From contig CANPGB010000017.1 of NCBI GenBank assembly GCA_947573485.1, positions 1 to 64,000 of the forward strand: 64,000 bases of DNA, written 5' to 3'. Positions within the stretch are counted from its first letter, which is position 1. Every line of letters starts with the position of its first letter. Position numbers and translations under genes: made by a program. Shown piece after piece: positions 1 through 64,000 of this stretch. The notes below the pieces were generated by a model. The model had not been told where the DNA came from, did not search any database, and saw only the letters and a list, made by a program, of their open reading frames with translations. This DNA comes from an uncultured Porphyromonadaceae bacterium. Lineage in GTDB: Bacteria > Bacteroidota > Bacteroidia > Bacteroidales > Muribaculaceae.

Positions 1-108
1 AACTGCACCAACACCGGTGCCTGCGCCGCCGAGTGCCCCAAGAACATCTCGCTGAGCAACATCGCCCGTCTCAACCGCGAGTTCATCGCTGCAAAGTGCT
101 CTGAATAA
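1..108 (+). CDS. Succinate dehydrogenase/fumarate reductase iron-sulfur subunit, C-terminal end
   Basis: Only the last 35 residues are inside the window. They contain a ferredoxin-type cluster motif (CTNTGAC, then ECPKNISL) followed by NIARLNREF, which is how the iron-sulfur subunit of Bacteroidetes fumarate reductase/succinate dehydrogenase ends. The protein passes electrons between the flavin subunit and the membrane cytochrome b subunit at the inner membrane. It is probably the last gene of its operon, because a strong terminator follows 24 bases after the stop. Whether it should be named frdB or sdhB cannot be told from this piece. Confidence 0.8.
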
Positions 109-132
109 GCATACAACAGCCACCCGCATATG

Positions 133-167
133 GCGGGCACCCCTCGGGCAGGGGTGCCCGCTTTTTT
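133..167 (+). terminator. Rho-independent terminator after the iron-sulfur subunit gene
   Basis: A perfect 12-bp stem (133-144 with 150-161, GCGGGCACCCCT and its complement) closes a 5-base loop and is followed directly by six T residues (162-167). Confidence 0.93.
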
Positions 168-195
168 GTTGTTTAAGAAATAATTAGTAACTTTA
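165..195 (+). promoter_or_regulatory. Bacteroidetes-type promoter for the 280-4490 operon
   Basis: TTTG at 165-168, 19 bases, then TAACTTTA at 188-195. This fits the Bacteroidetes -33/-7 pattern (TTTG, 19-21 bases, TAnnTTTG) with one mismatch. The -33 box overlaps the T-run of the preceding terminator. Transcription would begin near 202, leaving a leader of about 78 bases before the ATG at 280. Confidence 0.55.
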
Positions 196-279
196 CCAAA
201 ATTTTTGTGCTACAATGCCTGTAAATTGGCATAATCGGCCACTACACTGTACTATTTATCTTCTGAGAGCATTTCTGCA

Positions 280-1026
280 ATGAGACCTCATATAAGGGTT
301 GCTGCATTTTTGGCGGCACTCATAATATTTTTTTCGGCTGTGCCGGCTTCGGCGCAGCACGAGTTCAAGCGCAAGCTTGAGCAGGTTTCTTTCGTGCCGA
401 AGGGTGCGTGGGTTGCGGGTGTGAGCGTAAGCTACTCGCAGTCAGACCAGAACAATTACTCATTTCTGATTTTCGAGCATCTCAACGGCGACACCTACTC
501 TTTCAAGGTGAGCCCCACGGTGATGTTCTGCTTCAAAGATAACCTCACTGCCGGAGGCCGCTTTTCATACAACCGCCAGCGCACGCGCCTCAACTCGGCC
601 GACATAGTGCTCGCCTCCGACACCGAGTACAACATCGACAACCTCTACAGCATAAGCCACAACTACATAGGCACCGGCCTCTTCCGCACTTACATAAGCC
701 TTGGCCGAAGCACCCGCTTCGGGCTCTTCAACGAGATACAGCTGCAGGTGGGCGGCGGGCAATCGAAGCTGTGCTCGGGCGCAGGAGAGACTCTCACGGG
801 CACCTATGAGCGTAATTTCCAATTCAATGTGGGTCTTGCGCCGGGGCTCTCGGTGTTCCTCTCCAACTACTCGGCCCTTGAGGTGAACGTTGGCGTGCTG
901 GGCTTCAACTACACGCACACCCACTCGCTCACCGACCAGATTTACCATGCCAACCGCCACACGCAGCAGGCAAATTTCAAAATCAACCTTTTCTCTATCA
1001 CTTTCGGAGTGATGTTCTACATCTAA
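280..1026 (+). CDS. Secreted beta-barrel-like outer membrane protein (paralogue A)
   Basis: 248 residues. The N-terminus is a clear signal peptide (LAALIIFFSAVPASAQ, cleavage after Ala25 or Gln26). The rest alternates polar and hydrophobic or aromatic residues, as in an outer membrane beta-barrel, and ends in a hydrophobic strand with a terminal aromatic/isoleucine. It has the motif FVPKGAW near residue 38, also present as FVPKGKW in the next gene, and both end in a similar ANFKxN...F strand, so the two are tandem paralogues. It is the first gene of a tight operon with the paralogue, a PCMD lipoprotein and a porin. No specific function can be assigned. Confidence 0.7.
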   Translation: MRPHIRVAAFLAALIIFFSAVPASAQHEFKRKLEQVSFVPKGAWVAGVSVSYSQSDQNNYSFLIFEHLNGDTYSFKVSPTVMFCFKDNLTAGGRFSYNRQRTRLNSADIVLASDTEYNIDNLYSISHNYIGTGLFRTYISLGRSTRFGLFNEIQLQVGGGQSKLCSGAGETLTGTYERNFQFNVGLAPGLSVFLSNYSALEVNVGVLGFNYTHTHSLTDQIYHANRHTQQANFKINLFSITFGVMFYI

Positions 1027-1032
1027 AGCGCT

Positions 1033-1875
1033 ATGAAAGAAGTACTGAAAACCGCACTCATTCTTCTTGTGGCGCTCACGGGCTTCATCAGCGCCAACGC
1101 CCAGGAGATTGTAAGAAAGAAAGACCTCGTGCGCCCCGACTCTGTGGAGCACGTCATAATCCAGGGCGACACCGTGTCGATAATCATACCCGAACGCAAC
1201 TTCGGGCGCTTCGACCGCGGGCTTTTCAACTATATTTTCGTGCCCAAAGGCAAATGGGGCTTCGGCCTCACAGCCTCTTATGGAGAGCTGCAGACCGAGG
1301 ATGTGCAGATTCTCTCGCTCATCAATGACATCGACTTCAAAGGCAAGATGTACTCGATAAAGCCCTTTATCTCGTACTACTTCGCCAACAACCGCTCGGT
1401 GGGTCTGAAATTCGACTACTCGCGCGGCATTGCCGACCTCAGCAACGTAGCCTTTGACTTCGACGACGACCTCTCGTTCAATCTCCGCGACGTGAGCTAC
1501 TACCAGCAGAGCTTCGCGGTATCGACCTTCTACCGCGGCTACGTGGGTCTCGACACTCACGGGCGCTTCGGCATCTTCAACGAGGTAGACCTCGCGTTCG
1601 GCAGCGGCTCGTCGCGCTTCAAGCGCATCTACGACGGCGCTCCGCGCGACACGCGCACCATAATCACACAGGGCTCGCTGAATTTCAGCCCCGGCGTGTG
1701 CGTCTTTATCCAGGATATGGTGTCGTTCAATGTGTCGTTCGGCGTATTCGGCCTCAAATGGCGCCACGAGAGCCAAAGCACCGACGGCGTCTACGAGGGC
1801 TCGCGCACAACATCCGGTGCCAACTTCAAGTTCAATATCTTCAACATAAACTTCGGCCTTATGGTCGTGATATAA
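1033..1875 (+). CDS. Secreted beta-barrel-like outer membrane protein (paralogue B)
   Basis: 280 residues starting 7 bases after the upstream stop. Signal peptide near residues 1-23 (ALILLVALTGFISANAQ). A short linker is followed by FVPKGKW and a run of amphipathic strands, ending ANFKFNIFNINFGLMVVI, which matches the end of the upstream gene. The two therefore look like a duplication in which this copy gained an N-terminal segment of about 40 residues. It is probably embedded in the outer membrane and co-expressed with the PCMD lipoprotein that starts 4 bases later. Function unknown. Confidence 0.7.
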   Translation: MKEVLKTALILLVALTGFISANAQEIVRKKDLVRPDSVEHVIIQGDTVSIIIPERNFGRFDRGLFNYIFVPKGKWGFGLTASYGELQTEDVQILSLINDIDFKGKMYSIKPFISYYFANNRSVGLKFDYSRGIADLSNVAFDFDDDLSFNLRDVSYYQQSFAVSTFYRGYVGLDTHGRFGIFNEVDLAFGSGSSRFKRIYDGAPRDTRTIITQGSLNFSPGVCVFIQDMVSFNVSFGVFGLKWRHESQSTDGVYEGSRTTSGANFKFNIFNINFGLMVVI

Positions 1876-1878
1876 TCC

Positions 1879-3453
1879 ATGACACGCCGACTCACACATA
1901 TCATCGTCTTTGCCGCCGCCCTGCTCCTTGCCACCGGCTGCATAAAGAACGACATCCCCTACGCCCGCATCCAGGCCAATTTCCTGTCGCTCACCGTAAA
2001 AGACCAGACCGGGCTTACGGCTATCGACTCCACGGCCATGACAGCTACCGTGACGCTCCCCGAAGAGGTGGATATATATAACGTGCAGGTCACGGGCTAC
2101 ACTCTCACACCGGGCTCGCATATTGTCGACAGCCCCTTCGACGGTCCCGTGGACCTCTCACGACCGCTCTACGTGTACCTGCAGCTCTATCAGAACTGGC
2201 TGTGGAAAATCGTGGCCGTGCAAGACATCGAGCGCTACTTCGAGGTTGAGGGCCAGATGGGCGAGAGCATAATCGACGTACCCGGCCGTCGAGTAGTGAT
2301 CTACGTGCGCGGCACATCGAACCTCTCTGCAATACCCGTGAAAGCCGCCAAACTCGGCGCCAAGGGCAGCACATCGGTGCCCTCACTGGCTCCGGGCACA
2401 ACTTTCGACGGCCGCACGCCTCTGAAAGTGACGGTCACGGAGTATGGGCGCGAGCAGGAGTGGACTATTTACACCGAGACTATCGACGAGCCCGTGAAGA
2501 CCACCGGCGTTGACGCCTTCACCGGCGTGGCATGGGTCTACGGCCAGGCCGAAGCCGGCCTCGACAACGGCGTTGAATACCGCATAAAGGGTACTGAGGA
2601 GTGGACTCGCATACCCGCTTCCGACGTAACGCAGAACGGCGGCTCGTTCACAGGCCTTATCAATCATCTCAGCCCCCAGACCACCTACGAAGCTCGTGCA
2701 TACTCCGAAGAGTTCTTCGGCGAGACCGTAGAGTTCAGCACCGGCACAGCGCCGCAGCTGCCCAACAGCAACTTCAGCGACTGGTGGCTCGACGGCAAAG
2801 TGTGGTGCCCCTGGCCTCAGGGAGGAACCGAGTTCTGGAGCACCGGCAACAAGGGAGCAGCCACACTCGGCAGCTCGAACACCTTCCCAAGCGAGGATAC
2901 TCCTTCCGGCTCAGGATATGCCGCATGCCTTGAGACACGATTCGTAGGTATCGGCATGCTCGGCAAGCTTGCTGCAGGCAATATCTTTGCAGGCTATTAT
3001 GTGAAGACCGATGGCACAAACGGCATCTTGAGTTTTGGTCGTGCATTTACTGAGCGGCCCACGCGTATGACAGGCCAGTTCAAATATAAGACAGCCGCGA
3101 TAAATTATACTTCAGATGAATTTAAGAGTCTCGCAGGTCGTCCCGACACGGCTATTGTCTGGGTAGCGCTTATCGATACCCCTGAGCCTTTCGAGATACG
3201 CACCAACCCTGCCGACCGTCAGCTGTTCGACCCCGAGGCTGACTATGTGGTAGCCTATGGCAAGATGCAGTGCGGCGAGGATATCGACGGCTACACGCCC
3301 TTTGAAGTCCAACTCGACTATAAATCGAAATCGCGAAAACCAACATATATTCTCGTCACGGGCTCGGCCAGCAAATACGGTGACTACTTCACCGGCGGCG
3401 CCGGAGCCACACTCTTCCTCGACGACTTCCAACTGTTCTACGACTATCAATGA
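1879..3453 (+). CDS. PCMD-domain surface lipoprotein
   Basis: 524 residues. The lipobox LLLATGC puts the lipidated cysteine at residue 21. The N-terminal half holds immunoglobulin-like or fibronectin-like beta domains. The C-terminal ~230 residues begin with LPNSNFSDWW and run through WSTGNKGAATL, GILSFGRAF and ILVTGSASKYGDYFTGG to FLDDF, the pattern of the PCMD family (putative carbohydrate metabolism domain, a jelly-roll fold found in Bacteroidetes lipoproteins). It is inferred to lie on the cell surface and bind a glycan. It follows two outer membrane barrels and overlaps the porin gene by 4 bases, so the four products probably act together. The ligand is unknown. Confidence 0.75.
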   Translation: MTRRLTHIIVFAAALLLATGCIKNDIPYARIQANFLSLTVKDQTGLTAIDSTAMTATVTLPEEVDIYNVQVTGYTLTPGSHIVDSPFDGPVDLSRPLYVYLQLYQNWLWKIVAVQDIERYFEVEGQMGESIIDVPGRRVVIYVRGTSNLSAIPVKAAKLGAKGSTSVPSLAPGTTFDGRTPLKVTVTEYGREQEWTIYTETIDEPVKTTGVDAFTGVAWVYGQAEAGLDNGVEYRIKGTEEWTRIPASDVTQNGGSFTGLINHLSPQTTYEARAYSEEFFGETVEFSTGTAPQLPNSNFSDWWLDGKVWCPWPQGGTEFWSTGNKGAATLGSSNTFPSEDTPSGSGYAACLETRFVGIGMLGKLAAGNIFAGYYVKTDGTNGILSFGRAFTERPTRMTGQFKYKTAAINYTSDEFKSLAGRPDTAIVWVALIDTPEPFEIRTNPADRQLFDPEADYVVAYGKMQCGEDIDGYTPFEVQLDYKSKSRKPTYILVTGSASKYGDYFTGGAGATLFLDDFQLFYDYQ

Positions 3454-4490
3454 TTCTAAAATTAAGAACCGCCATAGCCGCAGCGGCACTTGCCATGGCC
3501 TCGCTCGGCGCGTGGGCATCTGATGCCGACAGCGCCTTGGCAAAGTGGAAATACATACCCGATGTACATGGTGTGAGCCGCATATACTACCACCTCTCCA
3601 CCGAGAACGGCGACAGCCGCTTCGAGGTGGCCAACGCGCGCCTCTCGGCAGGGGGCGCCCTCATGCCGTGGTTCGAATACTTTCTTCAGGCCGACTTCTG
3701 CGCCTCGGGCAGCATCAAGCCTCTCGACGCCTACGCCATAGTCACGCCGACGAGCGGGCTGAAGCTCTTCATGGGTCAGATGCGCGTGCCTTTCTGTGTT
3801 GATGCGTGCCGCGCCGTGCATGAATATTATTTTGCCGATGTTGCCACAACGTCGACCTACGGCAACCTCCGCGGTGTGGGCTTCAAGGCCGGATACACTA
3901 TTCCGCGCACTCAGCTCTATGTGGAGGGCGGCGTGTTCAACGGCGCCGATATGTCGAGCCACGCCACTTGGAGCAACGCCATGACCTATGCTATAAAAGC
4001 CAACTGGAAAACGCGCTGCGGACTTCTGCCTGAGGTTGGCTTCATGTCGCGCAAGTCGGCGCCGGGTGCCGTGCGTATAAATCAATATGATGTATCGCTC
4101 TCATGGCGCCACGACCGCCTTTTCCTCGAAGGCGAGTATATTTACCGCCGCTATGCCGGAGGAGGCTACAAGGCATCGCAGGCCTACTATGTGCTTGCCG
4201 ACTATGCCTTCCCGCTCCGCAGCCGCATGGCCGACAAACTCTCGGTGCAGGCACGCTACGACGGTATAACCGACGGCACCACGGGCATAGCCAACGCCAA
4301 GGGACTGCTCGAGACCAATGTCGACGGCTTCCGCCGCGCTACCATAGGTGTGACGGCCTCACGCAAAATCGGACCCGTTTACACGGCATTCCGCATCAAT
4401 TACGAACAGTATTTTTACGGGCACAAGGCCACCCGCCCCTCAAGCGCACGCCCTAACCAGATAGTGGCGGGCGTGGTATTCCACTTCTAA
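3450..4490 (+). CDS. Porin, phosphate-selective porin O/P-like
   Basis: 346 residues with a signal peptide (AIAAAALAMASLGAWA) and a beta-barrel pattern throughout. The stretch KLFMGQMRVPFCVD followed by RGVGFKAGYTIPRTQLYVEGGVFNG resembles OprO/OprP-type porins (GQFKxPFS..., GxxxGGxF). It starts inside the stop of the PCMD gene (ATGA overlap), which implies translational coupling. It probably forms a trimeric outer membrane channel. The solute is unknown; the PCMD neighbour points more to sugars than phosphate. It meets the minus-strand helicase gene 6 bases after its stop, with no visible terminator between. Confidence 0.6.
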   Translation: MILKLRTAIAAAALAMASLGAWASDADSALAKWKYIPDVHGVSRIYYHLSTENGDSRFEVANARLSAGGALMPWFEYFLQADFCASGSIKPLDAYAIVTPTSGLKLFMGQMRVPFCVDACRAVHEYYFADVATTSTYGNLRGVGFKAGYTIPRTQLYVEGGVFNGADMSSHATWSNAMTYAIKANWKTRCGLLPEVGFMSRKSAPGAVRINQYDVSLSWRHDRLFLEGEYIYRRYAGGGYKASQAYYVLADYAFPLRSRMADKLSVQARYDGITDGTTGIANAKGLLETNVDGFRRATIGVTASRKIGPVYTAFRINYEQYFYGHKATRPSSARPNQIVAGVVFHF

Positions 4491-4496
4491 TCGTTT

Positions 4497-5963
4497 CTAC
4501 TCTTCGATGAGTGCCGTGGGCGGGGCGATGAGGAACAATCGCTTGCGCGCACGTGTCACGGCTGTGTAGAGCCAGCGGTATAGCTGCAGCCCGAGGGCGT
4601 CGTCGGGGATATACGAGAGGTCGACGAACACATTGCTCCACTGGCCGCCCTGGGCTTTGTGGCAGGTGACGGCATAGGCGTATTTTACTATCAGGGCCGT
4701 CCAGTAAGGGTCGCTTTTCAATGCCCATACACGCTTGTCGACGGGCATGGCGCCATAGCGCTCATTATCGTCGAGGCAGGCATAGTAAAGTCGGTCCCAG
4801 GTCTCTTTTGCAATTGTGGCGTTGGGGTCGGCTAAAGTATCGAGCATTATCTTGACGTCGAAGGCCGGAGCGGGCAGGTCGGGGTGCGCGGGGTCGGGCG
4901 GAAGAGCCATGCGCACGTCGGCGAAACGCATGCCATAGCGGATTTCGGTGCCGTAGACTTTCTCAACGGTGAGGATATCGCCGTTGGCAATAAAGTCGAT
5001 GCCCTGCACTTTTTTCTGAAAATAATGGTTCCGCGCTACAATAAGCATGTCGCCGCGCGTGAGCTCTTCCTCGCGGTAAAGCACAGAGCCGCGTATTGCG
5101 GCGTTATATTCCACAGCACGGCGGTTGCTGCGGGTCACTATTATTGTATCGGCGAGGCCGTCGGGAGTGGAGTCATAGGCTGTGGTGAGGAGCTCGGGGA
5201 GGTCTTCGCCGCTTACTACGACCACGTCGTCGAAGCCTGCTGTACGCAACTTGGGTATCGGCGCGGGGGTTCCCTCCGGCGTTTTCGCAGCCACCGCCAT
5301 AACGCGGCGCAGGCGTGTGGCGTTGAAGAGTATACCCGAGTCGGCAGCCTGGCGGGCAGTTTCGGTGAGGGTCGCGCGGGTGACTTTCAGCCCGAGGCGG
5401 CGGAGCACGTCGGGGTTCATGGCAGGAGATTTCTCAGAGCCTACCGGCGGCAGCTGGGCGGTGTCGCCCACGAGGATAAGACGGTTGTTCTCACCTGCGA
5501 AAACGTAGGTTATGAGGTCGTCGAGGAGGTTGTTGCCGCGCTCGTCGCCTGCGCCTATCATCGAGGCTTCGTCGACGATGAAAACGGCGTTGCGGTATTT
5601 GTTCTCGGCGGGCAGAGGCGCCGAATACACACCGGGGGCACCCCCTTCGGCGCTGTGGCGGTAAATCTTGCGGTGGATTGTAAAGGCCTGATGACCGGCT
5701 GAGTTCGCACTGAAGACCTTGGCGGCACGGCCTGTCGGGGCCATGAGAATCACGGGGCGCTTCTGCGCCTCGAGCACACGCACGAGCGCGCCTGTGAGCG
5801 AGGTCTTGCCCGTACCGGCATATCCGTTGAGCACGAAAGCCGACTCGGGGCGCGGAGCCGGGTCGCAGAAACGGGCGAGCGCCGCCACGACCTCAACCTG
5901 CTGTCGGTTGGGCTCGTAGGGCAGCGCATCAAGCACTTCGGCGGCGAAAGCTATGGTATCCAC
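4497..5963 (-). CDS. RecD-like ATP-dependent DNA helicase (AAA_30/UvrD_C_2)
   Basis: 488 residues with a GTG start at 5963. Walker A is GYAGTGKT (residues 47-54), Walker B is IVDEASMIG, and there is a QLPPVG motif (motif III). The C-terminal superfamily 1 motifs VTCHKAQGGQW (V) and LYTAVTRARKRLFLI (VI) are intact. It is therefore an SF1B helicase related to the RecD2/exonuclease V alpha family, of the short form common in Bacteroidetes without the long N-terminal domain. It is expected to act in DNA repair or recombination. It lies 11 bases downstream of a small lipoprotein gene and is probably co-transcribed with it. Confidence 0.85.
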   Translation of the reverse strand: MDTIAFAAEVLDALPYEPNRQQVEVVAALARFCDPAPRPESAFVLNGYAGTGKTSLTGALVRVLEAQKRPVILMAPTGRAAKVFSANSAGHQAFTIHRKIYRHSAEGGAPGVYSAPLPAENKYRNAVFIVDEASMIGAGDERGNNLLDDLITYVFAGENNRLILVGDTAQLPPVGSEKSPAMNPDVLRRLGLKVTRATLTETARQAADSGILFNATRLRRVMAVAAKTPEGTPAPIPKLRTAGFDDVVVVSGEDLPELLTTAYDSTPDGLADTIIVTRSNRRAVEYNAAIRGSVLYREEELTRGDMLIVARNHYFQKKVQGIDFIANGDILTVEKVYGTEIRYGMRFADVRMALPPDPAHPDLPAPAFDVKIMLDTLADPNATIAKETWDRLYYACLDDNERYGAMPVDKRVWALKSDPYWTALIVKYAYAVTCHKAQGGQWSNVFVDLSYIPDDALGLQLYRWLYTAVTRARKRLFLIAPPTALIEE

Positions 5964-5974
5964 CGGCCTATGCG

Positions 5975-6415
5975 TCAGTTTTGGTCGGAGTATTCGGCAA
6001 GACGCTGGTTGTAGGCATCGAGTTCCTTGTAACGCTTGCGGTTATCTTTATCGAGGCGTCCCTCTGCATCGGCCTGGTAGAGGGCGGAGCCGAGTGTGAA
6101 CATATAGCTGAAACGCTCCATGTATTCGGGGTCGGCGAGCAGCGAGCGCCACGAGCCGTTACGCTCGCCCGAAGGCTGGTCGGCAATCGACTTGCTCTGG
6201 TCGGCGAGGTAATGCAGAATAGCTGCGTTCTGGCCTATCATATCGGTATATTCCTGCTGAGTCAAGGAGTCGCGCCGCTCGATTTTGATAGCGAGCTGCT
6301 CGCAGGTCTCCGAGTTGTAGGGCTGCTCAATGCCGCCACCGGAGCATGATGCAAAGAGCGCCAGCGCGGCCGCAAGCACCGAAAATCCCGCTACATACTT
6401 TGTAAAAATCTTCAT
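5975..6415 (-). CDS. Small uncharacterised lipoprotein
   Basis: 146 residues. The lipobox LALFASC places the lipidated cysteine at 24, followed by SGGG. The mature part is short, helical and charged (QLAIKIERRDSLTQQEYTDMIGQ, then a cluster of Asp/Lys/Arg before the end YNQRLAEYSDQN). I do not recognise a named family. It sits just upstream of the RecD-like helicase gene on the same strand, but the pairing suggests only shared transcription. Confidence 0.7.
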   Translation of the reverse strand: MKIFTKYVAGFSVLAAALALFASCSGGGIEQPYNSETCEQLAIKIERRDSLTQQEYTDMIGQNAAILHYLADQSKSIADQPSGERNGSWRSLLADPEYMERFSYMFTLGSALYQADAEGRLDKDNRKRYKELDAYNQRLAEYSDQN

Positions 6416-6447
6416 ATCCGGGTTTTATGTCTGGCTGTTATGCAATG

Positions 6448-6465
6448 GCGGGAAAAGAGTCCCGC
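6448..6465. other. Perfect 6-bp hairpin between the lipoprotein gene and trmD
   Basis: GCGGGA (6448-6453) pairs with TCCCGC (6460-6465) around a 6-base loop. It lies in the divergent spacer between the minus-strand lipoprotein gene and the trmD promoter. There is no T-run on either side, so it is not a typical terminator; it could be an operator or leader structure. Confidence 0.35.
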
Positions 6466-6514
6466 TTCTCATTTAAACTATTTAAGCGGGCAAAGTGTTC
6501 GCCGGGAGGCATAC

Positions 6515-6546
6515 TTTGCGATTGCGACCGAAAATGCTTAACTTTG
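6515..6546 (+). promoter_or_regulatory. trmD promoter
   Basis: TTTG at 6515-6518, 20 bases, TAACTTTG at 6539-6546: a full match to the Bacteroidetes -33/-7 consensus. It also decides the start codon: transcription would begin near 6553, which excludes the upstream GTG at 6495 and the ATG at 6549 and leaves the ATG at 6576. Confidence 0.8.
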
Positions 6547-6575
6547 CAATGACAAATGTACGAAATTTTTTCAAT

Positions 6576-7253
6576 ATGCGCATCGACATAGTAACTGTTT
6601 TGCCCGAGATGCTCGAATCTCCGCTCAACTGCTCCATAATCAAGCGTGCCCGCGACAAGGGCCTGGCCGAAATTGTGGTGCACAACCTCCGCGACTACAC
6701 CACCAACCGCTACCGCAAGGTCGACGACTACCCCTTTGGCGGCGATGCCGGTATGGTAATCCAGGTTGAGCCGGTAGACCGCTGTTTCGAGGCTCTGAAG
6801 GCGCAGCGCGACTACGACGAGATTATTTTCACCGCTCCCGACGGCGAGGTTTTCAACCAGCGCATGGCCAACTCGCTGTCGCTGCTCAACAATATTATAA
6901 TACTCTGCGGCCACTACAAGGGCATAGACTACCGCATACGCGAGCACCTCATTACCAAAGAAATATCTATCGGCGACTACGTGCTCACGGGCGGCGAGAT
7001 GCCTGCCGCGATCATCACCGACGCCATTGTGCGCCTCATACCAGGTGCCATTGGCGACGAGCAGAGCGCCCTCACCGATTCCTTCCAGGATAACCTTCTT
7101 GAACCGCCGATTTACACCCGCCCGGCAGTATACAAAGGTTGGGGTGTGCCTGAAATTCTTCTCTCGGGTCACCAGGCGCGCATCGACGACTGGCGCCACG
7201 AGCAGGCTATGGAGCGCACGCGGCGCTTGCGCCCCGATTTGCTTGGCGAATAA
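6576..7253 (+). CDS. trmD: tRNA (guanine-N1-)-methyltransferase
   Basis: 225 residues from the ATG at 6576. TrmD methylates G37 of tRNAs using S-adenosylmethionine, preventing +1 frameshifting. Characteristic segments are [12 protein letters not shown] at the start, [14 protein letters not shown], the trefoil-knot region [16 protein letters not shown] and [14 protein letters not shown], and the C-terminal helical domain with [31 protein letters not shown]. An in-frame extension to 6495 exists, but it crosses the promoter box and is not part of the family. The gene is single here, not in the usual rpsP-rimM-trmD-rplS operon; rplS is at 62619. A strong terminator follows. Confidence 0.95.
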
Positions 7254-7273
7254 GTTTGAACAAAAGTAATAAA

Positions 7274-7310
7274 ACGCAGGCTGCCCCGGAGAGAGCAGCC
7301 TGCGTTTTTT
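7274..7310. terminator. Bidirectional terminator between trmD and the convergent gene
   Basis: A perfect 11-bp stem (ACGCAGGCTGC at 7274-7284 with 7295-7305) around a 10-base loop is followed by T6 on the plus strand and preceded by A4, so it can serve trmD and the minus-strand gene ending at 7329. Confidence 0.9.
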
Positions 7311-7328
7311 GGGAGTCAGAGTCAGAAA

Positions 7329-8690
7329 TTATTTGATTATCTTGCTTACCTTATTGCCCTGGCGGCAGATGAAGATACCGGATTCGGGGTTGGCAACTTT
7401 GAAGCCCTGGAGGTTGTAGTACTCCACGGGGGCGGCGGGGTCGTAGGCCGGGGTTGCGCTTACGCCTGCAAGGTCGTGGTAATTCGAGTAGGCTATGCGG
7501 AGATAGTAGCCCATTTCATCGGTCTCGTAGTCGTAAACTTCAAGAGTGTAGAGCGTAGGGTAGCCGTAGGTAGCGTCAAATTCCACGGTTCCGACATTTC
7601 GCTCTTCTATAAACTCCTCGCCGTCGATGTCGTATACCACTTCATAGAGGAGGTTGTTGCCCCAAGCGTCGTTGGTGTTTGTCTCGGTCATCTTCTCGTT
7701 GTAGAGCTCGCCCTCCTCGTCGTAAGTGACATCGGTAGTGTAGCGGTAGCTGCCGAAAGCGTCGGTAGAAGCGAAGTCCTGTATTGCCGTCATTGCAAAG
7801 CCCTCGCCGTCGTCGGTTTTGATAGTGGCGATATAGCTGTCGGAGCCTTGGGTGTAGCTTGCCGAAACCGAGTACTCAGTGCCTTCGCTATCGGTGAGGG
7901 TGGCACTCTTTATGCGGTTATCACCGCGGAATAGGTTGTCGATCTGGTAAATCTGGCCGTCGGTATTTTCCCACTCGATGTCGGAGTATGTGTCGCCGTC
8001 TTTCCAGTAAAAGCTGTCGTTGGCGTAGTCATAGTCGAGCACGTGCTCCGAAATGGTGCTTGCCTTGCCGTCGGCATCGTAGCTTATCTCGATATACTGC
8101 GATACGTCGTATTCGCCCTCGTAGAGGGTTGCGATTTCCATTTTGGTGATGTTACCGGCGTCGTCGCGGGTTATGATGCGCTTGTAGTTGTTGCCGAGTT
8201 TCTGCCACTCGCCGTCGACCCACAGCTGCTGGTCGTTTGCAACGATTAGCGAGGGTATGCGGCTGTCGTAGGTGCGGTCGAGCAGCTCGGAGTTCTCGAA
8301 GGTCTCTCCTTCGTCGTCGGAGAACTCGGAGAGGCGGCGTGTTATAAACCCGTTTTCGTCGTATGTGTAAGTAAGGCGCGAGATTGTGCCCTCTTCGAGG
8401 TCGTAGTCAAGTTCTGTCTCGGCAGCACCTTGGGCGTTGTAAGTGATGTCGAAGCGCTCTACCGGCAGCCATTCGTCATCTATAAATATAGAGATTTCCT
8501 GAGTAGAGGCCAGCCACTTGGCATCATCAGCCTGAGCGCGGCGGAGCGATTTCCCGGCTTTTTCACGGGGAGTCTTTGTCAGCTCGGTTTTTACGGGGCT
8601 GCGGTGCAGGCGTGCCTTTTTAAGAGGAGCGGCGTCGGCGTTTACAGTAAGTGCGGAAATGCACAGAAGGGGGAGTAAGAGTCTTTTCAT
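7329..8690 (-). CDS. Secreted acidic Tyr/Asp-repeat protein with a C-terminal YNLQG sorting-like motif
   Basis: 453 residues from the ATG at 8690; the upstream in-frame codon at 8753 is less likely because it would precede the signal peptide MKRLLLPLLCISALTVNADA. The body is rich in Asp, Glu and Tyr, with repeating beta-strand units such as LTYTYDENGFITRR and VTYDEEGELYNE, reminiscent of YD/RHS-type repeats. The C-terminus (EYYNLQGFKVANPESGIFICRQGNKVSKIIK-like; key residues YNLQG and G-I-F-I, then GNKV) is the short tail common on secreted Bacteroidales proteins. Exported; function unknown. It ends at a shared terminator and has its own promoter. Confidence 0.7.
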   Translation of the reverse strand: MKRLLLPLLCISALTVNADAAPLKKARLHRSPVKTELTKTPREKAGKSLRRAQADDAKWLASTQEISIFIDDEWLPVERFDITYNAQGAAETELDYDLEEGTISRLTYTYDENGFITRRLSEFSDDEGETFENSELLDRTYDSRIPSLIVANDQQLWVDGEWQKLGNNYKRIITRDDAGNITKMEIATLYEGEYDVSQYIEISYDADGKASTISEHVLDYDYANDSFYWKDGDTYSDIEWENTDGQIYQIDNLFRGDNRIKSATLTDSEGTEYSVSASYTQGSDSYIATIKTDDGEGFAMTAIQDFASTDAFGSYRYTTDVTYDEEGELYNEKMTETNTNDAWGNNLLYEVVYDIDGEEFIEERNVGTVEFDATYGYPTLYTLEVYDYETDEMGYYLRIAYSNYHDLAGVSATPAYDPAAPVEYYNLQGFKVANPESGIFICRQGNKVSKIIK

Positions 8691-8761
8691 AGGAATATCC
8701 ATTAAACATATAAATCTTAAAAGCAAGCACAGAAAGACAGCTTTCCAATGCAAACCCGGCG

Positions 8762-8792
8762 CAAATTTACTAACAATCTTTGAAAATGCAAG
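8762..8792 (-). promoter_or_regulatory. Promoter for the secreted acidic protein gene
   Basis: On the minus strand CTTG (8792-8789), 19 bases, TAAATTTG (8769-8762). The -7 box is a full match to TAnnTTTG and the -33 box has one mismatch. The expected leader is about 65 bases. Confidence 0.6.
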
Positions 8793-8845
8793 TATTTTGC
8801 CGAGAATTTATTGTTCAGGTATTCCTTGTTGGAGTATACCGCGCT

Positions 8846-9637
8846 CTATTTCTTGAATTTGCGGTATGCGGCCGCCAGACGCGTGTGGTAGCCGCGCTGT
8901 GCGTATGAGGGGCCGTTGTATATACGGGCGAAGGCGGCCCAGTTTTTTGTCTTGAGATATTTTACGAGTCCGGCGTTATGGAGATAGTCGGCGAAGAGGC
9001 GCAACTGGTCGTACTCCGAGCGGCTCATAAGGGCAACAAATTCCTCGCGTGAGGGAGCTCCGCACAGGCGCCAGTTGAAACCGCCGATCTGGAACATGCC
9101 CCAGAAAGTGCTCTCTATAGCCGCAATGCTGTCGATAGCCATGGCGGCATCGAGTCGCGCCTGCTGCGCGGCCTGCTGAGAGCCGTATTTCGATATATTG
9201 ACGGGCTTGAGAGCCGGGCTTGAGGCGTGGGCGGCAAGGTTTATACCGCGCTTTGCAGCAGCGCGGCGGAAGAGCGCCGGGTCGTAGTTTATTATAGGTT
9301 TGTCGGGAGCGTGGAAGCCGGCGCGCGTGCGTCCGGTCTCTATCTCCACCACGGCTCTTATGGCCGCCACCTCCACGCCGAGCGCCTCGGCCACCTCACG
9401 GTAGTCGTCGTCGGTGAGGGGTCCCGAATGTATAGCCTTGAAAGGGTCGGGGATAAATGATGTGTGCAGGGTGTCGCCGTCAAGAACTATAAAAGCGCGC
9501 CCGAGGGAGTCGTAGCCTCCCGGGGTGCGCTCAATGAAGTAGATAGTATCGGCTTGAAGCGAGAGTCCGGGCACGGCTGCAGTTGCGGCGCTGACAATCA
9601 ACGCCGCAACCGCGCATGCCGGAAGAGTTTTATACAT
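8846..9637 (-). CDS. Exported N-acetylmuramidase-family protein
   Basis: 263 residues from the ATG at 9637 (a TTG at 9643 is also in frame). Signal peptide MYKTLPACAVAALIVSAATAA. From residue ~85, EVAAIRAVVEIETGR, GFHAPDKPIINYDPALFRRAA, ISKYGSQQAAQQARLDAAMAI, ESTFWGMFQIGGFNW and WAAFARIYNGPSYAQRGYHTRLAAAY match the N-acetylmuramidase domain (PF11860/DUF3380) first described in phage endolysins. The Glu in the EIETG segment is the likely catalytic acid. It would cleave the glycan backbone of peptidoglycan in the periplasm. It overlaps the end of pepD by 8 bases, so the two may be translationally coupled. Confidence 0.8.
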   Translation of the reverse strand: MYKTLPACAVAALIVSAATAAVPGLSLQADTIYFIERTPGGYDSLGRAFIVLDGDTLHTSFIPDPFKAIHSGPLTDDDYREVAEALGVEVAAIRAVVEIETGRTRAGFHAPDKPIINYDPALFRRAAAKRGINLAAHASSPALKPVNISKYGSQQAAQQARLDAAMAIDSIAAIESTFWGMFQIGGFNWRLCGAPSREEFVALMSRSEYDQLRLFADYLHNAGLVKYLKTKNWAAFARIYNGPSYAQRGYHTRLAAAYRKFKK

Positions 9638-11084
9638 TGGCAACCTTCTCGAGGGTGCGGGTGAGCTGACCCCAGAAACGCTCTACAGCGGGGATGTGCA
9701 TGCGCTCGGAGGGCGAGTGCACGTCGCGGAGAGTGGGACCGAAGGAAACCATGTCGAGGTGCGGATATTTCTCAAGGAAGAGACCGCATTCGAGACCTGC
9801 GTGGATAGCTTTGATAGCGGGCTTGATGCCGTAGAGCTCCTCATAAGCCTCAGAAGCGAGACGCATGATAGTGGAGTTCATGTTGGGAGCCCAGCCGGGG
9901 TAGCCGTCGCCGTGGGTAACCTGCGCACCTGCGAGGGTGAAGAGTGCTTCGACCTGGCGGGCGATGTCCCATTTGCGCGATTCTACAGAAGAACGCTGCG
10001 AGGTGGTTACGAGGATACCGTTTTCGCCCTGCATTTTTACAGATGCGAGGTTTGTGGAGGTCTCTACGAGGCCTTCGAGGTCGCGGCTCATCGAGATTAC
10101 GCCGTGAGGAGCGCTGTAGAGAGCCTTGATGAGGTTGGCAGTGGTAACGTGGTCAACGGCGTACTCGGGGCGATCAACGCTCTCGAGCTCGAGCTTGAGG
10201 CCGTTTTCGAGGCCGGCGAACTCCCCTTCGATGTCGGCGACGTATTTGTTGAATGCCACACGCACCTGCTCTTTGTTGGCTGCTTCGACGCCGAACACGG
10301 CGTGTGCAGCACGCGGTATAGCGTTGCGGAGGTTACCGCCGTCGATTTCGCAGAGCGAGATATCGTGGCTGAGGCTGAGGTTATAGAGGAAGCGGGCAAG
10401 AAGCTTGTTGGCATTGGCACGGCCGAGGTGGATGTCGCCGCCCGAGTGGCCACCGAGACCGCCCGAGATGTCGAACTTGAAGTAGTGGAAATCGGTGGGT
10501 GCGAAAGAGCGCTTGTAGGTGAAGAGGCAGGTTGTGTCGACGCCGCCTGCGCAGCCTACGAAGATTTCGGCATCGTCCTCAGAGTCGAGGTTCAGGAGGA
10601 TATTGCCCTGAATCATGCCGTCGCCGAGGTTGTTGGCGCCTGTGAGGCCGGTTTCCTCATCAACGGTGAAGAGAGCCTCCACAGGGCCGTGCACGAGGTC
10701 TTTGTCGACCATTACAGCGAGTGCTGCTGCCATGCCAATGCCGTTGTCGGCGCCGAGAGTTGTGCCGTCGGCGCGGAGCCACTCGCCGTCGACGATGGTT
10801 GTTATGGGGTTGTTCTCGAAGTCGAAGTTCTTGTTGTTGGACTCGCACACCATGTCCATGTGCGCCTGCATAACGACTCCGGGAGCGTTCTCTTTGCCGG
10901 GTGTCGCGGGCTTGAACATAGCCACGTTACCAATCTTATCGGTCTTTACCTCGATGCCGTGCTTGGCGGCGAAGTCGAGAAGATATTTTCTGATTTTCTC
11001 CTCTTTCTTTGAGGGACGCGGCACTTGTGTAATCTCATCGAAGATAGAGAAAACCAGAGCCGGTTTGAGGTCTTTGATTGTCAT
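9630..11084 (-). CDS. pepD: Aminoacyl-histidine dipeptidase (peptidase D, M20C)
   Basis: 484 residues, the usual PepD length. Zinc-binding motifs are present: VVMQAHMDMVCE (His ligand), LGADNGIGMA (bridging Asp), FTVDEETGLTGA (catalytic Glu-Glu), NLDSEDDAEI, and a C-terminal HAGLECGLF (His ligand). It hydrolyses dipeptides such as carnosine-type Xaa-His in the cytoplasm. No signal peptide. The N-terminus MTIKDLKPALVFSIFDEITQVPRPSKKE is typical of the Bacteroidetes enzyme and fixes the start. The downstream muramidase gene overlaps its stop. Confidence 0.95.
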   Translation of the reverse strand: MTIKDLKPALVFSIFDEITQVPRPSKKEEKIRKYLLDFAAKHGIEVKTDKIGNVAMFKPATPGKENAPGVVMQAHMDMVCESNNKNFDFENNPITTIVDGEWLRADGTTLGADNGIGMAAALAVMVDKDLVHGPVEALFTVDEETGLTGANNLGDGMIQGNILLNLDSEDDAEIFVGCAGGVDTTCLFTYKRSFAPTDFHYFKFDISGGLGGHSGGDIHLGRANANKLLARFLYNLSLSHDISLCEIDGGNLRNAIPRAAHAVFGVEAANKEQVRVAFNKYVADIEGEFAGLENGLKLELESVDRPEYAVDHVTTANLIKALYSAPHGVISMSRDLEGLVETSTNLASVKMQGENGILVTTSQRSSVESRKWDIARQVEALFTLAGAQVTHGDGYPGWAPNMNSTIMRLASEAYEELYGIKPAIKAIHAGLECGLFLEKYPHLDMVSFGPTLRDVHSPSERMHIPAVERFWGQLTRTLEKVANV

Positions 11085-11218
11085 TGCTATATATTTTAAA
11101 GCGGTGTTTAATGACTAATAAATATTTACTGCCGAAAAAGAATGTTAAAACTATTCTTAATCGCCCCTAAAATTACAAAATAAAATCGTGATAGCAAAGA
11201 TTGCGGCGTAATTTTGCT

Positions 11219-11226
11219 TATATTTG
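11219..11226 (+). promoter_or_regulatory. -7 promoter box for the small membrane protein/OmpH-like pair
   Basis: TATATTTG matches the Bacteroidetes -7 consensus and lies 24 bases before the ATG at 11251. A TTG at 11201 is the only nearby candidate for the -33 box and has a short 15-base spacer, so this is a partial match. Confidence 0.5.
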
Positions 11227-11250
11227 CACCGCGAAAGCCAATTCTCCGCA

Positions 11251-11418
11251 ATGAAAACAGTAATACTTGCCATAGTAATCGTGCTGTTGAGCGTATTGTT
11301 GCTCGGCGTGAAAGTGCTCTTTATCAAGGGCGCGAAGTTTCCGAACGGGCACGTGCACAGCTCACCGGCCTTACGCAAGCGAGGGATAAGTTGCGCCGAA
11401 TCGGACTCCGGTCGTTAA
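11251..11418 (+). CDS. Small single-span membrane protein, conserved FPNxHV...ALRxKGIxC type
   Basis: 55 residues. One transmembrane helix (ILAIVIVLLSVLLLGVKVLF, residues 5-24) is followed by FIKGAKFPNGHVHSSPALRKRGISCAESDSGR. Small proteins with this layout (a helix, then FPNTHVSxNKALRxKGIxCAxSQ) recur in Bacteroidales as unnamed proteins; I recognise the pattern from memory and did not check it. The invariant Cys and His in the short tail could bind a metal or form a disulfide. It lies 30 bases before the OmpH-like lipoprotein gene. An in-frame codon at 11224 is within the promoter box, so 11251 is preferred. Confidence 0.65.
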   Translation: MKTVILAIVIVLLSVLLLGVKVLFIKGAKFPNGHVHSSPALRKRGISCAESDSGR

Positions 11419-11448
11419 CCTGAATTGATAACCATATCATAAAATATA

Positions 11449-12039
11449 ATGAAAAAACTGTCTGTAACAGTAAAAACGCTCACTGCCTGCGCCCTTCTTG
11501 CGGCAGCGACATCGTGCGCCGACAAGGCAGCACAGACTCCGGCAGCCGCGCCCGCGAGCAGTGAACAGGCTGCAGCAGCCACCGCCATTAACATCCGATA
11601 TATCGATGCCGACTCCGTAATAAGCGCATACAAACTAGCCCAGCAGCTCTTCGAGGAGCAGCAGCGCGAGATGAACAGCCTGCAGCAGTGGCACGAATCG
11701 AAACAGCGCGAACTGCAGTCGCTCGCCAACAACATACAGCAGAAACAGCAGAACAACGTATACCTCTCGCAGGCCTCCATGCAGTCGGATATCGACAACC
11801 TCCAGAAAAAGAGCAACCAGGCCGAGCAGGACTTCGCCACCCGTCAGCAGCGCCTTGCCAACGCAGCCGTAGCCGCCCAGCAGCGCCTCAACGACTCTAT
11901 CCAGGCTTTCGTGCGCGACTATAACGCCACCCGCGGATACGACGCTATCCTCCTGCGTGAGGCCGGTGTATATTTCAACCCCGCCCTCAACATCACCCAG
12001 GAAGTTATAGAAGGACTTAACGCACGCCTCGCTGAATAA
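11449..12039 (+). CDS. OmpH/Skp-like periplasmic chaperone, lipidated
   Basis: 196 residues. The lipobox LLAAATSC gives a lipidated cysteine at 23, then an Ala/Pro/Glu linker. From residue 49, NIRYIDADSVISAYKLAQQLFEEQQREM resembles the start of the OmpH/Skp fold, followed by a long Gln-rich coiled coil (LQSLANNIQQKQQ..., residues ~65-150) and a C-terminal RDYNATRGYDAILL...ALNITQEVIEGLNARLAE, matching the end of Skp (Y-D-x-I-x... A-Y-D-I-T). Skp holds unfolded outer membrane proteins in the periplasm. Here it would be tethered to a membrane. It overlaps the next gene if that starts at 12032. Confidence 0.8.
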   Translation: MKKLSVTVKTLTACALLAAATSCADKAAQTPAAAPASSEQAAAATAINIRYIDADSVISAYKLAQQLFEEQQREMNSLQQWHESKQRELQSLANNIQQKQQNNVYLSQASMQSDIDNLQKKSNQAEQDFATRQQRLANAAVAAQQRLNDSIQAFVRDYNATRGYDAILLREAGVYFNPALNITQEVIEGLNARLAE

Positions 12040-13099
12040 GCCCGACGACATAAAAGTCCTTACCGTAGGCCCCCACCTGCAATGTATCGGAGGAATCTCC
12101 TCGGTACTCGGTTCATATAACCGGCATGTGAGGGGCTTTACATTTTTACCCACCAACAGTTACCGCGGAAAGCTTGCGGGCTATGCCAATCTCATAGCCC
12201 TCCTTGCCAAACTACCCTTCTACCGCATGGCGGGCTACGGCATGCTCCACGCGCACGTTGCCATGGGCAAATCGTTTGTGCGCAAGAGTATAATCCTTGC
12301 CTGGGCACGGGTCTTGGGCTTCCGCACCATTTATCACTGCCACAGCGGCGGCTTCCGCGACTATGTGGCCAAGGTCGGCAAGAAAAGGGTGACAGATGTG
12401 CTGCACCGCTGCACCGCCGTGGCCGTGCTCACCGAAGGCTGGGCAGAATATTTCCGCAAGGAGCTTGAGTGTGACCCCGTTACGGTGATAAACAACCCCG
12501 TAGAGCCTGCGCTCAGTCCCGTGGAACCCCGCCATTACGCCGGCGACCGCTGCCTGACGGTGGTTTTCTTAGGCAAGCTCGTAAAGGAAAAAGGTTTATA
12601 CGAACTGCTCGATGCGCTGCGCGAGCACCACAGCGCTTTTGCAGGCAAACTCAAGGTGCGCATAGCCGGCATGGGCGACGCAAAACCTTTCCTCGAAAAA
12701 ATCGAAGCCGATAAAACGGGCGATGTCGTCGAATTTGTCGGCGCGGTGAGCGGCGAGGCCAAAGACGCTTTCCTCCGCAGCGCCGACCTCGTAATACTGC
12801 CCTCCTACTTCGAGGGGCTTCCCGTAACTCTGCTTGAAGCAGGTGTCTACAAGATTCCGAGCATTGCAACCCGGGTGGGCGGCATACCCGAACTCATAGC
12901 CGACGGCGTGACCGGCACTATTATCGAGCCCAAAGACAGCGACGCCATAGCCCGCGCACTCCAGCTCTACCTCGACAATCCCGGACTCATCGCCACACAA
13001 GGCGAAGCGGCCTCTGCACGCGTAGGGGCATATATGCCCGAGGCCGTTGAGCGGCAGCTCCATGACCTTTACAAAGAGGTGGCAGCCCGGCCACGATAA
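12032..13099 (+). CDS. GT4-family glycosyltransferase with an apparent non-ATG start
   Basis: The first GTG in frame is at 12128, but the upstream in-frame sequence reads KVLTVGPHLQCIGGISSVLGSY, the N-terminal strand and glycine-rich loop expected in a GT-B glycosyltransferase, so the true start is earlier. The frame opens after a TAG at 12008 and contains no ATG, GTG or TTG before 12128. CTG at 12032 (355 residues, 8-base overlap with the OmpH-like gene) or ATA at 12050 are the candidates; I use 12032. The C-terminal donor site SYFEGLPVTLLEAG (E-x7-E) and VGGIPELI are intact. It should add a sugar to a surface glycan; the substrate is unknown. Confidence 0.75.
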   Translation: MNKPDDIKVLTVGPHLQCIGGISSVLGSYNRHVRGFTFLPTNSYRGKLAGYANLIALLAKLPFYRMAGYGMLHAHVAMGKSFVRKSIILAWARVLGFRTIYHCHSGGFRDYVAKVGKKRVTDVLHRCTAVAVLTEGWAEYFRKELECDPVTVINNPVEPALSPVEPRHYAGDRCLTVVFLGKLVKEKGLYELLDALREHHSAFAGKLKVRIAGMGDAKPFLEKIEADKTGDVVEFVGAVSGEAKDAFLRSADLVILPSYFEGLPVTLLEAGVYKIPSIATRVGGIPELIADGVTGTIIEPKDSDAIARALQLYLDNPGLIATQGEAASARVGAYMPEAVERQLHDLYKEVAARPR

Positions 13100-13106
13100 A
13101 TGTGCA

Positions 13107-13138
13107 TTTGCACAATCGAAAATAATTGACTATATTCA
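13107..13138 (+). promoter_or_regulatory. Possible promoter for the leucine-rich secreted protein
   Basis: TTTG at 13107-13110, 20 bases, TATATTCA at 13131-13138, which is the consensus with two mismatches in the -7 box. The -33 box lies in a near-palindrome TGTGCATTTGCACA (13101-13114). It would give a leader of about 155 bases before the ATG at 13300, a rather AT-rich stretch in which nothing else was recognised. Confidence 0.4.
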
Positions 13139-13299
13139 CCGCCGAATACGATAAGCAAATTCTCTGAAAGGCTATAAAATGTCTTTCCGCAGCAATTAAT
13201 TATCGAAAATCTTAAAGTAAAGACACTAATCTGAGAAAAATCAGATTCTAACCATTATTGTACTTCCGCGCCTCAACTAACCTTAATAAATATAATCAC

Positions 13300-14232
13300 A
13301 TGAGAAACCTGAAAACCGCAAGCCTGCTTATAGCGCTTGTAATGCTGCTCGGCTCACTACAGACATCCTGGGCAGGGAGCACATACTACTACAAAAATCT
13401 GTCGTTCACAGTTCGGAATCCCGAGCTTTCAAAGGGGAGAGTCTATCTCACTCCCGCCAATATCTCCGACACTGCCTACTGCACCATAAGCAAGAATCCC
13501 AATGTCGCAAAAGTGGAAGGGAACTTCTCGACAGACGACAACCAATTCAGGGTAATAACTTTTGCATTGCCCTCCGACGGCTATGTATTAGATTGCTTGA
13601 CAACCGCCGAAGCCTATGCTTCCGGCAATCCACGTTCGGCATACATCGGAAATGAAGAGGGTTATCCAATGTCGAGCCTCTATCTTATAATAGACTCCGA
13701 TACCGCCAATAACTGCACCAAAACGCGCCCGCCGAAAGGGGCTGCCATGCGGCCGGTAAATTCGCAAGAACTATATGCGTCGTTCGTACCTGCAAAGAAA
13801 ATGTCGGTACGCAATAGTATCGCCGGTAACGTATCCTCGGCTGTAAAAGCCGGCCGTTATGGCGAAGCTGCCAATGACCTAATCGTCACCGGGCCGCTCA
13901 ATAAAGCCGACCTCAGGTATCTCAACACTCTCTCGCAAGACAAAGGCCTTATCAGGCTTGATTTGAGCGGAGCCAATTTTACAACCGTTCCTGACAGCGC
14001 TTTCTTTGATTCGGGGCTTTACGAGATCAAACTTCCGTCAACTATCGAAGCTGTAGGCAATTATGCTTTTGCGAACAGCATAGGTTTAAAACCCGTAAAA
14101 CTGCCCAAAGATATTGTCAAGGGTCAGTATATTATCAACAATTGCTATCTGATGAATCAGATGGGTGTATACGACGACACCCCCTCTTCGTCGTCATCTT
14201 CAGATGACATTTTTGATTGGCTTTTGTGGTGA
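13300..14232 (+). CDS. Secreted leucine-rich repeat (BspA-like) protein
   Basis: 310 residues from the ATG at 13300. Signal peptide MRNLKTASLLIALVMLLGSLQTSWA. The first ~200 residues are not recognised. Residues ~215-275 contain two LRR_5/BspA-type units (GLIRLDLSGANFTTVPDSAFFDSGLYEIKLPSTIEAVGNYAFANS), then the chain stops after a Ser/Asp-rich tail (DDTPSSSSSSDDIFDWLLW). BspA-type repeats usually come in long arrays on surface adhesins, so this may be a short or shortened member. Its base composition is visibly more AT-rich than its neighbours', which could mark recent acquisition. No recognised terminator follows. Confidence 0.65.
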   Translation: MRNLKTASLLIALVMLLGSLQTSWAGSTYYYKNLSFTVRNPELSKGRVYLTPANISDTAYCTISKNPNVAKVEGNFSTDDNQFRVITFALPSDGYVLDCLTTAEAYASGNPRSAYIGNEEGYPMSSLYLIIDSDTANNCTKTRPPKGAAMRPVNSQELYASFVPAKKMSVRNSIAGNVSSAVKAGRYGEAANDLIVTGPLNKADLRYLNTLSQDKGLIRLDLSGANFTTVPDSAFFDSGLYEIKLPSTIEAVGNYAFANSIGLKPVKLPKDIVKGQYIINNCYLMNQMGVYDDTPSSSSSSDDIFDWLLW

Positions 14233-14243
14233 TAAACAGCCTC

Positions 14244-16751
14244 TTATTCCTTCCGCGCCTCCCGCACCTTTTCGAGGGTTTGGGATAGCGCCACTACGCT
14301 GCTGTCGTCGTCGCCGAAGGTTTGGCGGAGGATAGGCAGTGCGTGTGAGAGGCGGGCATCGGCTTCGGCGAGATTGCCACACTCGGCAAGGAATACGCCG
14401 CTCTCGGCATATACAGCTGCCCAGTCGGGGTGGTCGTCGCCATAGATTTCACGATACATTTTCTGAGCCTCGTCGATTTTCATACCGGCGAGGAAGGCCA
14501 TGCCAGCCCCAAGATAGGAGCGCGCCGATACGAGGATAAGCTTCGCCACATCGGGGTGATTGCCCAAGACGGGGGCTCGAACGGCGAGAGCACGGTTGAG
14601 GTACTTCAAAGCATCGTTGTAGTTGCCTAACGCGTAGTGCATCATGCCTATGTTTGAGCATGTCGAGGCCACTGTCAAGTGTCGGTCGCCGTAGGCCTGC
14701 TCCTGCATCTCCAGGGCAGTCTCGTAGCAAGCGAGGGCATCGGCAGCCTTGTCGCGATGAGTGAGCACAGTACCGAGATTGTTGAACGTTGTGGCCATTG
14801 TCGGGCCGGGGGCGACGCCGTTCTTTGAAGCGAGTTCTATGGCGCGCAGCAGCCATGTCTCGGCATTATCCATATCGCCCATGGCCATATATGCGGTGCC
14901 GGTATAGCCTGCCAGGTCGGAGGCTCTCGCCGACTCCTGCTCTCCCTCAAAGGCCAGAGCCACGCGGCATATATTGAACTGCTCCACAGCCTTTTCGGGG
15001 TCTCCGCCGTTGAGGTAGGTATTCCCGAGCCCCACTCGCATCTCATATTCGGTGGCAGGGGGAGCCCCCGGCCCGTCGAGCGCCTGTGTGTAAGCGGCAA
15101 TAGCCTCGTCGTATCGCTCCTGAACGCCAAGGGTGCGGCCAAGCGAGGCCAGGGTAATGCGGTAGTCGATATGCTGCGTGCCAAGCAAAGGGCCACGTAT
15201 ATCGAGCACACGCCTGAAGCTCTCTTCGGCCCTTGCCGCCTCTTCATGCTCGAGGTACACAAGGCCTATATTATTGAGCATATTGCAGGTAATGAGATTG
15301 TTCTCGCCCAAAATATCGCGCGCGAGAGCAAGGGCGCGGCCATAGTAGTCGAGAGCGAGCGCATGCGCATTACGCTTATGATATACGAGGCCGATGTTAT
15401 TGAGGATGTCGATGCGCGAGCGCCCTTTCTCGCCTTCGGCAGCGAGCGCGAGCGAGTCGGCAACCAATGAGTAAGCGAGGCTCTCGTCGAGCCTGTTCAA
15501 GGCCATCAAGCAGGCTCCGAGGTTTATAGTAGACTGCAGGCGTATGTCGTCGTCGCCCGACGCAGTTGTTAGCTCAATAGCCTTTCGCAGAGGCTCTTCG
15601 GCATGGGCGAAGTCGTAGCGTGAGTCGTAGATAACTCCGAGGGTGTTGAGAGCCATTGCTCTCTTGCGGCTGTCGGAGGGAAAGTCGGCGTCGATAATTT
15701 CAAGAGCCTGCTGCACAGAGGCTTCAGCACTATCAAAGTCGCCCGCGACAGTATATAAGTTAGCCACGGCGTTGAGCATACGGAAGCGTAAGGCCTCGTC
15801 GGGAGCGTTGCGCAGGGCGGTATTGGCCAGTGCGATGGCTTCGGGCAGCTCGTTCTGCGTGAGAGCAAGGTAACGGGCGGCGTCGAGGAGCCACTCTACA
15901 TTAGTGGTGTCGGCAGCCGCCACACGCTTGTAAATGGCCGCAACTTCGGCGCGGTTATCGGGACCTCCGGCAAGAAGGAGGAGGTCGATACGGCGGCGCT
16001 GACGTGCATAAATTGAATCGACGCCGGCAGCCGATTCTCGCGCTATACGGTCGAGCTCGCGGGCGGCCTGCTGCGAGGCATCGCGTTGCTGCACAAGCGT
16101 TTCGAGCTTGTCATCGAGCTGCATGTCGCGATAGAGGGCTATCGCCTCATCGAGGTGCCCGGCCTGCACGAGGTCGACGATGCGCTGCTCGGCCTGCGAA
16201 ATCTCGCTGAGGTCGATACGCGCGAAGCGGTCGACATAGTTCTGGAGGTTGTCGAGCTGGTTTTCATATTCCTCGGCCAGGCGCACGAGCTCTTCCTGAT
16301 ACTCCTTTTCCTTTATCGCCCCCTCGGCGAGCCGTTGCTGCAGAGCGGCTTCCTCGGCCTTACGCTGCCGGGCATAGCTCTCCGACGAGATACGCTCGTA
16401 GTTGTCGCGTATGCGCTTGAAGCGGTCGGAGCGGCACATGACTATGGTGAAATCGGCCGCGGGGTTGATGTTCCACTGGTCGAGGGCGTCGCGGTTAAAA
16501 ATCTCGTAGCCGAGTTTCTCAATGCGCCGAACGTTTACCTTCTCGCCGGGCCCGAGAGTAAGAAACGACAACTCGAAAGCGCCGTCGATGCCCGACACGG
16601 TGCTTGCCGCCTTGCTCACGTTCAGCTCCACGCCGGGGAGAGGCGTTTTCTCGGCTTTCTCGTTATATTCCTTTACGACACCATGTTGCACGGTTTGGGC
16701 GCAGAGCAGCAGCGGTGCCGCCATGAGCGCGGCAAGAAGGGGAAGTCTCAT
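14244..16751 (-). CDS. Exported tetratricopeptide-repeat protein
   Basis: 835 residues with a signal peptide (LLAALMAAPLLLCAQ). Residues ~20-100 form a carboxypeptidase-regulatory-like beta domain (LPGVELNVSKAASTVSGIDGAFELSF). A charged coiled coil follows at ~110-220, then about 12 TPR units of the kinesin-light-chain type (for example ALNTLGVIYDSRYDFAHAEEPLRKAIEL, NNIGLVYHKRNAHALALDYYGRALALA, CSNIGMMHYALGNYNDALKYLNRALAV). TPR arrays are protein-binding scaffolds; partners are not evident. The gene overlaps the upstream peptidase gene by 4 bases and belongs to the nadK operon. Confidence 0.8.
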   Translation of the reverse strand: MRLPLLAALMAAPLLLCAQTVQHGVVKEYNEKAEKTPLPGVELNVSKAASTVSGIDGAFELSFLTLGPGEKVNVRRIEKLGYEIFNRDALDQWNINPAADFTIVMCRSDRFKRIRDNYERISSESYARQRKAEEAALQQRLAEGAIKEKEYQEELVRLAEEYENQLDNLQNYVDRFARIDLSEISQAEQRIVDLVQAGHLDEAIALYRDMQLDDKLETLVQQRDASQQAARELDRIARESAAGVDSIYARQRRRIDLLLLAGGPDNRAEVAAIYKRVAAADTTNVEWLLDAARYLALTQNELPEAIALANTALRNAPDEALRFRMLNAVANLYTVAGDFDSAEASVQQALEIIDADFPSDSRKRAMALNTLGVIYDSRYDFAHAEEPLRKAIELTTASGDDDIRLQSTINLGACLMALNRLDESLAYSLVADSLALAAEGEKGRSRIDILNNIGLVYHKRNAHALALDYYGRALALARDILGENNLITCNMLNNIGLVYLEHEEAARAEESFRRVLDIRGPLLGTQHIDYRITLASLGRTLGVQERYDEAIAAYTQALDGPGAPPATEYEMRVGLGNTYLNGGDPEKAVEQFNICRVALAFEGEQESARASDLAGYTGTAYMAMGDMDNAETWLLRAIELASKNGVAPGPTMATTFNNLGTVLTHRDKAADALACYETALEMQEQAYGDRHLTVASTCSNIGMMHYALGNYNDALKYLNRALAVRAPVLGNHPDVAKLILVSARSYLGAGMAFLAGMKIDEAQKMYREIYGDDHPDWAAVYAESGVFLAECGNLAEADARLSHALPILRQTFGDDDSSVVALSQTLEKVREARKE

Positions 16752-17482
16752 ATAGGCCAGTCGAATTTTTTGAGGCGGGCGTTAAGAAGCGCCTCTTTTC
16801 CACCGCAATAGCTGTTGCATAGCTTGTGGAAGGCCTCGGAGTGGTTCATTTCGGAGAGGTGTGCGAGCTCGTGGTAAATTACGAAGTCAGAGAGCTCGCG
16901 TGGCAGGAAAATAAGCCGTGCCGCCAAGGTTATTATGCCTGACGACGAGCAGCTGCCGAGGCGCGTGCGTGTGTCGCGCACCTCCCAGCCGAGAGGACGG
17001 CGGCCAACCGCTGTGGCAAGGGCATCGGCATGCGGAACTATAAACGATTCGGCGGCATGGCGGGCGGCTCTCATCACCATACTGCCAATGAGTTTCTGCA
17101 CCGCAGGGTCGTTGATACGGGGGGCGAGGTCTTCGGCCACGCCTATGGTATAGTTTATCTTCTTGCCACGCTGGGGAGTTATGGCGCAGCGCGATACGGC
17201 CACAGTGCTTTTGCGACGCGCCTGAAGAGCTATGGTGAAGTCGACAAGCGGAGCGTCGATAATTCGGCCTATATAGAACTTCGGCTGCGGACGGGAGGCG
17301 ATGAGACGGTCGTGGAATTTCTCGAGGAAAGCGTCGTAGTCGGCCACGGGATAGTTCACAGGCACCGTGACGCAGAGCTCCTGCCCTATCCACCTTGCCT
17401 TTACATGCATGGTAGTGCCATGCACTTTGACGCGCACGGCACCCAGGGTGGGATGAGTGTAGAGACAACTGCGTATATACAT
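16748..17482 (-). CDS. YgjP-like zinc metallopeptidase (M48-related, DUF45)
   Basis: 244 residues from the ATG at 17482. A much longer open frame runs upstream, but that part is antisense-like sequence within nadK. The HExxH zinc motif is VIYHELAHLSEMNHSEAFHKL, with the third ligand supplied by the downstream His, as in the YgjP/WLM family. RTRLGSCSSSGIITLAARLIFLPREL (core R-x-x-L/W-G-x-C motif) precedes it. It is cytoplasmic; the family role is unclear and a proteolytic function is inferred from the motif only. It starts 5 bases after nadK and overlaps the TPR gene. Confidence 0.85.
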   Translation of the reverse strand: MYIRSCLYTHPTLGAVRVKVHGTTMHVKARWIGQELCVTVPVNYPVADYDAFLEKFHDRLIASRPQPKFYIGRIIDAPLVDFTIALQARRKSTVAVSRCAITPQRGKKINYTIGVAEDLAPRINDPAVQKLIGSMVMRAARHAAESFIVPHADALATAVGRRPLGWEVRDTRTRLGSCSSSGIITLAARLIFLPRELSDFVIYHELAHLSEMNHSEAFHKLCNSYCGGKEALLNARLKKFDWPI

Positions 17483-17487
17483 GGCTG

Positions 17488-18354
17488 TCAACTGTCGCCC
17501 CAGTGGAGCTTGTCGCGGAGGATGTCGGCGAAGGTCTGGTTCTTGAGCTGCAGCACAAGCACCTTGAAAGGCGCGGGGGCGAGGGTCACGGGAGTATCGA
17601 CGTCGATGAGCGCCGAGCGGCCATCGAGGGCGAGCCGCACGTGGCGGGCACGACCCGAGGGCACTATGGTTATTGGCGTTGAGGCGCCCACCACGAGCGG
17701 CCTCATGGAGAGGGAGTGGGCGGCCACGGGTGAGATTATGCAGACATCGACGGTGGGCTCGACAATTGGGCCCCCGACAGAGAGGTTGTATGCCGTAGAG
17801 CCTGTCGATGTGCATATTATAAGGCCGTCGGCACGATAGTCGGCAAGGTGCGTATCGCCAAGGCAAACATTAGCCTGAATCATGGAGGCCGACTCCTCTT
17901 TTGTGAGGGCGACCTCGTTGAGGGCATAGCGGCCTATGGGCTGCGGGAGCTCGGGCGAGGTTACCTCAAGGAGGCTTCGACGCTCTATACGGAAACAGTC
18001 ATCGGCGAGGAGCTGCGGCAAGTCGCACAGTTGGTCGGCGGTTAGGGCGGCGAGGTAGCCGAGGTGGCCGGTGTTTACGCCCACTATAGGCAACTCCTTG
18101 TCGCCCACCCACATTGCAGTGCGCAGAAAGGTACCGTCGCCGCCGAGGCTCACGGCCATGTCGGCCTCGAAAGCGGGGCCGTCGACCACGGTAGAGACCA
18201 CGCTGAGAGAGCGGGGAATAAGCTCATATAGGTGGCGGTAGAGCTTGCGGTGCATCACCACCGAGTCGCCGCGGCGCCCCAGGAGCGCCAAGAAGGCTTC
18301 GAGCTGCGGCAGCACGGGGTGCTGGCGTTTGCTTCCGTAGATTGCGATTCTCAT
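17488..18354 (-). CDS. nadK: NAD kinase
   Basis: 288 residues. Phosphorylates NAD+ to NADP+ with ATP. The family motifs are GGDGTFLRTAMWV, VNTGHLGYLA and ADGLIICTSTGSTAYNLSVGGPIV. Its start overlaps the end of the ACT-like gene by 4 bases (ATGA), and the peptidase gene begins 5 bases after its stop, so ACT protein-nadK-peptidase-TPR form one transcription unit on the minus strand, divergent from pdxJ. Confidence 0.95.
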   Translation of the reverse strand: MRIAIYGSKRQHPVLPQLEAFLALLGRRGDSVVMHRKLYRHLYELIPRSLSVVSTVVDGPAFEADMAVSLGGDGTFLRTAMWVGDKELPIVGVNTGHLGYLAALTADQLCDLPQLLADDCFRIERRSLLEVTSPELPQPIGRYALNEVALTKEESASMIQANVCLGDTHLADYRADGLIICTSTGSTAYNLSVGGPIVEPTVDVCIISPVAAHSLSMRPLVVGASTPITIVPSGRARHVRLALDGRSALIDVDTPVTLAPAPFKVLVLQLKNQTFADILRDKLHWGDS

Positions 18355-18743
18355 ATCTCGAGGTATTTGAAAAGTTGGTCGATGCGCTCCCGCGAAATAT
18401 CGTCGGAAGCGTCGGCGTCGGTCTGGCAGCCGAGCACAGTGTAGCCGTAGCGCTCAAGCGAGCGGCTTATGGCTGTGGCGTTGCGCATGTTGACGCGCAC
18501 GTCGACGAGAACGGGGTATGGATTATCGGCAGCGTCGGCCTCGTCGTATGCCGAGGCATGAAAAGAGCCGCCTGCCGAAGTCACATTGAGGTTGAGCAGG
18601 TGAGCGTCGCAATCCTCCACGGCACGGGCTATGCGGGATGCCGAGTAATCGCTCCTGCGGCAGCCCACAATGAGGCGCGAGCAATCGTCTACCGGGGGGT
18701 AGAAATAGTCGTCGACGGGGAACTTATTATTATTTGCAGGCAA
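18351..18743 (-). CDS. Small ACT-like regulatory domain protein (CBS part absent)
   Basis: 130 residues with a TTG start at 18743; no ATG lies near. RLIVGCRRSDYSASRIARAVEDCDAHLLNLNV and PVLVDVRVNMRNATAISRSLERYGYTVLGC have the beta-alpha-beta pattern of an ACT domain. As I recall, the protein in this position upstream of nadK in Bacteroides carries an N-terminal CBS-domain pair followed by such an ACT-like domain and ends with a similar ERYDxLxxYLxI tail (here ERIDQLFKYLEI). Only the C-terminal half is present here. A small-molecule sensing role next to NAD kinase is inference. Confidence 0.6.
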   Translation of the reverse strand: MPANNNKFPVDDYFYPPVDDCSRLIVGCRRSDYSASRIARAVEDCDAHLLNLNVTSAGGSFHASAYDEADAADNPYPVLVDVRVNMRNATAISRSLERYGYTVLGCQTDADASDDISRERIDQLFKYLEI

Positions 18744-18747
18744 ATTC

Positions 18748-18779
18748 TTTCGTTATTTTATAATTTCTGACTATTTTTG
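18748..18779 (+). promoter_or_regulatory. pdxJ promoter
   Basis: TTTC at 18748-18751, 20 bases, TATTTTTG at 18772-18779 (full -7 match). Leader of about 78 bases to the pdxJ ATG. The minus-strand promoter of the divergent operon lies inside this leader. Confidence 0.65.
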
Positions 18780-18827
18780 CACTATCAAACATAAAGCGGC
18801 CCGACGGGCACGGTTTGATTGTAACTA

Positions 18828-18859
18828 CAAATATACGCACAATTCCCGGATTTCACAAT
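18828..18859 (-). promoter_or_regulatory. Promoter of the ACT protein-nadK operon
   Basis: On the minus strand ATTG (18859-18856), 20 bases, TATATTTG (18835-18828). The start point would be near 18821, so the 5' ends of the two divergent transcripts overlap by roughly 35 bases. Confidence 0.65.
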
Positions 18860-18863
18860 ATAA

Positions 18864-19595
18864 ATGACAAATCTCAGCGTTAATATAAACAAAATAGCCA
18901 CCCTGCGCAATGCCCGCGGCGAAAACAGGCCCGATGTAGAGGCTGTAGCCCTCGACATCGAAAGCTATGGTGCCGACGGTATCACGGTACACCCGCGCCC
19001 CGACGAAAGGCATATAAAGCGTGCCGATGTATATAAGCTCAGGCCTCTGCTGCGCAGCGAGTTCAACATCGAAGGCTATCCCGACCCCGAATTTATCGAC
19101 CTCGTGCTCAAGGTGCGCCCCACGCAGGTAACCCTGGTACCCGACGCCCCCGACGCCCTCACCTCGTCGTGCGGGTGGGACGTTGCCGCCAACCACGAGT
19201 TTCTCTCAGCGCTTGTGGAGCGCTTCAAAGACGCCGGCATCCGCACCTCGATTTTCGTCAACGCCGACCCCGAGGTAATCAAGGCGGCAGCCGCCACGGG
19301 CGCCGACCGTATAGAGCTCTACACCAAGCCTTATGCCGATGCCTATGCTGCCGACCCCGAGAAGGCCGTGGCACCTTTTGTTGAGGCGGCTCTCGCAGCC
19401 CGTCGCCTCGGGTTGGGCATAAACGCCGGTCACGACCTCTCGCTGGAAAACCTCGCCTTCTTTGCCCGCAAGATACCCTTCCTCAACGAAGTATCTATAG
19501 GCCACGCCCTAATTTGCGACGCCCTCTATCTCGGCCTCAAAGAGACTGTGAAGCAGTACAAGGCCGCTTTGAAGGAACAAAAAACAGAAAATTAA
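18864..19595 (+). CDS. pdxJ: Pyridoxine 5'-phosphate synthase
   Basis: 243 residues. Condenses 1-deoxyxylulose 5-phosphate with 3-amino-2-oxopropyl phosphate in vitamin B6 synthesis. Motifs seen are [94 protein letters not shown] and [13 protein letters not shown]. Length and start agree with the family. It leads the exbB-exbD-tonB genes by 28 bases, an arrangement known in Bacteroidales. Confidence 0.96.
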
Positions 19596-19623
19596 CAACT
19601 AACACCAAACATCCGCCCTACCG

Positions 19624-20241
19624 ATGTCTTTCTGGACCCTTTGCCTTCAAGGAGGCTGGACAATGATTCCGCTCGCACTGCTGCTCTTGCTGTGCATCTA
19701 CGTCTTTGCCGAGCGTTGCATAGTGATTTCCCGCGCAAGCCGCCACGACGATAACTTCATGAACCGAATCCGCGGCTATATCCACGAGGGCGAGACCGAA
19801 AGCGCCCTCAACCTCTGCGAGGCCACAAACACCCCCGCGGCACGGCTAATTGCCAAAGGCATCTCGCGCATAGGCCGCCCCATGAACGACGTGCTCGTGG
19901 CCATAGAAAACACCGGCAACCTTGAGATTGCATCGCTCAGCCGCGGGCTGCCCTGGCTCGCCACCACGGCCGCCGGTGCCCCCATGCTCGGCTTCCTCGG
20001 CACCGTTATAGGTATGGTAGAGGCCTTCTACGCCATAGCACAGGCAGGTTCGTCGGCTACAATCGACTCTTTTGCCTCGGGTATCTACTCGGCACTGGTA
20101 ACCACGGTAGCCGGTCTTGTGGTGGGTATCATAGCCCTCTTCGCCTACAACTACCTGGTGGCACGCATCAACAAAATAATGAACAGCCTTGAGGCCCGCA
20201 CCATGGACTTCATGGACCTCCTGAACGAACCCGCTTCCTGA
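19624..20241 (+). CDS. exbB: MotA/TolQ/ExbB proton channel protein
   Basis: 205 residues with three membrane spans: MIPLALLLLLCIYVFAERC (~15-33), PWLATTAAGAPMLGFLGTVIGMVEAF (~110-135) and SGIYSALVTTVAGLVVGIIALFAYN (~155-180). The GTVIGM and TTVAGLVVGI motifs are those of ExbB/TolQ. With ExbD it uses the proton gradient to energise TonB and thereby outer membrane transport. It is followed 2 bases later by exbD. Confidence 0.9.
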   Translation: MSFWTLCLQGGWTMIPLALLLLLCIYVFAERCIVISRASRHDDNFMNRIRGYIHEGETESALNLCEATNTPAARLIAKGISRIGRPMNDVLVAIENTGNLEIASLSRGLPWLATTAAGAPMLGFLGTVIGMVEAFYAIAQAGSSATIDSFASGIYSALVTTVAGLVVGIIALFAYNYLVARINKIMNSLEARTMDFMDLLNEPAS

Positions 20242-20243
20242 CC

Positions 20244-20714
20244 ATGGCTCTCAAAAGGCAACAAGACATGCTGGCCACCTTCTCAATGGCCTCGATGACC
20301 GACGTGGTGTTTCTGCTGCTGGTGTTCTTCATGGTGACTTCGGCTTTCGTTTTCCCCACAGCCCTTGAGATAGACCTGCCTCAGAGCTCGCAGCAGACGC
20401 CGCTGAAGCCCACCACCCGCGTGTTTATCGACGCCGAGGGCGCCTGCTATGTGGCAGCTCCCGAAGCCGACGAGCCCGTAGCCGTCAGCACCGACTCTCT
20501 GGCTCTGTTCATCGGCAACATCGCTCCTGCCGACTCGCTTGGCGCCGTGGCAGTATACGCCGACGCCGAGGTCAGCTACGGCAAGGTTGTGGACGTGCTC
20601 AACATCGGTGCCGACAACTCAATAAAAATGGTGCTCGCCACACGCCCGGCAAGCCCTGCAGACGCTGCCGCCCCTGCAGAGGCAGTAGAATCACAAGCCA
20701 CTGAGCAACAATGA
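20244..20714 (+). CDS. exbD: ExbD/TolR-family biopolymer transport protein
   Basis: 156 residues: a short cytoplasmic start, one membrane helix MTDVVFLLLVFFMVTSAFVF with the conserved protonatable Asp, then a periplasmic ExbD domain (LEIDLPQSSQQ, VFIDAEGACYVA, VAVYADAEVSYGKVVDVLNIGA). The Ala/Glu/Pro-rich tail extends beyond the domain. Only one ExbD is present, whereas many Bacteroidetes systems carry two. Its stop overlaps the tonB start by 4 bases. Confidence 0.9.
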   Translation: MALKRQQDMLATFSMASMTDVVFLLLVFFMVTSAFVFPTALEIDLPQSSQQTPLKPTTRVFIDAEGACYVAAPEADEPVAVSTDSLALFIGNIAPADSLGAVAVYADAEVSYGKVVDVLNIGADNSIKMVLATRPASPADAAAPAEAVESQATEQQ

Positions 20715-21511
20715 AATCGCCCCGCACCGCCGCTGCAATTATCACTGCCGCTGCGGCAGTGCTCATAGCCCTCCTTCTATGGCAGGGCAAGCTTGCCATA
20801 CACATGCAGCCGTGGCCGCCGGTATCGGCCAACCACACCGAGCTGGCCGAAATCGACGAGGAGTTTGTGGACCTTTTCGACCCGGCGCCCGTGCATGCCA
20901 ACCCCTCGCCTGCCTATACTCCCGAGCCAGCACACAACCGCTCTGAGGCCGCCGAGGCCGCAGGCAGCGACCTCAAAGATGCAGGCGCACAAGCGCCCGC
21001 CATGCCTGTGAAGACTTCGGAGCGTACATCGCCCGTAAAAGCGCCCAAGAAAGAAACTCCCAAGAAAAGCGGCCCAGACAAGAAGGCTCTCGCCGAAGCC
21101 GAGGCTCGGCGCAAAGCTCGCAAAGGCATAGCCGACGCTTTTAAGGAAACGCCCGCCGAGAACCCCGACAACACCCAAGCCAAGGGTGCGCAGAAAGGCG
21201 ACAGCGGCAGCCCCGACGGCGCCGCATCTGACCTCAACGGCACCGGCTCAGGAACCGTAGGCGGAGGGTGGATAATGCCCCGCTATGCCAAAGTGGAGGC
21301 TCGCCAGACGGGCAGCATAATACTGCAGGCCATAGTCGACGCCTCAGGCAAAGTCACATCTGTCGACCAGATAGGCGGCAAAGCTCCTGCAGCGGCAAAC
21401 CCCGCCTTGGTGGCCAAGTGCATCGCCGAGGTGCGCCGCCACAAGTTCACCCGTAACGACGACGATGCGCCCGCACGCTCGACGGCGCGCATAACCTACG
21501 TTTTCAAGTAA
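20711..21511 (+). CDS. tonB: TonB-like energy transducer
   Basis: 266 residues: an N-terminal membrane anchor (AAAIITAAAAVLIALLLW, ~6-23), a long Pro/Lys/Ala/Glu-rich periplasm-spanning linker (~45-170), then the TonB C-terminal domain (YAKVEARQTGSIILQAIVDASGKVTSVDQIGG ... AEVRRHKFTRNDDDAPARSTARITYVFK). It couples the ExbBD motor to SusC-like and siderophore receptors. It is the last gene of the pdxJ-exbB-exbD-tonB run; the palindrome-rich stretch follows. Confidence 0.88.
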   Translation: MKSPRTAAAIITAAAAVLIALLLWQGKLAIHMQPWPPVSANHTELAEIDEEFVDLFDPAPVHANPSPAYTPEPAHNRSEAAEAAGSDLKDAGAQAPAMPVKTSERTSPVKAPKKETPKKSGPDKKALAEAEARRKARKGIADAFKETPAENPDNTQAKGAQKGDSGSPDGAASDLNGTGSGTVGGGWIMPRYAKVEARQTGSIILQAIVDASGKVTSVDQIGGKAPAAANPALVAKCIAEVRRHKFTRNDDDAPARSTARITYVFK

Positions 21512-21634
21512 GGCGGTCTCTATCCATGCCTGAAATGGGGGCTGAAAAACGCCGAAATCCCTGAACTCGTACACCAAAGACGAAGACGTGCGCATATCTG
21601 GTATAACACTCTACCTCAGCGAGATTCATCTGCT

Positions 21635-21648
21635 CGTCCGTCAGGACG
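21635..21648. repeat. CGTCC-GTCA-GGACG palindrome (copy 1)
   Basis: Five-base perfect arms around GTCA; arms extend to TCGTCC/GGACGA. It abuts the left end of the 211-bp element. Confidence 0.7.
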
Positions 21649-21720
21649 ATGATTAATCCAGTAACCCCGCACGCCTCCGCTAAAGCTCCGGCGTACGGGG
21701 ACAGTACCACCTCTCGGCAT

Positions 21721-21738
21721 GGCGTCCGCATGGACGCC
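21721..21738. repeat. GGCGTCC-N4-GGACGCC palindrome (copy 2)
   Basis: Seven-base perfect arms around GCAT, inside the 211-bp element. Confidence 0.75.
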
Positions 21739-21774
21739 GATTAAGATGAGAATCAACGCCTTACGTTTTTAATC

Positions 21775-21792
21775 GGCGTCCTACCGGACGCC
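21775..21792. repeat. GGCGTCC-N4-GGACGCC palindrome (copy 3)
   Basis: Seven-base perfect arms around TACC, inside the 211-bp element; together with copy 2 it forms the central nested inverted pair. Confidence 0.75.
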
Positions 21793-21862
21793 CCGTATAT
21801 GATAGAACTAACCCCGCACGCCTCCGCTAAAGCTTCGGCGTACGGGGTTACTGGATTAATCT

Positions 21863-21878
21863 GCGTCCTGGCGGACGC
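21863..21878. repeat. GCGTCC-N4-GGACGC palindrome (copy 4)
   Basis: GCGTCCTGGCGGACGC, immediately after the right end of the 211-bp element. Confidence 0.75.
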
Positions 21879-21900
21879 CATGCCATATGGCCACTCTAAC

Positions 21901-21918
21901 AGCGTCCTGGCGGACGCT
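21901..21918. repeat. AGCGTCC-N4-GGACGCT palindrome (copy 5)
   Basis: The 16-base core is identical to copy 4 and it lies 22 bases further on. Confidence 0.75.
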
Positions 21919-22014
21919 TTACTGAGTATACAGGGCCTACGGATACAGAAACCGTCTAAGCGGTGGCTGCTTATTCATTCTCCGGGAGCAGGATGTGGTG
22001 CTTCCGGAGCTCGT

Positions 22015-24141
22015 TTACTCCTCCGGCTCTTCGTAATCTTTTGAGTTGCTCACGGGACGGGGACGTATCTTTTCGAACATCTGTTCTTCGGTGAACTCTT
22101 TGAGGGAGTCTTCTTCGCCATGTTCCTGCACCGATTTTATGTAGCTGACAAGGTTTGTCTGCTCGGTCTTGACAGCCGCCAAGCGCTGGTTCTCGGTATT
22201 GATACTGCCGGCGTCTTCTATGGTAAAGGGCTTAAATACCGTCTTGTAGTAGGCGTTCCATGTCTTGGCCACAGCGGGCAGCTTCTTGGTGAGCGCGTTA
22301 ATGTTGGTATTTTCCTCGGTAAGGTCGGAGCACAGGGAGGCATACTGCTCTGTAGCAGATGAAAGAGAGGTGAGTTCGTCGGCATAGGTCTGAATGATAG
22401 AGAGATTTCTGCCGTCGAATTTCTGAGAGGTAGCCGTCTTGAGGAAGTCTTTCATCGTCGATGACAGCACGGGAGCAGGTTTGAGTGATTTAATCGTCTG
22501 CTTGAACTGCTCAGCCGAAGCTTTGAGTCCGTCCATGACATCTGATACCACTATGGCATTCGGGCCCGGCTGGGTGGGGAGATTGATGAAGAAAGCGGTA
22601 GGAATCTTCACGTCGATGCCTCCGCCCTGCGTGCGGTCGGGAACGACAACGGTCGCAGGTTCAATCCAGGTCTTGCCTCCGTGGCTCAGGGTAAGATTGA
22701 CATTAAGTGTGTTATTCTCGACATCCAGACTGAGTATCTCACTGTCGACGAGCGGGCAGGCCGACATGCGGCGCAACACGTCATCGTCAACGCCATCAAA
22801 CACCCAGTCGATTTCTATCGGATTGGGCGCTCCCATGCGATATGCTTCCTGCCCCATGGCATTGGAGAGCTCGTAGGAACCCAGTCGGGCGTTGGGAGCC
22901 TTGCGGGCGCCGACCACGGCACCGGCGGCACAGTACCAGTTGTTTATCAACTCCTCCTCACGCCCGGTTAGTAAACGCTTGCGCTGTATGGCTTTGTTCA
23001 CCTTTTCGTCGAATTTGAGAAAGTATTCGAACTTCCAATCGTTGATACCTTGGACTATGGCATTGTGCATGGCGTAGTCGACATGAAAAACGCCGGGATG
23101 AGCGAGCCACTGGCTGTAATCGCTCCTGTAATGTTTGCGACCGGGGGGAATCACGCGACGCACCACCATCCACGATTTATCATCGCTGGCTATGCTCACC
23201 ACTTCCACTTCGTGCTCCCCGAAGAAGGCCATGAGACTGTCGTTTTGCGACATTGCTTTATTATATTCGCGGAGCGTGACAGCGCGTGGATTTATATTGA
23301 GGTCGTTCTGGCAGTAAGCGGCCCATTCGGGGCTTTCGGTGCCTCGGCCTTTATTATCTGTCCACCAGTCAATTTTAAATTTACTGCTCGTAACCTTGCG
23401 CGGGGCCGACATCTTGATACGGCCGTTAGAGGGGTTGTAGGAATAGGTCAGCGGGCCATATACATGGCCATTCGACTTCACTATATAGCCGCCGGTGGTC
23501 TGGCGCATTTCTCTTGTCTTACGACCCTTCTTGAAGAACATCGGGTCGAGAGGCTCTTGCGGCAGAAGTTCACGAGCAATACTTTCAATCTCGTTGCGCA
23601 CCTTTCCCGGGCGGAAATCCACAAAGGTATAAAGCTCGGGGGAATTAAACATATTCCATACCTCGAAACCTTTGCCGGTAAACCAACTCGAAGTTATCAT
23701 CCACCTTTGGTCAACCTTCTTGGGAGGAGTATATGGCTCGAGATTGCTCCACCAGCGGTATAAGCCGTAGTCGCCGTCGAGATAGCCTTCAACGGGAATA
23801 TATGTCTCGCCATCGTCATAGACGTCGGCAGTACCTATGTAGCGACGGCCGTCGGGATGCTCGAGGACAACGTAATGCGGACGCTCACTCTCATCAACCT
23901 GGCCCAGCATGGCAGTGTAGCCGATGGCATCGACATCGAGGAGCAGCTTGACTCCGTTTTTAAGCACTTTGACGCGCGGGGGATTGAAGTATTCTTTCTC
24001 AAAATACTTGCAGTAGAGAGAGTCGGGGATGCCTTTCCGCCGCAGTTGATTGGGCACAGAACTCTTGGGAATCTCCACATTGACTTCTGCAGCGGCTGAG
24101 AAGGCCACGATAAGTGACAGTAAGACAATTATTTTTCTCAT
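22015..24141 (-). CDS. Large exported protein of unknown function
   Basis: 708 residues with a signal peptide (MRKIIVLLSLIVAFSAAA). The mature N-terminal part is rich in Trp, Tyr and Gly with beta-strand character (YIPVEGYLDGDYGLYRWWSNLEPY, WFTGKGFEVWNMF). The middle has YCAAGAVVGARKAP and DWVFDGVDDDVLRRMSACP. The last ~200 residues are helical and may form a coiled coil. No catalytic motif or known domain was recognised. It is less GC-rich than its neighbours and has the palindromic repeat cluster just beyond its 3' end, which is compatible with acquired DNA. It is transcribed alone or with the 24213-25031 gene upstream. Confidence 0.6.
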   Translation of the reverse strand: MRKIIVLLSLIVAFSAAAEVNVEIPKSSVPNQLRRKGIPDSLYCKYFEKEYFNPPRVKVLKNGVKLLLDVDAIGYTAMLGQVDESERPHYVVLEHPDGRRYIGTADVYDDGETYIPVEGYLDGDYGLYRWWSNLEPYTPPKKVDQRWMITSSWFTGKGFEVWNMFNSPELYTFVDFRPGKVRNEIESIARELLPQEPLDPMFFKKGRKTREMRQTTGGYIVKSNGHVYGPLTYSYNPSNGRIKMSAPRKVTSSKFKIDWWTDNKGRGTESPEWAAYCQNDLNINPRAVTLREYNKAMSQNDSLMAFFGEHEVEVVSIASDDKSWMVVRRVIPPGRKHYRSDYSQWLAHPGVFHVDYAMHNAIVQGINDWKFEYFLKFDEKVNKAIQRKRLLTGREEELINNWYCAAGAVVGARKAPNARLGSYELSNAMGQEAYRMGAPNPIEIDWVFDGVDDDVLRRMSACPLVDSEILSLDVENNTLNVNLTLSHGGKTWIEPATVVVPDRTQGGGIDVKIPTAFFINLPTQPGPNAIVVSDVMDGLKASAEQFKQTIKSLKPAPVLSSTMKDFLKTATSQKFDGRNLSIIQTYADELTSLSSATEQYASLCSDLTEENTNINALTKKLPAVAKTWNAYYKTVFKPFTIEDAGSINTENQRLAAVKTEQTNLVSYIKSVQEHGEEDSLKEFTEEQMFEKIRPRPVSNSKDYEEPEE

Positions 24142-24212
24142 ATGGTATGATTGGTTTGATATAGACTAAAACTTATCGGGCCTCATCCCCGGCTCCGGGA
24201 GGCGTGCCCCCG

Positions 24213-25031
24213 TCAGCGCGCGTTCTTCACGCTTCCGCCCGTCTCGCTTTGGGAGGTGAGGGTTTCAACGCGACACTTCACGCTGCCTCCGGTCTCGGCA
24301 GTGGCTTTGCCTGATTTTGCGGCGACGCCCTCGGCTTTGACTGAGCCTGCCGTCTCGGCGTCGAAGCGCACCATATCGGCTTTACCGGCTGTGAAAACTA
24401 CCGAAGAAGCCGTCTCGGCATCGGCGCCGAGGGTAGCTGTTTCGATGTAAGCGACTTTTATAGAGGAGGCTGTTTCAGAGGAGAATGAGGCTTTATCGGA
24501 TACGAAGATGCTGTCGGCATTAATCTTTGCGGCAGTCTCGGCAGAGAAGTCGCAAGAGCCCTCGACAGTGAGGCGGTCGAAGCGGATAGAGGCGGCTGTC
24601 TCGGCGTCGTAGGAAGCGCGCCCTTTGACGGTCATCGGACCCGAAACGGTAACCGAAGAGGCTGTCTCGGCGTCGATTTCGGAGAGGTAAGGCACGGTAA
24701 CGCGGAGTGTGCATTTGAGGCGGTCGCGCGAGCGGAACTGGAGGTCGTCGTCGAAGCGCACTTTAAGCTCGCCATTAGAGGTGGTGACCTTGATGCGGTT
24801 GATGAGGTTGTCGGGAGCCTCGAGCACGGCAATACCCGTGGCGGGGCCTACGGTTACGTGCACGTCGACTATCGACGACGAGAGCTCGTTGAAGCTTCCG
24901 ACGTTAAACTGACGGGTAGTGAGATTGGTGCTGGGTTCTACCTTTTTGTTGCCTGCATACGCGGCAATGCTCACCACCGATGCTGCGATACAGATAGCGA
25001 GAAGTCCGAGGGGAAGAAAAAATTTTTTCAT
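24213..25031 (-). CDS. Head-GIN (DUF2807) putative adhesin with eight ET-S repeats
   Basis: 272 residues. Signal peptide or anchor FFLPLGLLAICIAASVVSIAAYA. From residue ~45, the chain follows the head-GIN/DUF2807 beta-helix pattern (DVHVTVGPATGIAVLEAPDNLINRIKV, GELKVRFDD, LRVTVPYLSEIDAETASS). The motif ET(A/G)xS/K-[VI] recurs eight times at residues 122, 144, 165, 186, 206, 226, 246 and 263, a spacing of 20-22 that shortens to 17, so each repeat is probably one turn of a beta-helix. It is exported to the periplasm or surface. Function of the family is unproven; it is often next to transport or sensing genes. Confidence 0.75.
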   Translation of the reverse strand: MKKFFLPLGLLAICIAASVVSIAAYAGNKKVEPSTNLTTRQFNVGSFNELSSSIVDVHVTVGPATGIAVLEAPDNLINRIKVTTSNGELKVRFDDDLQFRSRDRLKCTLRVTVPYLSEIDAETASSVTVSGPMTVKGRASYDAETAASIRFDRLTVEGSCDFSAETAAKINADSIFVSDKASFSSETASSIKVAYIETATLGADAETASSVVFTAGKADMVRFDAETAGSVKAEGVAAKSGKATAETGGSVKCRVETLTSQSETGGSVKNAR

Positions 25032-25089
25032 ATTCTTATAGATTGTGATTTTGGATTATGCCTATAAGACGCAGCGACAACACGAAATG

Positions 25090-28000
25090 TTACACAACCT
25101 TTGAAAATTTTTTCACCACATAGCGGTAAAGCAAGGGTACGAGGTAGATATTCAGCGCAGTAGACGTTACAAGACCACCGAGAATAACGAGTGCCATAGG
25201 CGCCTGAATCTCGTTGCCGGGGGCGTCGGCCTTCACCGCGAGCGGCACAAGAGCCAGTGCCGAGGTGAGGGCCGTCATTATAATAGGCAGCAGACGGTCG
25301 GCCGAGCCGCGGGCTATGCGGTCGGGCAGAGGCACACCTGCGGCAGCAAGGTCGTTGTAGTGGCTTACCAGGAGCATGCCGTTGCGCGTGCTTATGCCCA
25401 TGAGCGATATGAAGCCGATGATTGCCGGTATGTTGAGGTCGCAGCCTGTGGCGGCAAGCATTATCACGCCACCTATCATAGCCAAGGGCATGTTCACAAG
25501 AATCACAAGCGACTGCGGCAGGCTGCGGAACTCGCCGTAGAGCAGCATTATAATAATGAGGAGCGCGCCGAGAGAGGCGAGGGCGAGGCGGCGCGAGGCG
25601 TTGCGCTGGTTCTCGAACTGGCCGCCGTACACAGCATGGTAGCCTTCGGGGAAGTCGATGTCGGCGTCGATGCGCGAGCGTATGTCGTCGACGGTGCTCA
25701 CAAGGTCGCGGCCCTCGACGTTGGCGCTTATTATGAGGCGACGCTGCACGTTCTCGCGGTTTACGGCATTGGGACCCGAGGTAATGCTTATATCAGCTAT
25801 ATCTCCCAGGGGCACCATACCCTCGACAGTGGCTACGGGGAGGACGGCGACATCGGCAATCGCGGAGCGGTGATCTTCATCGAGAATCACGGTCACGGGG
25901 TAAGCCACACCGCGGTCGTAGACCTCGCCCACCTCCGTGCCGCCAAGGGCTGTTGCAACGGTAGCGCCGAAGTCGGCGGGAGTCACGCCATAGCGGGCGA
26001 GCAACTCGCGGCGGGGCTCGATAAGGAGCTGCGGGCGCTCGGTCTGCTGCTCTATGTTTACGTCTACAGCGCCGGGCACCTCCTCTACTATCGCCTTTAT
26101 CTGCTTGCCGATAGCGAAGAGCTTGTTAAGGTCAGAGCCGAAAACCTTGATAGCTATCTGGCTTTGCGTGCCCGAGAGCATGGCGTCGATGCGGTGCGAT
26201 ATAGGCTGACCAATCTCCACCACGGCACCGGGGAGCTCGCCGAGGCGATGTCGGAGTTCGGCGCTCACCTCGGCGCGGGTGCGGTCGGTGAGCTTGTAGG
26301 GCGCCTCTATCTCGGAGACGTTTACACCGAGCGAGTGCTCGTCGAGCTCGGCGCGACCTGTCTTGCGGGCAACGGTCACCACTTCGGGCGTCTCCATTAT
26401 TATACGCTCGGCTTCGCGCCCTATGCGGTCGCTCTCGTCGAGAGATATGCCCGGCAAGGTGCTCACGTTGATAGTAAACGAGCCCTCGTTGAAGGGGGGC
26501 AGGAAGCCGCGCCCGAGGGTGAAGAAGAGCCCGAGAGCTACCATGAAGAGCGCACAAGTGGCAAGTATCAGTGCCCGGCCATGCGCCATGGCAAATGCGA
26601 GGCTGCGCGAATAGGCGGCCTTGAGCGCACGGGTAAGGCGCGGCTCGCGTGAGAGGCGCTCATCCTGAGCCTTGGTGCCCAGGAGCCAGCTGCTGAGCAC
26701 GGGCGTAACCGTAAGGGCTACTATAGTTGAGGCTATCAACGCCACGATGAAAGCCACACCGAGGGGCTTGAGCATGCGGCCTTCCATGCCGTCGAGGAAG
26801 AAGAGAGGGAGGAAAGCCGCCGCCACTATAAGGGTGGAGTTGAAAATTGGCATACGCACCTCGGCGGAGGCGTGGAAAACGACGTCGACGGTGCTGCGCC
26901 GCTCGTCGGGCGGAAGGGCGCGGTTCTCGCGCAGACGGCGGTATACGTTCTCGACGTCAACAATGGCATCGTCCACGAGGCAGCCTATGGCTATGGCAAT
27001 ACCGCCGAGGCTCATGGTGTTGACAGTGTAACCCATGGCATGCAGCAGGAGCACGGTAACGATAATGGAGAGGGGCAGCGCCGTGACGGAGATGAGCGTG
27101 GTGCGCACGTTCATCAGGAATACAAAGAGGATTATGATGACGAAGAAGGCACCTTCGAGGAGCGAGCTCTGCAGGTTGCCAATGGCGCCGTCGATAAAAT
27201 CGGCCTGACGGAAAATATTGCGCGAGACCTTGATGTCGGCAGGCAGAGCAGCCTCGATTTGGTCGAGCTCGGCGTCGATAGCAGCGGTTAGGCGTTTGGT
27301 GTCGGCGCCGGGCTGCTTTGTTACGGTGACGAGCACGGCGGGGTCGCCCTCGACAGAGGCTGTGCCTATGCGTGGCAGGCGTCCGCCCTCCTCTACCGTG
27401 GCGATGTCGGCGAGAGTCACCACGCCCGAGGCATCGGAGCGCACCACGGCCATGCCGAGCTTGCCGATGTCTGATGTATTGATGCGGGTCTTTACAATAT
27501 ATTCATTACCAAAGTCGTAGAGAGCCGCACCGCCGGTATTGTTATTGAAACCTTCGGTGGCTGCGAGCACTTCGGGTATGCTTATGCCGTAGGCCTGCAT
27601 GGCGCCGGGGTGCAGTTTGATCTGATACTCGGGGGCGTCGCCGCCTATCACTGAAATCTGCGATACGCCACCGAGAGCGAGCAGACGGGTGCGGAGGTCG
27701 CGCTCGGCAATGCGGCGCAGTTCGAGCATAGAGGTGCTGTCGGAGCGCAGGCCTATAATCATCATCTCGCCGAGAATCGATGACTGCGGCCCCATTACAG
27801 GTTTCTCGACACCTGCGGGCAGGCGGTCGGCGGCTGCATCGAGGCGCTCGCCCACTATCTGTCGCGCGGTGTAGATGTTGGTACCCCAGTCGAACTCAAC
27901 CCATACAACCGAGAATCCGGCGGTAGAGCTCGAGCGCACACGGCGCACGCCCGTAGAGCCGTTGACAGCGGTCTCTATAGGATAGCTCACCACCTGCTCG

Positions 28001-28182
28001 ACTTCCTCGGCGGCCATACCCGGCGCCTCTGTCATGACGACCACGGTGGGAGCGTTGAGGTCGGGAAAAATATCCACCTCCATTTTTAGGAGGGTTGTCA
28101 CTCCTGCAATGAGCAGGAGTGCGCTTATAACGGCCACTGCCAGGCGGTTGCGCAGCGAGAGGCTTATAATCTTCTCAAGCAT
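25090..28182 (-). CDS. RND efflux permease, CusA/CzcA (metal-type) family
   Basis: 1030 residues with 12 expected membrane spans. The TM4 segment GGIAIAIGCLVDDAIVDVENVYRRLREN carries the acidic D-x(n)-D-x-E relay of the heavy-metal RND class. Other family landmarks are MEVDIFPDLNAPTVVVMTEAPGMAAEEVE, PIETAVNGSTGVRRVRSSS and TRNGMLLVSHYNDL. It pumps substrate from the periplasm or inner membrane across the outer membrane with its adaptor, using the proton gradient. It starts 11 bases after the adaptor gene. No outer membrane channel gene belongs to this pair, so one from elsewhere must be used. The actual substrate, metal or organic, cannot be decided from sequence. Confidence 0.88.
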   Translation of the reverse strand: MLEKIISLSLRNRLAVAVISALLLIAGVTTLLKMEVDIFPDLNAPTVVVMTEAPGMAAEEVEQVVSYPIETAVNGSTGVRRVRSSSTAGFSVVWVEFDWGTNIYTARQIVGERLDAAADRLPAGVEKPVMGPQSSILGEMMIIGLRSDSTSMLELRRIAERDLRTRLLALGGVSQISVIGGDAPEYQIKLHPGAMQAYGISIPEVLAATEGFNNNTGGAALYDFGNEYIVKTRINTSDIGKLGMAVVRSDASGVVTLADIATVEEGGRLPRIGTASVEGDPAVLVTVTKQPGADTKRLTAAIDAELDQIEAALPADIKVSRNIFRQADFIDGAIGNLQSSLLEGAFFVIIILFVFLMNVRTTLISVTALPLSIIVTVLLLHAMGYTVNTMSLGGIAIAIGCLVDDAIVDVENVYRRLRENRALPPDERRSTVDVVFHASAEVRMPIFNSTLIVAAAFLPLFFLDGMEGRMLKPLGVAFIVALIASTIVALTVTPVLSSWLLGTKAQDERLSREPRLTRALKAAYSRSLAFAMAHGRALILATCALFMVALGLFFTLGRGFLPPFNEGSFTINVSTLPGISLDESDRIGREAERIIMETPEVVTVARKTGRAELDEHSLGVNVSEIEAPYKLTDRTRAEVSAELRHRLGELPGAVVEIGQPISHRIDAMLSGTQSQIAIKVFGSDLNKLFAIGKQIKAIVEEVPGAVDVNIEQQTERPQLLIEPRRELLARYGVTPADFGATVATALGGTEVGEVYDRGVAYPVTVILDEDHRSAIADVAVLPVATVEGMVPLGDIADISITSGPNAVNRENVQRRLIISANVEGRDLVSTVDDIRSRIDADIDFPEGYHAVYGGQFENQRNASRRLALASLGALLIIIMLLYGEFRSLPQSLVILVNMPLAMIGGVIMLAATGCDLNIPAIIGFISLMGISTRNGMLLVSHYNDLAAAGVPLPDRIARGSADRLLPIIMTALTSALALVPLAVKADAPGNEIQAPMALVILGGLVTSTALNIYLVPLLYRYVVKKFSKVV

Positions 28183-28193
28183 GCCCGTGCGGT

Positions 28194-29312
28194 TTAGTGG
28201 TTATGGGAATGACCTTCGGGAGCTGCCGACGAGGTTTCGGCAAGGCGCACCGCCGTGACACCTTTAGCAACATATACCGTGCCTGCGGGTACGCCGCTGA
28301 TGCGGGCACGCTCGCCGTCGGTGGCGAGTACTGTCACAGGCACTTTCTCGTAGTGCTCGGGCTTTTCCTGACGATAAATGAAGAACTGCCCCTGCTGCTC
28401 CGAGAGGGCGCTTTCGGGCACAGTGAGCACACCCTGCTCTGCGGCGCCTATGAGGTGGGCGGTGAAAGGCGCCCCGGTGGCCGCATCTGCGTCGGAAACA
28501 CTGAAATACAGGGGAATATATGCGCCACCGGCATCAGGAGCCCCTGCAGGCGTGCCGCTGAGACGGCGTCCACCGCGAGCCGACACCTTGAACTTGACTC
28601 CCGAGGGAAAATCGGCCACCATGTCGCCAATGGTCTTGGCCTCTTTAAAATAACGCGAGGGGAGGTCGACGCGCAGCAATGTTCCTGCGCCCTTGCTAAC
28701 TGTGGCAATGGGGTCGCCCACATTAACGTAGGCACCTTCGGCCACGAGCACCGAGCTCAGGGTGCCTGCTATAGGCGCCACAGCGCGACCGGCGGATGCA
28801 TGGGGCGAATAAGCCGCACGGGCAGAGGCAAGCTCGGCACGGGCAGCAAGGAGCTCGGCGCGGGTAGCGAGTTTATCGGCAGCGAGAGCCTCGATGCGTG
28901 CGAGCTCGGCTTCGGCAGCCTCAAGGCGGGCACGGGCGGCGGCATTGGCATCGCCTCCGGCGACGGCGGTGGTGTTGATTGTTGCCACAACGCTACCTTT
29001 GGCAATATCGCGCCCTACACTCATCCCGGGGGCAAAAGTTACGGTACCGGCAGCAGGGGCGGCAACAATACCATTGTCGGCCGACGCCCGCACTACCATA
29101 CCCGAAGCGCGCACCACGGCATGGAAATCGCCGGGTGCGAGGGTGTCGAGAGCAAAGTCGAAATGCTCGGTCACATGGTCGTGAAGCTCTATGATACCGG
29201 GCTCGTCGTGGTGCCCGGCCTCGGCGGCAGCGTGCTCCTCAGCACTATGATTGTGGCATGAAACAGCGAGAGCTGCTGCAGCGGTAAACATTATATATCG
29301 GCAAAAGCGCAT
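28194..29312 (-). CDS. RND efflux adaptor lipoprotein with His-rich ends
   Basis: 372 residues. Lipobox AAAALAVSC, lipidated cysteine at 19. Two His-rich stretches stand out: HNHSAEEHAAAEAGHHDEPG right after the lipid anchor and EGHSHNH at the extreme C-terminus, both suited to binding transition metals. Between them are the membrane-fusion features: a beta-barrel/lipoyl domain (VVAAPAAGTVTFAPGMSVGRDIAKGSVVATI) and an Ala-rich coiled-coil hairpin (~120-170). It links the CusA-like permease to an outer membrane channel. The His content supports a metal substrate, but this is inference. Confidence 0.88.
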   Translation of the reverse strand: MRFCRYIMFTAAAALAVSCHNHSAEEHAAAEAGHHDEPGIIELHDHVTEHFDFALDTLAPGDFHAVVRASGMVVRASADNGIVAAPAAGTVTFAPGMSVGRDIAKGSVVATINTTAVAGGDANAAARARLEAAEAELARIEALAADKLATRAELLAARAELASARAAYSPHASAGRAVAPIAGTLSSVLVAEGAYVNVGDPIATVSKGAGTLLRVDLPSRYFKEAKTIGDMVADFPSGVKFKVSARGGRRLSGTPAGAPDAGGAYIPLYFSVSDADAATGAPFTAHLIGAAEQGVLTVPESALSEQQGQFFIYRQEKPEHYEKVPVTVLATDGERARISGVPAGTVYVAKGVTAVRLAETSSAAPEGHSHNH

Positions 29313-29337
29313 AACAGGTGTCTAATGGTTTTTGCCA

Positions 29338-29345
29338 CAAAATTA
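29338..29345 (-). promoter_or_regulatory. -7 box for the RND efflux operon
   Basis: On the minus strand TAATTTTG, a full match to TAnnTTTG, 26 bases before the adaptor start. No matching -33 box was found, so the assignment is weak. The rest of the 29313-29444 spacer is AT-rich with no other recognised feature. Confidence 0.4.
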
Positions 29346-29444
29346 CTCAAAGCTCCGCAGAAGCCTCTTGCATAATTCGGGGAGGAGTATCAGCCGGATA
29401 TGACAACTCCGACTTTAAACTTTTGACTCTTGACTTTTACCTTC

Positions 29445-31625
29445 CTACCGTCCCCACTTCGAGCACAGGCGCTTGGCTACGTCCACGGGGTCGCCCGGAG
29501 CTTCAATGTATTTTACGGGAGTGGAGATGCGTGGCCACTCGGCTTCGAAAGCGCGCATCTGCTCGATAAAGGCGTCGCGGTTCCATTCGGAGCCGTCGGC
29601 AAGAGCCTGCTCGACTGAGGCAATGAAGCGGCGCCAGCGCTCGCCGTAGTATTGGTCGTTGAGCTCGGCGTAGGCACGGCTGGCGTAGTCGGTGAGGCTT
29701 TTGGAGCCCCATAGCGTAACGAGGGTGCGGGCGTTTTCCTCGAAGTAATCCTGCAGGGCCGGGTCGTGAGAAATGTTGTTGCGGGCGTCATCGACCCAAG
29801 GTTTGAGCGAGAATGTGCGGTGACATGCCAGAAGGGAGGTGCAGTCGTCGATCAGCTCGCGCATGCGAGCCCCGGCAGCTTTTGCGGCCTCGATGTCGCG
29901 GGCACGGTATGCAGTGGCGAAGCTGTCGCGCAGAGCCTCGAAGCGGTTGCCGAGTGCCTGGCGACCGATGTTTACGATGTCGAATATATACGAGTCGCGA
30001 CCTTGCGCCCCGGGGGCGGCGTCGAGCATCATGCTCCATGCCTTGAAGAGGTCGGCGTTGTCGTATTCATATTTATTGAGAGTCACCCAGCTGCCGTGCT
30101 TCTCAAGGTCGGGGCGGGCATGGAGGAGCACAGCCTGACTGTTGAAGATGCGGCTGCGGTATATGCTGTCGGCCATGAGTTGCCATGCCTCGCGGGCCTC
30201 AGGTGAAGTTCCTGCACGCCTGCGGGCGAGCGAGCTTATGCGCTGCTCTTGGGTCAGCGGCTGGTTCCAGGCCATATCGAGCACGCACTCATACATATAG
30301 GGGTTCACGTCGAGGCCTTCGAGGGTAGAGCCCACGCCGGTCACCGAGGGGGCTTTAGCCAGAGTGTTGGCAATACGGTTTTTGACCGTGCCATGGTCTC
30401 CGGCAATAAAAGAGTTGCCGCCGAAGTTGCCGAGGTAGCACCATATGAAATCGTGGCCGTGGAAGCTGTCGTTGTCGGGCCAGAGTTCGGTGAAGTCGCA
30501 GTAGTAGTCGAGGAATTTCAGACGACCATGGGGCACCCCGGCGAGGTAGGCGCGCACACGTTCGGGAGTCCAGTTCTTGCGGTCGTAGTAGAACATCCAC
30601 GCCATCTGCACCCACACGCCGTCGGTGTCGGCGGCGTCGAGGGAGTTGAACACCCCGCGGGCTGCCATGGTGAGACTGTCGGGAGCCCAGGAGGGCGGAT
30701 CAACCTCGTTGAAGCAGTCGATGCCATATAGGTGGTCGGTGCCGTAGAGACGCGTCTGAGCGGCTATATAGTCGCGCTGTATCACGGCGAAGAGGCTGTC
30801 GGCGGGCGAGAGATAGCTGCAGCGGTGCTCAGGCCCGAAGCCACCCCACTTGCTCACACCCGTTATCGCTGCATCGGGATAGCGCTCGGCGAGCTTGGCA
30901 GGCACATGACCGGCAAAAGCGGGCAACACAGGCCGCATGCCGAAGTCACGCTCACGGGCGAGGATGCGCTTCTGCAGCTCCTGCTGATTGTCGAGCCACT
31001 CTTTGGGCAGAGGTCCCTGATAGCCGTCGAGGTTGCACATACGGTGCCACGGCAGGTGTGCAGGCCCGGTGAAATATGCGAGAACATCTTCCTCATTGAG
31101 GCCGTGCTGCTTCCACACGTCGAGCCACACCGATTCCTGGCCGGTGATAGCGAGTGGCATGTTCACGCCGTTGAGAGCCATCCAGTCGATAAGGCGCTCC
31201 CATTGCTCCCAGTTCCAGTAGGGCATGGAGTAGCCGAAGGTGCAGTAGTTTAGGAAGAAGCGGTCGGGCACGCGCGAGCTTACGGTCACAGCCTCGCCCA
31301 CGGGCGGAAATTCATCGGGGATGAAGACCGGGTCGGCGAGATACCACGATACCGAGGTGCCTGCATAGTTCTTGAGATAGTAATTGAGGCCCGACGAGAG
31401 CGCTAAGGCGCTGTTGCCGCTCACGGAGATATTGCCGTCGCGGTCGGCGAGAGTGAAGGCTTCGGGCTCCCCGGCCTCGGCAGGGGTATATTCAAAGGAG
31501 AAGTGCGATGCGGCGTCGCCGAGCACACGCTGCGCAAGGGCACGGGCGGCGTCTTCCTGCGGTGCGGCGGCAAAGGCTGCAACAGCGGTGACAACGGGTA
31601 TCAGTAAGGCAAGACAGTGTTTCAT
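29445..31625 (-). CDS. Alpha-N-acetylglucosaminidase (GH89, NAGLU-like)
   Basis: 726 residues from the ATG at 31625, giving a signal peptide (CLALLIPVVTAVAAFA). The retaining GH89 enzyme removes terminal alpha-linked N-acetylglucosamine, found on heparan-type and gastric-mucin glycans. Family landmarks are MPYWNWEQWERLIDWMALNGVNMPLAITGQE, WLDNQQELQKRILARERDFGMRPVLPAFAGHVP, CFNEVDPP and GVGSTLEGLDVNPYMYE. The Glu in FNEV (residue 307) and the Glu in TLEG (436) lie 129 apart, close to the two catalytic glutamates of human NAGLU (316 and 446). It lies next to an efflux operon, not a SusCD pair, so its glycan uptake partner is elsewhere. Confidence 0.92.
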   Translation of the reverse strand: MKHCLALLIPVVTAVAAFAAAPQEDAARALAQRVLGDAASHFSFEYTPAEAGEPEAFTLADRDGNISVSGNSALALSSGLNYYLKNYAGTSVSWYLADPVFIPDEFPPVGEAVTVSSRVPDRFFLNYCTFGYSMPYWNWEQWERLIDWMALNGVNMPLAITGQESVWLDVWKQHGLNEEDVLAYFTGPAHLPWHRMCNLDGYQGPLPKEWLDNQQELQKRILARERDFGMRPVLPAFAGHVPAKLAERYPDAAITGVSKWGGFGPEHRCSYLSPADSLFAVIQRDYIAAQTRLYGTDHLYGIDCFNEVDPPSWAPDSLTMAARGVFNSLDAADTDGVWVQMAWMFYYDRKNWTPERVRAYLAGVPHGRLKFLDYYCDFTELWPDNDSFHGHDFIWCYLGNFGGNSFIAGDHGTVKNRIANTLAKAPSVTGVGSTLEGLDVNPYMYECVLDMAWNQPLTQEQRISSLARRRAGTSPEAREAWQLMADSIYRSRIFNSQAVLLHARPDLEKHGSWVTLNKYEYDNADLFKAWSMMLDAAPGAQGRDSYIFDIVNIGRQALGNRFEALRDSFATAYRARDIEAAKAAGARMRELIDDCTSLLACHRTFSLKPWVDDARNNISHDPALQDYFEENARTLVTLWGSKSLTDYASRAYAELNDQYYGERWRRFIASVEQALADGSEWNRDAFIEQMRAFEAEWPRISTPVKYIEAPGDPVDVAKRLCSKWGR

Positions 31626-31646
31626 AGATGTGTGTTTTTTGCGATG

Positions 31647-31678
31647 CAAAGATAGGCATAACACGCGAGATGTGCAAG
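31647..31678 (-). promoter_or_regulatory. Promoter of the GH89 gene
   Basis: On the minus strand CTTG (31678-31675), 20 bases, TATCTTTG (31654-31647). A full -7 match; the start point would be only about 15 bases before the ATG at 31625. Confidence 0.65.
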
Positions 31679-31755
31679 TTTGAGGTCGGGGCGGTGCCAA
31701 AGCGGTTACACATTTCACAAAGCCGACACAAAACCGCTAAAGTTTAGTGAAGCTA

Positions 31756-31786
31756 TTGCACGAATTATTACAAATTGTGACCTTTG
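31756..31786 (+). promoter_or_regulatory. Promoter of the serine hydrolase gene
   Basis: TTG at 31756-31758, 20 bases, GACCTTTG at 31779-31786, one mismatch from the -7 consensus. Leader about 15 bases to the ATG at 31807. Confidence 0.45.
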
Positions 31787-31806
31787 AAACCGAAAACCGA
31801 ATCATT

Positions 31807-33015
31807 ATGCACAAGTCTTTCCACGCCCTCATCGCGCTCAGTATATGCCTGTCCATAATAATCTGCGACTGCAGCCGCAAATCGGCCGTAGCTCCCGACC
31901 CCTATGTTGACGGGCCTGTGACGCAAGCTTTCGACTCGCTCTTCTCATCAATGTTCGCCCCCGACGAACCGGGTGCCTACGTTTTTGTGATGCACGCCGA
32001 CACCGTATGCTATGCACGCGGCTTCGGTCTTGCCGACCTTGCCACACGCGAGCCTATTACCGACAGCACGGTTTTCAACCTCTCGTCATCGTCTAAAATT
32101 TTCTCTACGGCAGCTCTGCTCAAGCTCGAGGAGCAGGGTCTGATATCGCTTGACGACCCTCTGAGCAAATTCTTCCCCGAGTTTCCGGCCGAGTTTTTCG
32201 ATAAAATCACAATCCGCAACATCCTGACGCACAGCTCCGGGCTTCCCGACCTTCGCCCGCGCGATGCCGAGCAGTGGAAAAACTATCTCGACAAACACTC
32301 GTCGATGTTCAGCGTCGACGGTGACTACCGCCTCTACGGCACCGAGAAAGAGCACTGCCGCGTGTTCACCGACCTCGTTGCCGTAGACTACGAGCCCGGC
32401 ACACAATATCAGCGCACCGACCCCTCGTTCATGCTCATAGCCCCCATTCTCGAGCGTGTCACCGGCCAAAGCTTCCGCAAGTGGATGCGCGACAGCATTT
32501 TCAACCCTCTCGCCATAACCGACGCCTTCTATTACGTGCCCGGCACCCGCTACCCGAAAATGGCCCACGGCTACCGCCGGGCCGACAGTATACCCACCAA
32601 GGCCTACCGCAGCGACGACGGCAAGTGGGAGGAATATGACTACGGCGAGGCAGAATTTTTCCTTACAAACGCCGACCGCGGTGCTTTTGCCTCGCCCCGC
32701 GACCTCATGAAATGGCGCCCTGCATTCCGCAACGGCCGCGTGGTGAACGACAGCACACGAGAGAAGATGTATGTGCCCACTATCGCCACAGGTGTCCCCT
32801 ACGCTTCCTACGGCCTGGGCACGGCAGTGCGCCAGCGCCCCGGGCGCCCCGTAAAGGTCTACCACATGAACTCCAACGGAGGTTTTACTGTAGTCGAGGC
32901 GGCATGGCCCGATGTAAAGGTTAATTACGCCGTGCTCTCGAACCGCAACGACTGGGACCTGCGCGGAGTAATCGACAAGGTCGACAGCATTTTCGTGGCC
33001 AAGGGCTGGATATAA
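31807..33015 (+). CDS. Exported beta-lactamase-fold serine hydrolase (S12) with altered YxN motif
   Basis: 402 residues from the ATG at 31807. The hydrophobic N-terminus ALIALSICLSIIIC is a signal sequence; lipidation at Cys20 or Cys22 is possible, but the lipobox is poor. The catalytic S-x-x-K is NLSSSSKIF (Ser94, Lys97). The canonical YSN that follows PGTxYx is here PGTQYQRTD (197-205): the Tyr position is Arg203 and the Asn position is Asp205. A third motif, HMNSNGGFTVV, stands for the usual HTGG. It is in the class C beta-lactamase/EstB/D-aminopeptidase family; with the altered residues it is more likely an esterase or peptidase, or inactive. Confidence 0.75.
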   Translation: MHKSFHALIALSICLSIIICDCSRKSAVAPDPYVDGPVTQAFDSLFSSMFAPDEPGAYVFVMHADTVCYARGFGLADLATREPITDSTVFNLSSSSKIFSTAALLKLEEQGLISLDDPLSKFFPEFPAEFFDKITIRNILTHSSGLPDLRPRDAEQWKNYLDKHSSMFSVDGDYRLYGTEKEHCRVFTDLVAVDYEPGTQYQRTDPSFMLIAPILERVTGQSFRKWMRDSIFNPLAITDAFYYVPGTRYPKMAHGYRRADSIPTKAYRSDDGKWEEYDYGEAEFFLTNADRGAFASPRDLMKWRPAFRNGRVVNDSTREKMYVPTIATGVPYASYGLGTAVRQRPGRPVKVYHMNSNGGFTVVEAAWPDVKVNYAVLSNRNDWDLRGVIDKVDSIFVAKGWI

Positions 33016-33075
33016 AGCCCCGGTGCGTACCGCTGCAGGCAATATTAGCATACAGGTTTACGTTAGATTCTTACT

Positions 33076-34509
33076 ATGAAGTTTTTAGTAAGAATTCTCC
33101 TCAGCACAGCCATAGCGGCGTGCATGGCCGCATGTATCGAAGACGATTTCACGACATCGCCTTCCGACCAGCCCCGTTTCTCTGTCGAAGAAATCGACAT
33201 GGGGCAGGTATTCACCGACCAGACCACCCCTACAAGCCGGTTTACCATACACAACCCCCACAGCAAATCGCTGCTGCTTGAAGAAGTTAGCGTCAGCGGC
33301 GCCGACGCCTCGTGCTTCCATATCAACGTCGACGGCTCGGCCACGGCTGAGTTTCAGCGCAATATCGAAATCCGCGGCAAAGACTCGGTGTTCGTCCTCG
33401 TGCAGGCAACGCTGCCTGAGCGCGGCGACCTCGGGTCGGAGTTCACGGCGAGCATCGACGTACGCGTCAACGGCGTGGTGAGCTCGCTCCCCATAAAGGC
33501 ACAAGGCGTGAACGCCGAGCGCATAAAAGGCGAGACCTTTACTGCCGACACACGTCTTACGGCGCGCAAACCGTATATAATAACCGACTCCCTTACCGTA
33601 GCCGAGGGCGCCACACTCACCATTGAGGCGGGCACCACGCTCTGCTTCCACGATAAAGCCATGCTCATCGTGCGCGGCACACTGCTCTCCGAGGGGACCG
33701 CCGAGGCTCCCGTGACTATGGCAGGCGACCGCACGGGCAATGTAGTGAGCGACATCTCGTTCGACATAATGTCGCGCCAGTGGACGGGCGTATTCTTCAC
33801 CGAAAGCTCAGCAGCCAACCGCCTCGTGCACACCAATATACGCAATACTGTGCAGGGTGTGGCTGTAAGCGGCAACCCCGAAGCCGACTACAGCTCCACG
33901 CCCCAGCTCACCCTCCTCAACAGTGTGCTGCGCAACTCCGGCGAGCTCGTGCTCGAAGGCTACCACACCTCTATCGACGCCACCGGCTGCGAGTTTGCCG
34001 AGGCCGGAGCGGGGCTGGTTTACCTCCAGGGAGGTTCGCACCGCTTCGACCACTGCACCTTTGCCAACAACTACCTCTTCACTGCCATTGGCGGCCCTGC
34101 CGTGCAGTTTGCCCACCTCAGCGCTGACCCCAAGACGGGGCTTGACGATGAAAGCGGGCTGCCCTACCTCAAAGGCAGCTTCACAAACTCGATAATCTAC
34201 GGCATAGGCAGCGAGGTATCGCACGGCGACCTCACCGGCACCGATGTATATTTCCGCCGCTGTCTGCTGAAGAGCGCGGGCACCGACGATGATAATTTCT
34301 TGGAATGCATATGGGGCGAGGACCCGCTCTTCTACACCGAGCGCCTCGAGTATATCTTCGACTACCGCCTGCGCCCCGAGTCGCCCGCCATAGGCGCCGC
34401 CGACCCCTCGCTCTCGCGCCCCGAGGCCGCCACCGACATCTACGGCCTTGCCCGCGGTGCAGCCCCCGACCTCGGCGCCTACGTTTTCACCCTGCCCGCC
34501 GAGGAATGA
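33076..34509 (+). CDS. Lipoprotein with right-handed beta-helix domain
   Basis: 477 residues. Lipobox IAACMAAC, lipidated Cys20. Residues ~35-140 are an Ig-like choice-of-anchor domain (TSRFTIHNPHSKSLLLEEVSVSGADASCF). From ~165, PYIITDSLTVAEGATLTIEAGTTLCFHDKAMLIVRGTLLSEGT begins a right-handed parallel beta-helix of pectate-lyase type, continuing to ~450 and ending with AIGAADPSLSR...DIYGLARGAAPDLGAYVF. Such lipoproteins are often surface-exposed and glycan-related. No catalytic residues of a known lyase were identified. It overlaps the following glycosyltransferase gene by 4 bases. Confidence 0.75.
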   Translation: MKFLVRILLSTAIAACMAACIEDDFTTSPSDQPRFSVEEIDMGQVFTDQTTPTSRFTIHNPHSKSLLLEEVSVSGADASCFHINVDGSATAEFQRNIEIRGKDSVFVLVQATLPERGDLGSEFTASIDVRVNGVVSSLPIKAQGVNAERIKGETFTADTRLTARKPYIITDSLTVAEGATLTIEAGTTLCFHDKAMLIVRGTLLSEGTAEAPVTMAGDRTGNVVSDISFDIMSRQWTGVFFTESSAANRLVHTNIRNTVQGVAVSGNPEADYSSTPQLTLLNSVLRNSGELVLEGYHTSIDATGCEFAEAGAGLVYLQGGSHRFDHCTFANNYLFTAIGGPAVQFAHLSADPKTGLDDESGLPYLKGSFTNSIIYGIGSEVSHGDLTGTDVYFRRCLLKSAGTDDDNFLECIWGEDPLFYTERLEYIFDYRLRPESPAIGAADPSLSRPEAATDIYGLARGAAPDLGAYVFTLPAEE

Positions 34510-35681
34510 AAATACTGGAGATAAACACCGTGGCCTTCGGCAGCTCCACAGGGGCGTATATGCGCTCTGTGGCCGATGCCTGCATGCGCCGGGGCTGCGA
34601 GGTGGCAATCGCCAAAGGGCGCCGCGCCGATGCACCCGGTGTGCGCAACATAGCCACGGGCACGCGCCTCACGCCTCTGTTGCACGGCGCCGCCACCCGC
34701 CTTTTCGATATGCACGGCCTTGTGGGCGCCCGCGCCACACGTGGCTTTATAAAGGCTGCGGAGGCTTTCGGCCCCGACGTGATACACCTGCACAACATCC
34801 ACGGCTACTATCTCCACTACCCCACCCTCTTCGAGTGGCTCCGCAGCTACGGCGCCCCGGTGTTCTGGACGCTCCACGACGGCTGGGCGCTCACCGGCCA
34901 CTGCGCCTTCCCCGAGGGTGCCGGGGGACTCTGCCCGCGCCTTGCCCATGGCTGCGGCAAGTGCCCCCAACTCAGCCAATACCCTGCTGCGCTCATCGAC
35001 CGCAGCGCCGCCAACTACCGCCGCAAAGCCGAGGTGTTCACTTCGGTGCCCTCGCTTACGCTGCTCCCCGTGAGCCACTGGCTCGACGGGCTTGTTGCAC
35101 GCTCTCCTTTGGCTCCGCTGCGGCGCGAGGTGGTGCATATCGACATCGACATTGAGCTATACAAGCCCACAGGCACCGTGGCCGATAAGCCGCGCGTGTT
35201 AGGCGTGGCCGCCAATTGGGAAGACCGCAAGGGGCTTGATTTCTTTTCCAAACTACGTGCCACGCTGCCCGATGATGTAGAAATACGCATAGCAGGACGG
35301 CCACCGCGCCGTCGCCCCGAGGGACTGAATTTCCTCGGCGTACTCAGTCGTGAGGAGCTTATTGCCGAATACTCGCAGGCCTCGGTATTTGTTAATCCGA
35401 CCCTTGCCGAGAATCTGTGCCTGGTAAACCGCGAGGCCCTCGCCTGCGGCTGCCCCGTGGCAAGCCGCGACAGCGGAGCCGCCACTGAAGGCCTCTCAGG
35501 CCCCGCCGTGGCTGCCGCCGCGAGCGAGGCAGAGCTTATCGACGCCGTTCATAGCTTCCTGAACGGAAAAAGCCCGCGCGCCGAAGCACGCGGACTTGCC
35601 GAGAGTCTCTTTAGCGGAGAGCCAAACATGCACCGCCTACTCACTCTTTTTGGAGTGCCTTGCGGTTGCGGCTCTCTATAA
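34506..35681 (+). CDS. GT4-family glycosyltransferase with Cys-rich insert
   Basis: 391 residues from the ATG at 34506, which overlaps the preceding stop. The N-terminus KILEINTVAFGSSTGAYMRSVADACMRRG and VIHLHNIHGYYLHYPTLFEWL are typical of WcaL/colanic-acid-type transferases. The insert HCAFPEGAGGLCPRLAHGCGKCPQL has four cysteines spaced as in related transferases, suited to zinc or iron. The donor-binding E-x7-E site is FVNPTLAENLCLVNREALACGCPV. It would add a sugar to a surface polysaccharide. The last 41 bases overlap the 3' end of the convergent portal gene. Confidence 0.8.
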   Translation: MKILEINTVAFGSSTGAYMRSVADACMRRGCEVAIAKGRRADAPGVRNIATGTRLTPLLHGAATRLFDMHGLVGARATRGFIKAAEAFGPDVIHLHNIHGYYLHYPTLFEWLRSYGAPVFWTLHDGWALTGHCAFPEGAGGLCPRLAHGCGKCPQLSQYPAALIDRSAANYRRKAEVFTSVPSLTLLPVSHWLDGLVARSPLAPLRREVVHIDIDIELYKPTGTVADKPRVLGVAANWEDRKGLDFFSKLRATLPDDVEIRIAGRPPRRRPEGLNFLGVLSREELIAEYSQASVFVNPTLAENLCLVNREALACGCPVASRDSGAATEGLSGPAVAAAASEAELIDAVHSFLNGKSPRAEARGLAESLFSGEPNMHRLLTLFGVPCGCGSL

Positions 35682-36945
35682 AAGATGTAAATGAATCGAA
35701 GATGTCGGCCAAGGCTATGGTGGCGTTGCGCACCTGCGTGTCGAACATCTCCACTCCTCTTGCAGTGCCCGAAGAGCGGCCGAGCAAGGCATCGCCGACA
35801 CCCGAAATATCCTCGAAGAGTTTCATCTGCAGCTGCAGGAGCTGATAGGCGCCTGTCGAGGCCGTGTTTGTCATAACCTGCTGCGGCAGGTGCTGACCGT
35901 TGCCGGAGATTGGAATCACGCCGTCGGACTGCGCCCAGCGCGCCGTAATCTCGTCCCACGAGAAATTGTCAACCATTTGGTCGGCGGGGAAAAGGAGCAC
36001 ACCCTTGGCCGAGGTTGTCATAATCTTGTCGATCATCACAATCAGGCGGTTGATGTACCGCTGCTGGTCTATCACATCTTCGACAAAAGAGTGTACCTCG
36101 CCGTCGGTAAGGGGGTAGAACTTGACTGCGAAAGGGTGTGAGCGGTGTGCGTAGGGAGAATCGTACTCGCGGAGCACGGTACCGTCGGGAGCAATGAAGC
36201 GGCAATGCCACACAAAGTCCATATCGGCGGTGTCGCCGTCGTCGCGGCAGTCGAAAGTCCATACCTCGATAACCCTGCAACGCCCCTCGCGCCCGGGAGC
36301 GAAGAAATCATCGCTGTCGTCGGCAGCCCCGAGTTCACGGGCGAGACCGAAAGCGGCTTCGTCGGCTATGCCCGAATATATGTGGCGAAATTCGGCGGCA
36401 CGCTCGCGGCTGCCGCAGGCAAAGCGGTTTACGAGTTCGGGAAAGGTGAAGTCGTGGAGCATGCCTATGAGGTCGATGTCGAAGCCACGCGGGTCGCTGA
36501 AGGCGTTGACAAAAAACTTTCGGGGGTCAACATTATCGACCCACACACCGCAACCGCCGTGGCGCCGCTCCTCGACAATGCGCTGTATGGCGCAGCCCGA
36601 AATCAGGAATTCCTCGAGCAGACGGCTGTCGAGCTCGGCCAGGCTGTTGAGCCTCGCCAGAGGCGCGACGTCAGCCCCCGTATAAAGCCCTGCCTCCGCC
36701 GCCTGCGTGCGGTAGCGCCCGACCACGGTCTTCACGAGCTGGCGTATGAGATTGTTCGACAGAGGTTTGGAGCCGCTTTCCTCGAGCATGCGGTCTTCAC
36801 GCATATAACGCCCGTGGCTGTCGCGCACAATATCGCACCACTGGTCGCCATAAGTATAGTTCTTATAGCGTTTACGGCGTGAGCGCAGCCGCGCGGCGCC
36901 GTTCCAGGCCTTATAGGCGGCCTCAAGTACAGATTTCGCTTTCAT
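35641..36945 (-). CDS. Phage-type portal protein, short form
   Basis: 434 residues, no signal peptide. The layout follows P22/Bacteroides-phage portals: an N-terminal QWCDIVRDSHGRYMREDR, NNLIRQLVKTVVGRYRTQAAEAGLY, a wing domain with WVDNVDPRKFFVNAFSDPRGFDIDLIGM, VIEVWTFD, then FVEDVIDQQRYINRLIVMIDKIMTTSAKGVLLFP and GVGDALLGRSSGTARGVEMFDTQVRNATIALADIFDSF. Portals form the 12-subunit DNA gate at one capsid vertex. At 434 residues it lacks the long C-terminal barrel of P22. It overlaps the upstream gene by 4 bases and is the last gene of a capsid cassette with no terminase nearby. Confidence 0.72.
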   Translation of the reverse strand: MKAKSVLEAAYKAWNGAARLRSRRKRYKNYTYGDQWCDIVRDSHGRYMREDRMLEESGSKPLSNNLIRQLVKTVVGRYRTQAAEAGLYTGADVAPLARLNSLAELDSRLLEEFLISGCAIQRIVEERRHGGCGVWVDNVDPRKFFVNAFSDPRGFDIDLIGMLHDFTFPELVNRFACGSRERAAEFRHIYSGIADEAAFGLARELGAADDSDDFFAPGREGRCRVIEVWTFDCRDDGDTADMDFVWHCRFIAPDGTVLREYDSPYAHRSHPFAVKFYPLTDGEVHSFVEDVIDQQRYINRLIVMIDKIMTTSAKGVLLFPADQMVDNFSWDEITARWAQSDGVIPISGNGQHLPQQVMTNTASTGAYQLLQLQMKLFEDISGVGDALLGRSSGTARGVEMFDTQVRNATIALADIFDSFTSFIESRNRKALQKE

Positions 36946-37508
36946 AATTCAGAGAGATTTACAGGAAGTGCGCGCTCGTCGAGCGTATAATAATCTTCGC
37001 CGGGGTCTATGGCCGCCGTCACTGTCACCGCCTGCGGAGCAGCCCCTGCGGGCCATGCCATTACCTGTGGTGCCGCGCCCGAGGTATTACCGGGGAGGGC
37101 TATCGCCACCGGACGCTCCACCGTTGCTGCGGTAAAAGGGTTGAGCTGACACGAGAGCACACGGTCATATTCAGAGGCAGGAAGCACTTCGACGGCCTTG
37201 CACCAGCCGCGCAGCTTTACATCGAACACCCGTCGGCACATGGCAGGCATATTGAGAAGCGCGCCTCCGGCCTCGCCCTCGCTGACGGCGCTCACCGAAA
37301 CCATGGCCGAGATATTGTCGGCGGCAACCAGTTCGCGCGGCCCGGTGTCGAGCAGGTCGAGATACCACTTGCGCAGCCGCAGCTCAAGCATGGCATCGGC
37401 GTCGATGCCCTCGGTGAGCTCTATCGAGCAGTCGGCGCGCAGGGGCTCAAGGCCGCCGGCAGTGCGGCAGCGCTTGAGCATCTGAGCTTTGGAGAGTGTT
37501 ATTTTCAT
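36942..37508 (-). CDS. Unknown small protein of the capsid cassette
   Basis: 188 residues, no signal peptide. The N-terminal ~60 residues are helical (LSKAQMLKRCRTAGG, DADAMLELRLRKWYLDLLDTGP); the rest has beta character with DYYTLDERALPVNLSEL at the end. It overlaps both the capsid gene (4 bases) and the portal gene (4 bases), so its product is made together with them. Position between capsid and portal suggests a head-tail connector or adaptor, but no motif was recognised and this remains inference. Confidence 0.6.
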   Translation of the reverse strand: MKITLSKAQMLKRCRTAGGLEPLRADCSIELTEGIDADAMLELRLRKWYLDLLDTGPRELVAADNISAMVSVSAVSEGEAGGALLNMPAMCRRVFDVKLRGWCKAVEVLPASEYDRVLSCQLNPFTAATVERPVAIALPGNTSGAAPQVMAWPAGAAPQAVTVTAAIDPGEDYYTLDERALPVNLSEL

Positions 37509-38800
37509 CTGTTGGCAGTGTTACCTATCACGCGCATGTGAGCCTTGGGATAGCGTAGCACGAGGCACGAGGCTTCGGTGAGCACCACAGCGTCGGTGTT
37601 GCGCTGGCCCGAGGCGCGGAGGTCGAGTTTCTCGGCCTGGAAGGGCACATGCACGTATTTGGTCATGTAATTGGGGTCGAGGATGAAGCCGTCGGCAGAG
37701 TGGCCGCACTGGTCAAAGACCTCGGAGTGCAGCAGGTAGAGCGTGCCGAAGTTCGACACCACTTCCTTGAACTCTATGCCCCACTTCACGCGGGTCTCGG
37801 CAGAGGCCACCACCTTGGTATACTGGAGCTTGGTGAGCGCCTCCATGAGCTTTGTGCCTGCAATGAGAATCTTGCGTTTTGAGCCGTTGTTGCCGGTAAA
37901 GGCTTGGCTGCAGAGGGTCACGAGGTCGTTCTCGGTGAGATTGTCGAGGTCGAGCTCAGCCGAGCGGGGAGCCTGCCCCCATATGCCGCCGGTGAAATAT
38001 ACGTTCTCGTTCTTCACGGGGTCGTAGAGACGGGTGCGCTTGCCGAAGATAAAGTTTTTCTCCATACCCAGGCGCATGTCGATTATTGCGGCCTCTTCCT
38101 GGTCGGAGAAAGTCCAGTCGGCTTCCTTGCCGGCGATTTTGGCGAGCGTGCTCTGCTCTACCTGCATCTTGAAAATCTGGCAGTTATTCGAGGCCTTGCG
38201 GGGCAGAGCCGAGAATTGAGCCGTCTGCACGTCGAGCTCCGTTGCCGCGCGGCCCATGCGCACCAGGCGCGTACCCTTATCCATTTTGGGGAGGGTGATT
38301 ACGGTGCCCGTCATGCCCTCGGAAGGAATACCGTTGAGGGGCACCACCTCGATACCGCCGTCGGCAGGACGCGAGAGTACGTAAAGCACGAGAGGGGCGG
38401 CGACTTCGCCCGCGGCGGCATGGCCGTTGACATCAGGCACGAGAACGGTCTCCGAGGGGTCGAAGATATTGTCGGCCTCGGTGCGGATAACGTAGCTGGT
38501 CACGCCTTCGCCGCGGTCAACGCCTCCCGAGCCGTTAAAGTCGGCCGAGAGGGCGGTCTCGGTGAGCTTGGTATCCACAGAGTAGTACTCTACGGTCATG
38601 GCGTCGGCGCGGCGGCTCATGGCGCAGCGGCTGAGCTGGTCGATAGGGGTCGACATGGGGCGCACCTTGACGATGCGGCTGTCGATAGAGTTGCGGAGCA
38701 GTCCGGGGCTGCCGGCGGCGATATTTTCGGTGGTGGCGGGTGCGCCGCTGATGTGGGTGCCTCCGGCGGTGCCGGGAACGAGATTCTGTTTGTCGCTCAT
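37505..38800 (-). CDS. Phage-type major capsid protein
   Basis: 431 residues, no signal peptide. The N-terminus NIAAGSPGLLRNSIDSRIVKVRPMSTPIDQLSR and the core QIFKMQVEQSTLAKIAGKEADWTFSDQEEAAIIDMRLGMEKNFIFGKRTRLYD, YFTGGIWGQAP, KILIAGTKLMEALTKL and FGTLYLLHSEVFDQCGHSADGFILDPNYMTKYVHVPF match HK97-fold coat proteins of the SU10/DUF5309 kind seen in Bacteroides prophages. It would assemble into a shell. In this locus it follows a scaffold-like gene and precedes an unknown gene and a portal, in the reverse of the usual phage order. No protease domain was seen. Confidence 0.68.
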   Translation of the reverse strand: MSDKQNLVPGTAGGTHISGAPATTENIAAGSPGLLRNSIDSRIVKVRPMSTPIDQLSRCAMSRRADAMTVEYYSVDTKLTETALSADFNGSGGVDRGEGVTSYVIRTEADNIFDPSETVLVPDVNGHAAAGEVAAPLVLYVLSRPADGGIEVVPLNGIPSEGMTGTVITLPKMDKGTRLVRMGRAATELDVQTAQFSALPRKASNNCQIFKMQVEQSTLAKIAGKEADWTFSDQEEAAIIDMRLGMEKNFIFGKRTRLYDPVKNENVYFTGGIWGQAPRSAELDLDNLTENDLVTLCSQAFTGNNGSKRKILIAGTKLMEALTKLQYTKVVASAETRVKWGIEFKEVVSNFGTLYLLHSEVFDQCGHSADGFILDPNYMTKYVHVPFQAEKLDLRASGQRNTDAVVLTEASCLVLRYPKAHMRVIGNTANR

Positions 38801-38844
38801 GATATTGGAGTTATAAGTGAAAAGTGAAGAATTAAAACTGAAAT

Positions 38845-39201
38845 TTAGAAATTGAAATCATCGTCTTGCCAGAAGTCAGGGCGAAGATTGGTGAGGAACG
38901 AGGGGCAGCTGTCGGCGGGAGCCTCGGGAGCCGGAGTCGCAGGCGACTGGAACATGGCCACTGGAGGCGCTGTCGGTTCGGGCGAGGCAGGCTCGGGAGC
39001 AGGCGTTTCAGGGGCAGGCTCGGCAGGAGGCTCGGCGGCGGGCAGAAGGGTGCTTATAAGCTCGGCAGGGTTGCCGCCGCGGGCTATCTCGGCAAGCACG
39101 TGGGCACACTCGGGGTTGGCGCTAATGGCGCGGAGGAGCTCGAGGTCGGCGCTGCCGTCGGTCTCAGGGGTGCATTCCGGGGGTGTTGTTTCTTTTTCCA
39201 T
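38845..39201 (-). CDS. Acidic Pro/Ala-rich scaffold-like protein
   Basis: 118 residues with low-complexity Pro, Ala and Glu (PAAEPPAEPAPETPAPEPASP), one short helix before it (DLELLRAISANPECAHVLAEIARGG), and a compact conserved-looking tail SCPSFLTNLRPDFWQDDDFNF. Small acidic proteins just upstream of a capsid gene are often scaffolds. It is the first gene of the cassette, 22 bases after a predicted start point and 44 bases before the capsid gene. A cargo or capsid-targeting role for the aromatic tail is also possible. Confidence 0.55.
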   Translation of the reverse strand: MEKETTPPECTPETDGSADLELLRAISANPECAHVLAEIARGGNPAELISTLLPAAEPPAEPAPETPAPEPASPEPTAPPVAMFQSPATPAPEAPADSCPSFLTNLRPDFWQDDDFNF

Positions 39202-39229
39202 AACGGGTGATTTGGTTTCGATTACGATG

Positions 39230-39237
39230 CAAAGTTA
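39230..39237 (-). promoter_or_regulatory. -7 box of the capsid/portal cassette
   Basis: On the minus strand TAACTTTG, a full match to the host Bacteroidetes -7 consensus and 29 bases before the ATG at 39201. No clear -33 box was found at the expected distance (GC-rich there). Confidence 0.55.
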
Positions 39238-39266
39238 CCGGCGCAGCGGCGGCATGCGCTGTCGCT

Positions 39267-39285
39267 TTTCCCGACGGGCGGGAAA
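39267..39285. other. Perfect 7-bp hairpin in the divergent spacer upstream of the capsid cassette
   Basis: TTTCCCG (39267-39273) pairs with CGGGAAA (39279-39285) around ACGGG. It lies about 30 bases upstream of the cassette's -7 box and about 58 before the channel gene start. Possible operator. A 12-base palindrome GCGCCCGGGCGC follows at 39303-39314. Confidence 0.4.
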
Positions 39286-39342
39286 CACGCTTCTGAACCA
39301 AAGCGCCCGGGCGCGCGTTATCTATTTAAATACTATCGCATT

Positions 39343-40050
39343 ATGCCCCCGTTTGCCCTACGAAATAAAAAGCGGGTTCTCGGCATCCTCCGCGGAGCTG
39401 TGCTCGCCGTGTCGGTCGGAATTATCGTAATGATTTCGATTGACGCCTTTCACCCGCACTTCAACTTCCTCAACCCGAGCTTCTACATGGCCTCACAGCC
39501 CTATGTGTGCGCTATCTACCTCCTTGATTTCTTCACTGAACTCTATTACTCCCCCGCCCGAGGCCGCTACTTCGGGCACCATTTCTTCTTTTTCATCATC
39601 TCCATACCCTTCACGTGGGTTCTTTCACGCTTCTCAATCCACCCCACGGGAATATGGGGCTATGTGCTCCACTTCGTGCCCACGCTGCGCGCCGTCTTCG
39701 CCCTGGCCATAGTCATGGGCTTCGTATCGAAAAACCGCCTTATAGGGCTCTTCGCCTCCTATCTCACAATATTGTTTTTAGCCGTATATTTCTCATCGGT
39801 AATATTTTATCTCCATGAGGGGGGCACGAACCCGGGTGTCACCGACTATTGGTCGGCCTTGTGGTGGTGCATGCTGCAGGCCACTACCTTAGGCGCCTCG
39901 TTCTACGCCGTGACAACCGTCGGCAAGGCCATTGCCATGATAGTATCGGTAATGGGCGTTATGATGTTCCCCCTCTTCACGGTATACCTCACCCAGCTCG
40001 TGCAGAAATATATGCGCCCGCACAAAAGCGCATCGGCAAAAAATTCGTAA
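39343..40050 (+). CDS. Six-span ion channel-like membrane protein without the TVGYG filter
   Basis: 235 residues with about six hydrophobic segments (residues ~12-33, 50-70, 85-105, 115-140, 145-165, 195-220). The pore region is YWSALWWCMLQATTLGASFYAVTTVGKAIAMIVSVMG: the helix-loop-helix layout is that of Ion_trans_2 channels, but the filter reads TTLGASF in place of TVGYGD. It is thus probably a cation channel that is not strictly K+-selective, or has another role. The start at 39343 is the first ATG in frame. The DUF1573 gene follows in 9 bases. Confidence 0.65.
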   Translation: MPPFALRNKKRVLGILRGAVLAVSVGIIVMISIDAFHPHFNFLNPSFYMASQPYVCAIYLLDFFTELYYSPARGRYFGHHFFFFIISIPFTWVLSRFSIHPTGIWGYVLHFVPTLRAVFALAIVMGFVSKNRLIGLFASYLTILFLAVYFSSVIFYLHEGGTNPGVTDYWSALWWCMLQATTLGASFYAVTTVGKAIAMIVSVMGVMMFPLFTVYLTQLVQKYMRPHKSASAKNS

Positions 40051-40059
40051 TTTTGACGC

Positions 40060-41121
40060 ATGAAACTCCACACCGCACTTTTCACCGCCCTTCTTGCCAT
40101 AGCACCTGCCGCACAGGCCCAAAACGTGCAATGGCTTGAAACAAAACATAACTTCGGCGCCTTCGACGAGAGCATGGGCCCCGTGAGCACCGATTTCCGC
40201 TTTATAAACACCGGCAGCGAACCCGTTGCCATTGTTGCGGCGCGTGCCTCCTGCGGCTGCACCTCGCGCGAGTTCTCCCGTGAGCCCATAGCACCGGGCG
40301 ACACCGCTTTCATAACCGTTACCTACGACCCTGCAGGGCGCCCGGGACGCTTCTCTAAATATGTGGCAGTAGACCTCTCCGACGGCTCGCCGCGCACAAA
40401 ACTGTATGTCGACGGCACCGTTGTAGGCTCTCCCACCTCTGTGGCGCTCCGTTTCCCCGCCGAGTGCGGCAGCACCCTGCAGCTTGCCAAGGGCGCGGTA
40501 CTCGTCGGCGAGGTTGCCAAGGGCAAGACCCGTACCACTTTTCTCGAAGCCTACAACCGCTCTACCGAGCCTGTGACTCCAAAGGTTACGGGGCTGCCGA
40601 AATACTACGATGTGCAGGTATCGCCTGCCGAAGTTCCTGCGGGCGAGCAGTTTACCATAATAGTGTATATGCGCTCGGCCGATTGCCCGCTCTACGGTCT
40701 CGTGAGTGACTCGCTCACAATAAGCGCCGCTCCCGGCGAGGAGTGTACGATTCCTGTAACGGCCATGGTGCGCCAGGATTTCGCGCGGCTTACCCCGGGG
40801 CAGCGAGCAAAGGCGCCGCACGCCACTGTCGCCGACAAGAGCGTTGACTTCGGACGCGTGGCCGAAGGCGTAAGCTCGGCAACGACCACCATTACCAACA
40901 CCGGCAAGAGCACGCTGAAAATTCACCGCATATACACCGGCGACCCCGGCGTGAGCGTCAGCGTTGACCGTGAAAGCCTCAAGCCCGGCAAGAAAGCCAC
41001 CGTAACGGTGACGGTCGACCGCACGGCTCTGACCGGCGCGCTGCTCAACGCCCGCATATCGCTGATTACCGACGACCCCGATAACCCCGTGCAGACTATC
41101 CGCGCCGTGGGCGAGCTATAG
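40060..41121 (+). CDS. DUF1573 domain protein, exported
   Basis: 353 residues. Signal peptide LFTALLAIAPAAQAQ. Residues ~20-120 are a DUF1573 domain (VQWLETKHNFGAFDES..TDFRFINTGSEPVAIVAARASCGCTSREFSREPIAPGDTAFITVTYDP), with the CGC pair typical of the family. A second Ig-like domain at ~255-350 (KSVDFGRVAEGVSSATTTITNTGKSTLKIHRIYTGDPGVSVS) repeats the pattern. The role of this family is unknown. Its last 6 bases overlap the end of the convergent TolC-like gene. Confidence 0.85.
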   Translation: MKLHTALFTALLAIAPAAQAQNVQWLETKHNFGAFDESMGPVSTDFRFINTGSEPVAIVAARASCGCTSREFSREPIAPGDTAFITVTYDPAGRPGRFSKYVAVDLSDGSPRTKLYVDGTVVGSPTSVALRFPAECGSTLQLAKGAVLVGEVAKGKTRTTFLEAYNRSTEPVTPKVTGLPKYYDVQVSPAEVPAGEQFTIIVYMRSADCPLYGLVSDSLTISAAPGEECTIPVTAMVRQDFARLTPGQRAKAPHATVADKSVDFGRVAEGVSSATTTITNTGKSTLKIHRIYTGDPGVSVSVDRESLKPGKKATVTVTVDRTALTGALLNARISLITDDPDNPVQTIRAVGEL

Positions 41122-42591
41122 CACGGCCTCGATATCGGCATCAATGGGGCAGCGTCCGGCGAAGTCGAAGAGCGTGATGCTGCGCAACTGGTAGTAATAG
41201 AGCCAGTAGTCGTAGAGGCGCTCGAAATAAGTGCGGCGGGCATTGTCTTTGCTCGTCTGCGAGTCGTTGAGGTCGAGGGTCGAGAGGCGCCCCACCATAA
41301 AGGTCTCTACATTGGTGGCATATCGCACCTCGGCTATTGTGGTGGCGCGCTCGGCAAGGCGCAGTTGCTCGCGCTGGTTGTTGAAGCGCTCCACGAGCAC
41401 GAAAAGGTTGCTGTTGAAGTCGAGAGCCTCCTTGCGCAGAGTATTGGCAACCAGCTCTCTGCGGCTCTCCGACACCTTGACTGCCGCACGCCGTTTGCCC
41501 CAGTCGAGAATAGGTATGGCAAAGCCCACCTCCACCACCTGATTGCCGCGCAGGCGCGAGTAGGCGTCGCCGAAGCGGCTGTCGGTACCCGAATATCCCA
41601 CCTGTGCAAAAATGTTTATCTCCCTCATGGCGTCTTTGGCCTTGGCCACATCGTAGTCGGCCTCGAGCTGACGGCGCTTCAAATTATCGGCGAAGGGATT
41701 GTAGCGGAGAGCATATTCGAGGGCCTCGTCGTAGTTCACGGCAATGTCTGGCAGGCGCGAGGGGTCCACGAGCTCTATGGCCTGCGAGGGGTCGAGCCCG
41801 AGAAACGATGCTAACTGAAAGGCATGGCTTTTGAGGGTACTCTCGCCCGACGATGCCGCCGCCCGCGCCGTGAGCACATTCATCTCAATCTGCAGCAGGT
41901 CGTTACGGCTTATCTGACCCATTTTATGTTTTGCCTCGGCCACGGTGTAGAGCTTCTCGGCATTGGCGAGATTCTGCAAGGCATTGTCATGATCTTCGCG
42001 GGCTATGAGGCAATTGAAGAAATAGGTAATAGCCTGCATGGCAACCTCTTCGGTGTCGGTTATAAATTGCGCGCGGGCTTCGGCGTAGCGGACGGGCTCG
42101 ATGCGCCGTTTCCATTTTATATCGTTGGCCGCGAAGAGGGGCTGGTTGAGGGTGAGGGCAATAGGCACGCTCATAATCTGATTGCCACGGGGCTCGGAGA
42201 GCTGCCGCATGAAGTCGAGCGACGTTGAGAGCGACACCGTGCCACCCGTTGGCCATATGCGCTGAGTCACAGCCAACTCCGCCGAGAAAGCGAGGTTGTC
42301 GTTGGGCACGAAAGAGAAAGAGCCGTCGGCGTTCTGGTAGCTCGAATAGCGCTTGGCATAGGAGGGCGCCGTTGCCTTGAGCGATACCTCGGGCAGGAGC
42401 TCGGCGCGGTAAGTGCGGTACTGCCAGTAGGCAGAGCGCAACTCGTCGAGGGTCTGCGCCGCCGCCACCGAGCGCACCCTCGCCATGGCCACGGCGCGGT
42501 CGAGGGTGAGCCTCATGGTGTCGGGGGCTGCCTGTGCCGCCGCGGCAAATGTGAGCGCGGCGGCTGCAAGGACAAGCATTATTTTCTTCAT
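41116..42591 (-). CDS. TolC-family outer membrane efflux protein
   Basis: 491 residues from the ATG at 42591. Signal peptide MKKIMLVLAAAALTFAAAAQA. Long alpha-helical stretches make two similar halves (RYAEARAQFITDTEEVAMQAITYFF... and KRRAAVKVSESRRELVANTLRKEALDF...), with LTLNQPLFAANDIKW and FAIPILDWGKRRAA as the beta segments of the outer membrane efflux (OEP) family. Forms a trimeric channel across the outer membrane. It is the last gene of the ABC efflux operon and starts 2 bases after the ATPase gene. Confidence 0.9.
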   Translation of the reverse strand: MKKIMLVLAAAALTFAAAAQAAPDTMRLTLDRAVAMARVRSVAAAQTLDELRSAYWQYRTYRAELLPEVSLKATAPSYAKRYSSYQNADGSFSFVPNDNLAFSAELAVTQRIWPTGGTVSLSTSLDFMRQLSEPRGNQIMSVPIALTLNQPLFAANDIKWKRRIEPVRYAEARAQFITDTEEVAMQAITYFFNCLIAREDHDNALQNLANAEKLYTVAEAKHKMGQISRNDLLQIEMNVLTARAAASSGESTLKSHAFQLASFLGLDPSQAIELVDPSRLPDIAVNYDEALEYALRYNPFADNLKRRQLEADYDVAKAKDAMREINIFAQVGYSGTDSRFGDAYSRLRGNQVVEVGFAIPILDWGKRRAAVKVSESRRELVANTLRKEALDFNSNLFVLVERFNNQREQLRLAERATTIAEVRYATNVETFMVGRLSTLDLNDSQTSKDNARRTYFERLYDYWLYYYQLRSITLFDFAGRCPIDADIEAVL

Positions 42592-42593
42592 AC

Positions 42594-43259
42594 TCAATAC
42601 ACTATGTGGCCGTCGAAGAAATGTATGGTGCGGTCGGTATCGCGGGCCTGCGCCTCGTTGTGCGTAACCATGACTATGGTGCGCCCGTCCTCTTTATTGA
42701 GGCGGTGGAGAATATCCATAATCTCGACGCTCATCTTGGAGTCGAGGTTGCCGCAAGGTTCGTCGGCAAGAATCACCGAGGGGTTGCCGACTATGGCGCG
42801 GGCTATGGCCACGCGCTGCATCTGGCCGCCTGAGAGTTGCGCGGGGCGGTGACCCATGCGGTGGGCGAGGCCTACGCGCTCGAGGGCTTCCTTGGCAAGG
42901 GCCGTGCTGTCGCCCTTGAAGCCCGGGCGATAGATGAGGGGGAGAGTCACGTTGTCGAGCACGTTGAGGGTGTTGATAAGGTGGAAGCTCTGGAACACGA
43001 AGCCCAAGGTTGCATTGCGCAGGCGTGCCAATTCCTTGTCTTTGAGGCTCTCTACGGCATGGCCGTCTATTTCTACCGTGCCGGAAGTGGGGCGGTCGAG
43101 CAGACCCATGATATTCAGGAGAGTGGATTTGCCACAGCCCGAGGGGCCCATTATCGACACGAACTCGCCTTTGGCTATATTGAGGCTTACGTTCTCGAGA
43201 GCCTGGGTCTCGAGGGTATCGGTGGTGTATACTTTATTTATGTTGCTGAGAGTTATCAT
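42594..43259 (-). CDS. ABC transporter ATPase, MacB/LolD type
   Basis: 221 residues from the ATG at 43259; upstream in-frame codons reach 43313 but are not part of the family. Walker A MGPSGCGKS, Q-loop FVFQSFHLINTLNVLDNV, signature LSGGQMQR, Walker B VILADEPCGNLDS and switch His in VMVTHNEAQA are all present. It powers the two FtsX-type permeases. The signature and spacing match the MacB/LolD/FtsE group, whose members do mechanical work rather than substrate pumping through the membrane. Confidence 0.92.
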   Translation of the reverse strand: MITLSNINKVYTTDTLETQALENVSLNIAKGEFVSIMGPSGCGKSTLLNIMGLLDRPTSGTVEIDGHAVESLKDKELARLRNATLGFVFQSFHLINTLNVLDNVTLPLIYRPGFKGDSTALAKEALERVGLAHRMGHRPAQLSGGQMQRVAIARAIVGNPSVILADEPCGNLDSKMSVEIMDILHRLNKEDGRTIVMVTHNEAQARDTDRTIHFFDGHIVY

Positions 43260-43287
43260 CTTATTTAGTTTTATTCGGGTTAAACTG

Positions 43288-44604
43288 TTATTCTGCTGTG
43301 CGCAATGCCTCAACGGGCTCTATACGGCTCACCTTGAGTGCGGGCAGCCACGTGCCAATGAGGGTGCAGAGAAGAATCATGAGATAGTCGAGGGCGGCGA
43401 TTATGGCGAAGTGGAGGCCGAAATCGCCTACCCAATTGTCTATGGTATTGAACATTGCGTTATTGCCGAAGCCATTGTTGAGACCGCCGTAATAGAGGTA
43501 AATCTGCAGGAGTATGAGCAGCCCCAAAGCCGAGGCTACTGTGGCGAGCACAGCACCCTCGCCCATGAGCATTGCCATTATATGGCTGCGGCGTGCGCCG
43601 AAGGAGCGGTGTATGCCCATTTCCTCGATGCGGCGGCGCGTCTGCAGATAGAACGAGCCCGTTACGCCCAACACGAGATTGACAAGGAAGAAGAGCAGGA
43701 GCACAAGCATGGCGGCACGCTTTGCCGTGGCTCCGTTGACGCGCTCGTTGGCATCTATAATCTGTGAATAGGGAGTGACACTCTTGGCATAATAATTGCC
43801 GGTCACAAGGTTACGTGCGGCCCAGGGTGTGAAGTCGGCAGCCCAGCGCACGGGGTCTACGCCCTCGCGCAGACGCACAACAATATCCATAGTCTCCAGG
43901 GGGAAAGCTAAGGGCTCCCACACGAAAAACACGAGGTCGTTGGTGCGGTTCACGGTCTGCCAGCGCGCTCCACCCACAACACCAACAACGTTGATGAAGG
44001 TGGTGTCGCCGTTATTGACACGTATGAATTTCTTGCCCACGGCATCGCCGTCGGGCCAGAAGCGGCGGGCATAGTCCTCGGTAAGAACAACATCGCGGCC
44101 GGGGCGGTAGGCGGCAGCCGATAGCTCGGCTGGAGTAGGACTGCCCTCAACGGCCTTGAAGCCGTAGGTCTCGAAGTAGTTGCAACCGGGGTAGAAAATG
44201 GCGCTTGACACGTTGCGAAGGAGCGAGTCGGCAGGATTGCCTGTAAAATAAGCGTTTACACTAAGGCTCATTGAATTGATGTAGGAGTATTCGGGCACAG
44301 GGGCAAGCATCTCCACATCGGCGTAAGTCTTGATTTTCTGCAGCAGAGCGTGAAAATCGTTCTCCTGCATTGCCGAGTCGGCATGCTCTGCCGAGAAGCG
44401 CGAGTCTACCTCAGGCAGGCTGGCGATGCTCACCAGGGCGAGGCGCTCGTCGTCGTAGCCCGTGGGCAGCTTGTAGTCGGAAAGGCTCACCGCTCCGCGG
44501 TCTATCACCGTGAACGACACCATGCTTATGATTATCAATTCAATAAACAGCCAGGCAAGACGGCCGCGGCGGTTCCAGAGGTTTTTGAATATGAGTTTTA
44601 TCAT
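43288..44604 (-). CDS. ABC transporter permease, MacB-like (second of two)
   Basis: 438 residues. N-terminal membrane span ~18-38, a large periplasmic MacB core domain (RDVVLTEDYARRFWPDGDAVGKKFIRVNNGD), then three spans in the FtsX domain (AAMLVLLLFFLVNLVLGVTGSFYL, VLATVASALGLLILLQIYLYY, ALDYLMILLCTLIGTWLPALK) and the RIEPVEALR end. It is a half transporter; it pairs with the adjacent permease to give a heterodimer. It starts 2 bases after the stop of the first permease gene. Confidence 0.9.
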   Translation of the reverse strand: MIKLIFKNLWNRRGRLAWLFIELIIISMVSFTVIDRGAVSLSDYKLPTGYDDERLALVSIASLPEVDSRFSAEHADSAMQENDFHALLQKIKTYADVEMLAPVPEYSYINSMSLSVNAYFTGNPADSLLRNVSSAIFYPGCNYFETYGFKAVEGSPTPAELSAAAYRPGRDVVLTEDYARRFWPDGDAVGKKFIRVNNGDTTFINVVGVVGGARWQTVNRTNDLVFFVWEPLAFPLETMDIVVRLREGVDPVRWAADFTPWAARNLVTGNYYAKSVTPYSQIIDANERVNGATAKRAAMLVLLLFFLVNLVLGVTGSFYLQTRRRIEEMGIHRSFGARRSHIMAMLMGEGAVLATVASALGLLILLQIYLYYGGLNNGFGNNAMFNTIDNWVGDFGLHFAIIAALDYLMILLCTLIGTWLPALKVSRIEPVEALRTAE

Positions 44605-44605
44605 C

Positions 44606-45871
44606 TTATTTTTCCTTTAGCGATTCAACAATCGGGTGGCGGAGCGAGCGCCATGCCGGGATGAGGGCCGACATAACATTGAGCACCACACTGGCAATGA
44701 AAACGAAACCGAAGATAGCGGGGGCGAAAATCATCTCGCCGGTGACCTCGGAGGCGCGGCCTATATCGTCGGAGACAAACATATCCATGCCGCCGCAGCT
44801 CATGAAAATCCATGCCAAAGCGTAGCCCAACACACCGCCTGCGAGGGTGAGGAACAGATTCTCCCACAGCACCTGGCGCAGAAGCCGCCCGCGGGTAGCG
44901 CCGAACGATTTGCGCACGCCCATTTCGGCAAGGCGCCCTTCCATGCGGCCCGAGATCATGCCGCTGAGGTTGAGGGCAGGCACGAGCATGAGCGCAAGCA
45001 GCGAGAGCAGAATCTGCATCAGGTCGCTAACGAGGTTGAAATCACTGTTCTGCGTATGCGAGAAGGCCTTGTGTACGTGTGGCACGGGCTGGGCATAAAT
45101 GTAGCCGGTGTATTCGTCCTGCGAGTTGTTGAAGCGGTCGAAGTAGCTCTGCACTTCCTGCCTGAGCGCCTCTGGTTTGTCGCTCACCATGAGCACTTTG
45201 AAGTTGCCTATAAGCGGCCAGTCCTGGCTCCCGGCATAGTTGTCAATGGTTGTAAAGGGCACGTACACATTGCCGAACGACGACTCTTCGGTGGGCGTTC
45301 CCTGGCGCACAACGCCCGTAATCTTATACTCCTTGAAGTCGACCGACACATAGCGCCCTATGACATCGGCAGGCTCTACGGCGCCGAAAATATCGCGTGC
45401 GGTGCGCTCGGTGATAACGGCGCTCTTTATGCCACTGTCGAAATCGGCCTGCGAGAAGGGCTTTCCGGCAAGAAAATCAAATTCGTATATGCCGAAAAAG
45501 GCGGGGTCTACGCCTCGGAAAGTGATAAGTTGGTCGGTGCCCCCGATAGCGCTCTGGGCGTAATGGTCCTCCCAGTCGTCGAAGTAGGCGCTAACCTCGC
45601 TTGCGTTTTCGAGATTGTAGAAGAAATCGCGCACAACATCGTAGGAAACATTCCATATACGCGAGCTGCCGTTTGGCCGCTGCATGTTGAGAGACTCGAA
45701 ATAATAGGTGTCGGCTCGCTTGTACTCGGGGTAGACCGGCGCCACCTTGGTGTAGAATATCACGGCAATCACGGTGGTTGTGGCAAGCGCGAGAGCCGTA
45801 CCGAAAATGTAGATTGCCGAGAAGAGCTTATCGTGGCGTATCAACTGCCACACTTGTCGTAAGGTTCTCAT
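44606..45871 (-). CDS. ABC transporter permease, MacB-like (first of two)
   Basis: 421 residues with the same layout as the next gene: an N-terminal span (KLFSAIYIFGTALALATTTVIAVIFY), a periplasmic MacB core (SAVITERTARDIFGAVEPADVIGRYVSVDFKEYKITGVV), and three FtsX-domain spans (LLSLLALMLVPALNLSGMI, LTLAGGVLGYALAWIF, FAPAIFGFVFIASVVLNVMSALIP). Its start overlaps the end of the adaptor gene by 4 bases. Confidence 0.9.
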   Translation of the reverse strand: MRTLRQVWQLIRHDKLFSAIYIFGTALALATTTVIAVIFYTKVAPVYPEYKRADTYYFESLNMQRPNGSSRIWNVSYDVVRDFFYNLENASEVSAYFDDWEDHYAQSAIGGTDQLITFRGVDPAFFGIYEFDFLAGKPFSQADFDSGIKSAVITERTARDIFGAVEPADVIGRYVSVDFKEYKITGVVRQGTPTEESSFGNVYVPFTTIDNYAGSQDWPLIGNFKVLMVSDKPEALRQEVQSYFDRFNNSQDEYTGYIYAQPVPHVHKAFSHTQNSDFNLVSDLMQILLSLLALMLVPALNLSGMISGRMEGRLAEMGVRKSFGATRGRLLRQVLWENLFLTLAGGVLGYALAWIFMSCGGMDMFVSDDIGRASEVTGEMIFAPAIFGFVFIASVVLNVMSALIPAWRSLRHPIVESLKEK

Positions 45872-47121
45872 TTTATGGTAAGTTTGGTTTTATCATCGAA
45901 TCGTTTCATGTCGGAGACCACCACCTGCTCTCCCTCATGCAGGCCGCTTATAACCTGCACATGCTCGGGGGAGGCCGCGCCGAGCATCACCTGCCGCCGC
46001 TCGAGGGTAGCACCGTCGGCGCTGCGCACGAAGAGCGAGTAGTTGCCCTCGCCGCGGTAGAAGCTGTCGTTGGCTATGCGAAGAGAGCTGTCGACGATGC
46101 CGTCGCTCACATACACATCGGGGCGCAGACCGGCGCGGAGGGCAGTGGTGCTGTCGTTATCGAGGCTCACGGTAAAACTTATCATACCGCTCTGCGACGT
46201 AGGCACAACTGCCGACACCCTGCCCTCCATGAGAGTGCCGCCGACGCGTACCTTGGCGCGGGCACCGGGTACAAGCACACGCACATAGGTGTCAGACGTC
46301 TGACCCTCAACCTTATAGTGGCCGAGGTCGGCTATGGTTGCCACTTGCTGCCCCTCGTTTACCATGGCGCCGCGCGTATCGGCAATCTGCGTGATAGTGG
46401 CACGGCGCGGTGCGCGTATCTCGGCCTCGCCAAGGGTGCGGTCGGCAAGAGCCGCCTCCTTGGCAAGAATATCAATCTCAAGCTGTTTGACGGCAGCGGC
46501 AGCCTTGCGTGTGGCACGCTCATCGGTGAGGCGGCGGCGCAGCTGCTCCTGCTCCAACCGGGCCGAGCGGAGGGCGAAATCGGCCTCGCGCACCTTGTCG
46601 GTAGTGCCGCTGCCAATGCTGTCGAGGTAGCGCTCGTTGGCAAGCTCGGCTTCAAGACGCATCACACGCATCGCGCCCACCTTGATTTGCATTTCGAGGT
46701 CAGAGAGGGCGGTGTTGTCGCCCGCCGCCTGCTGCTCAAGTTCGAGCCGCTTCATGGTCAGGTGGTCGGCACGCTCTGAGGCAGCGTCGCGAGCCTTCTG
46801 CAGGTCGAGGACGAGCAGCGGAGTACCGGCCTCGACCACGTCGCCCACATGGTGGCACACCTCAAGTATGCGCGAGCTCACCGGCGAATTTATCACTTCC
46901 TCAAAAGCAGGCACCACACGGCCGGTGGCACTCACGCTGGCCTCTATGCTGCCCGTGCTAACCTGCGAGAAGCGCAGGTCGGCGGCAGCAACCTTCTTTG
47001 TGCCAAAGGCTGCAAAACCCCACCAGAGGAGCAGCCCCGCACCGACCGCAGGCAGCGCGATCTTGGCAATCTGCGCCGCGCGCCGCCTCCGTATTTGTGT
47101 TGTAGAAATTTTTCTGTCCAT
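45868..47121 (-). CDS. MacA/HlyD-type efflux adaptor
   Basis: 417 residues from the ATG at 47121 (MDRKISTTQIRRRR...). ATGs also lie in frame at 47142 and 47172, but the inferred sigma-54 start point is near 47140, so 47121 is preferred. One membrane span (IALPAVGAGLLLWWGFAAFG), a lipoyl domain (VVPAFEEVINSPVSSRILEVCHHVGDVVEAGTPLLVLD), a coiled-coil hairpin (~90-190), then beta-barrel domains (LRAGLRPDVYVSDGIVDSSLRI). It links the ABC permeases to the TolC-like channel. It is first in the five-gene operon. Confidence 0.9.
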   Translation of the reverse strand: MDRKISTTQIRRRRAAQIAKIALPAVGAGLLLWWGFAAFGTKKVAAADLRFSQVSTGSIEASVSATGRVVPAFEEVINSPVSSRILEVCHHVGDVVEAGTPLLVLDLQKARDAASERADHLTMKRLELEQQAAGDNTALSDLEMQIKVGAMRVMRLEAELANERYLDSIGSGTTDKVREADFALRSARLEQEQLRRRLTDERATRKAAAAVKQLEIDILAKEAALADRTLGEAEIRAPRRATITQIADTRGAMVNEGQQVATIADLGHYKVEGQTSDTYVRVLVPGARAKVRVGGTLMEGRVSAVVPTSQSGMISFTVSLDNDSTTALRAGLRPDVYVSDGIVDSSLRIANDSFYRGEGNYSLFVRSADGATLERRQVMLGAASPEHVQVISGLHEGEQVVVSDMKRFDDKTKLTIK

Positions 47122-47139
47122 TTTTTTGTTATCGTTTGC

Positions 47140-47165
47140 CATATATACTTCAAAAGCCGTGCCAA
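47140..47165 (-). promoter_or_regulatory. Sigma-54 promoter of the ABC efflux operon
   Basis: On the minus strand TTGGCACG-GCTT-TTGA (47165-47150) matches the sigma-54 -24/-12 consensus TGGCACG-N4-TTGC with one mismatch in the -12 element. The GG and the TTG are in the right spacing. The start point would be near 47140, 19 bases before the chosen ATG. No housekeeping TAnnTTTG box was found on the minus strand here. Confidence 0.6.
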
Positions 47166-47219
47166 AAATCATTATTCTTTGTTATTCAATACTTTAGCAC
47201 CTTTCAAATCGCCGCCACA

Positions 47220-47237
47220 CTGTCCGTTATCGGACAG
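47220..47237. promoter_or_regulatory. Palindromic enhancer-type site, CTGTCCG-TTAT-CGGACAG
   Basis: A perfect 7-bp palindrome with a 4-base spacer. Its centre is about 88 bases upstream of the predicted sigma-54 start point, inside the usual range for binding of an NtrC-type activator. No gene for such a regulator lies in the window. Confidence 0.6.
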
Positions 47238-47270
47238 GTGTACGGCAGCTCGCAAAAAAAGTGTACATTT

Positions 47271-47352
47271 GTGGCGCTTTCCGCGCCACCACAACACCAA
47301 AGCAGCTTCAAAAAGCTAACCCCTTTGGAGTTGTGTGAGGGCGGAAAGCCCG
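47271..47352. repeat. 82-base imperfect palindrome in front of the Y1 transposase gene
   Basis: Left arm 47271-47303 and right arm 47318-47352 are roughly complementary (core matches: GCTTTCCGC at 47276-47284 with GCGGAAAGC at 47341-47349, and CACAACACCAAAG with CTTTGGAGTTGTG at 12 of 13 bases). The tip is AGCTT-caaa-AAGCT (47304-47317). The ends also form small hairpins on their own, GTGGCGC-TTTCC-GCGCCAC (47271-47289) and GGGC-GGAAA-GCCC (47339-47351), whose loops are complementary. A TACATTTG box (47264-47271) adjoins the left end and is a possible -7 element for the downstream gene. Confidence 0.65.
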
Positions 47353-47369
47353 AACCCAACATCTAAACC

Positions 47370-48314
47370 ATGGCAAGCGAGACACCGACTTTCAACCGAA
47401 ACTTCCACAGGCGCCGTAACGGGCACGACTACCGCGCGCCCTGGAAGTACCATATAACGCTCTCGAAAAGTGCCTCGGCACCGGTTTTCGGAACTCTATC
47501 CTACGACCCCACCGACCCCGCCAGCGCCACAATTATCCGTTCCGAGTTGGGAAACATTATAGCCCTGGAAATTTTGGCGCTTTCAAGATACCACCAACAG
47601 GTTCAGGTCTACCAGTTTGCTATTATGCCCGACCACATCCACATACTGCTCCGCGTCAAGGAACGCATGGAAAAACCTCTGGGCTATGTTATTCTAAATC
47701 TCATGGCTGCCATTGCCAGGCAGTTCTCCAAAATTTCGGGAACCGAAAGCCCGACCCCAATCTTCGAAAGAGGCTATAATGACCGCATAATATATCCCCA
47801 CCGAAGCCTCGATGCCGTATTCCGCTACATCCGTGAAAATCCCGCAAGACTTGCCTTCCGCCGCTCGTTTCCCGACTTCTTCAGGCGCATATCAAAGGTG
47901 TGTATTGCAGGGAAATATTACGAAACTTACGGCAACATCCAACTGCTTGAAAACCCGTTTAAAGAACAAGTGGTTGTGCACCGCCGAAACACCGCCGAAG
48001 AAAATAGCCGCCTGAGCAACCTTTGGCTACATACTGCCACCGGGGGAGGGGTTCTTGTATCGCCATTCATATCTCCTGCAGAGAAAAACATACGCAGGCA
48101 GGCCGAAGAGCTCGGGGGGAGAATAATCCTGATTACAGATGTTCCTTTCCCCGAAAGATTCAAGCCGGCTCTGCGAGATTTCGACCTATGCTGTCAAGGC
48201 CGTCTCCTGATAATAGCGCCTGAATCAAGCACCGAAAAATCTCTGCCGCCGCAGCTCTCACGAGAAAGGTGTATGGCCATGAACGCTCTCTCCTCCGCTA
48301 TCTGCGCCCCGTAA
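47370..48314 (+). CDS. Y1 (REP-associated/IS200-like) transposase domain fused to a C-terminal domain
   Basis: 314 residues. Residues ~25-180 are a Y1_Tnp domain: HDYRAPWKYHITLSK, then QVYQFAIMPDHIHILLRV carrying the HUH pair (HIH), FERGYNDRII and VFRYIRENPARLAF with the Tyr-containing YI..NP motif. The C-terminal ~110 residues (GGGVLVSPFISPAEKNIRRQAEELGGRIILI, CCQGRLLIIAP, SRERCMAMNALSSAI) are an extra domain that I recall on other Bacteroidetes proteins, with a Rossmann/DprA-like look. Single-strand DNA nicking and joining is inferred for the Y1 part. It lies directly after an 82-base imperfect palindrome. Full length and apparently intact. Confidence 0.78.
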   Translation: MASETPTFNRNFHRRRNGHDYRAPWKYHITLSKSASAPVFGTLSYDPTDPASATIIRSELGNIIALEILALSRYHQQVQVYQFAIMPDHIHILLRVKERMEKPLGYVILNLMAAIARQFSKISGTESPTPIFERGYNDRIIYPHRSLDAVFRYIRENPARLAFRRSFPDFFRRISKVCIAGKYYETYGNIQLLENPFKEQVVVHRRNTAEENSRLSNLWLHTATGGGVLVSPFISPAEKNIRRQAEELGGRIILITDVPFPERFKPALRDFDLCCQGRLLIIAPESSTEKSLPPQLSRERCMAMNALSSAICAP

Positions 48315-48360
48315 TAGCGCGCGGGCGCATGTTTAGCTATATACATTGAAGAAAATTTCG

Positions 48361-48368
48361 TAACTTTG
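48361..48368 (+). promoter_or_regulatory. -7 box of the dnaE promoter
   Basis: TAACTTTG, a full match, 62 bases before the dnaE ATG. The -33 region is AT-rich but not a clear TTTG. A short palindrome GCATGCCCGGCATGC lies just downstream within the leader. Confidence 0.55.
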
Positions 48369-48429
48369 GGCTGCCGTTTGTGCATGCCCGGCATGCGCGG
48401 CGGTTTATCTCTCTAATAACTACCGCACT

Positions 48430-51400
48430 ATGTCGCAATTCGTCCACCTTCACGTTCACACGTCATACTCTCTCCTCGACGGCCTCTCGTCGGTTTCCGG
48501 CCTTATCAAAAAGGCGGTGGCCGACGGCATGCCCGCTCTCGCCATGACCGACCACGGAAATATGTTCGGCGCAAAGGCTTTTTTCAACGACGTGAAAAAA
48601 CACAACAAAAAGGTGAAGGAGGAGACCGGCAAGGCCAAGGAGGCCCTCGCCGAAGCCGAAGCTTCGGGCGACGCCGAGGCCATAGAAGCCGCCAAGGCTG
48701 CCCTCGAGAAAGCCAAGAGCCGCTACCTCAAGCCTATCCTCGGCTGCGAGATGTATGTGGCGCAGAAATCGCTCCATAACCGCGACGACCAGAAAGACAA
48801 GGGCCGCCACCTGGTGGTGCTCGCAAAGAACGAGCGAGGCTACAAAAACCTCATAAAACTCGTGTCAAAAGCCTGGACTGAGGGCTATTACTACCACCCC
48901 CGCACCGACAAGCAGGAGCTTGCCGCCCACCGCGAGGGCCTCATAATATGCTCGGCATGTCTCGGCGGCGAGATTCCCCGTCTGCTCTCGGCCGGCGACT
49001 ACGAGGGCGCCGACCGCGCCGTGGCATGGTGGAAAGAGACTTTCGGCGACGACTACTATATTGAGATTCAGCGCCACAAGGCCACCGTGCCGCGTGCCAA
49101 CCACGAAACATACCAACACCAGCGCGCCATAGAGCCACAGCTCCTCGAGCTTGCCCGCAAACACGGCGTGAAGGTGATAGCCACCAACGACGTACACTTC
49201 GTCGACGAAGCCGACGCCGAAGCACACGACAAGCTCATCTGCCTTGCCACCAACCACTTCGTGAGCGACGAGAACCGTATGCTATACACCAAGCAGGAGT
49301 GGTTCAAGACAACTTCGGAAATGGAGCAGGTTTTCGCCGACATGCCCGAAATCCTCGCCAACACCGTTGAAATCGCCGACAAGGTGTCGGAGTACGACAT
49401 CGACCACGCACCTATCATGCCCAACTTCGCTATCCCCGCGGAGTTCGGCACCGAAGAGGAGTATCGCAGCCGCATCACCGAGCAGGAGCTCTTCGACGAG
49501 TTCACGCGCGACGAAAACGGCAATGTGGTGATGTCGGAAGAGGAAGGACGCAAGAAAATCGACCGTCTCGGCGGATACGAGAAGCTTTACCGCATAAAAT
49601 TCGAGGCCGATTACCTCCGCAAAATAACATACGAGGGCGCTGCCCGACGCTATGGCACACCGCTCAACCATGAAGTCGACGACCGCATACGCTTCGAGCT
49701 CCACATTATGAAGACCATGGGTTTCCCCGGCTACTTCCTTATTGTGGAAGACTTTATCCGCGTCGGGCGCCAGCTCGGCGTGAGCATCGGTCCGGGTCGT
49801 GGCTCGGCGGCAGGCTCCGTTGTGGCCTACTGCCTCGGCATCACTCAGATCGACCCCCTGAAGTACGACCTCCTTTTTGAACGATTCCTCAACCCCGACC
49901 GTATCTCCCTCCCCGATATCGACGTCGACTTCGACGACGACGGCCGCGAGACAGTGCTCAACTACGTAACCGAGCGCTACGGCGCCGCCAACGTCGCACA
50001 CATCATCACCTACGGCACCATGGCCGCAAAGTCGGCTATCAAAGACGTGGCCCGAGTGATGAAATACCCCGTGGCAACGGCAAACCACCTCACTAAGCTC
50101 ATACCCAGGCATATGCCTGCCGACCCCAAGGACGAGTCGAAAGAGCTCAAGCAGACCGTGGCCAACTGCATAAAATATGTGCCCGAGTTCAAGACCGAAA
50201 TGGACCGCGATGCCGGCGTTTCCGAGATTATGAACTTCGCCGACAAGCTCGAAGGCACAATTCGCAACGTGGGCGTACACGCCTGCGGTGTAATCATATG
50301 CCGCGACGATGTCACCGACTGGGTACCCGTGAGCACAGCCGCCGACAAGAACGGCGACCGCATCCTCGTCACCCAGTACGAGGGCCGCGTTATCGAGGAT
50401 ACTGGTCTTATCAAAATGGACTTCCTCGGGCTCAAGACGCTCTCCATTATCCGCGACGCCGTGGCAAACATCAAGCAGAGCCGCGGCATAGACCTCGACA
50501 TCGACACCATACCTATCGACGACCGCAAGACCTACGACCTCTACTCCCGCGGTGCGACCGTCGGCACCTTCCAGTTCGAGTCGCCCGGCATGCAGCGCTA
50601 CCTGCGCGAGCTCCAGCCAAGCGTTTTCGAGGACCTCATTGCCATGAACGCCCTCTACCGCCCGGGGCCTATGGAGAACATCCCCGAGTTCATTGCCCGC
50701 AAGCACGGCAAGGAAATCAAATACGACATCCCCGAAATGGAGGTCTACCTCAAGGATACCTACGGCATCACCGTCTACCAGGAGCAGGTCATGCTCCTGT
50801 CGCGACTCCTTGCAGGCTTCACCCGCGGCCAGAGCGACACCCTCCGCAAGGCCATGGGTAAGAAGCTCATTGCCAAGATGAACGAGCTGAAAGACAAGTT
50901 CCTCGAAGGCGGCCAGGCCAAGGGGCACAAGAAAGACGTACTCGAGAAAATATGGGCCGAGTGGGAGAAATTCGCCTCCTACGCCTTCAACAAGAGCCAC
51001 GCCACATGCTACAGCTGGGTGGCTTTCCAGACGGGCTACCTCAAAGCCAACTACCCCGAGGAGTTCATGGCTGCCGTGCTCAGCCGAAACCTCGACGATA
51101 TAAGCAAGCTCTCGTTCTACATGGACGAGTGCAAGGCCATGGGCCTCGAAGTGAAAGGCCCCGACATCAACGAGTCGTTCTCCACCTTCAGCGTGCCTCA
51201 GCCGGGCGTAATCCGCTTCGGGCTCTCGGCTATCAAGGGCATAGGCGCCGATGTGGTGAAAGGCATAGTGGACTGCCGCCAGAAAGACGGCAAATTCAAA
51301 GACATCTACGACTTTGTGGAGCGCGTGCCCTCGACGGCGCTCAACCGCCGCGTGTTCGATAACCTCGCTCTCTCTGGCGCCTTCGACTGCTTCGACGGCC

Positions 51401-52254
51401 TCAAACGCGAAGACCTCGCCGCCGAGGTAGGCCGCAAAGGCGAGACCGTGGCCGAGCAGCTGCTCCGCTACGGGCAGCAGCGCCAGAGCGAGGCCAAACT
51501 GCAGGTTACATCGCTTTTCGCTTTCGACGACGAGGAGATTATGGCCAGCAGCCGCCCCTCGATACCCTCGGCGCCCGCCTGGGATACCCTGGTGCGCCTC
51601 AACAAGGAACGCGAGCTCGTGGGCATGTACCTCTCGGCTCACCCCCTCGACGACTACTGGATTGAAGTAAACCACGGTGCCGAGCTCACCGCCGCCGAGA
51701 AAAACGAGATTTCGTCGCCCACCGGACCGATATCTTTTGCCGGTATGGTGGTGTCGGTCGACGAGCGCAAGATGCAGAACGGCTCCATGTATATTATAAA
51801 GGTGGAAGACTACTCCGGCGCCACCGACTTCGCTATCTTCGAGAAGCAGAAAGCCGAGTTCGCCCACCTCTGCGTGCCCGGCACTGCCGTGCTCGTGCAA
51901 GGCTCTTTCAAGCAGGTTGTCAACCGCAGCACGGGCGTCACCAATCTACGCTTCCAGCTCGACCGCATGCTGCCTCTCGACGGCCTCCGCGGCAAGCTCA
52001 TCGACGAGATTACCCTCAAACTCAACCCCTCGCAGGCCACCGAGATAATGAACACGCTCGACGATAAGTCGCTGTTCGCCGACGCTCCCGCCGATGCCTC
52101 GCCCATACCCTTCTCAATGATGATTTATGCCGCCGACATCGGGCGCAAGGTAAGTTTCTCGACAGCCCTGCGCCGCCCGCTCTCGCGCAAGTTCCTCAAA
52201 ACCCTCGAGGACCTCGGCATAGACTATCACATAAAGCGGCACGTGCCTGCATAA
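48430..52254 (+). CDS. dnaE: DNA polymerase III subunit alpha
   Basis: 1274 residues. The replicative polymerase core. An N-terminal PHP domain (FVHLHVHTSYSLLDG, ALAMTDHGNMFGA, LIICSACLGGEIPRLL) contains the metal-binding His residues. The palm has GPGRGSAAGSVVAYCLGIT and the catalytic acidic motif PDIDVDFDDDGRE near residue 495. The tau/beta-binding fingers region includes LYRPGPMENIPEFI and TYGITVYQEQVMLLSRLLAGF. A C-terminal OB fold starts near residue 1095 (ISFAGMVVSVDERKMQNG). An Ala/Lys/Glu-rich helix (KVKEETGKAKEALAEAEASG...) within the PHP domain is a lineage-type insertion. Start at the first ATG after the promoter. Confidence 0.97.
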   Translation: MSQFVHLHVHTSYSLLDGLSSVSGLIKKAVADGMPALAMTDHGNMFGAKAFFNDVKKHNKKVKEETGKAKEALAEAEASGDAEAIEAAKAALEKAKSRYLKPILGCEMYVAQKSLHNRDDQKDKGRHLVVLAKNERGYKNLIKLVSKAWTEGYYYHPRTDKQELAAHREGLIICSACLGGEIPRLLSAGDYEGADRAVAWWKETFGDDYYIEIQRHKATVPRANHETYQHQRAIEPQLLELARKHGVKVIATNDVHFVDEADAEAHDKLICLATNHFVSDENRMLYTKQEWFKTTSEMEQVFADMPEILANTVEIADKVSEYDIDHAPIMPNFAIPAEFGTEEEYRSRITEQELFDEFTRDENGNVVMSEEEGRKKIDRLGGYEKLYRIKFEADYLRKITYEGAARRYGTPLNHEVDDRIRFELHIMKTMGFPGYFLIVEDFIRVGRQLGVSIGPGRGSAAGSVVAYCLGITQIDPLKYDLLFERFLNPDRISLPDIDVDFDDDGRETVLNYVTERYGAANVAHIITYGTMAAKSAIKDVARVMKYPVATANHLTKLIPRHMPADPKDESKELKQTVANCIKYVPEFKTEMDRDAGVSEIMNFADKLEGTIRNVGVHACGVIICRDDVTDWVPVSTAADKNGDRILVTQYEGRVIEDTGLIKMDFLGLKTLSIIRDAVANIKQSRGIDLDIDTIPIDDRKTYDLYSRGATVGTFQFESPGMQRYLRELQPSVFEDLIAMNALYRPGPMENIPEFIARKHGKEIKYDIPEMEVYLKDTYGITVYQEQVMLLSRLLAGFTRGQSDTLRKAMGKKLIAKMNELKDKFLEGGQAKGHKKDVLEKIWAEWEKFASYAFNKSHATCYSWVAFQTGYLKANYPEEFMAAVLSRNLDDISKLSFYMDECKAMGLEVKGPDINESFSTFSVPQPGVIRFGLSAIKGIGADVVKGIVDCRQKDGKFKDIYDFVERVPSTALNRRVFDNLALSGAFDCFDGLKREDLAAEVGRKGETVAEQLLRYGQQRQSEAKLQVTSLFAFDDEEIMASSRPSIPSAPAWDTLVRLNKERELVGMYLSAHPLDDYWIEVNHGAELTAAEKNEISSPTGPISFAGMVVSVDERKMQNGSMYIIKVEDYSGATDFAIFEKQKAEFAHLCVPGTAVLVQGSFKQVVNRSTGVTNLRFQLDRMLPLDGLRGKLIDEITLKLNPSQATEIMNTLDDKSLFADAPADASPIPFSMMIYAADIGRKVSFSTALRRPLSRKFLKTLEDLGIDYHIKRHVPA

Positions 52255-52326
52255 AGCCGCCTTCACCCCTCCGGCACACAATCAACTCACCAAGATAAAC
52301 GTTAACCTAATAAAACAGATACAGCA

Positions 52327-52644
52327 ATGACTTTCACCGACAGCAACGTAGAAGAGATAATAGCCTCCGGCAAGCCCGTGGTAATAGATTTCTGGGCAAC
52401 ATGGTGCGGCCCCTGCATGGCAATGGCCCCCATCATCGAGGAGCTCGCCAAAGAATATGAAGGACGCGCCATAGTAGGCAAATACAACGTTGACGAAGAA
52501 AACGACTTCTGCACCGAGAACGGCATCCGCAGCCTCCCCACCATACTCTTCTTCAAAGACGGCAAGAAAACCGACATCCGCCTCGTGGGCGGTCAGAAAG
52601 CCGACGCTATCCGCGCTAAAATCGACGAGCTCATAGCACGCTGA
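52327..52644 (+). CDS. trxA: Thioredoxin
   Basis: 105 residues. The redox motif WATWCGPCMAMAPIIEEL (CGPC, residues ~29-32) and the conserved NVDEENDFCTENGIRSLPTILFFKDG (cis-Pro) are present. It is a cytoplasmic disulfide reductase. It is preceded by a 72-base gap after dnaE with no obvious terminator and followed 19 bases later by the NAD(P)HX repair gene. Confidence 0.95.
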   Translation: MTFTDSNVEEIIASGKPVVIDFWATWCGPCMAMAPIIEELAKEYEGRAIVGKYNVDEENDFCTENGIRSLPTILFFKDGKKTDIRLVGGQKADAIRAKIDELIAR

Positions 52645-52662
52645 TAAGCTACTGATACTGCA

Positions 52663-54264
52663 ATGAAAAATATCTACACCCCCGCCGACATTGACCGGAT
52701 AATGGCCGCCACAATAGGGCGGCTCGACGACATCGCGGCCCTCGATGAAGGCCGGCGCGAGCTCTGCATGGAGCGCCGCGCGGCTTTCGTCGCAACTGTC
52801 GGCGAGCAGGTGGCGGCCGAGGTGCTCGCCCTCGAGCCTTCGCAAAAGGCGGGTGTGCTGATATTCGCCGGCGACGGCATATGCGGCGCCTACGCCCTGG
52901 CCACCGCCTCCATGCTGCACAGCCGCGGCTGCCCCGCCAATGTTGTGCTCTTCAACATCGGCGGCGACATGCTATCGCCCGACGCTCTGCGCGCACGCAA
53001 CGAGTTCATCGAGGAGTTCGGCCAGGAATACCTGCAGGAGGTTATCAACCCCGGCCCCGGCTTCACCATGCCCGAAATGACGCGTCGCACCATTGTTGTC
53101 GACGGCATCTTCGGCAGCGAGTACCGCAAACCGCTGCGCGGTGGCTACCAGGCTGTTGCCCGCTATATCAACGAGCACTCGCCGCGGGTTATCTCAATCG
53201 ACCTCCCCTCGGGCATGACTACCGACCTATCGGTGGGCATGATAAACCGCAACATAGTCCACGCCGACCTCACCCTTACGCTCGTAGGCCCCACTTTGGC
53301 CTTCTTCATGCCCGAGAACGCCGAGCTCGTAGGGCGCTGGAAAACCCTTGAGGTACCCTTCGACGCCGACGCCATGGCCGCCGTGCACTGCAGTTCACGC
53401 ATCATCGACGCCAAGGCCGTGCGCACAGTGCTCCCCGAGCGGCCGCCCTACTCCTCGAAAGCCGACCTCGGCGACGCCCTCATCTTCGCCGGAAGCTACG
53501 GTATGCTCGGAGCCGCAGTTCTTGCAACCCGCGCGGCCACCCGCTCGGGCTGCGGAAAAGTCACATGCCACGGTCCGCGATGCGCCTTCTTCGTGATGCA
53601 GACGGCAGTGCCCTCGGCAATGTTCACCACCGACGGCGGCGACGTTGACATACGCCGCTTCGAGAACCCCCGCGAGTGCCTCGGCGTGGCCATAGGCCCC
53701 GGCATAGGCCACTCCGACGATACCGTGCGAGGCCTTGAGGTATTCCTCAAATCGTGCTTCGCCACAGGCAAGCCCCTGATTCTCGACGCCGATGCCCTCA
53801 ACTGCATAGCCGAGAAACCCTCGATGATCGACTTCATACCCGCCCGCTCGGTGCTCACGCCCCACGCAGGCGAGTTCGACCGCCTCTTCGGCCCCCATAT
53901 ATCGCACTCATCGCGCGTTCTCAAGGCTCTCGAAATGGCCTCGCGGCACAAGATAGTGATAGTGCTCAAAGGCCATTACACCTTCACCGTGTGGCCCGAC
54001 GGCTCGGTGGTGGTCAACGCCTCGGGCACGCAGGCTCTTGCTACGGCAGGCAGCGGCGACGTCCTCACCGGCCTCATGGCAGGCCTCGTGGCTCAGAAAA
54101 TGATGCCCGAGGTGGCAGCAGTGGCCGCGGTATACATACACGGTGTGGCGGGGCGCATAGCCGCACGCGTCAATGGCGTAAACGGCACAACTGCCGAAGA
54201 CATCGCCGACGCTATCGGCCCCGCAATCGACTCTATTCTCAACCCGCGCCGACAAGGCGTCTGA
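52663..54264 (+). CDS. nnrD: Bifunctional NAD(P)HX epimerase/dehydratase, epimerase half degenerate
   Basis: 533 residues. The C-terminal half (from ~255) is an intact ADP/ATP-dependent NAD(P)HX dehydratase with GDALIFAGSYGMLGAA, IGPGIG, LILDADALN, VLTPHAGEF, VIVLKGHYT and ASGTQALATAGSGDVLTG. It repairs hydrated NADH and NADPH. The N-terminal half has the epimerase fold (for example DGIFGSEYRKPLRG and VISIDLPSGMTTD), but the phosphate-binding GxGNNGGDG motif is replaced by FAGDGICGAY (residues 68-77). The epimerase activity may therefore be weak or lost. It is probably co-transcribed with trxA. Confidence 0.85.
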   Translation: MKNIYTPADIDRIMAATIGRLDDIAALDEGRRELCMERRAAFVATVGEQVAAEVLALEPSQKAGVLIFAGDGICGAYALATASMLHSRGCPANVVLFNIGGDMLSPDALRARNEFIEEFGQEYLQEVINPGPGFTMPEMTRRTIVVDGIFGSEYRKPLRGGYQAVARYINEHSPRVISIDLPSGMTTDLSVGMINRNIVHADLTLTLVGPTLAFFMPENAELVGRWKTLEVPFDADAMAAVHCSSRIIDAKAVRTVLPERPPYSSKADLGDALIFAGSYGMLGAAVLATRAATRSGCGKVTCHGPRCAFFVMQTAVPSAMFTTDGGDVDIRRFENPRECLGVAIGPGIGHSDDTVRGLEVFLKSCFATGKPLILDADALNCIAEKPSMIDFIPARSVLTPHAGEFDRLFGPHISHSSRVLKALEMASRHKIVIVLKGHYTFTVWPDGSVVVNASGTQALATAGSGDVLTGLMAGLVAQKMMPEVAAVAAVYIHGVAGRIAARVNGVNGTTAEDIADAIGPAIDSILNPRRQGV

Positions 54265-54279
54265 TAAAAACAAAGGCCT

Positions 54280-55377
54280 ATGAGACAGACTCTCAACGCA
54301 GCCCTCGCTGCACTGACCCTGGCAGCAGCACCGCTCTGCGCCTCAGCTCAGACCTCGCAGAAAATAACGGCAGGTAAAGCCTCGGAGTACGGTCTCCAGT
54401 ACTCGCTCCCCCTCACCGCTCTCGACATATACCTCGAAGCCGAGCTTACAGAAGAGATTCCGGGAGAGTTCTACAACTATGCCCGCAAACACCTGGGCAT
54501 AAGCGACGCCATAACCCAAGAGGGTCGCTCGGCAGTGCTGCGCAGCGTAACCATAGTGCCCCGCGGTGTGCCCGACGCCGACCAGCGTTGGCTCGCACAG
54601 TTTAAAAACGGCACCTCGGCCTTCATGATTCTGTCGCCCGAAGGCATACCCTTGGCTATCAACGCCGAGAGCGGCGCCGAGACTTCGGCTCCGGCGATAG
54701 CCGCCCCCAAAGCCAAGACTCCCTCACCCCTCGAAGGCCCCGCGGCACGCGAGGCCGTGACTCAGGATATGGCACGCAGCGCATCGGTGTCAAAGAAAGC
54801 CGAGCTCGCGGCGCAGCGCATTTTCGAGCTCCGCGAGACACGCTCCGACATACTCTCGGGCCAGGCCGACAACCCGCCCGCCGACGGCAACGCCATGAAG
54901 CTCGTGCTCGATAACCTCGGCGCCCAGGAGGCGGCGCTGACGGCCATGTTCGCAGGCGTGCGCCGCTCGCAGACCGTGGTCGAGAAAGTAACTTTCGTGC
55001 CCGACTCGGGCGAGGTGCGCGGCAAGATAGTGGCGCGCCTCTCGGCCGTCGACGGCATACTCGACCCCTCGAACCTCGCCGGGGCGCCCGTTACCCTCGA
55101 CCTCCGCATCCTCGAGCAGGCCACACTCCCCCTCACCGAGAAAGGCGAGGAGAAAACATTCCCCAAAGGGGGCGTTGCCTACCGCATACCGGGCCGCGCC
55201 GAAGTAACGGTGAGCTTCGCAGGCAAACCCGTTGCCTCGCAGGAGGTCGACCTCGCCCAGCTCGGCGTGGTATTCGGCCTCAATCCCGCACTGTTCACCG
55301 ACAAGAAAGAACCCTACTCGCTCGTATTCGACCCTGCCACAGGGGCGGCGCTCGTGCTTGAACCCGTAAAGCAGTAA
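54280..55377 (+). CDS. DUF4831-family exported protein
   Basis: 365 residues. Signal peptide LALTLAAAPLCASAQ. The stretch EYGLQYSLPLTALDIYLEAELTEEIPGEFYNYARKHLGISDAI and the later VEKVTFVPD, AYRIPGRAEVTVSFAGKP match DUF4831 (PF16115), an uncharacterised Bacteroidetes family. It is periplasmic or surface-exposed. Its stop overlaps the ftsE ATG by one base, so the two are translationally linked, a common pair as far as I recall. Confidence 0.75.
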   Translation: MRQTLNAALAALTLAAAPLCASAQTSQKITAGKASEYGLQYSLPLTALDIYLEAELTEEIPGEFYNYARKHLGISDAITQEGRSAVLRSVTIVPRGVPDADQRWLAQFKNGTSAFMILSPEGIPLAINAESGAETSAPAIAAPKAKTPSPLEGPAAREAVTQDMARSASVSKKAELAAQRIFELRETRSDILSGQADNPPADGNAMKLVLDNLGAQEAALTAMFAGVRRSQTVVEKVTFVPDSGEVRGKIVARLSAVDGILDPSNLAGAPVTLDLRILEQATLPLTEKGEEKTFPKGGVAYRIPGRAEVTVSFAGKPVASQEVDLAQLGVVFGLNPALFTDKKEPYSLVFDPATGAALVLEPVKQ

Positions 55378-56042
55378 TGGAGAAGATTATAGAGTACAAC
55401 AAAGTGGAGGTGATGCGCAACGAGCACATCGCCCTGCGCGAGGTCGACTTCTCGGTGGCACCGGGTGAGTTTGTCTACCTCCTCGGGCGCGTGGGCAGCG
55501 GCAAGACATCGCTCCTGAAAACCCTCTACGCCGAGGTGCCCGTCACCACCGGCGAAGCACGCGTGTTCGACTACGACATGCGCACCATAAAAGCGCGCCA
55601 GATACCCATGCTGCGCCGCAAGATAGGCATAGTGTTCCAGGACTTCCAGCTCCTCACCGACCGCACCGCATATGCCAACCTCGAGTTTGTGCTCGAAGCG
55701 ACCGGCTGGACCGACCGCAAGGAGCGCGACGCCCGCATCGACGAGGTGCTACGCCAGGTGGGCATGGCCACAAAGGCCTACAAGATGCCTCACCAGCTCT
55801 CCGGTGGTGAGCAGCAGCGCATAGTAATAGCCCGCGCATTGCTCAACAAACCCGGCCTTATAATAGCCGACGAGCCCACCGGAAACCTCGACCCCGAGAC
55901 CGGCGAGCAGATTATGGCGCACCTCTACGGCATTTCGCAATCCGAGGGGGTAGCTGTGATAACGGCCACCCACAACCACGGATTCGTGCGCCGTTTCCCG
56001 GGCCGCGTGCTCCGCTGCGAGCGCAAGATGCTCATGGAGTAA
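55377..56042 (+). CDS. ftsE: Cell-division ATPase FtsE-like ABC protein
   Basis: 221 residues. Walker [13 protein letters not shown]-loop [29 protein letters not shown], signature [17 protein letters not shown], Walker [14 protein letters not shown] and switch His [23 protein letters not shown] are present. The [20 protein letters not shown] and GRVLRCERK segments are characteristic of FtsE, which with FtsX transmits force to cell-wall amidases at the division site. No ftsX gene is adjacent, so the partner must be elsewhere. Confidence 0.85.
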
Positions 56043-56072
56043 TTCACTAACCGACAACAAATAACACACGAT

Positions 56073-56453
56073 ATGACAGAAAACGACATCAAAGCTCTCC
56101 GCCAGGACCCCGACGGTCTCCTGACCTACGAGTATCTCGCCAACCACATTGGCGAGTGCCAGCCTGCCGACATCGACGCCCTCATTGAAAACATGGAGCG
56201 CGTAGACCTCTCCGGCCAGTTCCTTGCCAGCGCCGCGCGTTACCTCAACGCTATCGACGCCCAAGGCTATGCCCCGGCCATACGCACCCTCGTGGCTGCC
56301 GCTATCGACAAAGACCGCGAGCACAAATACCTCCCCGGGCTCATGCACGGCCTCTACGGCAACGACTGTCTCGACCGAGCCGAGCAGCTCTGCGGGTGCG
56401 ACGACAACTTCCGCCGCATATACAAGAGGCTTTACCCCGTGAACATCATTTGA
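56073..56453 (+). CDS. Small helical protein of unknown function
   Basis: 126 residues, no signal peptide, largely helical with acidic turns (NDIKALRQDPDGLLTYEYLANHIGECQPADIDALIENMERVDLSGQFLASAARYLNAIDAQGY). A Cys pair, CGCDDNF, is near the end. It lies between ftsE and the cyclophilin gene, 3 bases before the latter. I recognise no domain; the conserved spacing suggests it is translated in the same operon. Confidence 0.65.
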   Translation: MTENDIKALRQDPDGLLTYEYLANHIGECQPADIDALIENMERVDLSGQFLASAARYLNAIDAQGYAPAIRTLVAAAIDKDREHKYLPGLMHGLYGNDCLDRAEQLCGCDDNFRRIYKRLYPVNII

Positions 56454-56456
56454 ACG

Positions 56457-57335
56457 ATGAAAAAAATCCTCAAGGCGGCAATCCCCGCCGTTTTAGCCCT
56501 ATTCTTTATCTCGGCTTGCTCTAAATCGCAGGCTGAGCAACCCGAAAAAGACTCTCAGGAAATGACTGAACAGACTACCGACACCGCATCGGTCAAAGTG
56601 GAGGTGAAAACCACCGCCGGCGACTTCACAGTGCTTCTCTACGGCGATACCCCCCGCCACCGCGACAACTTCGTGCGCCTCGTGAAAGAAGGATACTACG
56701 ACAGCACCCTCTTCCACCGCGTGATCAAAGACTTCATGATTCAGGCCGGTGACCCCGACTCTAAGAACGCTCCCAAGGGTGCGCACCTCGGCGCAGGAGG
56801 TCCCGACTACAAAATCGAGGCCGAAATCGTTTACCCCAAGCACTTCCACAAGCGCGGCGCCCTCGCCGCCGCTCGTCAGGGCGACCAGGTGAACCCGCTC
56901 AAGAAATCGTCGGGCTCGCAGTTCTACGTCGTCACAGGCCGCAAGGCTTCGGCTCAGGAGCTCGCAGCCATTGAGAACCAGCTCAAAAACAAGCAGATGC
57001 AGAGCATCTTCAACGACCTCGCCATGCAGCACCGCGACCGCATAATCGAGATGCAGCGCGTAGGCGACCGCGACGGTCTGCGTCAGCTTCAGGACGAGCT
57101 CGTGGCTCAGACCGAGGCCAAGGCGGCAGCCATGCCCGAACCCAAACTCACCCCCGAGCAGAAAGAAGCCTACACCACCGTTGGCGGCGCTCCCCACCTC
57201 GACGGCGACTACACCGTGTTCGGTGAGGTTATCGACGGCATGGACACTATCGACCGCATCGAGAAGGCAGAGACCGACCGCGCCGACCGCCCCAACGACG
57301 ACATCCGCATCATATCAATGAAAATCGTCGGATAA
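56457..57335 (+). CDS. Cyclophilin-type peptidyl-prolyl isomerase lipoprotein
   Basis: 292 residues. Lipobox LALFFISAC, lipidated Cys21, then an acidic linker. Cyclophilin signature: VEVKTTAGDFTVLLYGDTPRHRDNFVRLVKEGYYDSTLFHRVIKDFMIQAGDP, AARQGDQVNPLKKSSGSQFYVVTG, and after a ~60-residue charged insert (KNKQMQSIFNDLAMQHRDRIIEMQ...), GGAPHLDGDYTVFGEVIDGMDTIDRIE. The insert is usual in Bacteroidetes members. It catalyses prolyl isomerisation in the periplasm, assisting folding of secreted proteins. The M16 peptidase gene follows without a gap. Confidence 0.9.
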   Translation: MKKILKAAIPAVLALFFISACSKSQAEQPEKDSQEMTEQTTDTASVKVEVKTTAGDFTVLLYGDTPRHRDNFVRLVKEGYYDSTLFHRVIKDFMIQAGDPDSKNAPKGAHLGAGGPDYKIEAEIVYPKHFHKRGALAAARQGDQVNPLKKSSGSQFYVVTGRKASAQELAAIENQLKNKQMQSIFNDLAMQHRDRIIEMQRVGDRDGLRQLQDELVAQTEAKAAAMPEPKLTPEQKEAYTTVGGAPHLDGDYTVFGEVIDGMDTIDRIEKAETDRADRPNDDIRIISMKIVG

Positions 57336-58571
57336 GTGCTCCATACACTAAGCAACGGATTACGCATAGTTCACAGCTACGACGCCACCACGGCGATGGT
57401 GGCTGTGAACCTGCTTTATAACGTGGGCTCGCGCGACGAATCGCGGCACCTCACAGGCATAGCCCATCTCTTCGAGCACCTCATGTTCGGAGGCTCGGCC
57501 AACGTGCCCTCGTTCGACGGCGAGCTCGAGGCCGCAGGCGGCAAAAGCAACGCCTGGACGAGCGACGACTTCACAAACTTCTACGAGACCCTCCCTGCCC
57601 AGAACCTCGACACTGCCCTCCACCTCGAGAGCGACCGCATGCTCGCCGTCGACCTCAGCGAGCGAAGCCTCGAAATTCAGAAAGGGGTAGTTATCGAGGA
57701 ATTCAAGCAGCAGTGCCTCGACCGCCCCTACGGCGACCTCTTCCACCACCTTCGCCGCATAGTCTACTCCCCCGATCACTCCTACTCCTGGCCCACGATA
57801 GGCCTCGAGCCCGAACATGTGGCGCGCGTGACCCGCGCCGACGCCATCAAATGGTTCGAGAGCCACTACTCGCCTGCCAACGCCGTGCTCGCAATATCGG
57901 GGCACGTGGATTTCGACACCGCCTGCCGCGCCGCAGAGCGCTGGTTTGCCGACGTGCCCGCCCGCCCCGTGGCCCCGCGCACAATGGTTGACCCGGGCTT
58001 CCCCACCGCCGACGTCATAGAGACCGTCACCGGCCGCGTGCCATACCCCATGGTGGTGGTGGCCTTCCCCATGGACGGCTACGGCACTCCGGGCTACTTC
58101 GCCGCCGACACCATTACCGACCTGCTCTCTGCAGGCCGCTCGGCACGCTTCCGCGCCGACCTCGTGGTGGGTGAAGGCCGCGGCATAATAAGCGAGGCCG
58201 ACGCCTCTATCACCGGCAACGAGCTGCCCGGCATGCTCCTGCTCACCGCCCGTGTGGCCGACGACAACGACAGCACCGTCGACCGCGCCCGCGCACTGCT
58301 CATCGACCATGCCCGGCGCCTCGCCACCCCGGGCAACGTGAGCGACGAGGAGCTGCGCCGCACGCTCAACAACTACGAATCGAACTTCCGCTTCTCCAAC
58401 ATCGGCTACCTCCCCAAAGCCTCAAACCTCGCCACGGCCGTGATGCACGGCGAGAGCCTCGATTACCCCCTTGAGGCACACCTCGCCCTGACACCCGCCG
58501 ACATCGCCCGCACCGCTGAGACTATCTTCTCGAGCCCCTCGGCAACAATTCTCTACCGCCCCGAAAAATAA
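57336..58571 (+). CDS. M16-family zinc peptidase
   Basis: 411 residues with a GTG start at 57336, directly after the stop of the cyclophilin gene (no ATG is nearby). The inverted zinc motif H-x-x-E-H is AHLFEHLMFGG (His44, Glu47, His48), and the third ligand is in EIQKGVVIEEFKQQ (Glu121/122). It has two M16 half-domains, ~1-210 and ~215-411, as in the single-chain processing-peptidase family. No signal peptide, so it probably acts in the cytoplasm. It is the last gene in its run; a 68-base spacer with a small 6-bp hairpin follows. Confidence 0.9.
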   Translation: MLHTLSNGLRIVHSYDATTAMVAVNLLYNVGSRDESRHLTGIAHLFEHLMFGGSANVPSFDGELEAAGGKSNAWTSDDFTNFYETLPAQNLDTALHLESDRMLAVDLSERSLEIQKGVVIEEFKQQCLDRPYGDLFHHLRRIVYSPDHSYSWPTIGLEPEHVARVTRADAIKWFESHYSPANAVLAISGHVDFDTACRAAERWFADVPARPVAPRTMVDPGFPTADVIETVTGRVPYPMVVVAFPMDGYGTPGYFAADTITDLLSAGRSARFRADLVVGEGRGIISEADASITGNELPGMLLLTARVADDNDSTVDRARALLIDHARRLATPGNVSDEELRRTLNNYESNFRFSNIGYLPKASNLATAVMHGESLDYPLEAHLALTPADIARTAETIFSSPSATILYRPEK

Positions 58572-58639
58572 TCGCCCCGGAGTGTAACATGTGCCGCGCC
58601 ACATGCGTCTTATCTAAAGACCAATAAACAATCACATAT

Positions 58640-61600
58640 ATGAAGAAACTGATTCTCACCGCTATCGCCGCCACCATGGCAGCCGGTGCATTTGCCGAAA
58701 GCCCCCTATGGCTGCGCAACACCGCTCTCTCGCCCGACGGCTCGACAATCGCCTTCACTTACAAAGGCGACATCTACTCGGTGCCCGCCACCGGCGGCGC
58801 TGCCAAACGCCTTACAACCGACCCGGCCTACGACACCAAGCCTATCTACAGCCCCGACGGCTCAATGATAGCCTTCCAAAGCAACCGCATGGGCGGCCAC
58901 GACATATATGTGATGCCCGCCGCGGGCGGTACTCCCCGCCGCATAACAACCCACAGCGGCTCTGAAGTGCCCCTGGCTTGGCTCGGCGACTCCACAATAG
59001 TATTTACAGCCGACTTCGCCCCCTCGCAGGACGACCTCACCTCGCCCTTCTTCCTCCAGACCTACAAGGTGAACATCGCCGAGGGCTCGCGCCCTGAGCT
59101 CTTCCTCTCGCTCTCGACCAACGGCGGCGACATCAACAAGGCCGGCGACTTCATCTTCGAGGAGAAAAAGAGCTACGAGAACGCATGGCGCAAGCATGAG
59201 CGCTCTGCCGGAACCCCCGACATCCAGCTCTACCGCGACGGCAAATTCAAGCGCCTCACCAACTTCAAGGGCAGCGACCGCAACCCAATATGGCTCGGTG
59301 ACGACGGCCGCCGCTACGCCTACCTCAGCGAGGAAGACGGCACCCTCAACATCTACATGGCCGAGACCGACGGCAGCCAGCGCTCGAAACTCACCTCGTA
59401 CACCGAGAACCCCGTGCGCTCGCTCACTGCCAATGCCGACGGCTCGCTCCTGGCCTATAGCTACGACGGCGAAATATACACCCTCCGCCCCGGTGGAGAG
59501 CCGCAGAAAGTGAACGTGGAAATTACCACAGACCTCTTCGACCCCGACATCGTAAAACGCTACGTGAGCGCCGGCGCCGACAACATGGAGGTATCTCCGA
59601 CAGGCGAGGAAGTGGCCTTTACCCTCCGCGGCGACATCTACGTGACTTCGGTGAAATACGAAACCACAAAACGCATCACCGACACCCCCGCGCAGGAGCG
59701 CAACATGTCGTTCTCCAAAGACGGCCGCACCCTCGTCTACGACTCGGAGCGCGACGGCATTTGGCAGCTCTTCACCGCCAAGATAAAAGACGACAACGAA
59801 AAATCGTTCGCCTACGCCACCGAGATAGTCGAAGAACCCCTCTACCGCTCGGAGAAAACCGCCCAGCAGCCCGTGTTCAGCCCCGACGGCAAAAAAGTAG
59901 CCTTCCTCAGCGACCGCTGCGAGCTCAAGGTTATCGACATGGATACCAAGGAGGTGAACACCGCCCTCGACGGCAAATACAACTACTCATACTCTGACGG
60001 CGACATCACCTTCGTATGGAGCCCCGACAGCAAATGGCTCCTTGTCGACTACATGGGCGTCGGCGGTTGGAACAACACCGACATCGCCCTCGTCAGCGCC
60101 GACGGCAAGCACGTGGTAGACCTCACCGAGAGCGGCTACGCCGACGCCCGTCCCCGCTGGGCTCTCGACGGCAAGGCAATAACCTACGCCACAGGCCGCT
60201 ACGGCATGAAGAGCCACGGCAGCTGGGGCAACCAGTACGACGTCATGCTCATGGTGCTCGACCCCGAGGCCTGGGATAAATTCAACATGACCGAAGAAGA
60301 GGAGGCTATCGCCGAAAAAGCCGCGTCCGATAAAAAAGACGACAGCGCCGACTCCGACAAAGCCGACAAGAAAAAGGATAAGAAGAAAAAAGACAAGAAG
60401 GATAAGAAAGAGGTCAAACCGGCCCCCGCGTCGCTCGACCAGTTCGACCTCGCCAACCGCCGCTACCGCATGCGCCGCCTCACAGGCGCCTCTACCTTCC
60501 TGGGCGACTACGTGCTCTCGCCAAAGGGCGACAAGCTCTACTACCTCGCTCCCTCGCAGGAGGGCGAAATGAACCTCTACGTGCGCGACCTCCGCGAGGG
60601 CGAGACATCGCTCCTGGCATCAGGCAAGCGCGGCGGCATGGTGCCCGACGAGAAAGTTGAGAACATATACCTAATCTCGGGCAACGGCATGAGTAAGGTT
60701 AACCTCGCCTCGGGCAAGACAGAGCGCATCGAGTTCTCGGCCCCCTACGACCGTCACCCCTCGCTCGAGCGCGACTACATCTACGGCCACGCATGGCAGC
60801 AGGTGAAAGACAAGTTCTACGACGAGAAGCTCCACGGCGTCGACTGGCAGAAATACGGCGAAGCTTACCGCCGCTTCCTGCCCCATATCAACAATAACAC
60901 CGACTTCGCAATCATGCTCAGCGAGCTCCTCGGCGAGCTCAACGCCTCGCACACCGGCGCCTCGGCCTATGGCGGCAGCGCAAACCTCGCCACGGCAAAC
61001 CTCGGCGCCTTCTTCGATGAAGCCTACACCGGCGACGGCCTCCGCATTGCCCGCCTCATGCCCCGCAGCCCCCTCGGCACCAAGAAAGCGGGCGTACAGG
61101 CCGGTGACATCATCACCGCTATCGACGGCAAGAAAATAGAGGCCGGAAAAGACTACTTCCCCCTCCTCGAAGGCAAGGCCGGCAAAAAGACGCTCCTCAC
61201 GGTGCGCAAGGCCTCGGGCAAAGACACCACTGTCACCGTCAAACCCCTCTACTCCGATGCCTCGCTCCGCTATCAGATGTGGATCGACCGCAACGAGAAC
61301 CTCGTCGACAGCCTCTCGGGCGGCCGCATCGGCTACGTACATATCCAGGGCATGGACGGCGGCAGCTTCTCTAATGTCTACGACCGCCTCCTGGGCAAAT
61401 ACCGCAACTGCGACGCCGTGGTTGTCGACACCCGCTTCAACGGCGGTGGCTGGCTCCACAACGATGTTGCCCTCCTCCTCAGTGGCCACGAATACGTGCG
61501 CTACGCTCCCCGTGGCCGCTACGTGGGCTCCGACCCCTTCTCGCAGTGGACCAAGCCCTCGGTGATGCTCGTCAACGAAGCCAATTACTCCGACGCCCAC

Positions 61601-61873
61601 GGCACTCCCTACACCTACCAGACCCTCGGCATCGGCAAGGTTGTGGGCGCTCCCGTTCCCGGCACCATGACCGCCGTGTGGTGGGAGAGCCAAATTGACC
61701 CCACCGTGGTCTTCGGTATTCCTCAGGTGACATCGCTCGACCGCAACGGCCAGCCCCTCGAGAATAAGGAACTGCAGCCCGACGTGGAGGTATATAACAC
61801 CCCGGCCGACAACGTGAGCGGCAACGACGCTCAGCTCAAAGCCGCCGTTGAAGAACTCCTCAAATCGCTCTGA
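58640..61873 (+). CDS. Tricorn-like S41 protease with WD40-like propeller and PDZ domain
   Basis: 1077 residues. Signal peptide MKKLILTAIAATMAAGAFA. Residues ~20-530 carry PD40/WD40-type propeller repeats (ALSPDGSTIAFTYKGDIYSVPATGGAAKRLT, PIYSPDGSMIAFQSNRMGGHDIYVMPAAGGTPRRIT). A Lys/Asp-rich linker at ~555-595 separates a second propeller part. The C-terminal region (~735-1077) has a PDZ domain (LRIARLMPRSPLGTKKAGVQAGDIITAIDGKKIEAG) and an S41 catalytic domain with NEANYSDAHGTPYTYQTL, where the Ser is the presumed nucleophile. It degrades exported peptides. The Lys-rich linker is unusual in length and charge. Overlaps the next gene by one base. Confidence 0.88.
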   Translation: MKKLILTAIAATMAAGAFAESPLWLRNTALSPDGSTIAFTYKGDIYSVPATGGAAKRLTTDPAYDTKPIYSPDGSMIAFQSNRMGGHDIYVMPAAGGTPRRITTHSGSEVPLAWLGDSTIVFTADFAPSQDDLTSPFFLQTYKVNIAEGSRPELFLSLSTNGGDINKAGDFIFEEKKSYENAWRKHERSAGTPDIQLYRDGKFKRLTNFKGSDRNPIWLGDDGRRYAYLSEEDGTLNIYMAETDGSQRSKLTSYTENPVRSLTANADGSLLAYSYDGEIYTLRPGGEPQKVNVEITTDLFDPDIVKRYVSAGADNMEVSPTGEEVAFTLRGDIYVTSVKYETTKRITDTPAQERNMSFSKDGRTLVYDSERDGIWQLFTAKIKDDNEKSFAYATEIVEEPLYRSEKTAQQPVFSPDGKKVAFLSDRCELKVIDMDTKEVNTALDGKYNYSYSDGDITFVWSPDSKWLLVDYMGVGGWNNTDIALVSADGKHVVDLTESGYADARPRWALDGKAITYATGRYGMKSHGSWGNQYDVMLMVLDPEAWDKFNMTEEEEAIAEKAASDKKDDSADSDKADKKKDKKKKDKKDKKEVKPAPASLDQFDLANRRYRMRRLTGASTFLGDYVLSPKGDKLYYLAPSQEGEMNLYVRDLREGETSLLASGKRGGMVPDEKVENIYLISGNGMSKVNLASGKTERIEFSAPYDRHPSLERDYIYGHAWQQVKDKFYDEKLHGVDWQKYGEAYRRFLPHINNNTDFAIMLSELLGELNASHTGASAYGGSANLATANLGAFFDEAYTGDGLRIARLMPRSPLGTKKAGVQAGDIITAIDGKKIEAGKDYFPLLEGKAGKKTLLTVRKASGKDTTVTVKPLYSDASLRYQMWIDRNENLVDSLSGGRIGYVHIQGMDGGSFSNVYDRLLGKYRNCDAVVVDTRFNGGGWLHNDVALLLSGHEYVRYAPRGRYVGSDPFSQWTKPSVMLVNEANYSDAHGTPYTYQTLGIGKVVGAPVPGTMTAVWWESQIDPTVVFGIPQVTSLDRNGQPLENKELQPDVEVYNTPADNVSGNDAQLKAAVEELLKSL

Positions 61874-62502
61874 TGCAAGAAAACGAAATTCTCGACCGAT
61901 TCAACACCGAGCTGCAGCAGGTGCACGCCTCGGGAGGTCTCGACGCTACCCTGCGCTGGACGGGCGAACAGCTCGCCCTCGCAGGGGAGCGCCTCCGCAC
62001 CGCCGATGCCGGCAGCCGCACAGCCCGTGCCGCCGAGCTGCTGGTGATAGCGGGCAGCCATGTCGATGCACTTGCTGCCGCGGGCATGGACGGCGACGCC
62101 CTTGCCACCCAGGCAATGGCTCTCCTCACGGTGATAATGAGCAAGGTAAACCCCGAGGAATTTCCCTCGCTCTACCTGCAATGCCTGCAGGCGCTCTGCC
62201 TCAGAGCCTCGGCTTTCCTCTACACCGTGCAACCAGCCGACACCATGCAGGCCTCGCAGATAGTGAGCCAGACCTTCGGCCTCTTCATAGCCACGGCCCA
62301 CGCCTACATGCCGCGCTTCGGCGCCTCCGACGACATGCGCCGCTTCTACGACCGTCTCCGCCACATGGCAGCCCAGGCCGGTGAAGACGTCTCGCACTTC
62401 CGCGGTCACCTCATTGTGCCCACCCTCGCAGCCGACATCCTCGCCGACAATCTCAGCCGACTCTCGGCACTCGGTGTTGGCGTCGGCGACGGAGCACAAT
62501 AA
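61873..62502 (+). CDS. Helical protein of unknown function
   Basis: 209 residues, predominantly helical (ENEILDRFNTELQQVHASGGLDATLRWTGEQLALAGERL, LYLQCLQALCLRASAFLYTVQ). No signal peptide and no recognised motif. Its ATG overlaps the protease stop by one base (TGATG), so it is probably translationally coupled to the tricorn-like protease and may be an accessory factor, but nothing in the sequence proves this. Confidence 0.65.
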   Translation: MQENEILDRFNTELQQVHASGGLDATLRWTGEQLALAGERLRTADAGSRTARAAELLVIAGSHVDALAAAGMDGDALATQAMALLTVIMSKVNPEEFPSLYLQCLQALCLRASAFLYTVQPADTMQASQIVSQTFGLFIATAHAYMPRFGASDDMRRFYDRLRHMAAQAGEDVSHFRGHLIVPTLAADILADNLSRLSALGVGVGDGAQ

Positions 62503-62506
62503 CTAA

Positions 62507-62538
62507 TTTGCAGGTTTCAAAAAAAATAACTATCTTTG
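62507..62538 (+). promoter_or_regulatory. rplS promoter and leader
   Basis: TTTG at 62507-62510, 20 bases, TATCTTTG at 62531-62538, a full match to the Bacteroidetes consensus. The leader runs about 74 bases and contains a weak hairpin, GCAGG (62560-62564) with CCTGC (62573-62577), which may be part of an L19 autoregulatory leader; this is not established. Confidence 0.85.
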
Positions 62539-62618
62539 CAGCCGATTTCGTAATCTCTGGCAGGACATGCAGCCTGCGCATATTGCGAGCAATGTTAACA
62601 TTCTAAATCATCTTATCA

Positions 62619-62978
62619 ATGGACTTGATTAAAATTGCCGAAGAAGCCTTCGCTACCGGGAAACAGCACCCCGAGTTCGGCCCCGGCGACACCATTACCG
62701 TCGCTTACCGTATCAAAGAAGGCAACAAGGAGCGTATCCAGCAGTACCGTGGTGTGGTTATCCGCATCTCAGGTGAGGGTGCCAAGAAGCGTTTCACCGT
62801 TCGCAAAATGAGCGACAACATCGGTGTTGAACGTATCTTCCCCATCGAATCGCCCTTCATCGACTCCATTACCGTGAACAAATACGGTAAGGTACGTCGC
62901 GCTAAGCTCTACTACCTCCGCGCCCTCACCGGCAAGAAGGCTCGTATCAAAGAGCGTCGCGTTGTGGCAAAGAAGTGA
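62619..62978 (+). CDS. rplS: 50S ribosomal protein L19
   Basis: 119 residues, the normal length. The motifs [95 protein letters not shown] are the full L19 fold. Located at the 30S-50S interface. It is transcribed alone from its own strong promoter to a strong terminator. Codon use is even more regular than in its neighbours, as expected for a ribosomal gene. Confidence 0.98.
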
Positions 62979-63002
62979 TTCTTGCCTTTCGGCCAAAAAA
63001 CT

Positions 63003-63037
63003 ACCGCTATGCCCCATGCAGGCACAGCGGTTTTTTT
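63003..63037 (+). terminator. Rho-independent terminator after rplS
   Basis: ACCGCT (63003-63008) and TGCC (63010-63013) pair with GGCA (63021-63024) and AGCGGT (63026-63031), with one A-C mismatch, followed by T6. Confidence 0.92.
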
Positions 63038-63059
63038 ATGTCTTTTTCTCAATAAAAAC

Positions 63060-63878
63060 TCAGCGCGGAAGCTTGCCGCGGCGGAAGGCATCGATAAAGC
63101 TCCCCGGCGTCACGTTCACAATATCCACGCCACGGCGGCGCGCATAGTCGGCAATTTGGTGGTAGCTGCGGAAGGCTATGGTGAAGCTCTCCATAATCTG
63201 ATGCAGGCGGTAGCCGCGGTATTCGTGGCGCACCCGCGCCTCCTCATGCGCCGAGTCGGAGTAGAAATGCGGCTGCACCGACACCACCTCATTGTCGTCG
63301 GTCACCGAGAGGGTGGCAGTCCACGAGTGGTCGGCACCGGCCACATAGATTGTGCCGAAGCCCTCGCCCATGGCAAGCATAATGGCGGGGATGAGCACGT
63401 TACGTGGGCGGGGCATGCCCAAGCCGAGGCGGTAGGCGGCATGCGACAGCGCACGGTTACCCTCCACTCCTATGGCATTGAACGGCCTCAGGGTGATATT
63501 GGCGCTGGCGTAGTGCTGCCGCGCGGCTTTCACGAAGCGTGCGGGCACAAAAAGCTGCATGGGCCAATCAACCTTGGCGAGAGCCTCGCGCAGGAGTGCC
63601 AGGTTGGAGCCCTCGGGAGCCTCGTCGAGGAAGAAGTGGGGGTCGGCCATAACGTAGTACGCAGGTCTGAGGCCTATGATTTCAGATGAGAGGGCGGCGA
63701 AATTTACGGCCATGCAGGGCATATGCCTGAGCACCTCGCCGCTCTCGGCCAGGGTGCCGTTGAGCGAGGGTCCGTTGCCCAACACCACTATCGCCCGCTT
63801 AGGCTCCACGGGCTTCATGGGGTGTGTGCCGCGGCTCTGCAGCACTATCTTGGCAATGCTTCGCAGTGTGCTGCTCAT
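63060..63878 (-). CDS. DUF115/MptE-like protein, possible envelope sugar enzyme
   Basis: 272 residues, no signal peptide. AIVVLGNGPSLNGTLAESGEVL, then VNFAALSSEIIGLRPAYYVMADPHFF and FGTIYVAGADHSWTATLSVTDDN form the NGPSL/ADP/GADHSW pattern of DUF115-like proteins, a family with Rossmann-type nucleotide binding seen in flagellin and surface sugar clusters. The activity is uncertain. Its start overlaps the stop of the upstream minus-strand gene by 4 bases (ATGA), so it belongs to an operon that continues past the window. Confidence 0.55.
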   Translation of the reverse strand: MSSTLRSIAKIVLQSRGTHPMKPVEPKRAIVVLGNGPSLNGTLAESGEVLRHMPCMAVNFAALSSEIIGLRPAYYVMADPHFFLDEAPEGSNLALLREALAKVDWPMQLFVPARFVKAARQHYASANITLRPFNAIGVEGNRALSHAAYRLGLGMPRPRNVLIPAIMLAMGEGFGTIYVAGADHSWTATLSVTDDNEVVSVQPHFYSDSAHEEARVRHEYRGYRLHQIMESFTIAFRSYHQIADYARRRGVDIVNVTPGSFIDAFRRGKLPR

Positions 63879-64000
63879 AGGCTCTCCTCGTCGTAATTAT
63901 GGGTGCGCAGGTAACTGCATACGGGCGTCGGACGGAAAGCCATGTCGGCCTCAAGGGCGGCGCTGCTGTAGGTGCGCGTGGTGGTATAGAGGGCGGTGAG
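63875..64000 (-). CDS. C-terminal end of an upstream gene, perhaps an NAD-dependent epimerase
   Basis: The last 41 residues of a protein that enters the window from the right edge. The segment SSAALEADMAFRPTPVCSYLRTHNYDEESL resembles the C-terminal tail of short-chain NAD-dependent epimerase/dehydratases (L..D..F.PTP...L), as in sugar-nucleotide enzymes. With only 41 residues this is a weak assignment. It overlaps the following gene by 4 bases. Confidence 0.4.
   Translation of the reverse strand, partial: LTALYTTTRTYSSAALEADMAFRPTPVCSYLRTHNYDEESL

What the first reader, a model, noticed from the sequence alone, without database searches (positions are those of the whole stretch)
35641..39201. 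Stand-alone capsid/portal cassette without terminase, tail or integration genes
Four minus-strand genes (scaffold-like 118 aa, capsid 431 aa, unknown 188 aa, portal 434 aa) overlap by 4 bases at two joints and form one unit. Seen in sequence: no terminase, tail, lysis or integrase gene flanks them, only host-type genes (a glycosyltransferase and a channel). The first gene has a host-type TAACTTTG box. The order scaffold-capsid-unknown-portal is the reverse of the usual phage order (terminase, portal, scaffold, capsid). Established: capsid and portal normally need terminase for DNA packaging. Inference: a domesticated shell, such as a nanocompartment, DNA-sequestering particle, gene-transfer agent remnant or anti-phage decoy. 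A decayed prophage is the plain alternative.
Basis: partly seen in the sequence, partly recalled or inferred. Interest (0 to 1): 0.85.

Follow-up and report, generated by a model that had tools for sequence, protein, structure and literature searches.

The report
Scattered gene-transfer-agent genes in Bacteroidales
The capsid and portal genes in this gut bacterium look like one piece of an old, tamed virus whose genes now sit apart on the chromosome under shared control, probably to package and perhaps exchange the bacterium's own DNA.

Summary
The four genes are real, intact and locally unaccompanied by phage genes, but they are not a stand-alone shell. They form one operon of a dispersed, phage-derived gene set. 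On other contigs the same genome carries a large terminase with its motor and nuclease motifs, next to an 823-aa phage-derived protein, and an endolysin/DUF6808/C1/C3 operon. Dispersed TerL occurs in 37 of 49 species of the genus, dispersed portal in 38, the 823-aa protein in 38; 44 of 49 have at least one. Trees separate them from phage and prophage homologues, closest-pair omega is about 0.07-0.4, and one species shows decay. The three operons of this genome share an inverted repeat 46-47 bp before the -7 box; several other species share a different sequence between cassette and TerL operons. The same MCP and TerL lineages recur in six further Bacteroidales families, mostly far apart, with MCP beside fumarase in 11 of 12 loci of five families. 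Best reading: an ancient, mainly vertically inherited gene transfer agent of Bacteroidales; I found none in print for this phylum. Particles, packaged DNA and delivery are untested; a killing particle is the main rival.

The parts
38845..39201 (-). Gene 1, 118 aa, Pro/Ala-rich, acidic C-terminus; probable shortened scaffold
   Evidence: 25 profile hits, window included, in the 57 sequences scanned, several weak (about 1e-3); counterparts in sister genera hit by a phage-scaffold profile, window gene itself not
37505..38800 (-). Major capsid protein, 431 aa, SU10_MCP family
   Evidence: cassette-type copies in 28 of 37 genus genomes searched
36942..37508 (-). 188-aa protein, homologue of a phage gene shortly downstream of MCP (the phage gene is phrog_22135); probable head-tail adaptor, function inferred from position
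   Evidence: profile hits in phages BKO1-TP3, BF1-TP2 and in prophages; phrog_22135; no PDB relative
35641..36945 (-). Portal protein, 434 aa, P22-type, lacking about 30-165 C-terminal residues present in phage and prophage homologues
39230..39237 (-). TAACTTTG promoter -7-type box of the cassette
39268..39284 (.). Dyad TTCCCG-N5-CGGGAA, probable operator; the only exact match of TTCCCGNNNNNSGGGAA in the genome; related, imperfect dyads precede the TerL operon (G000:C3:37724-37740) and the lysis operon (G000:C42:7148-7164)

Best explanation
The window holds the head operon of a host-domesticated particle derived from a P22-like, probably short-tailed, phage, whose genes are spread over at least three operons of the chromosome. 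Mechanism: (1) a dimeric regulator binds the shared dyad about 47 bp before the -7 box and switches the three operons together (shown: shared sequence and spacing; inferred: the regulator, and activation rather than repression). (2) Scaffold and MCP form a prohead around the shortened portal ring with the 188-aa adaptor (inferred from homology). (3) TerL, with its ATPase and nuclease motifs kept, docks on the portal and fills heads with pieces of host chromosome, since the genes are scattered among host genes and no integrase or replication family turned up among the neighbours scanned (TerL motifs and neighbours shown; packaging of host DNA inferred). (4) The 823-aa protein, a fast-evolving homologue of a phage protein, completes the tail or contacts the recipient (inferred). 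(5) The amidase/DUF6808 pair lyses the producer cell (inferred). The set is inherited mainly vertically and is old: the same MCP and TerL lineages occur in six more families of the order.
For: TerL in the own genome on another contig and dispersed TerL in 37 of 49 genus genomes; motor and nuclease positions kept in 34-35 of 35 dispersed TerLs, but for one Walker A glycine at 30 of 35. 823-aa gene in 38 of 49 and beside TerL in 20 of 20 TerL loci first fetched, two of them cut by contig ends. Endolysin-DUF6808-C1-C3 operon in the own genome. Neighbours of all three operons host-type where a Pfam family is found. Dispersed MCP, portal and TerL each split exactly from phage/prophage homologues, support 0.997, 1.0, 1.0. 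Distances of unlinked genes correlate, r 0.43-0.77, 0 of 2000 permutations each. NG86 omega of closest pairs 0.07-0.39. Shared operator. Wider order.
Against: No particle, packaged DNA or transfer has been seen. No tail-fibre, injection or maturation-protease genes were identified. C1, C3 and the lysis pair are not found in all genomes (C1 37 of 49, C3 34 of 49, DUF6808 21 of 49, all including prophage copies); the lysis pair sits beside C1-C3 in 6 of the 20 C1-C3 loci fetched. G031 has a split portal, a truncated 823-aa gene and no TerL. Five genus genomes have none of the dispersed genes, and 360 of 393 order genomes have no MCP match. Uncorrected median pN/pS over all pairs is 0.47-0.82 for these genes against 0.13 for rpoB, though synonymous sites are saturated there. 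Operator similarity is clear in about a third of genomes only, and the own-genome pattern was chosen after seeing the three promoters. Correlation with rpoB is weaker (r 0.35-0.61). Portal was not searched in other families.
Confidence: 0.74

Rival explanations
1. A domesticated killing particle (PBSX-like): heads filled with host DNA and a short tail kill relatives without delivering genes.
For: The same gene content would be needed; the 823-aa protein evolves fast (closest-pair omega 0.22-0.27), as a target-recognition protein would. PMC12946183 (section 10) leaves the same question open for FpGTA.
Against: No tail sheath, tube or fibre genes were identified beside the operons; these were not searched for genome-wide.
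Confidence: 0.12
2. Scattered remains of one or more decayed prophages.
For: G031 shows decay; the cassette alone would look like a remnant; flanks change between species.
Against: All 32 genus loci in which MCP, 188-aa gene and portal were all reached keep them in that order on one strand; closest-pair omega 0.07-0.39; exact separation from prophages; correlated histories of unlinked genes; fumarase neighbour in 11 of 12 loci of five families.
Confidence: 0.04
3. A stand-alone shell: nanocompartment, DNA-sequestering particle or anti-phage decoy.
For: The cassette is self-contained and conserved; a shortened portal might poison assembly of related prophages.
Against: Terminase and 823-aa genes are co-conserved and share promoter sequence with the cassette; no hit to PADLOC defence models among 7 proteins scanned.
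Confidence: 0.05
4. A satellite (PICI-like or P4-like) that borrows functions from helper phages.
For: Head genes without adjacent tail genes; related prophage-like regions exist in some genomes.
Against: No integrase family among the 18 neighbours of the three operons scanned (8, 10); own TerL and lysis genes; family-level grouping in both MCP and TerL trees; the only TerL found in the own genome with the prophage TerL query is the dispersed one.
Confidence: 0.04

Closest known systems
FpGTA of Faecalibacterium (PMC12946183; outline, passages, sections 9 and 10 read)
   Same: Portal, MCP, scaffold and TerL in one operon, tail and lysis genes in a second about 125 kb away in one strain; near-ubiquitous in a gut genus; podovirus-like
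   Different: Bacillota; two operons; particles, proteomics and about 9-kb DNA shown. Here three or more operons, another phylum, sequence evidence only; no direct sequence comparison was made
RcGTA / Rhodogtaviriformidae (PMC9662315; outline, abstract and passages read)
   Same: Phage-derived, vertically inherited, several loci; structural proteins biased to cheaper amino acids, as seen here
   Different: Alphaproteobacteria; most structural genes in one cluster and a long-tailed particle (both recalled)
BhGTA (VSH-1) of Brachyspira (PMC9662315 passages)
   Same: Genome likely dispersed over multiple loci; TerL forms its own cluster
   Different: Spirochaetes; relation of the proteins not tested here
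Bacteroides phages BKO1-TP3, BF1-TP2, BS-TP4
   Same: Carry homologues of MCP, portal and TerL and of the 823-aa protein as found with its prophage version; the two fetched also carry the 188-aa protein and C1
   Different: 64-68 kb phage genomes; annotated portals 656 and 622 aa in the two fetched against 434; separate clades
PBSX of Bacillus subtilis (named in PMC12946183, section 10; otherwise recalled)
   Same: Domesticated particle packaging host DNA
   Different: Does not inject its DNA and acts as a tailocin (section 10); clustered genes (recalled)

Membership tests
Gene transfer agent (six-point definition in PMC9662315; its first point is split in two here) | Uses proteins derived from a tailed-phage ancestor | tested here: met
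   Portal, MCP, TerL homology:
Gene transfer agent (six-point definition in PMC9662315; its first point is split in two here) | Forms phage-like particles | not testable with these tools
Gene transfer agent (six-point definition in PMC9662315; its first point is split in two here) | Mostly encapsidates random host DNA | not testable with these tools
   Needs sequencing of particle DNA
Gene transfer agent (six-point definition in PMC9662315; its first point is split in two here) | Fully endogenised, often across multiple loci | tested here: met
   Three operons on three contigs in the own genome, each with host-type neighbours. On shared contigs MCP and TerL lie 31-955 kb apart in 9 of 13 genomes measured and 1.6-14 kb apart in G187, G018, G136, G028; host genes lie between them in G340
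Gene transfer agent (six-point definition in PMC9662315; its first point is split in two here) | Genome cannot be fully packaged in one particle | tested here: inconclusive
   Expected from dispersal over tens to hundreds of kb, but head capacity is unknown
Gene transfer agent (six-point definition in PMC9662315; its first point is split in two here) | Mostly vertical inheritance, co-diversifies with host | tested here: inconclusive
   MCP-TerL r 0.84 outside the genus; f1, f28, f68, f88, f109 monophyletic in both trees, f22 in TerL only, f60 and genus g1 in neither; correlation with rpoB 0.35-0.61; fumarase neighbour in 11 of 12 loci. No organismal tree across families was built
Gene transfer agent (six-point definition in PMC9662315; its first point is split in two here) | DNA delivered to other cells | not testable with these tools
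   Needs a transfer assay
Intact prophage | Head, packaging, lysis and integration genes contiguous | tested here: not met
   Window cassette among host genes; TerL and lysis genes on other contigs
Encapsulin-type nanocompartment | Shell gene with cargo gene and no packaging motor (feature recalled) | tested here: not met
   Portal adjacent and terminase co-conserved

The most novel reading that the evidence does not exclude
An independently domesticated gene transfer agent, the first in Bacteroidota, already present before several Bacteroidales families split, whose genes have drifted to separate sites while staying one regulon through operators that are re-invented lineage by lineage; it would be an ancient built-in route of DNA exchange in gut bacteria.
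Probability: 0.6. Interest if true: 0.93.

Novelty: new variant of a known kind. Interest (0 to 1): 0.87.

Why it matters
If true, it adds a phylum and probably an independent origin to the short list of gene transfer agents, in an order that PMC12946183 (section 10) cites as having among the highest rates of gene exchange in the gut. It makes a direct test possible: deleting one of a few genes should abolish particles and transfer. Scattered genes with a shared, shifting operator would also show how a virus can be dissolved into a host regulon and still be held together by selection. Methods that look for clustered phage genes would be expected to miss such a system.

Tried and rejected
Stand-alone shell: dropped when the unlinked TerL, the 823-aa gene and the lysis operon turned up. 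Simple prophage remnant: dropped on selection, trees and order-wide recurrence. Mobile cassette: flanks differ between species, but a DUF1573 neighbour upstream is shared by the window and several relatives and five other families share fumarase, so reshuffling of old loci fits better than recent mobility.

The 188-aa and 823-aa proteins gave no useful PDB relative and no Pfam family. PADLOC gave nothing; NCBIfam gave only generic amidases, below cut-off, for the endolysin. SCAF-versus-END and X835-versus-END promoter comparisons were weak as sets (1013 and 378 of 5000 permutations, 6 and 11 genomes; X835 is my label for the 823-aa gene); SCAF-versus-X835 and MCP-versus-X835 were strong (0 of 5000, 12 genomes; 0 of 20000, 25 genomes). 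In G000 itself the plain ungapped score (11) is not above host controls (17 of 39 reach it); the G000 case rests on the dyad, its spacing and its genome-wide rarity. Two of the strongest shared stretches may be other repeats: G016 (low complexity; a host control scores higher) and G035 (at -298). Carbon cost is lower in dispersed MCP, portal and TerL than in phage homologues, but base composition was not controlled and the phage set partly comes from other hosts. A plasmid search found one distant MCP relative (23.7%).

Dropped rows: sequences under 60% of the median length, the duplicate contig copy G019b and two partial TerLs were left out of trees and correlations; the five genomes with only prophage-type genes and G057 were left out of the correlation; a second G055 TerL row was left out of the wide tree. 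The all-pair medians still include G057 (MCP, 188 aa) and G015 (portal). The first MCP search saw 37 of the 49 genus genomes later searched; the order search was a draw of 393 genomes.
Full report
Observation. The four ORFs, their two 4-base overlaps and the host-type flanks are as described. Portal (P22_portal 2.1e-17; PHROG portal 2.9e-36) and capsid (SU10_MCP 4.7e-50) are secure; the 188-aa and 118-aa genes have no Pfam family. No other gene of this system lies in the window.

Recurrence in the genus. Cassette-type MCP (49-100% identity) is in 28 of 37 genus genomes searched; four more have only distant (22-24%) copies and five none. Cassette-type portal is in 38 of 49 genus genomes (43 of 49 match, but G006, G013, G015, G036 and G069 only by the prophage type). 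In all 32 genus loci where MCP, 188-aa gene and portal were reached they stand in this order on one strand; in G017 the portal lies on another contig. Cassette portals end 2-23 residues after the shared model; phage and prophage portals run 29-165 residues further, one fragment (G069, second contig) apart.

The missing genes are elsewhere. C1 and C3, two short genes after the portal in many species, have phage counterparts: C1 near TerL, C3 near the endolysin in phage BKO1-TP3. A prophage TerL as query finds a diverged TerL (37-49%, fragments included) in 37 of 49 genomes, G000:C3:33395-34984 included; eight genomes carry the prophage type (58-100%), two of them besides the dispersed one. In G000 it overlaps by 4 bases an 823-aa gene upstream. 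That gene is in 38 of 49 genomes; weak homologues stand in a G183 prophage (1.4e-8) and, with that prophage protein as query, in three Bacteroides phages (23-25%), so it is phage-derived and probably a virion protein. On contig C42 an amidase (Amidase_3 1.4e-24; PHROG endolysin 8.7e-35) and a DUF6808 gene precede C1 and C3. Pfam scans of ten neighbours of these two operons give host-type families in six (cyclomaltodextrinase, YfhO, serpin, DUF3943, tRNA pseudouridine synthase, arginine decarboxylase) and none in four; no integrase. Counting the portal, TerL and 823-aa searches with MCP, 44 of 49 genus genomes hold at least one dispersed gene; the five without any are those with the prophage type only.

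Function kept. In 35 dispersed TerLs the Walker A and B residues and the nuclease acidic positions (my assignment, recalled motifs) are kept in 34-35, except one Walker A glycine (30 of 35); the profile matches T4 gp17 and a terminase nuclease domain in the PDB. Closest-pair omega is 0.09-0.21 for MCP, 0.14-0.28 for portal, 0.07-0.25 for TerL, 0.16-0.39 for the 188-aa gene and 0.22-0.27 for the 823-aa gene where dS is finite; rpoB gives 0.005-0.03. Over all pairs the uncorrected median pN/pS is 0.48, 0.52, 0.47, 0.74 and 0.82 (rpoB 0.13), with synonymous sites saturated, so these genes evolve much faster than rpoB and the omegas are approximate. By contrast G031 has a split portal, a 469-aa remnant of the 823-aa gene and no TerL.

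One history. Trees of MCP, portal and TerL each separate dispersed genus copies from phage/prophage copies exactly, support 0.997, 1.0 and 1.0, with G057 counted on the other side in the MCP tree and G015 in the portal tree. Distances of genes at different loci correlate: MCP-TerL 0.49, portal-TerL 0.43, MCP-823 aa 0.63, portal-823 aa 0.74, each 0 of 2000 permutations; rpoB correlations are 0.35-0.61, with up to 20 of 2000 permutations reaching.

One regulon. The three G000 operons share a dyad of the type TTTCCCG..CGGGAAA (imperfect before the lysis operon) whose start lies 46-47 bp before the -7 box; two G021 operons show the same spacing, and the G021 cassette promoter has the dyad but no standard box at that place. 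The pattern TTCCCGNNNNNSGGGAA occurs exactly once in 2.88 Mb, at the cassette, and the two other operons are among the one-mismatch sites (40 strand-hits in all, 37 for the reversed control pattern); the pattern was read off these promoters, so the count is descriptive. A less biased test compares promoters of unlinked operons within and between genomes: MCP-upstream versus 823-aa-upstream, 25 genomes, mean 18.0 within and 12.1 between, 0 of 20000 permutations; in 9 of 25 the own pair beats all 24 others, two of these doubtful. The shared stretch differs by lineage, for example a GGAC/GTCC dyad in G018 and GGTC/GACC in G064. A shared-dyad score gives 9.76 within and 8.80 between, 0 of 20000.

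Beyond the genus. An MCP profile finds 33 of 393 genomes drawn from the order: strong hits (547 bits or more) in 31, from five genera of the own family and families f22, f28, f60, f68, f88 and f109, and weaker ones in G055 and G359. In the 12 loci fetched from f28, f60, f68, f88 and f109 a fumarase (Pfam) sits divergently within about 370 bases of scaffold or MCP in 11; in f22 an aminopeptidase P-type gene does so in 4 of 4 dispersed loci. A TerL profile hits 29 of 33 chosen genomes (misses G031, G011, G033, G361). On the closed G340 contig TerL lies 31 kb from MCP, with phosphofructokinase, RelA/SpoT and TatD genes among those between; it stands next to a methylase-like gene. The distance is 955 kb in G283, but 1.6 kb in G187, whose layout 823 aa-TerL, scaffold-MCP-188 aa-portal-C1-C3 may be near the ancestral one. 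In the wide trees all dispersed MCPs (64, support 0.917) and TerLs (63, support 0.951) are monophyletic; f1, f28, f68, f88 and f109 are monophyletic in both, f22 only in TerL, f60 and the genus itself in neither; MCP-TerL r is 0.84 for 28 genomes outside the genus, 0 of 2000.

Literature. Searches for gene transfer agent with Bacteroidetes and domesticated, Bacteroidota (46), Bacteroidales (88), Bacteroidetes and terminase (112), for viriform with Bacteroid (113), domesticated prophage with Bacteroidales and major capsid protein (90), and others listed no paper whose title or abstract start reports a Bacteroidota GTA; most listed papers were not opened. [quoted passage not shown] PMC9662315 (outline and passages) gives the definition used in the membership test and has no mention of Bacteroidetes or Bacteroidota; in PMC7947584 I saw one passage, where Bacteroidetes appears as host phylum of Salinibacter viruses. 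Preprints and most subscription papers are not in the library.

Verdict. What it works like: a gene transfer agent. Whether it is one: of seven rows made from the published definition, two are met, two inconclusive and three need experiments.

Noticed in passing
L098 9841-11955, L099 8008-10035 (phages BKO1-TP3, BF1-TP2; also BS-TP4, H11): The deposited 'tail spike protein' of these Bacteroides phages is homologous to the large terminase found here (37-38% identity to the G000 TerL) and is probably misnamed.
   Followed up: partly
G031:C11 (L066, L193, L258): One species of the genus shows the set decaying: portal split in two frames, 823-aa gene cut to 469 aa, no TerL found, while C1, C3, endolysin and DUF6808 have usual lengths.
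   Followed up: partly
L317 (G187:C13): A sister genus keeps 823 aa-TerL and scaffold-MCP-188 aa-portal-C1-C3 side by side, possibly the ancestral compact layout.
   Followed up: partly
L334 (G183:C32): A prophage-like region with a long portal carries a homologue of the 823-aa gene directly before the portal; the same genome has separate dispersed MCP and TerL on other contigs.
   Followed up: partly
L083 (G025:C7:75281-75481): A partial second copy of the MCP N-terminal region lies just upstream of the intact MCP.
   Followed up: no
G034:C21 and C24 (L246, L247): G034 has a second 823-aa gene with a TerL fragment on another contig, suggesting a duplicated and decaying TerL operon.
   Followed up: no
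L098 24519-26009: Phage BKO1-TP3 carries an annotated reverse transcriptase beside a very large protein, as in diversity-generating retroelements (recalled resemblance).
   Followed up: no
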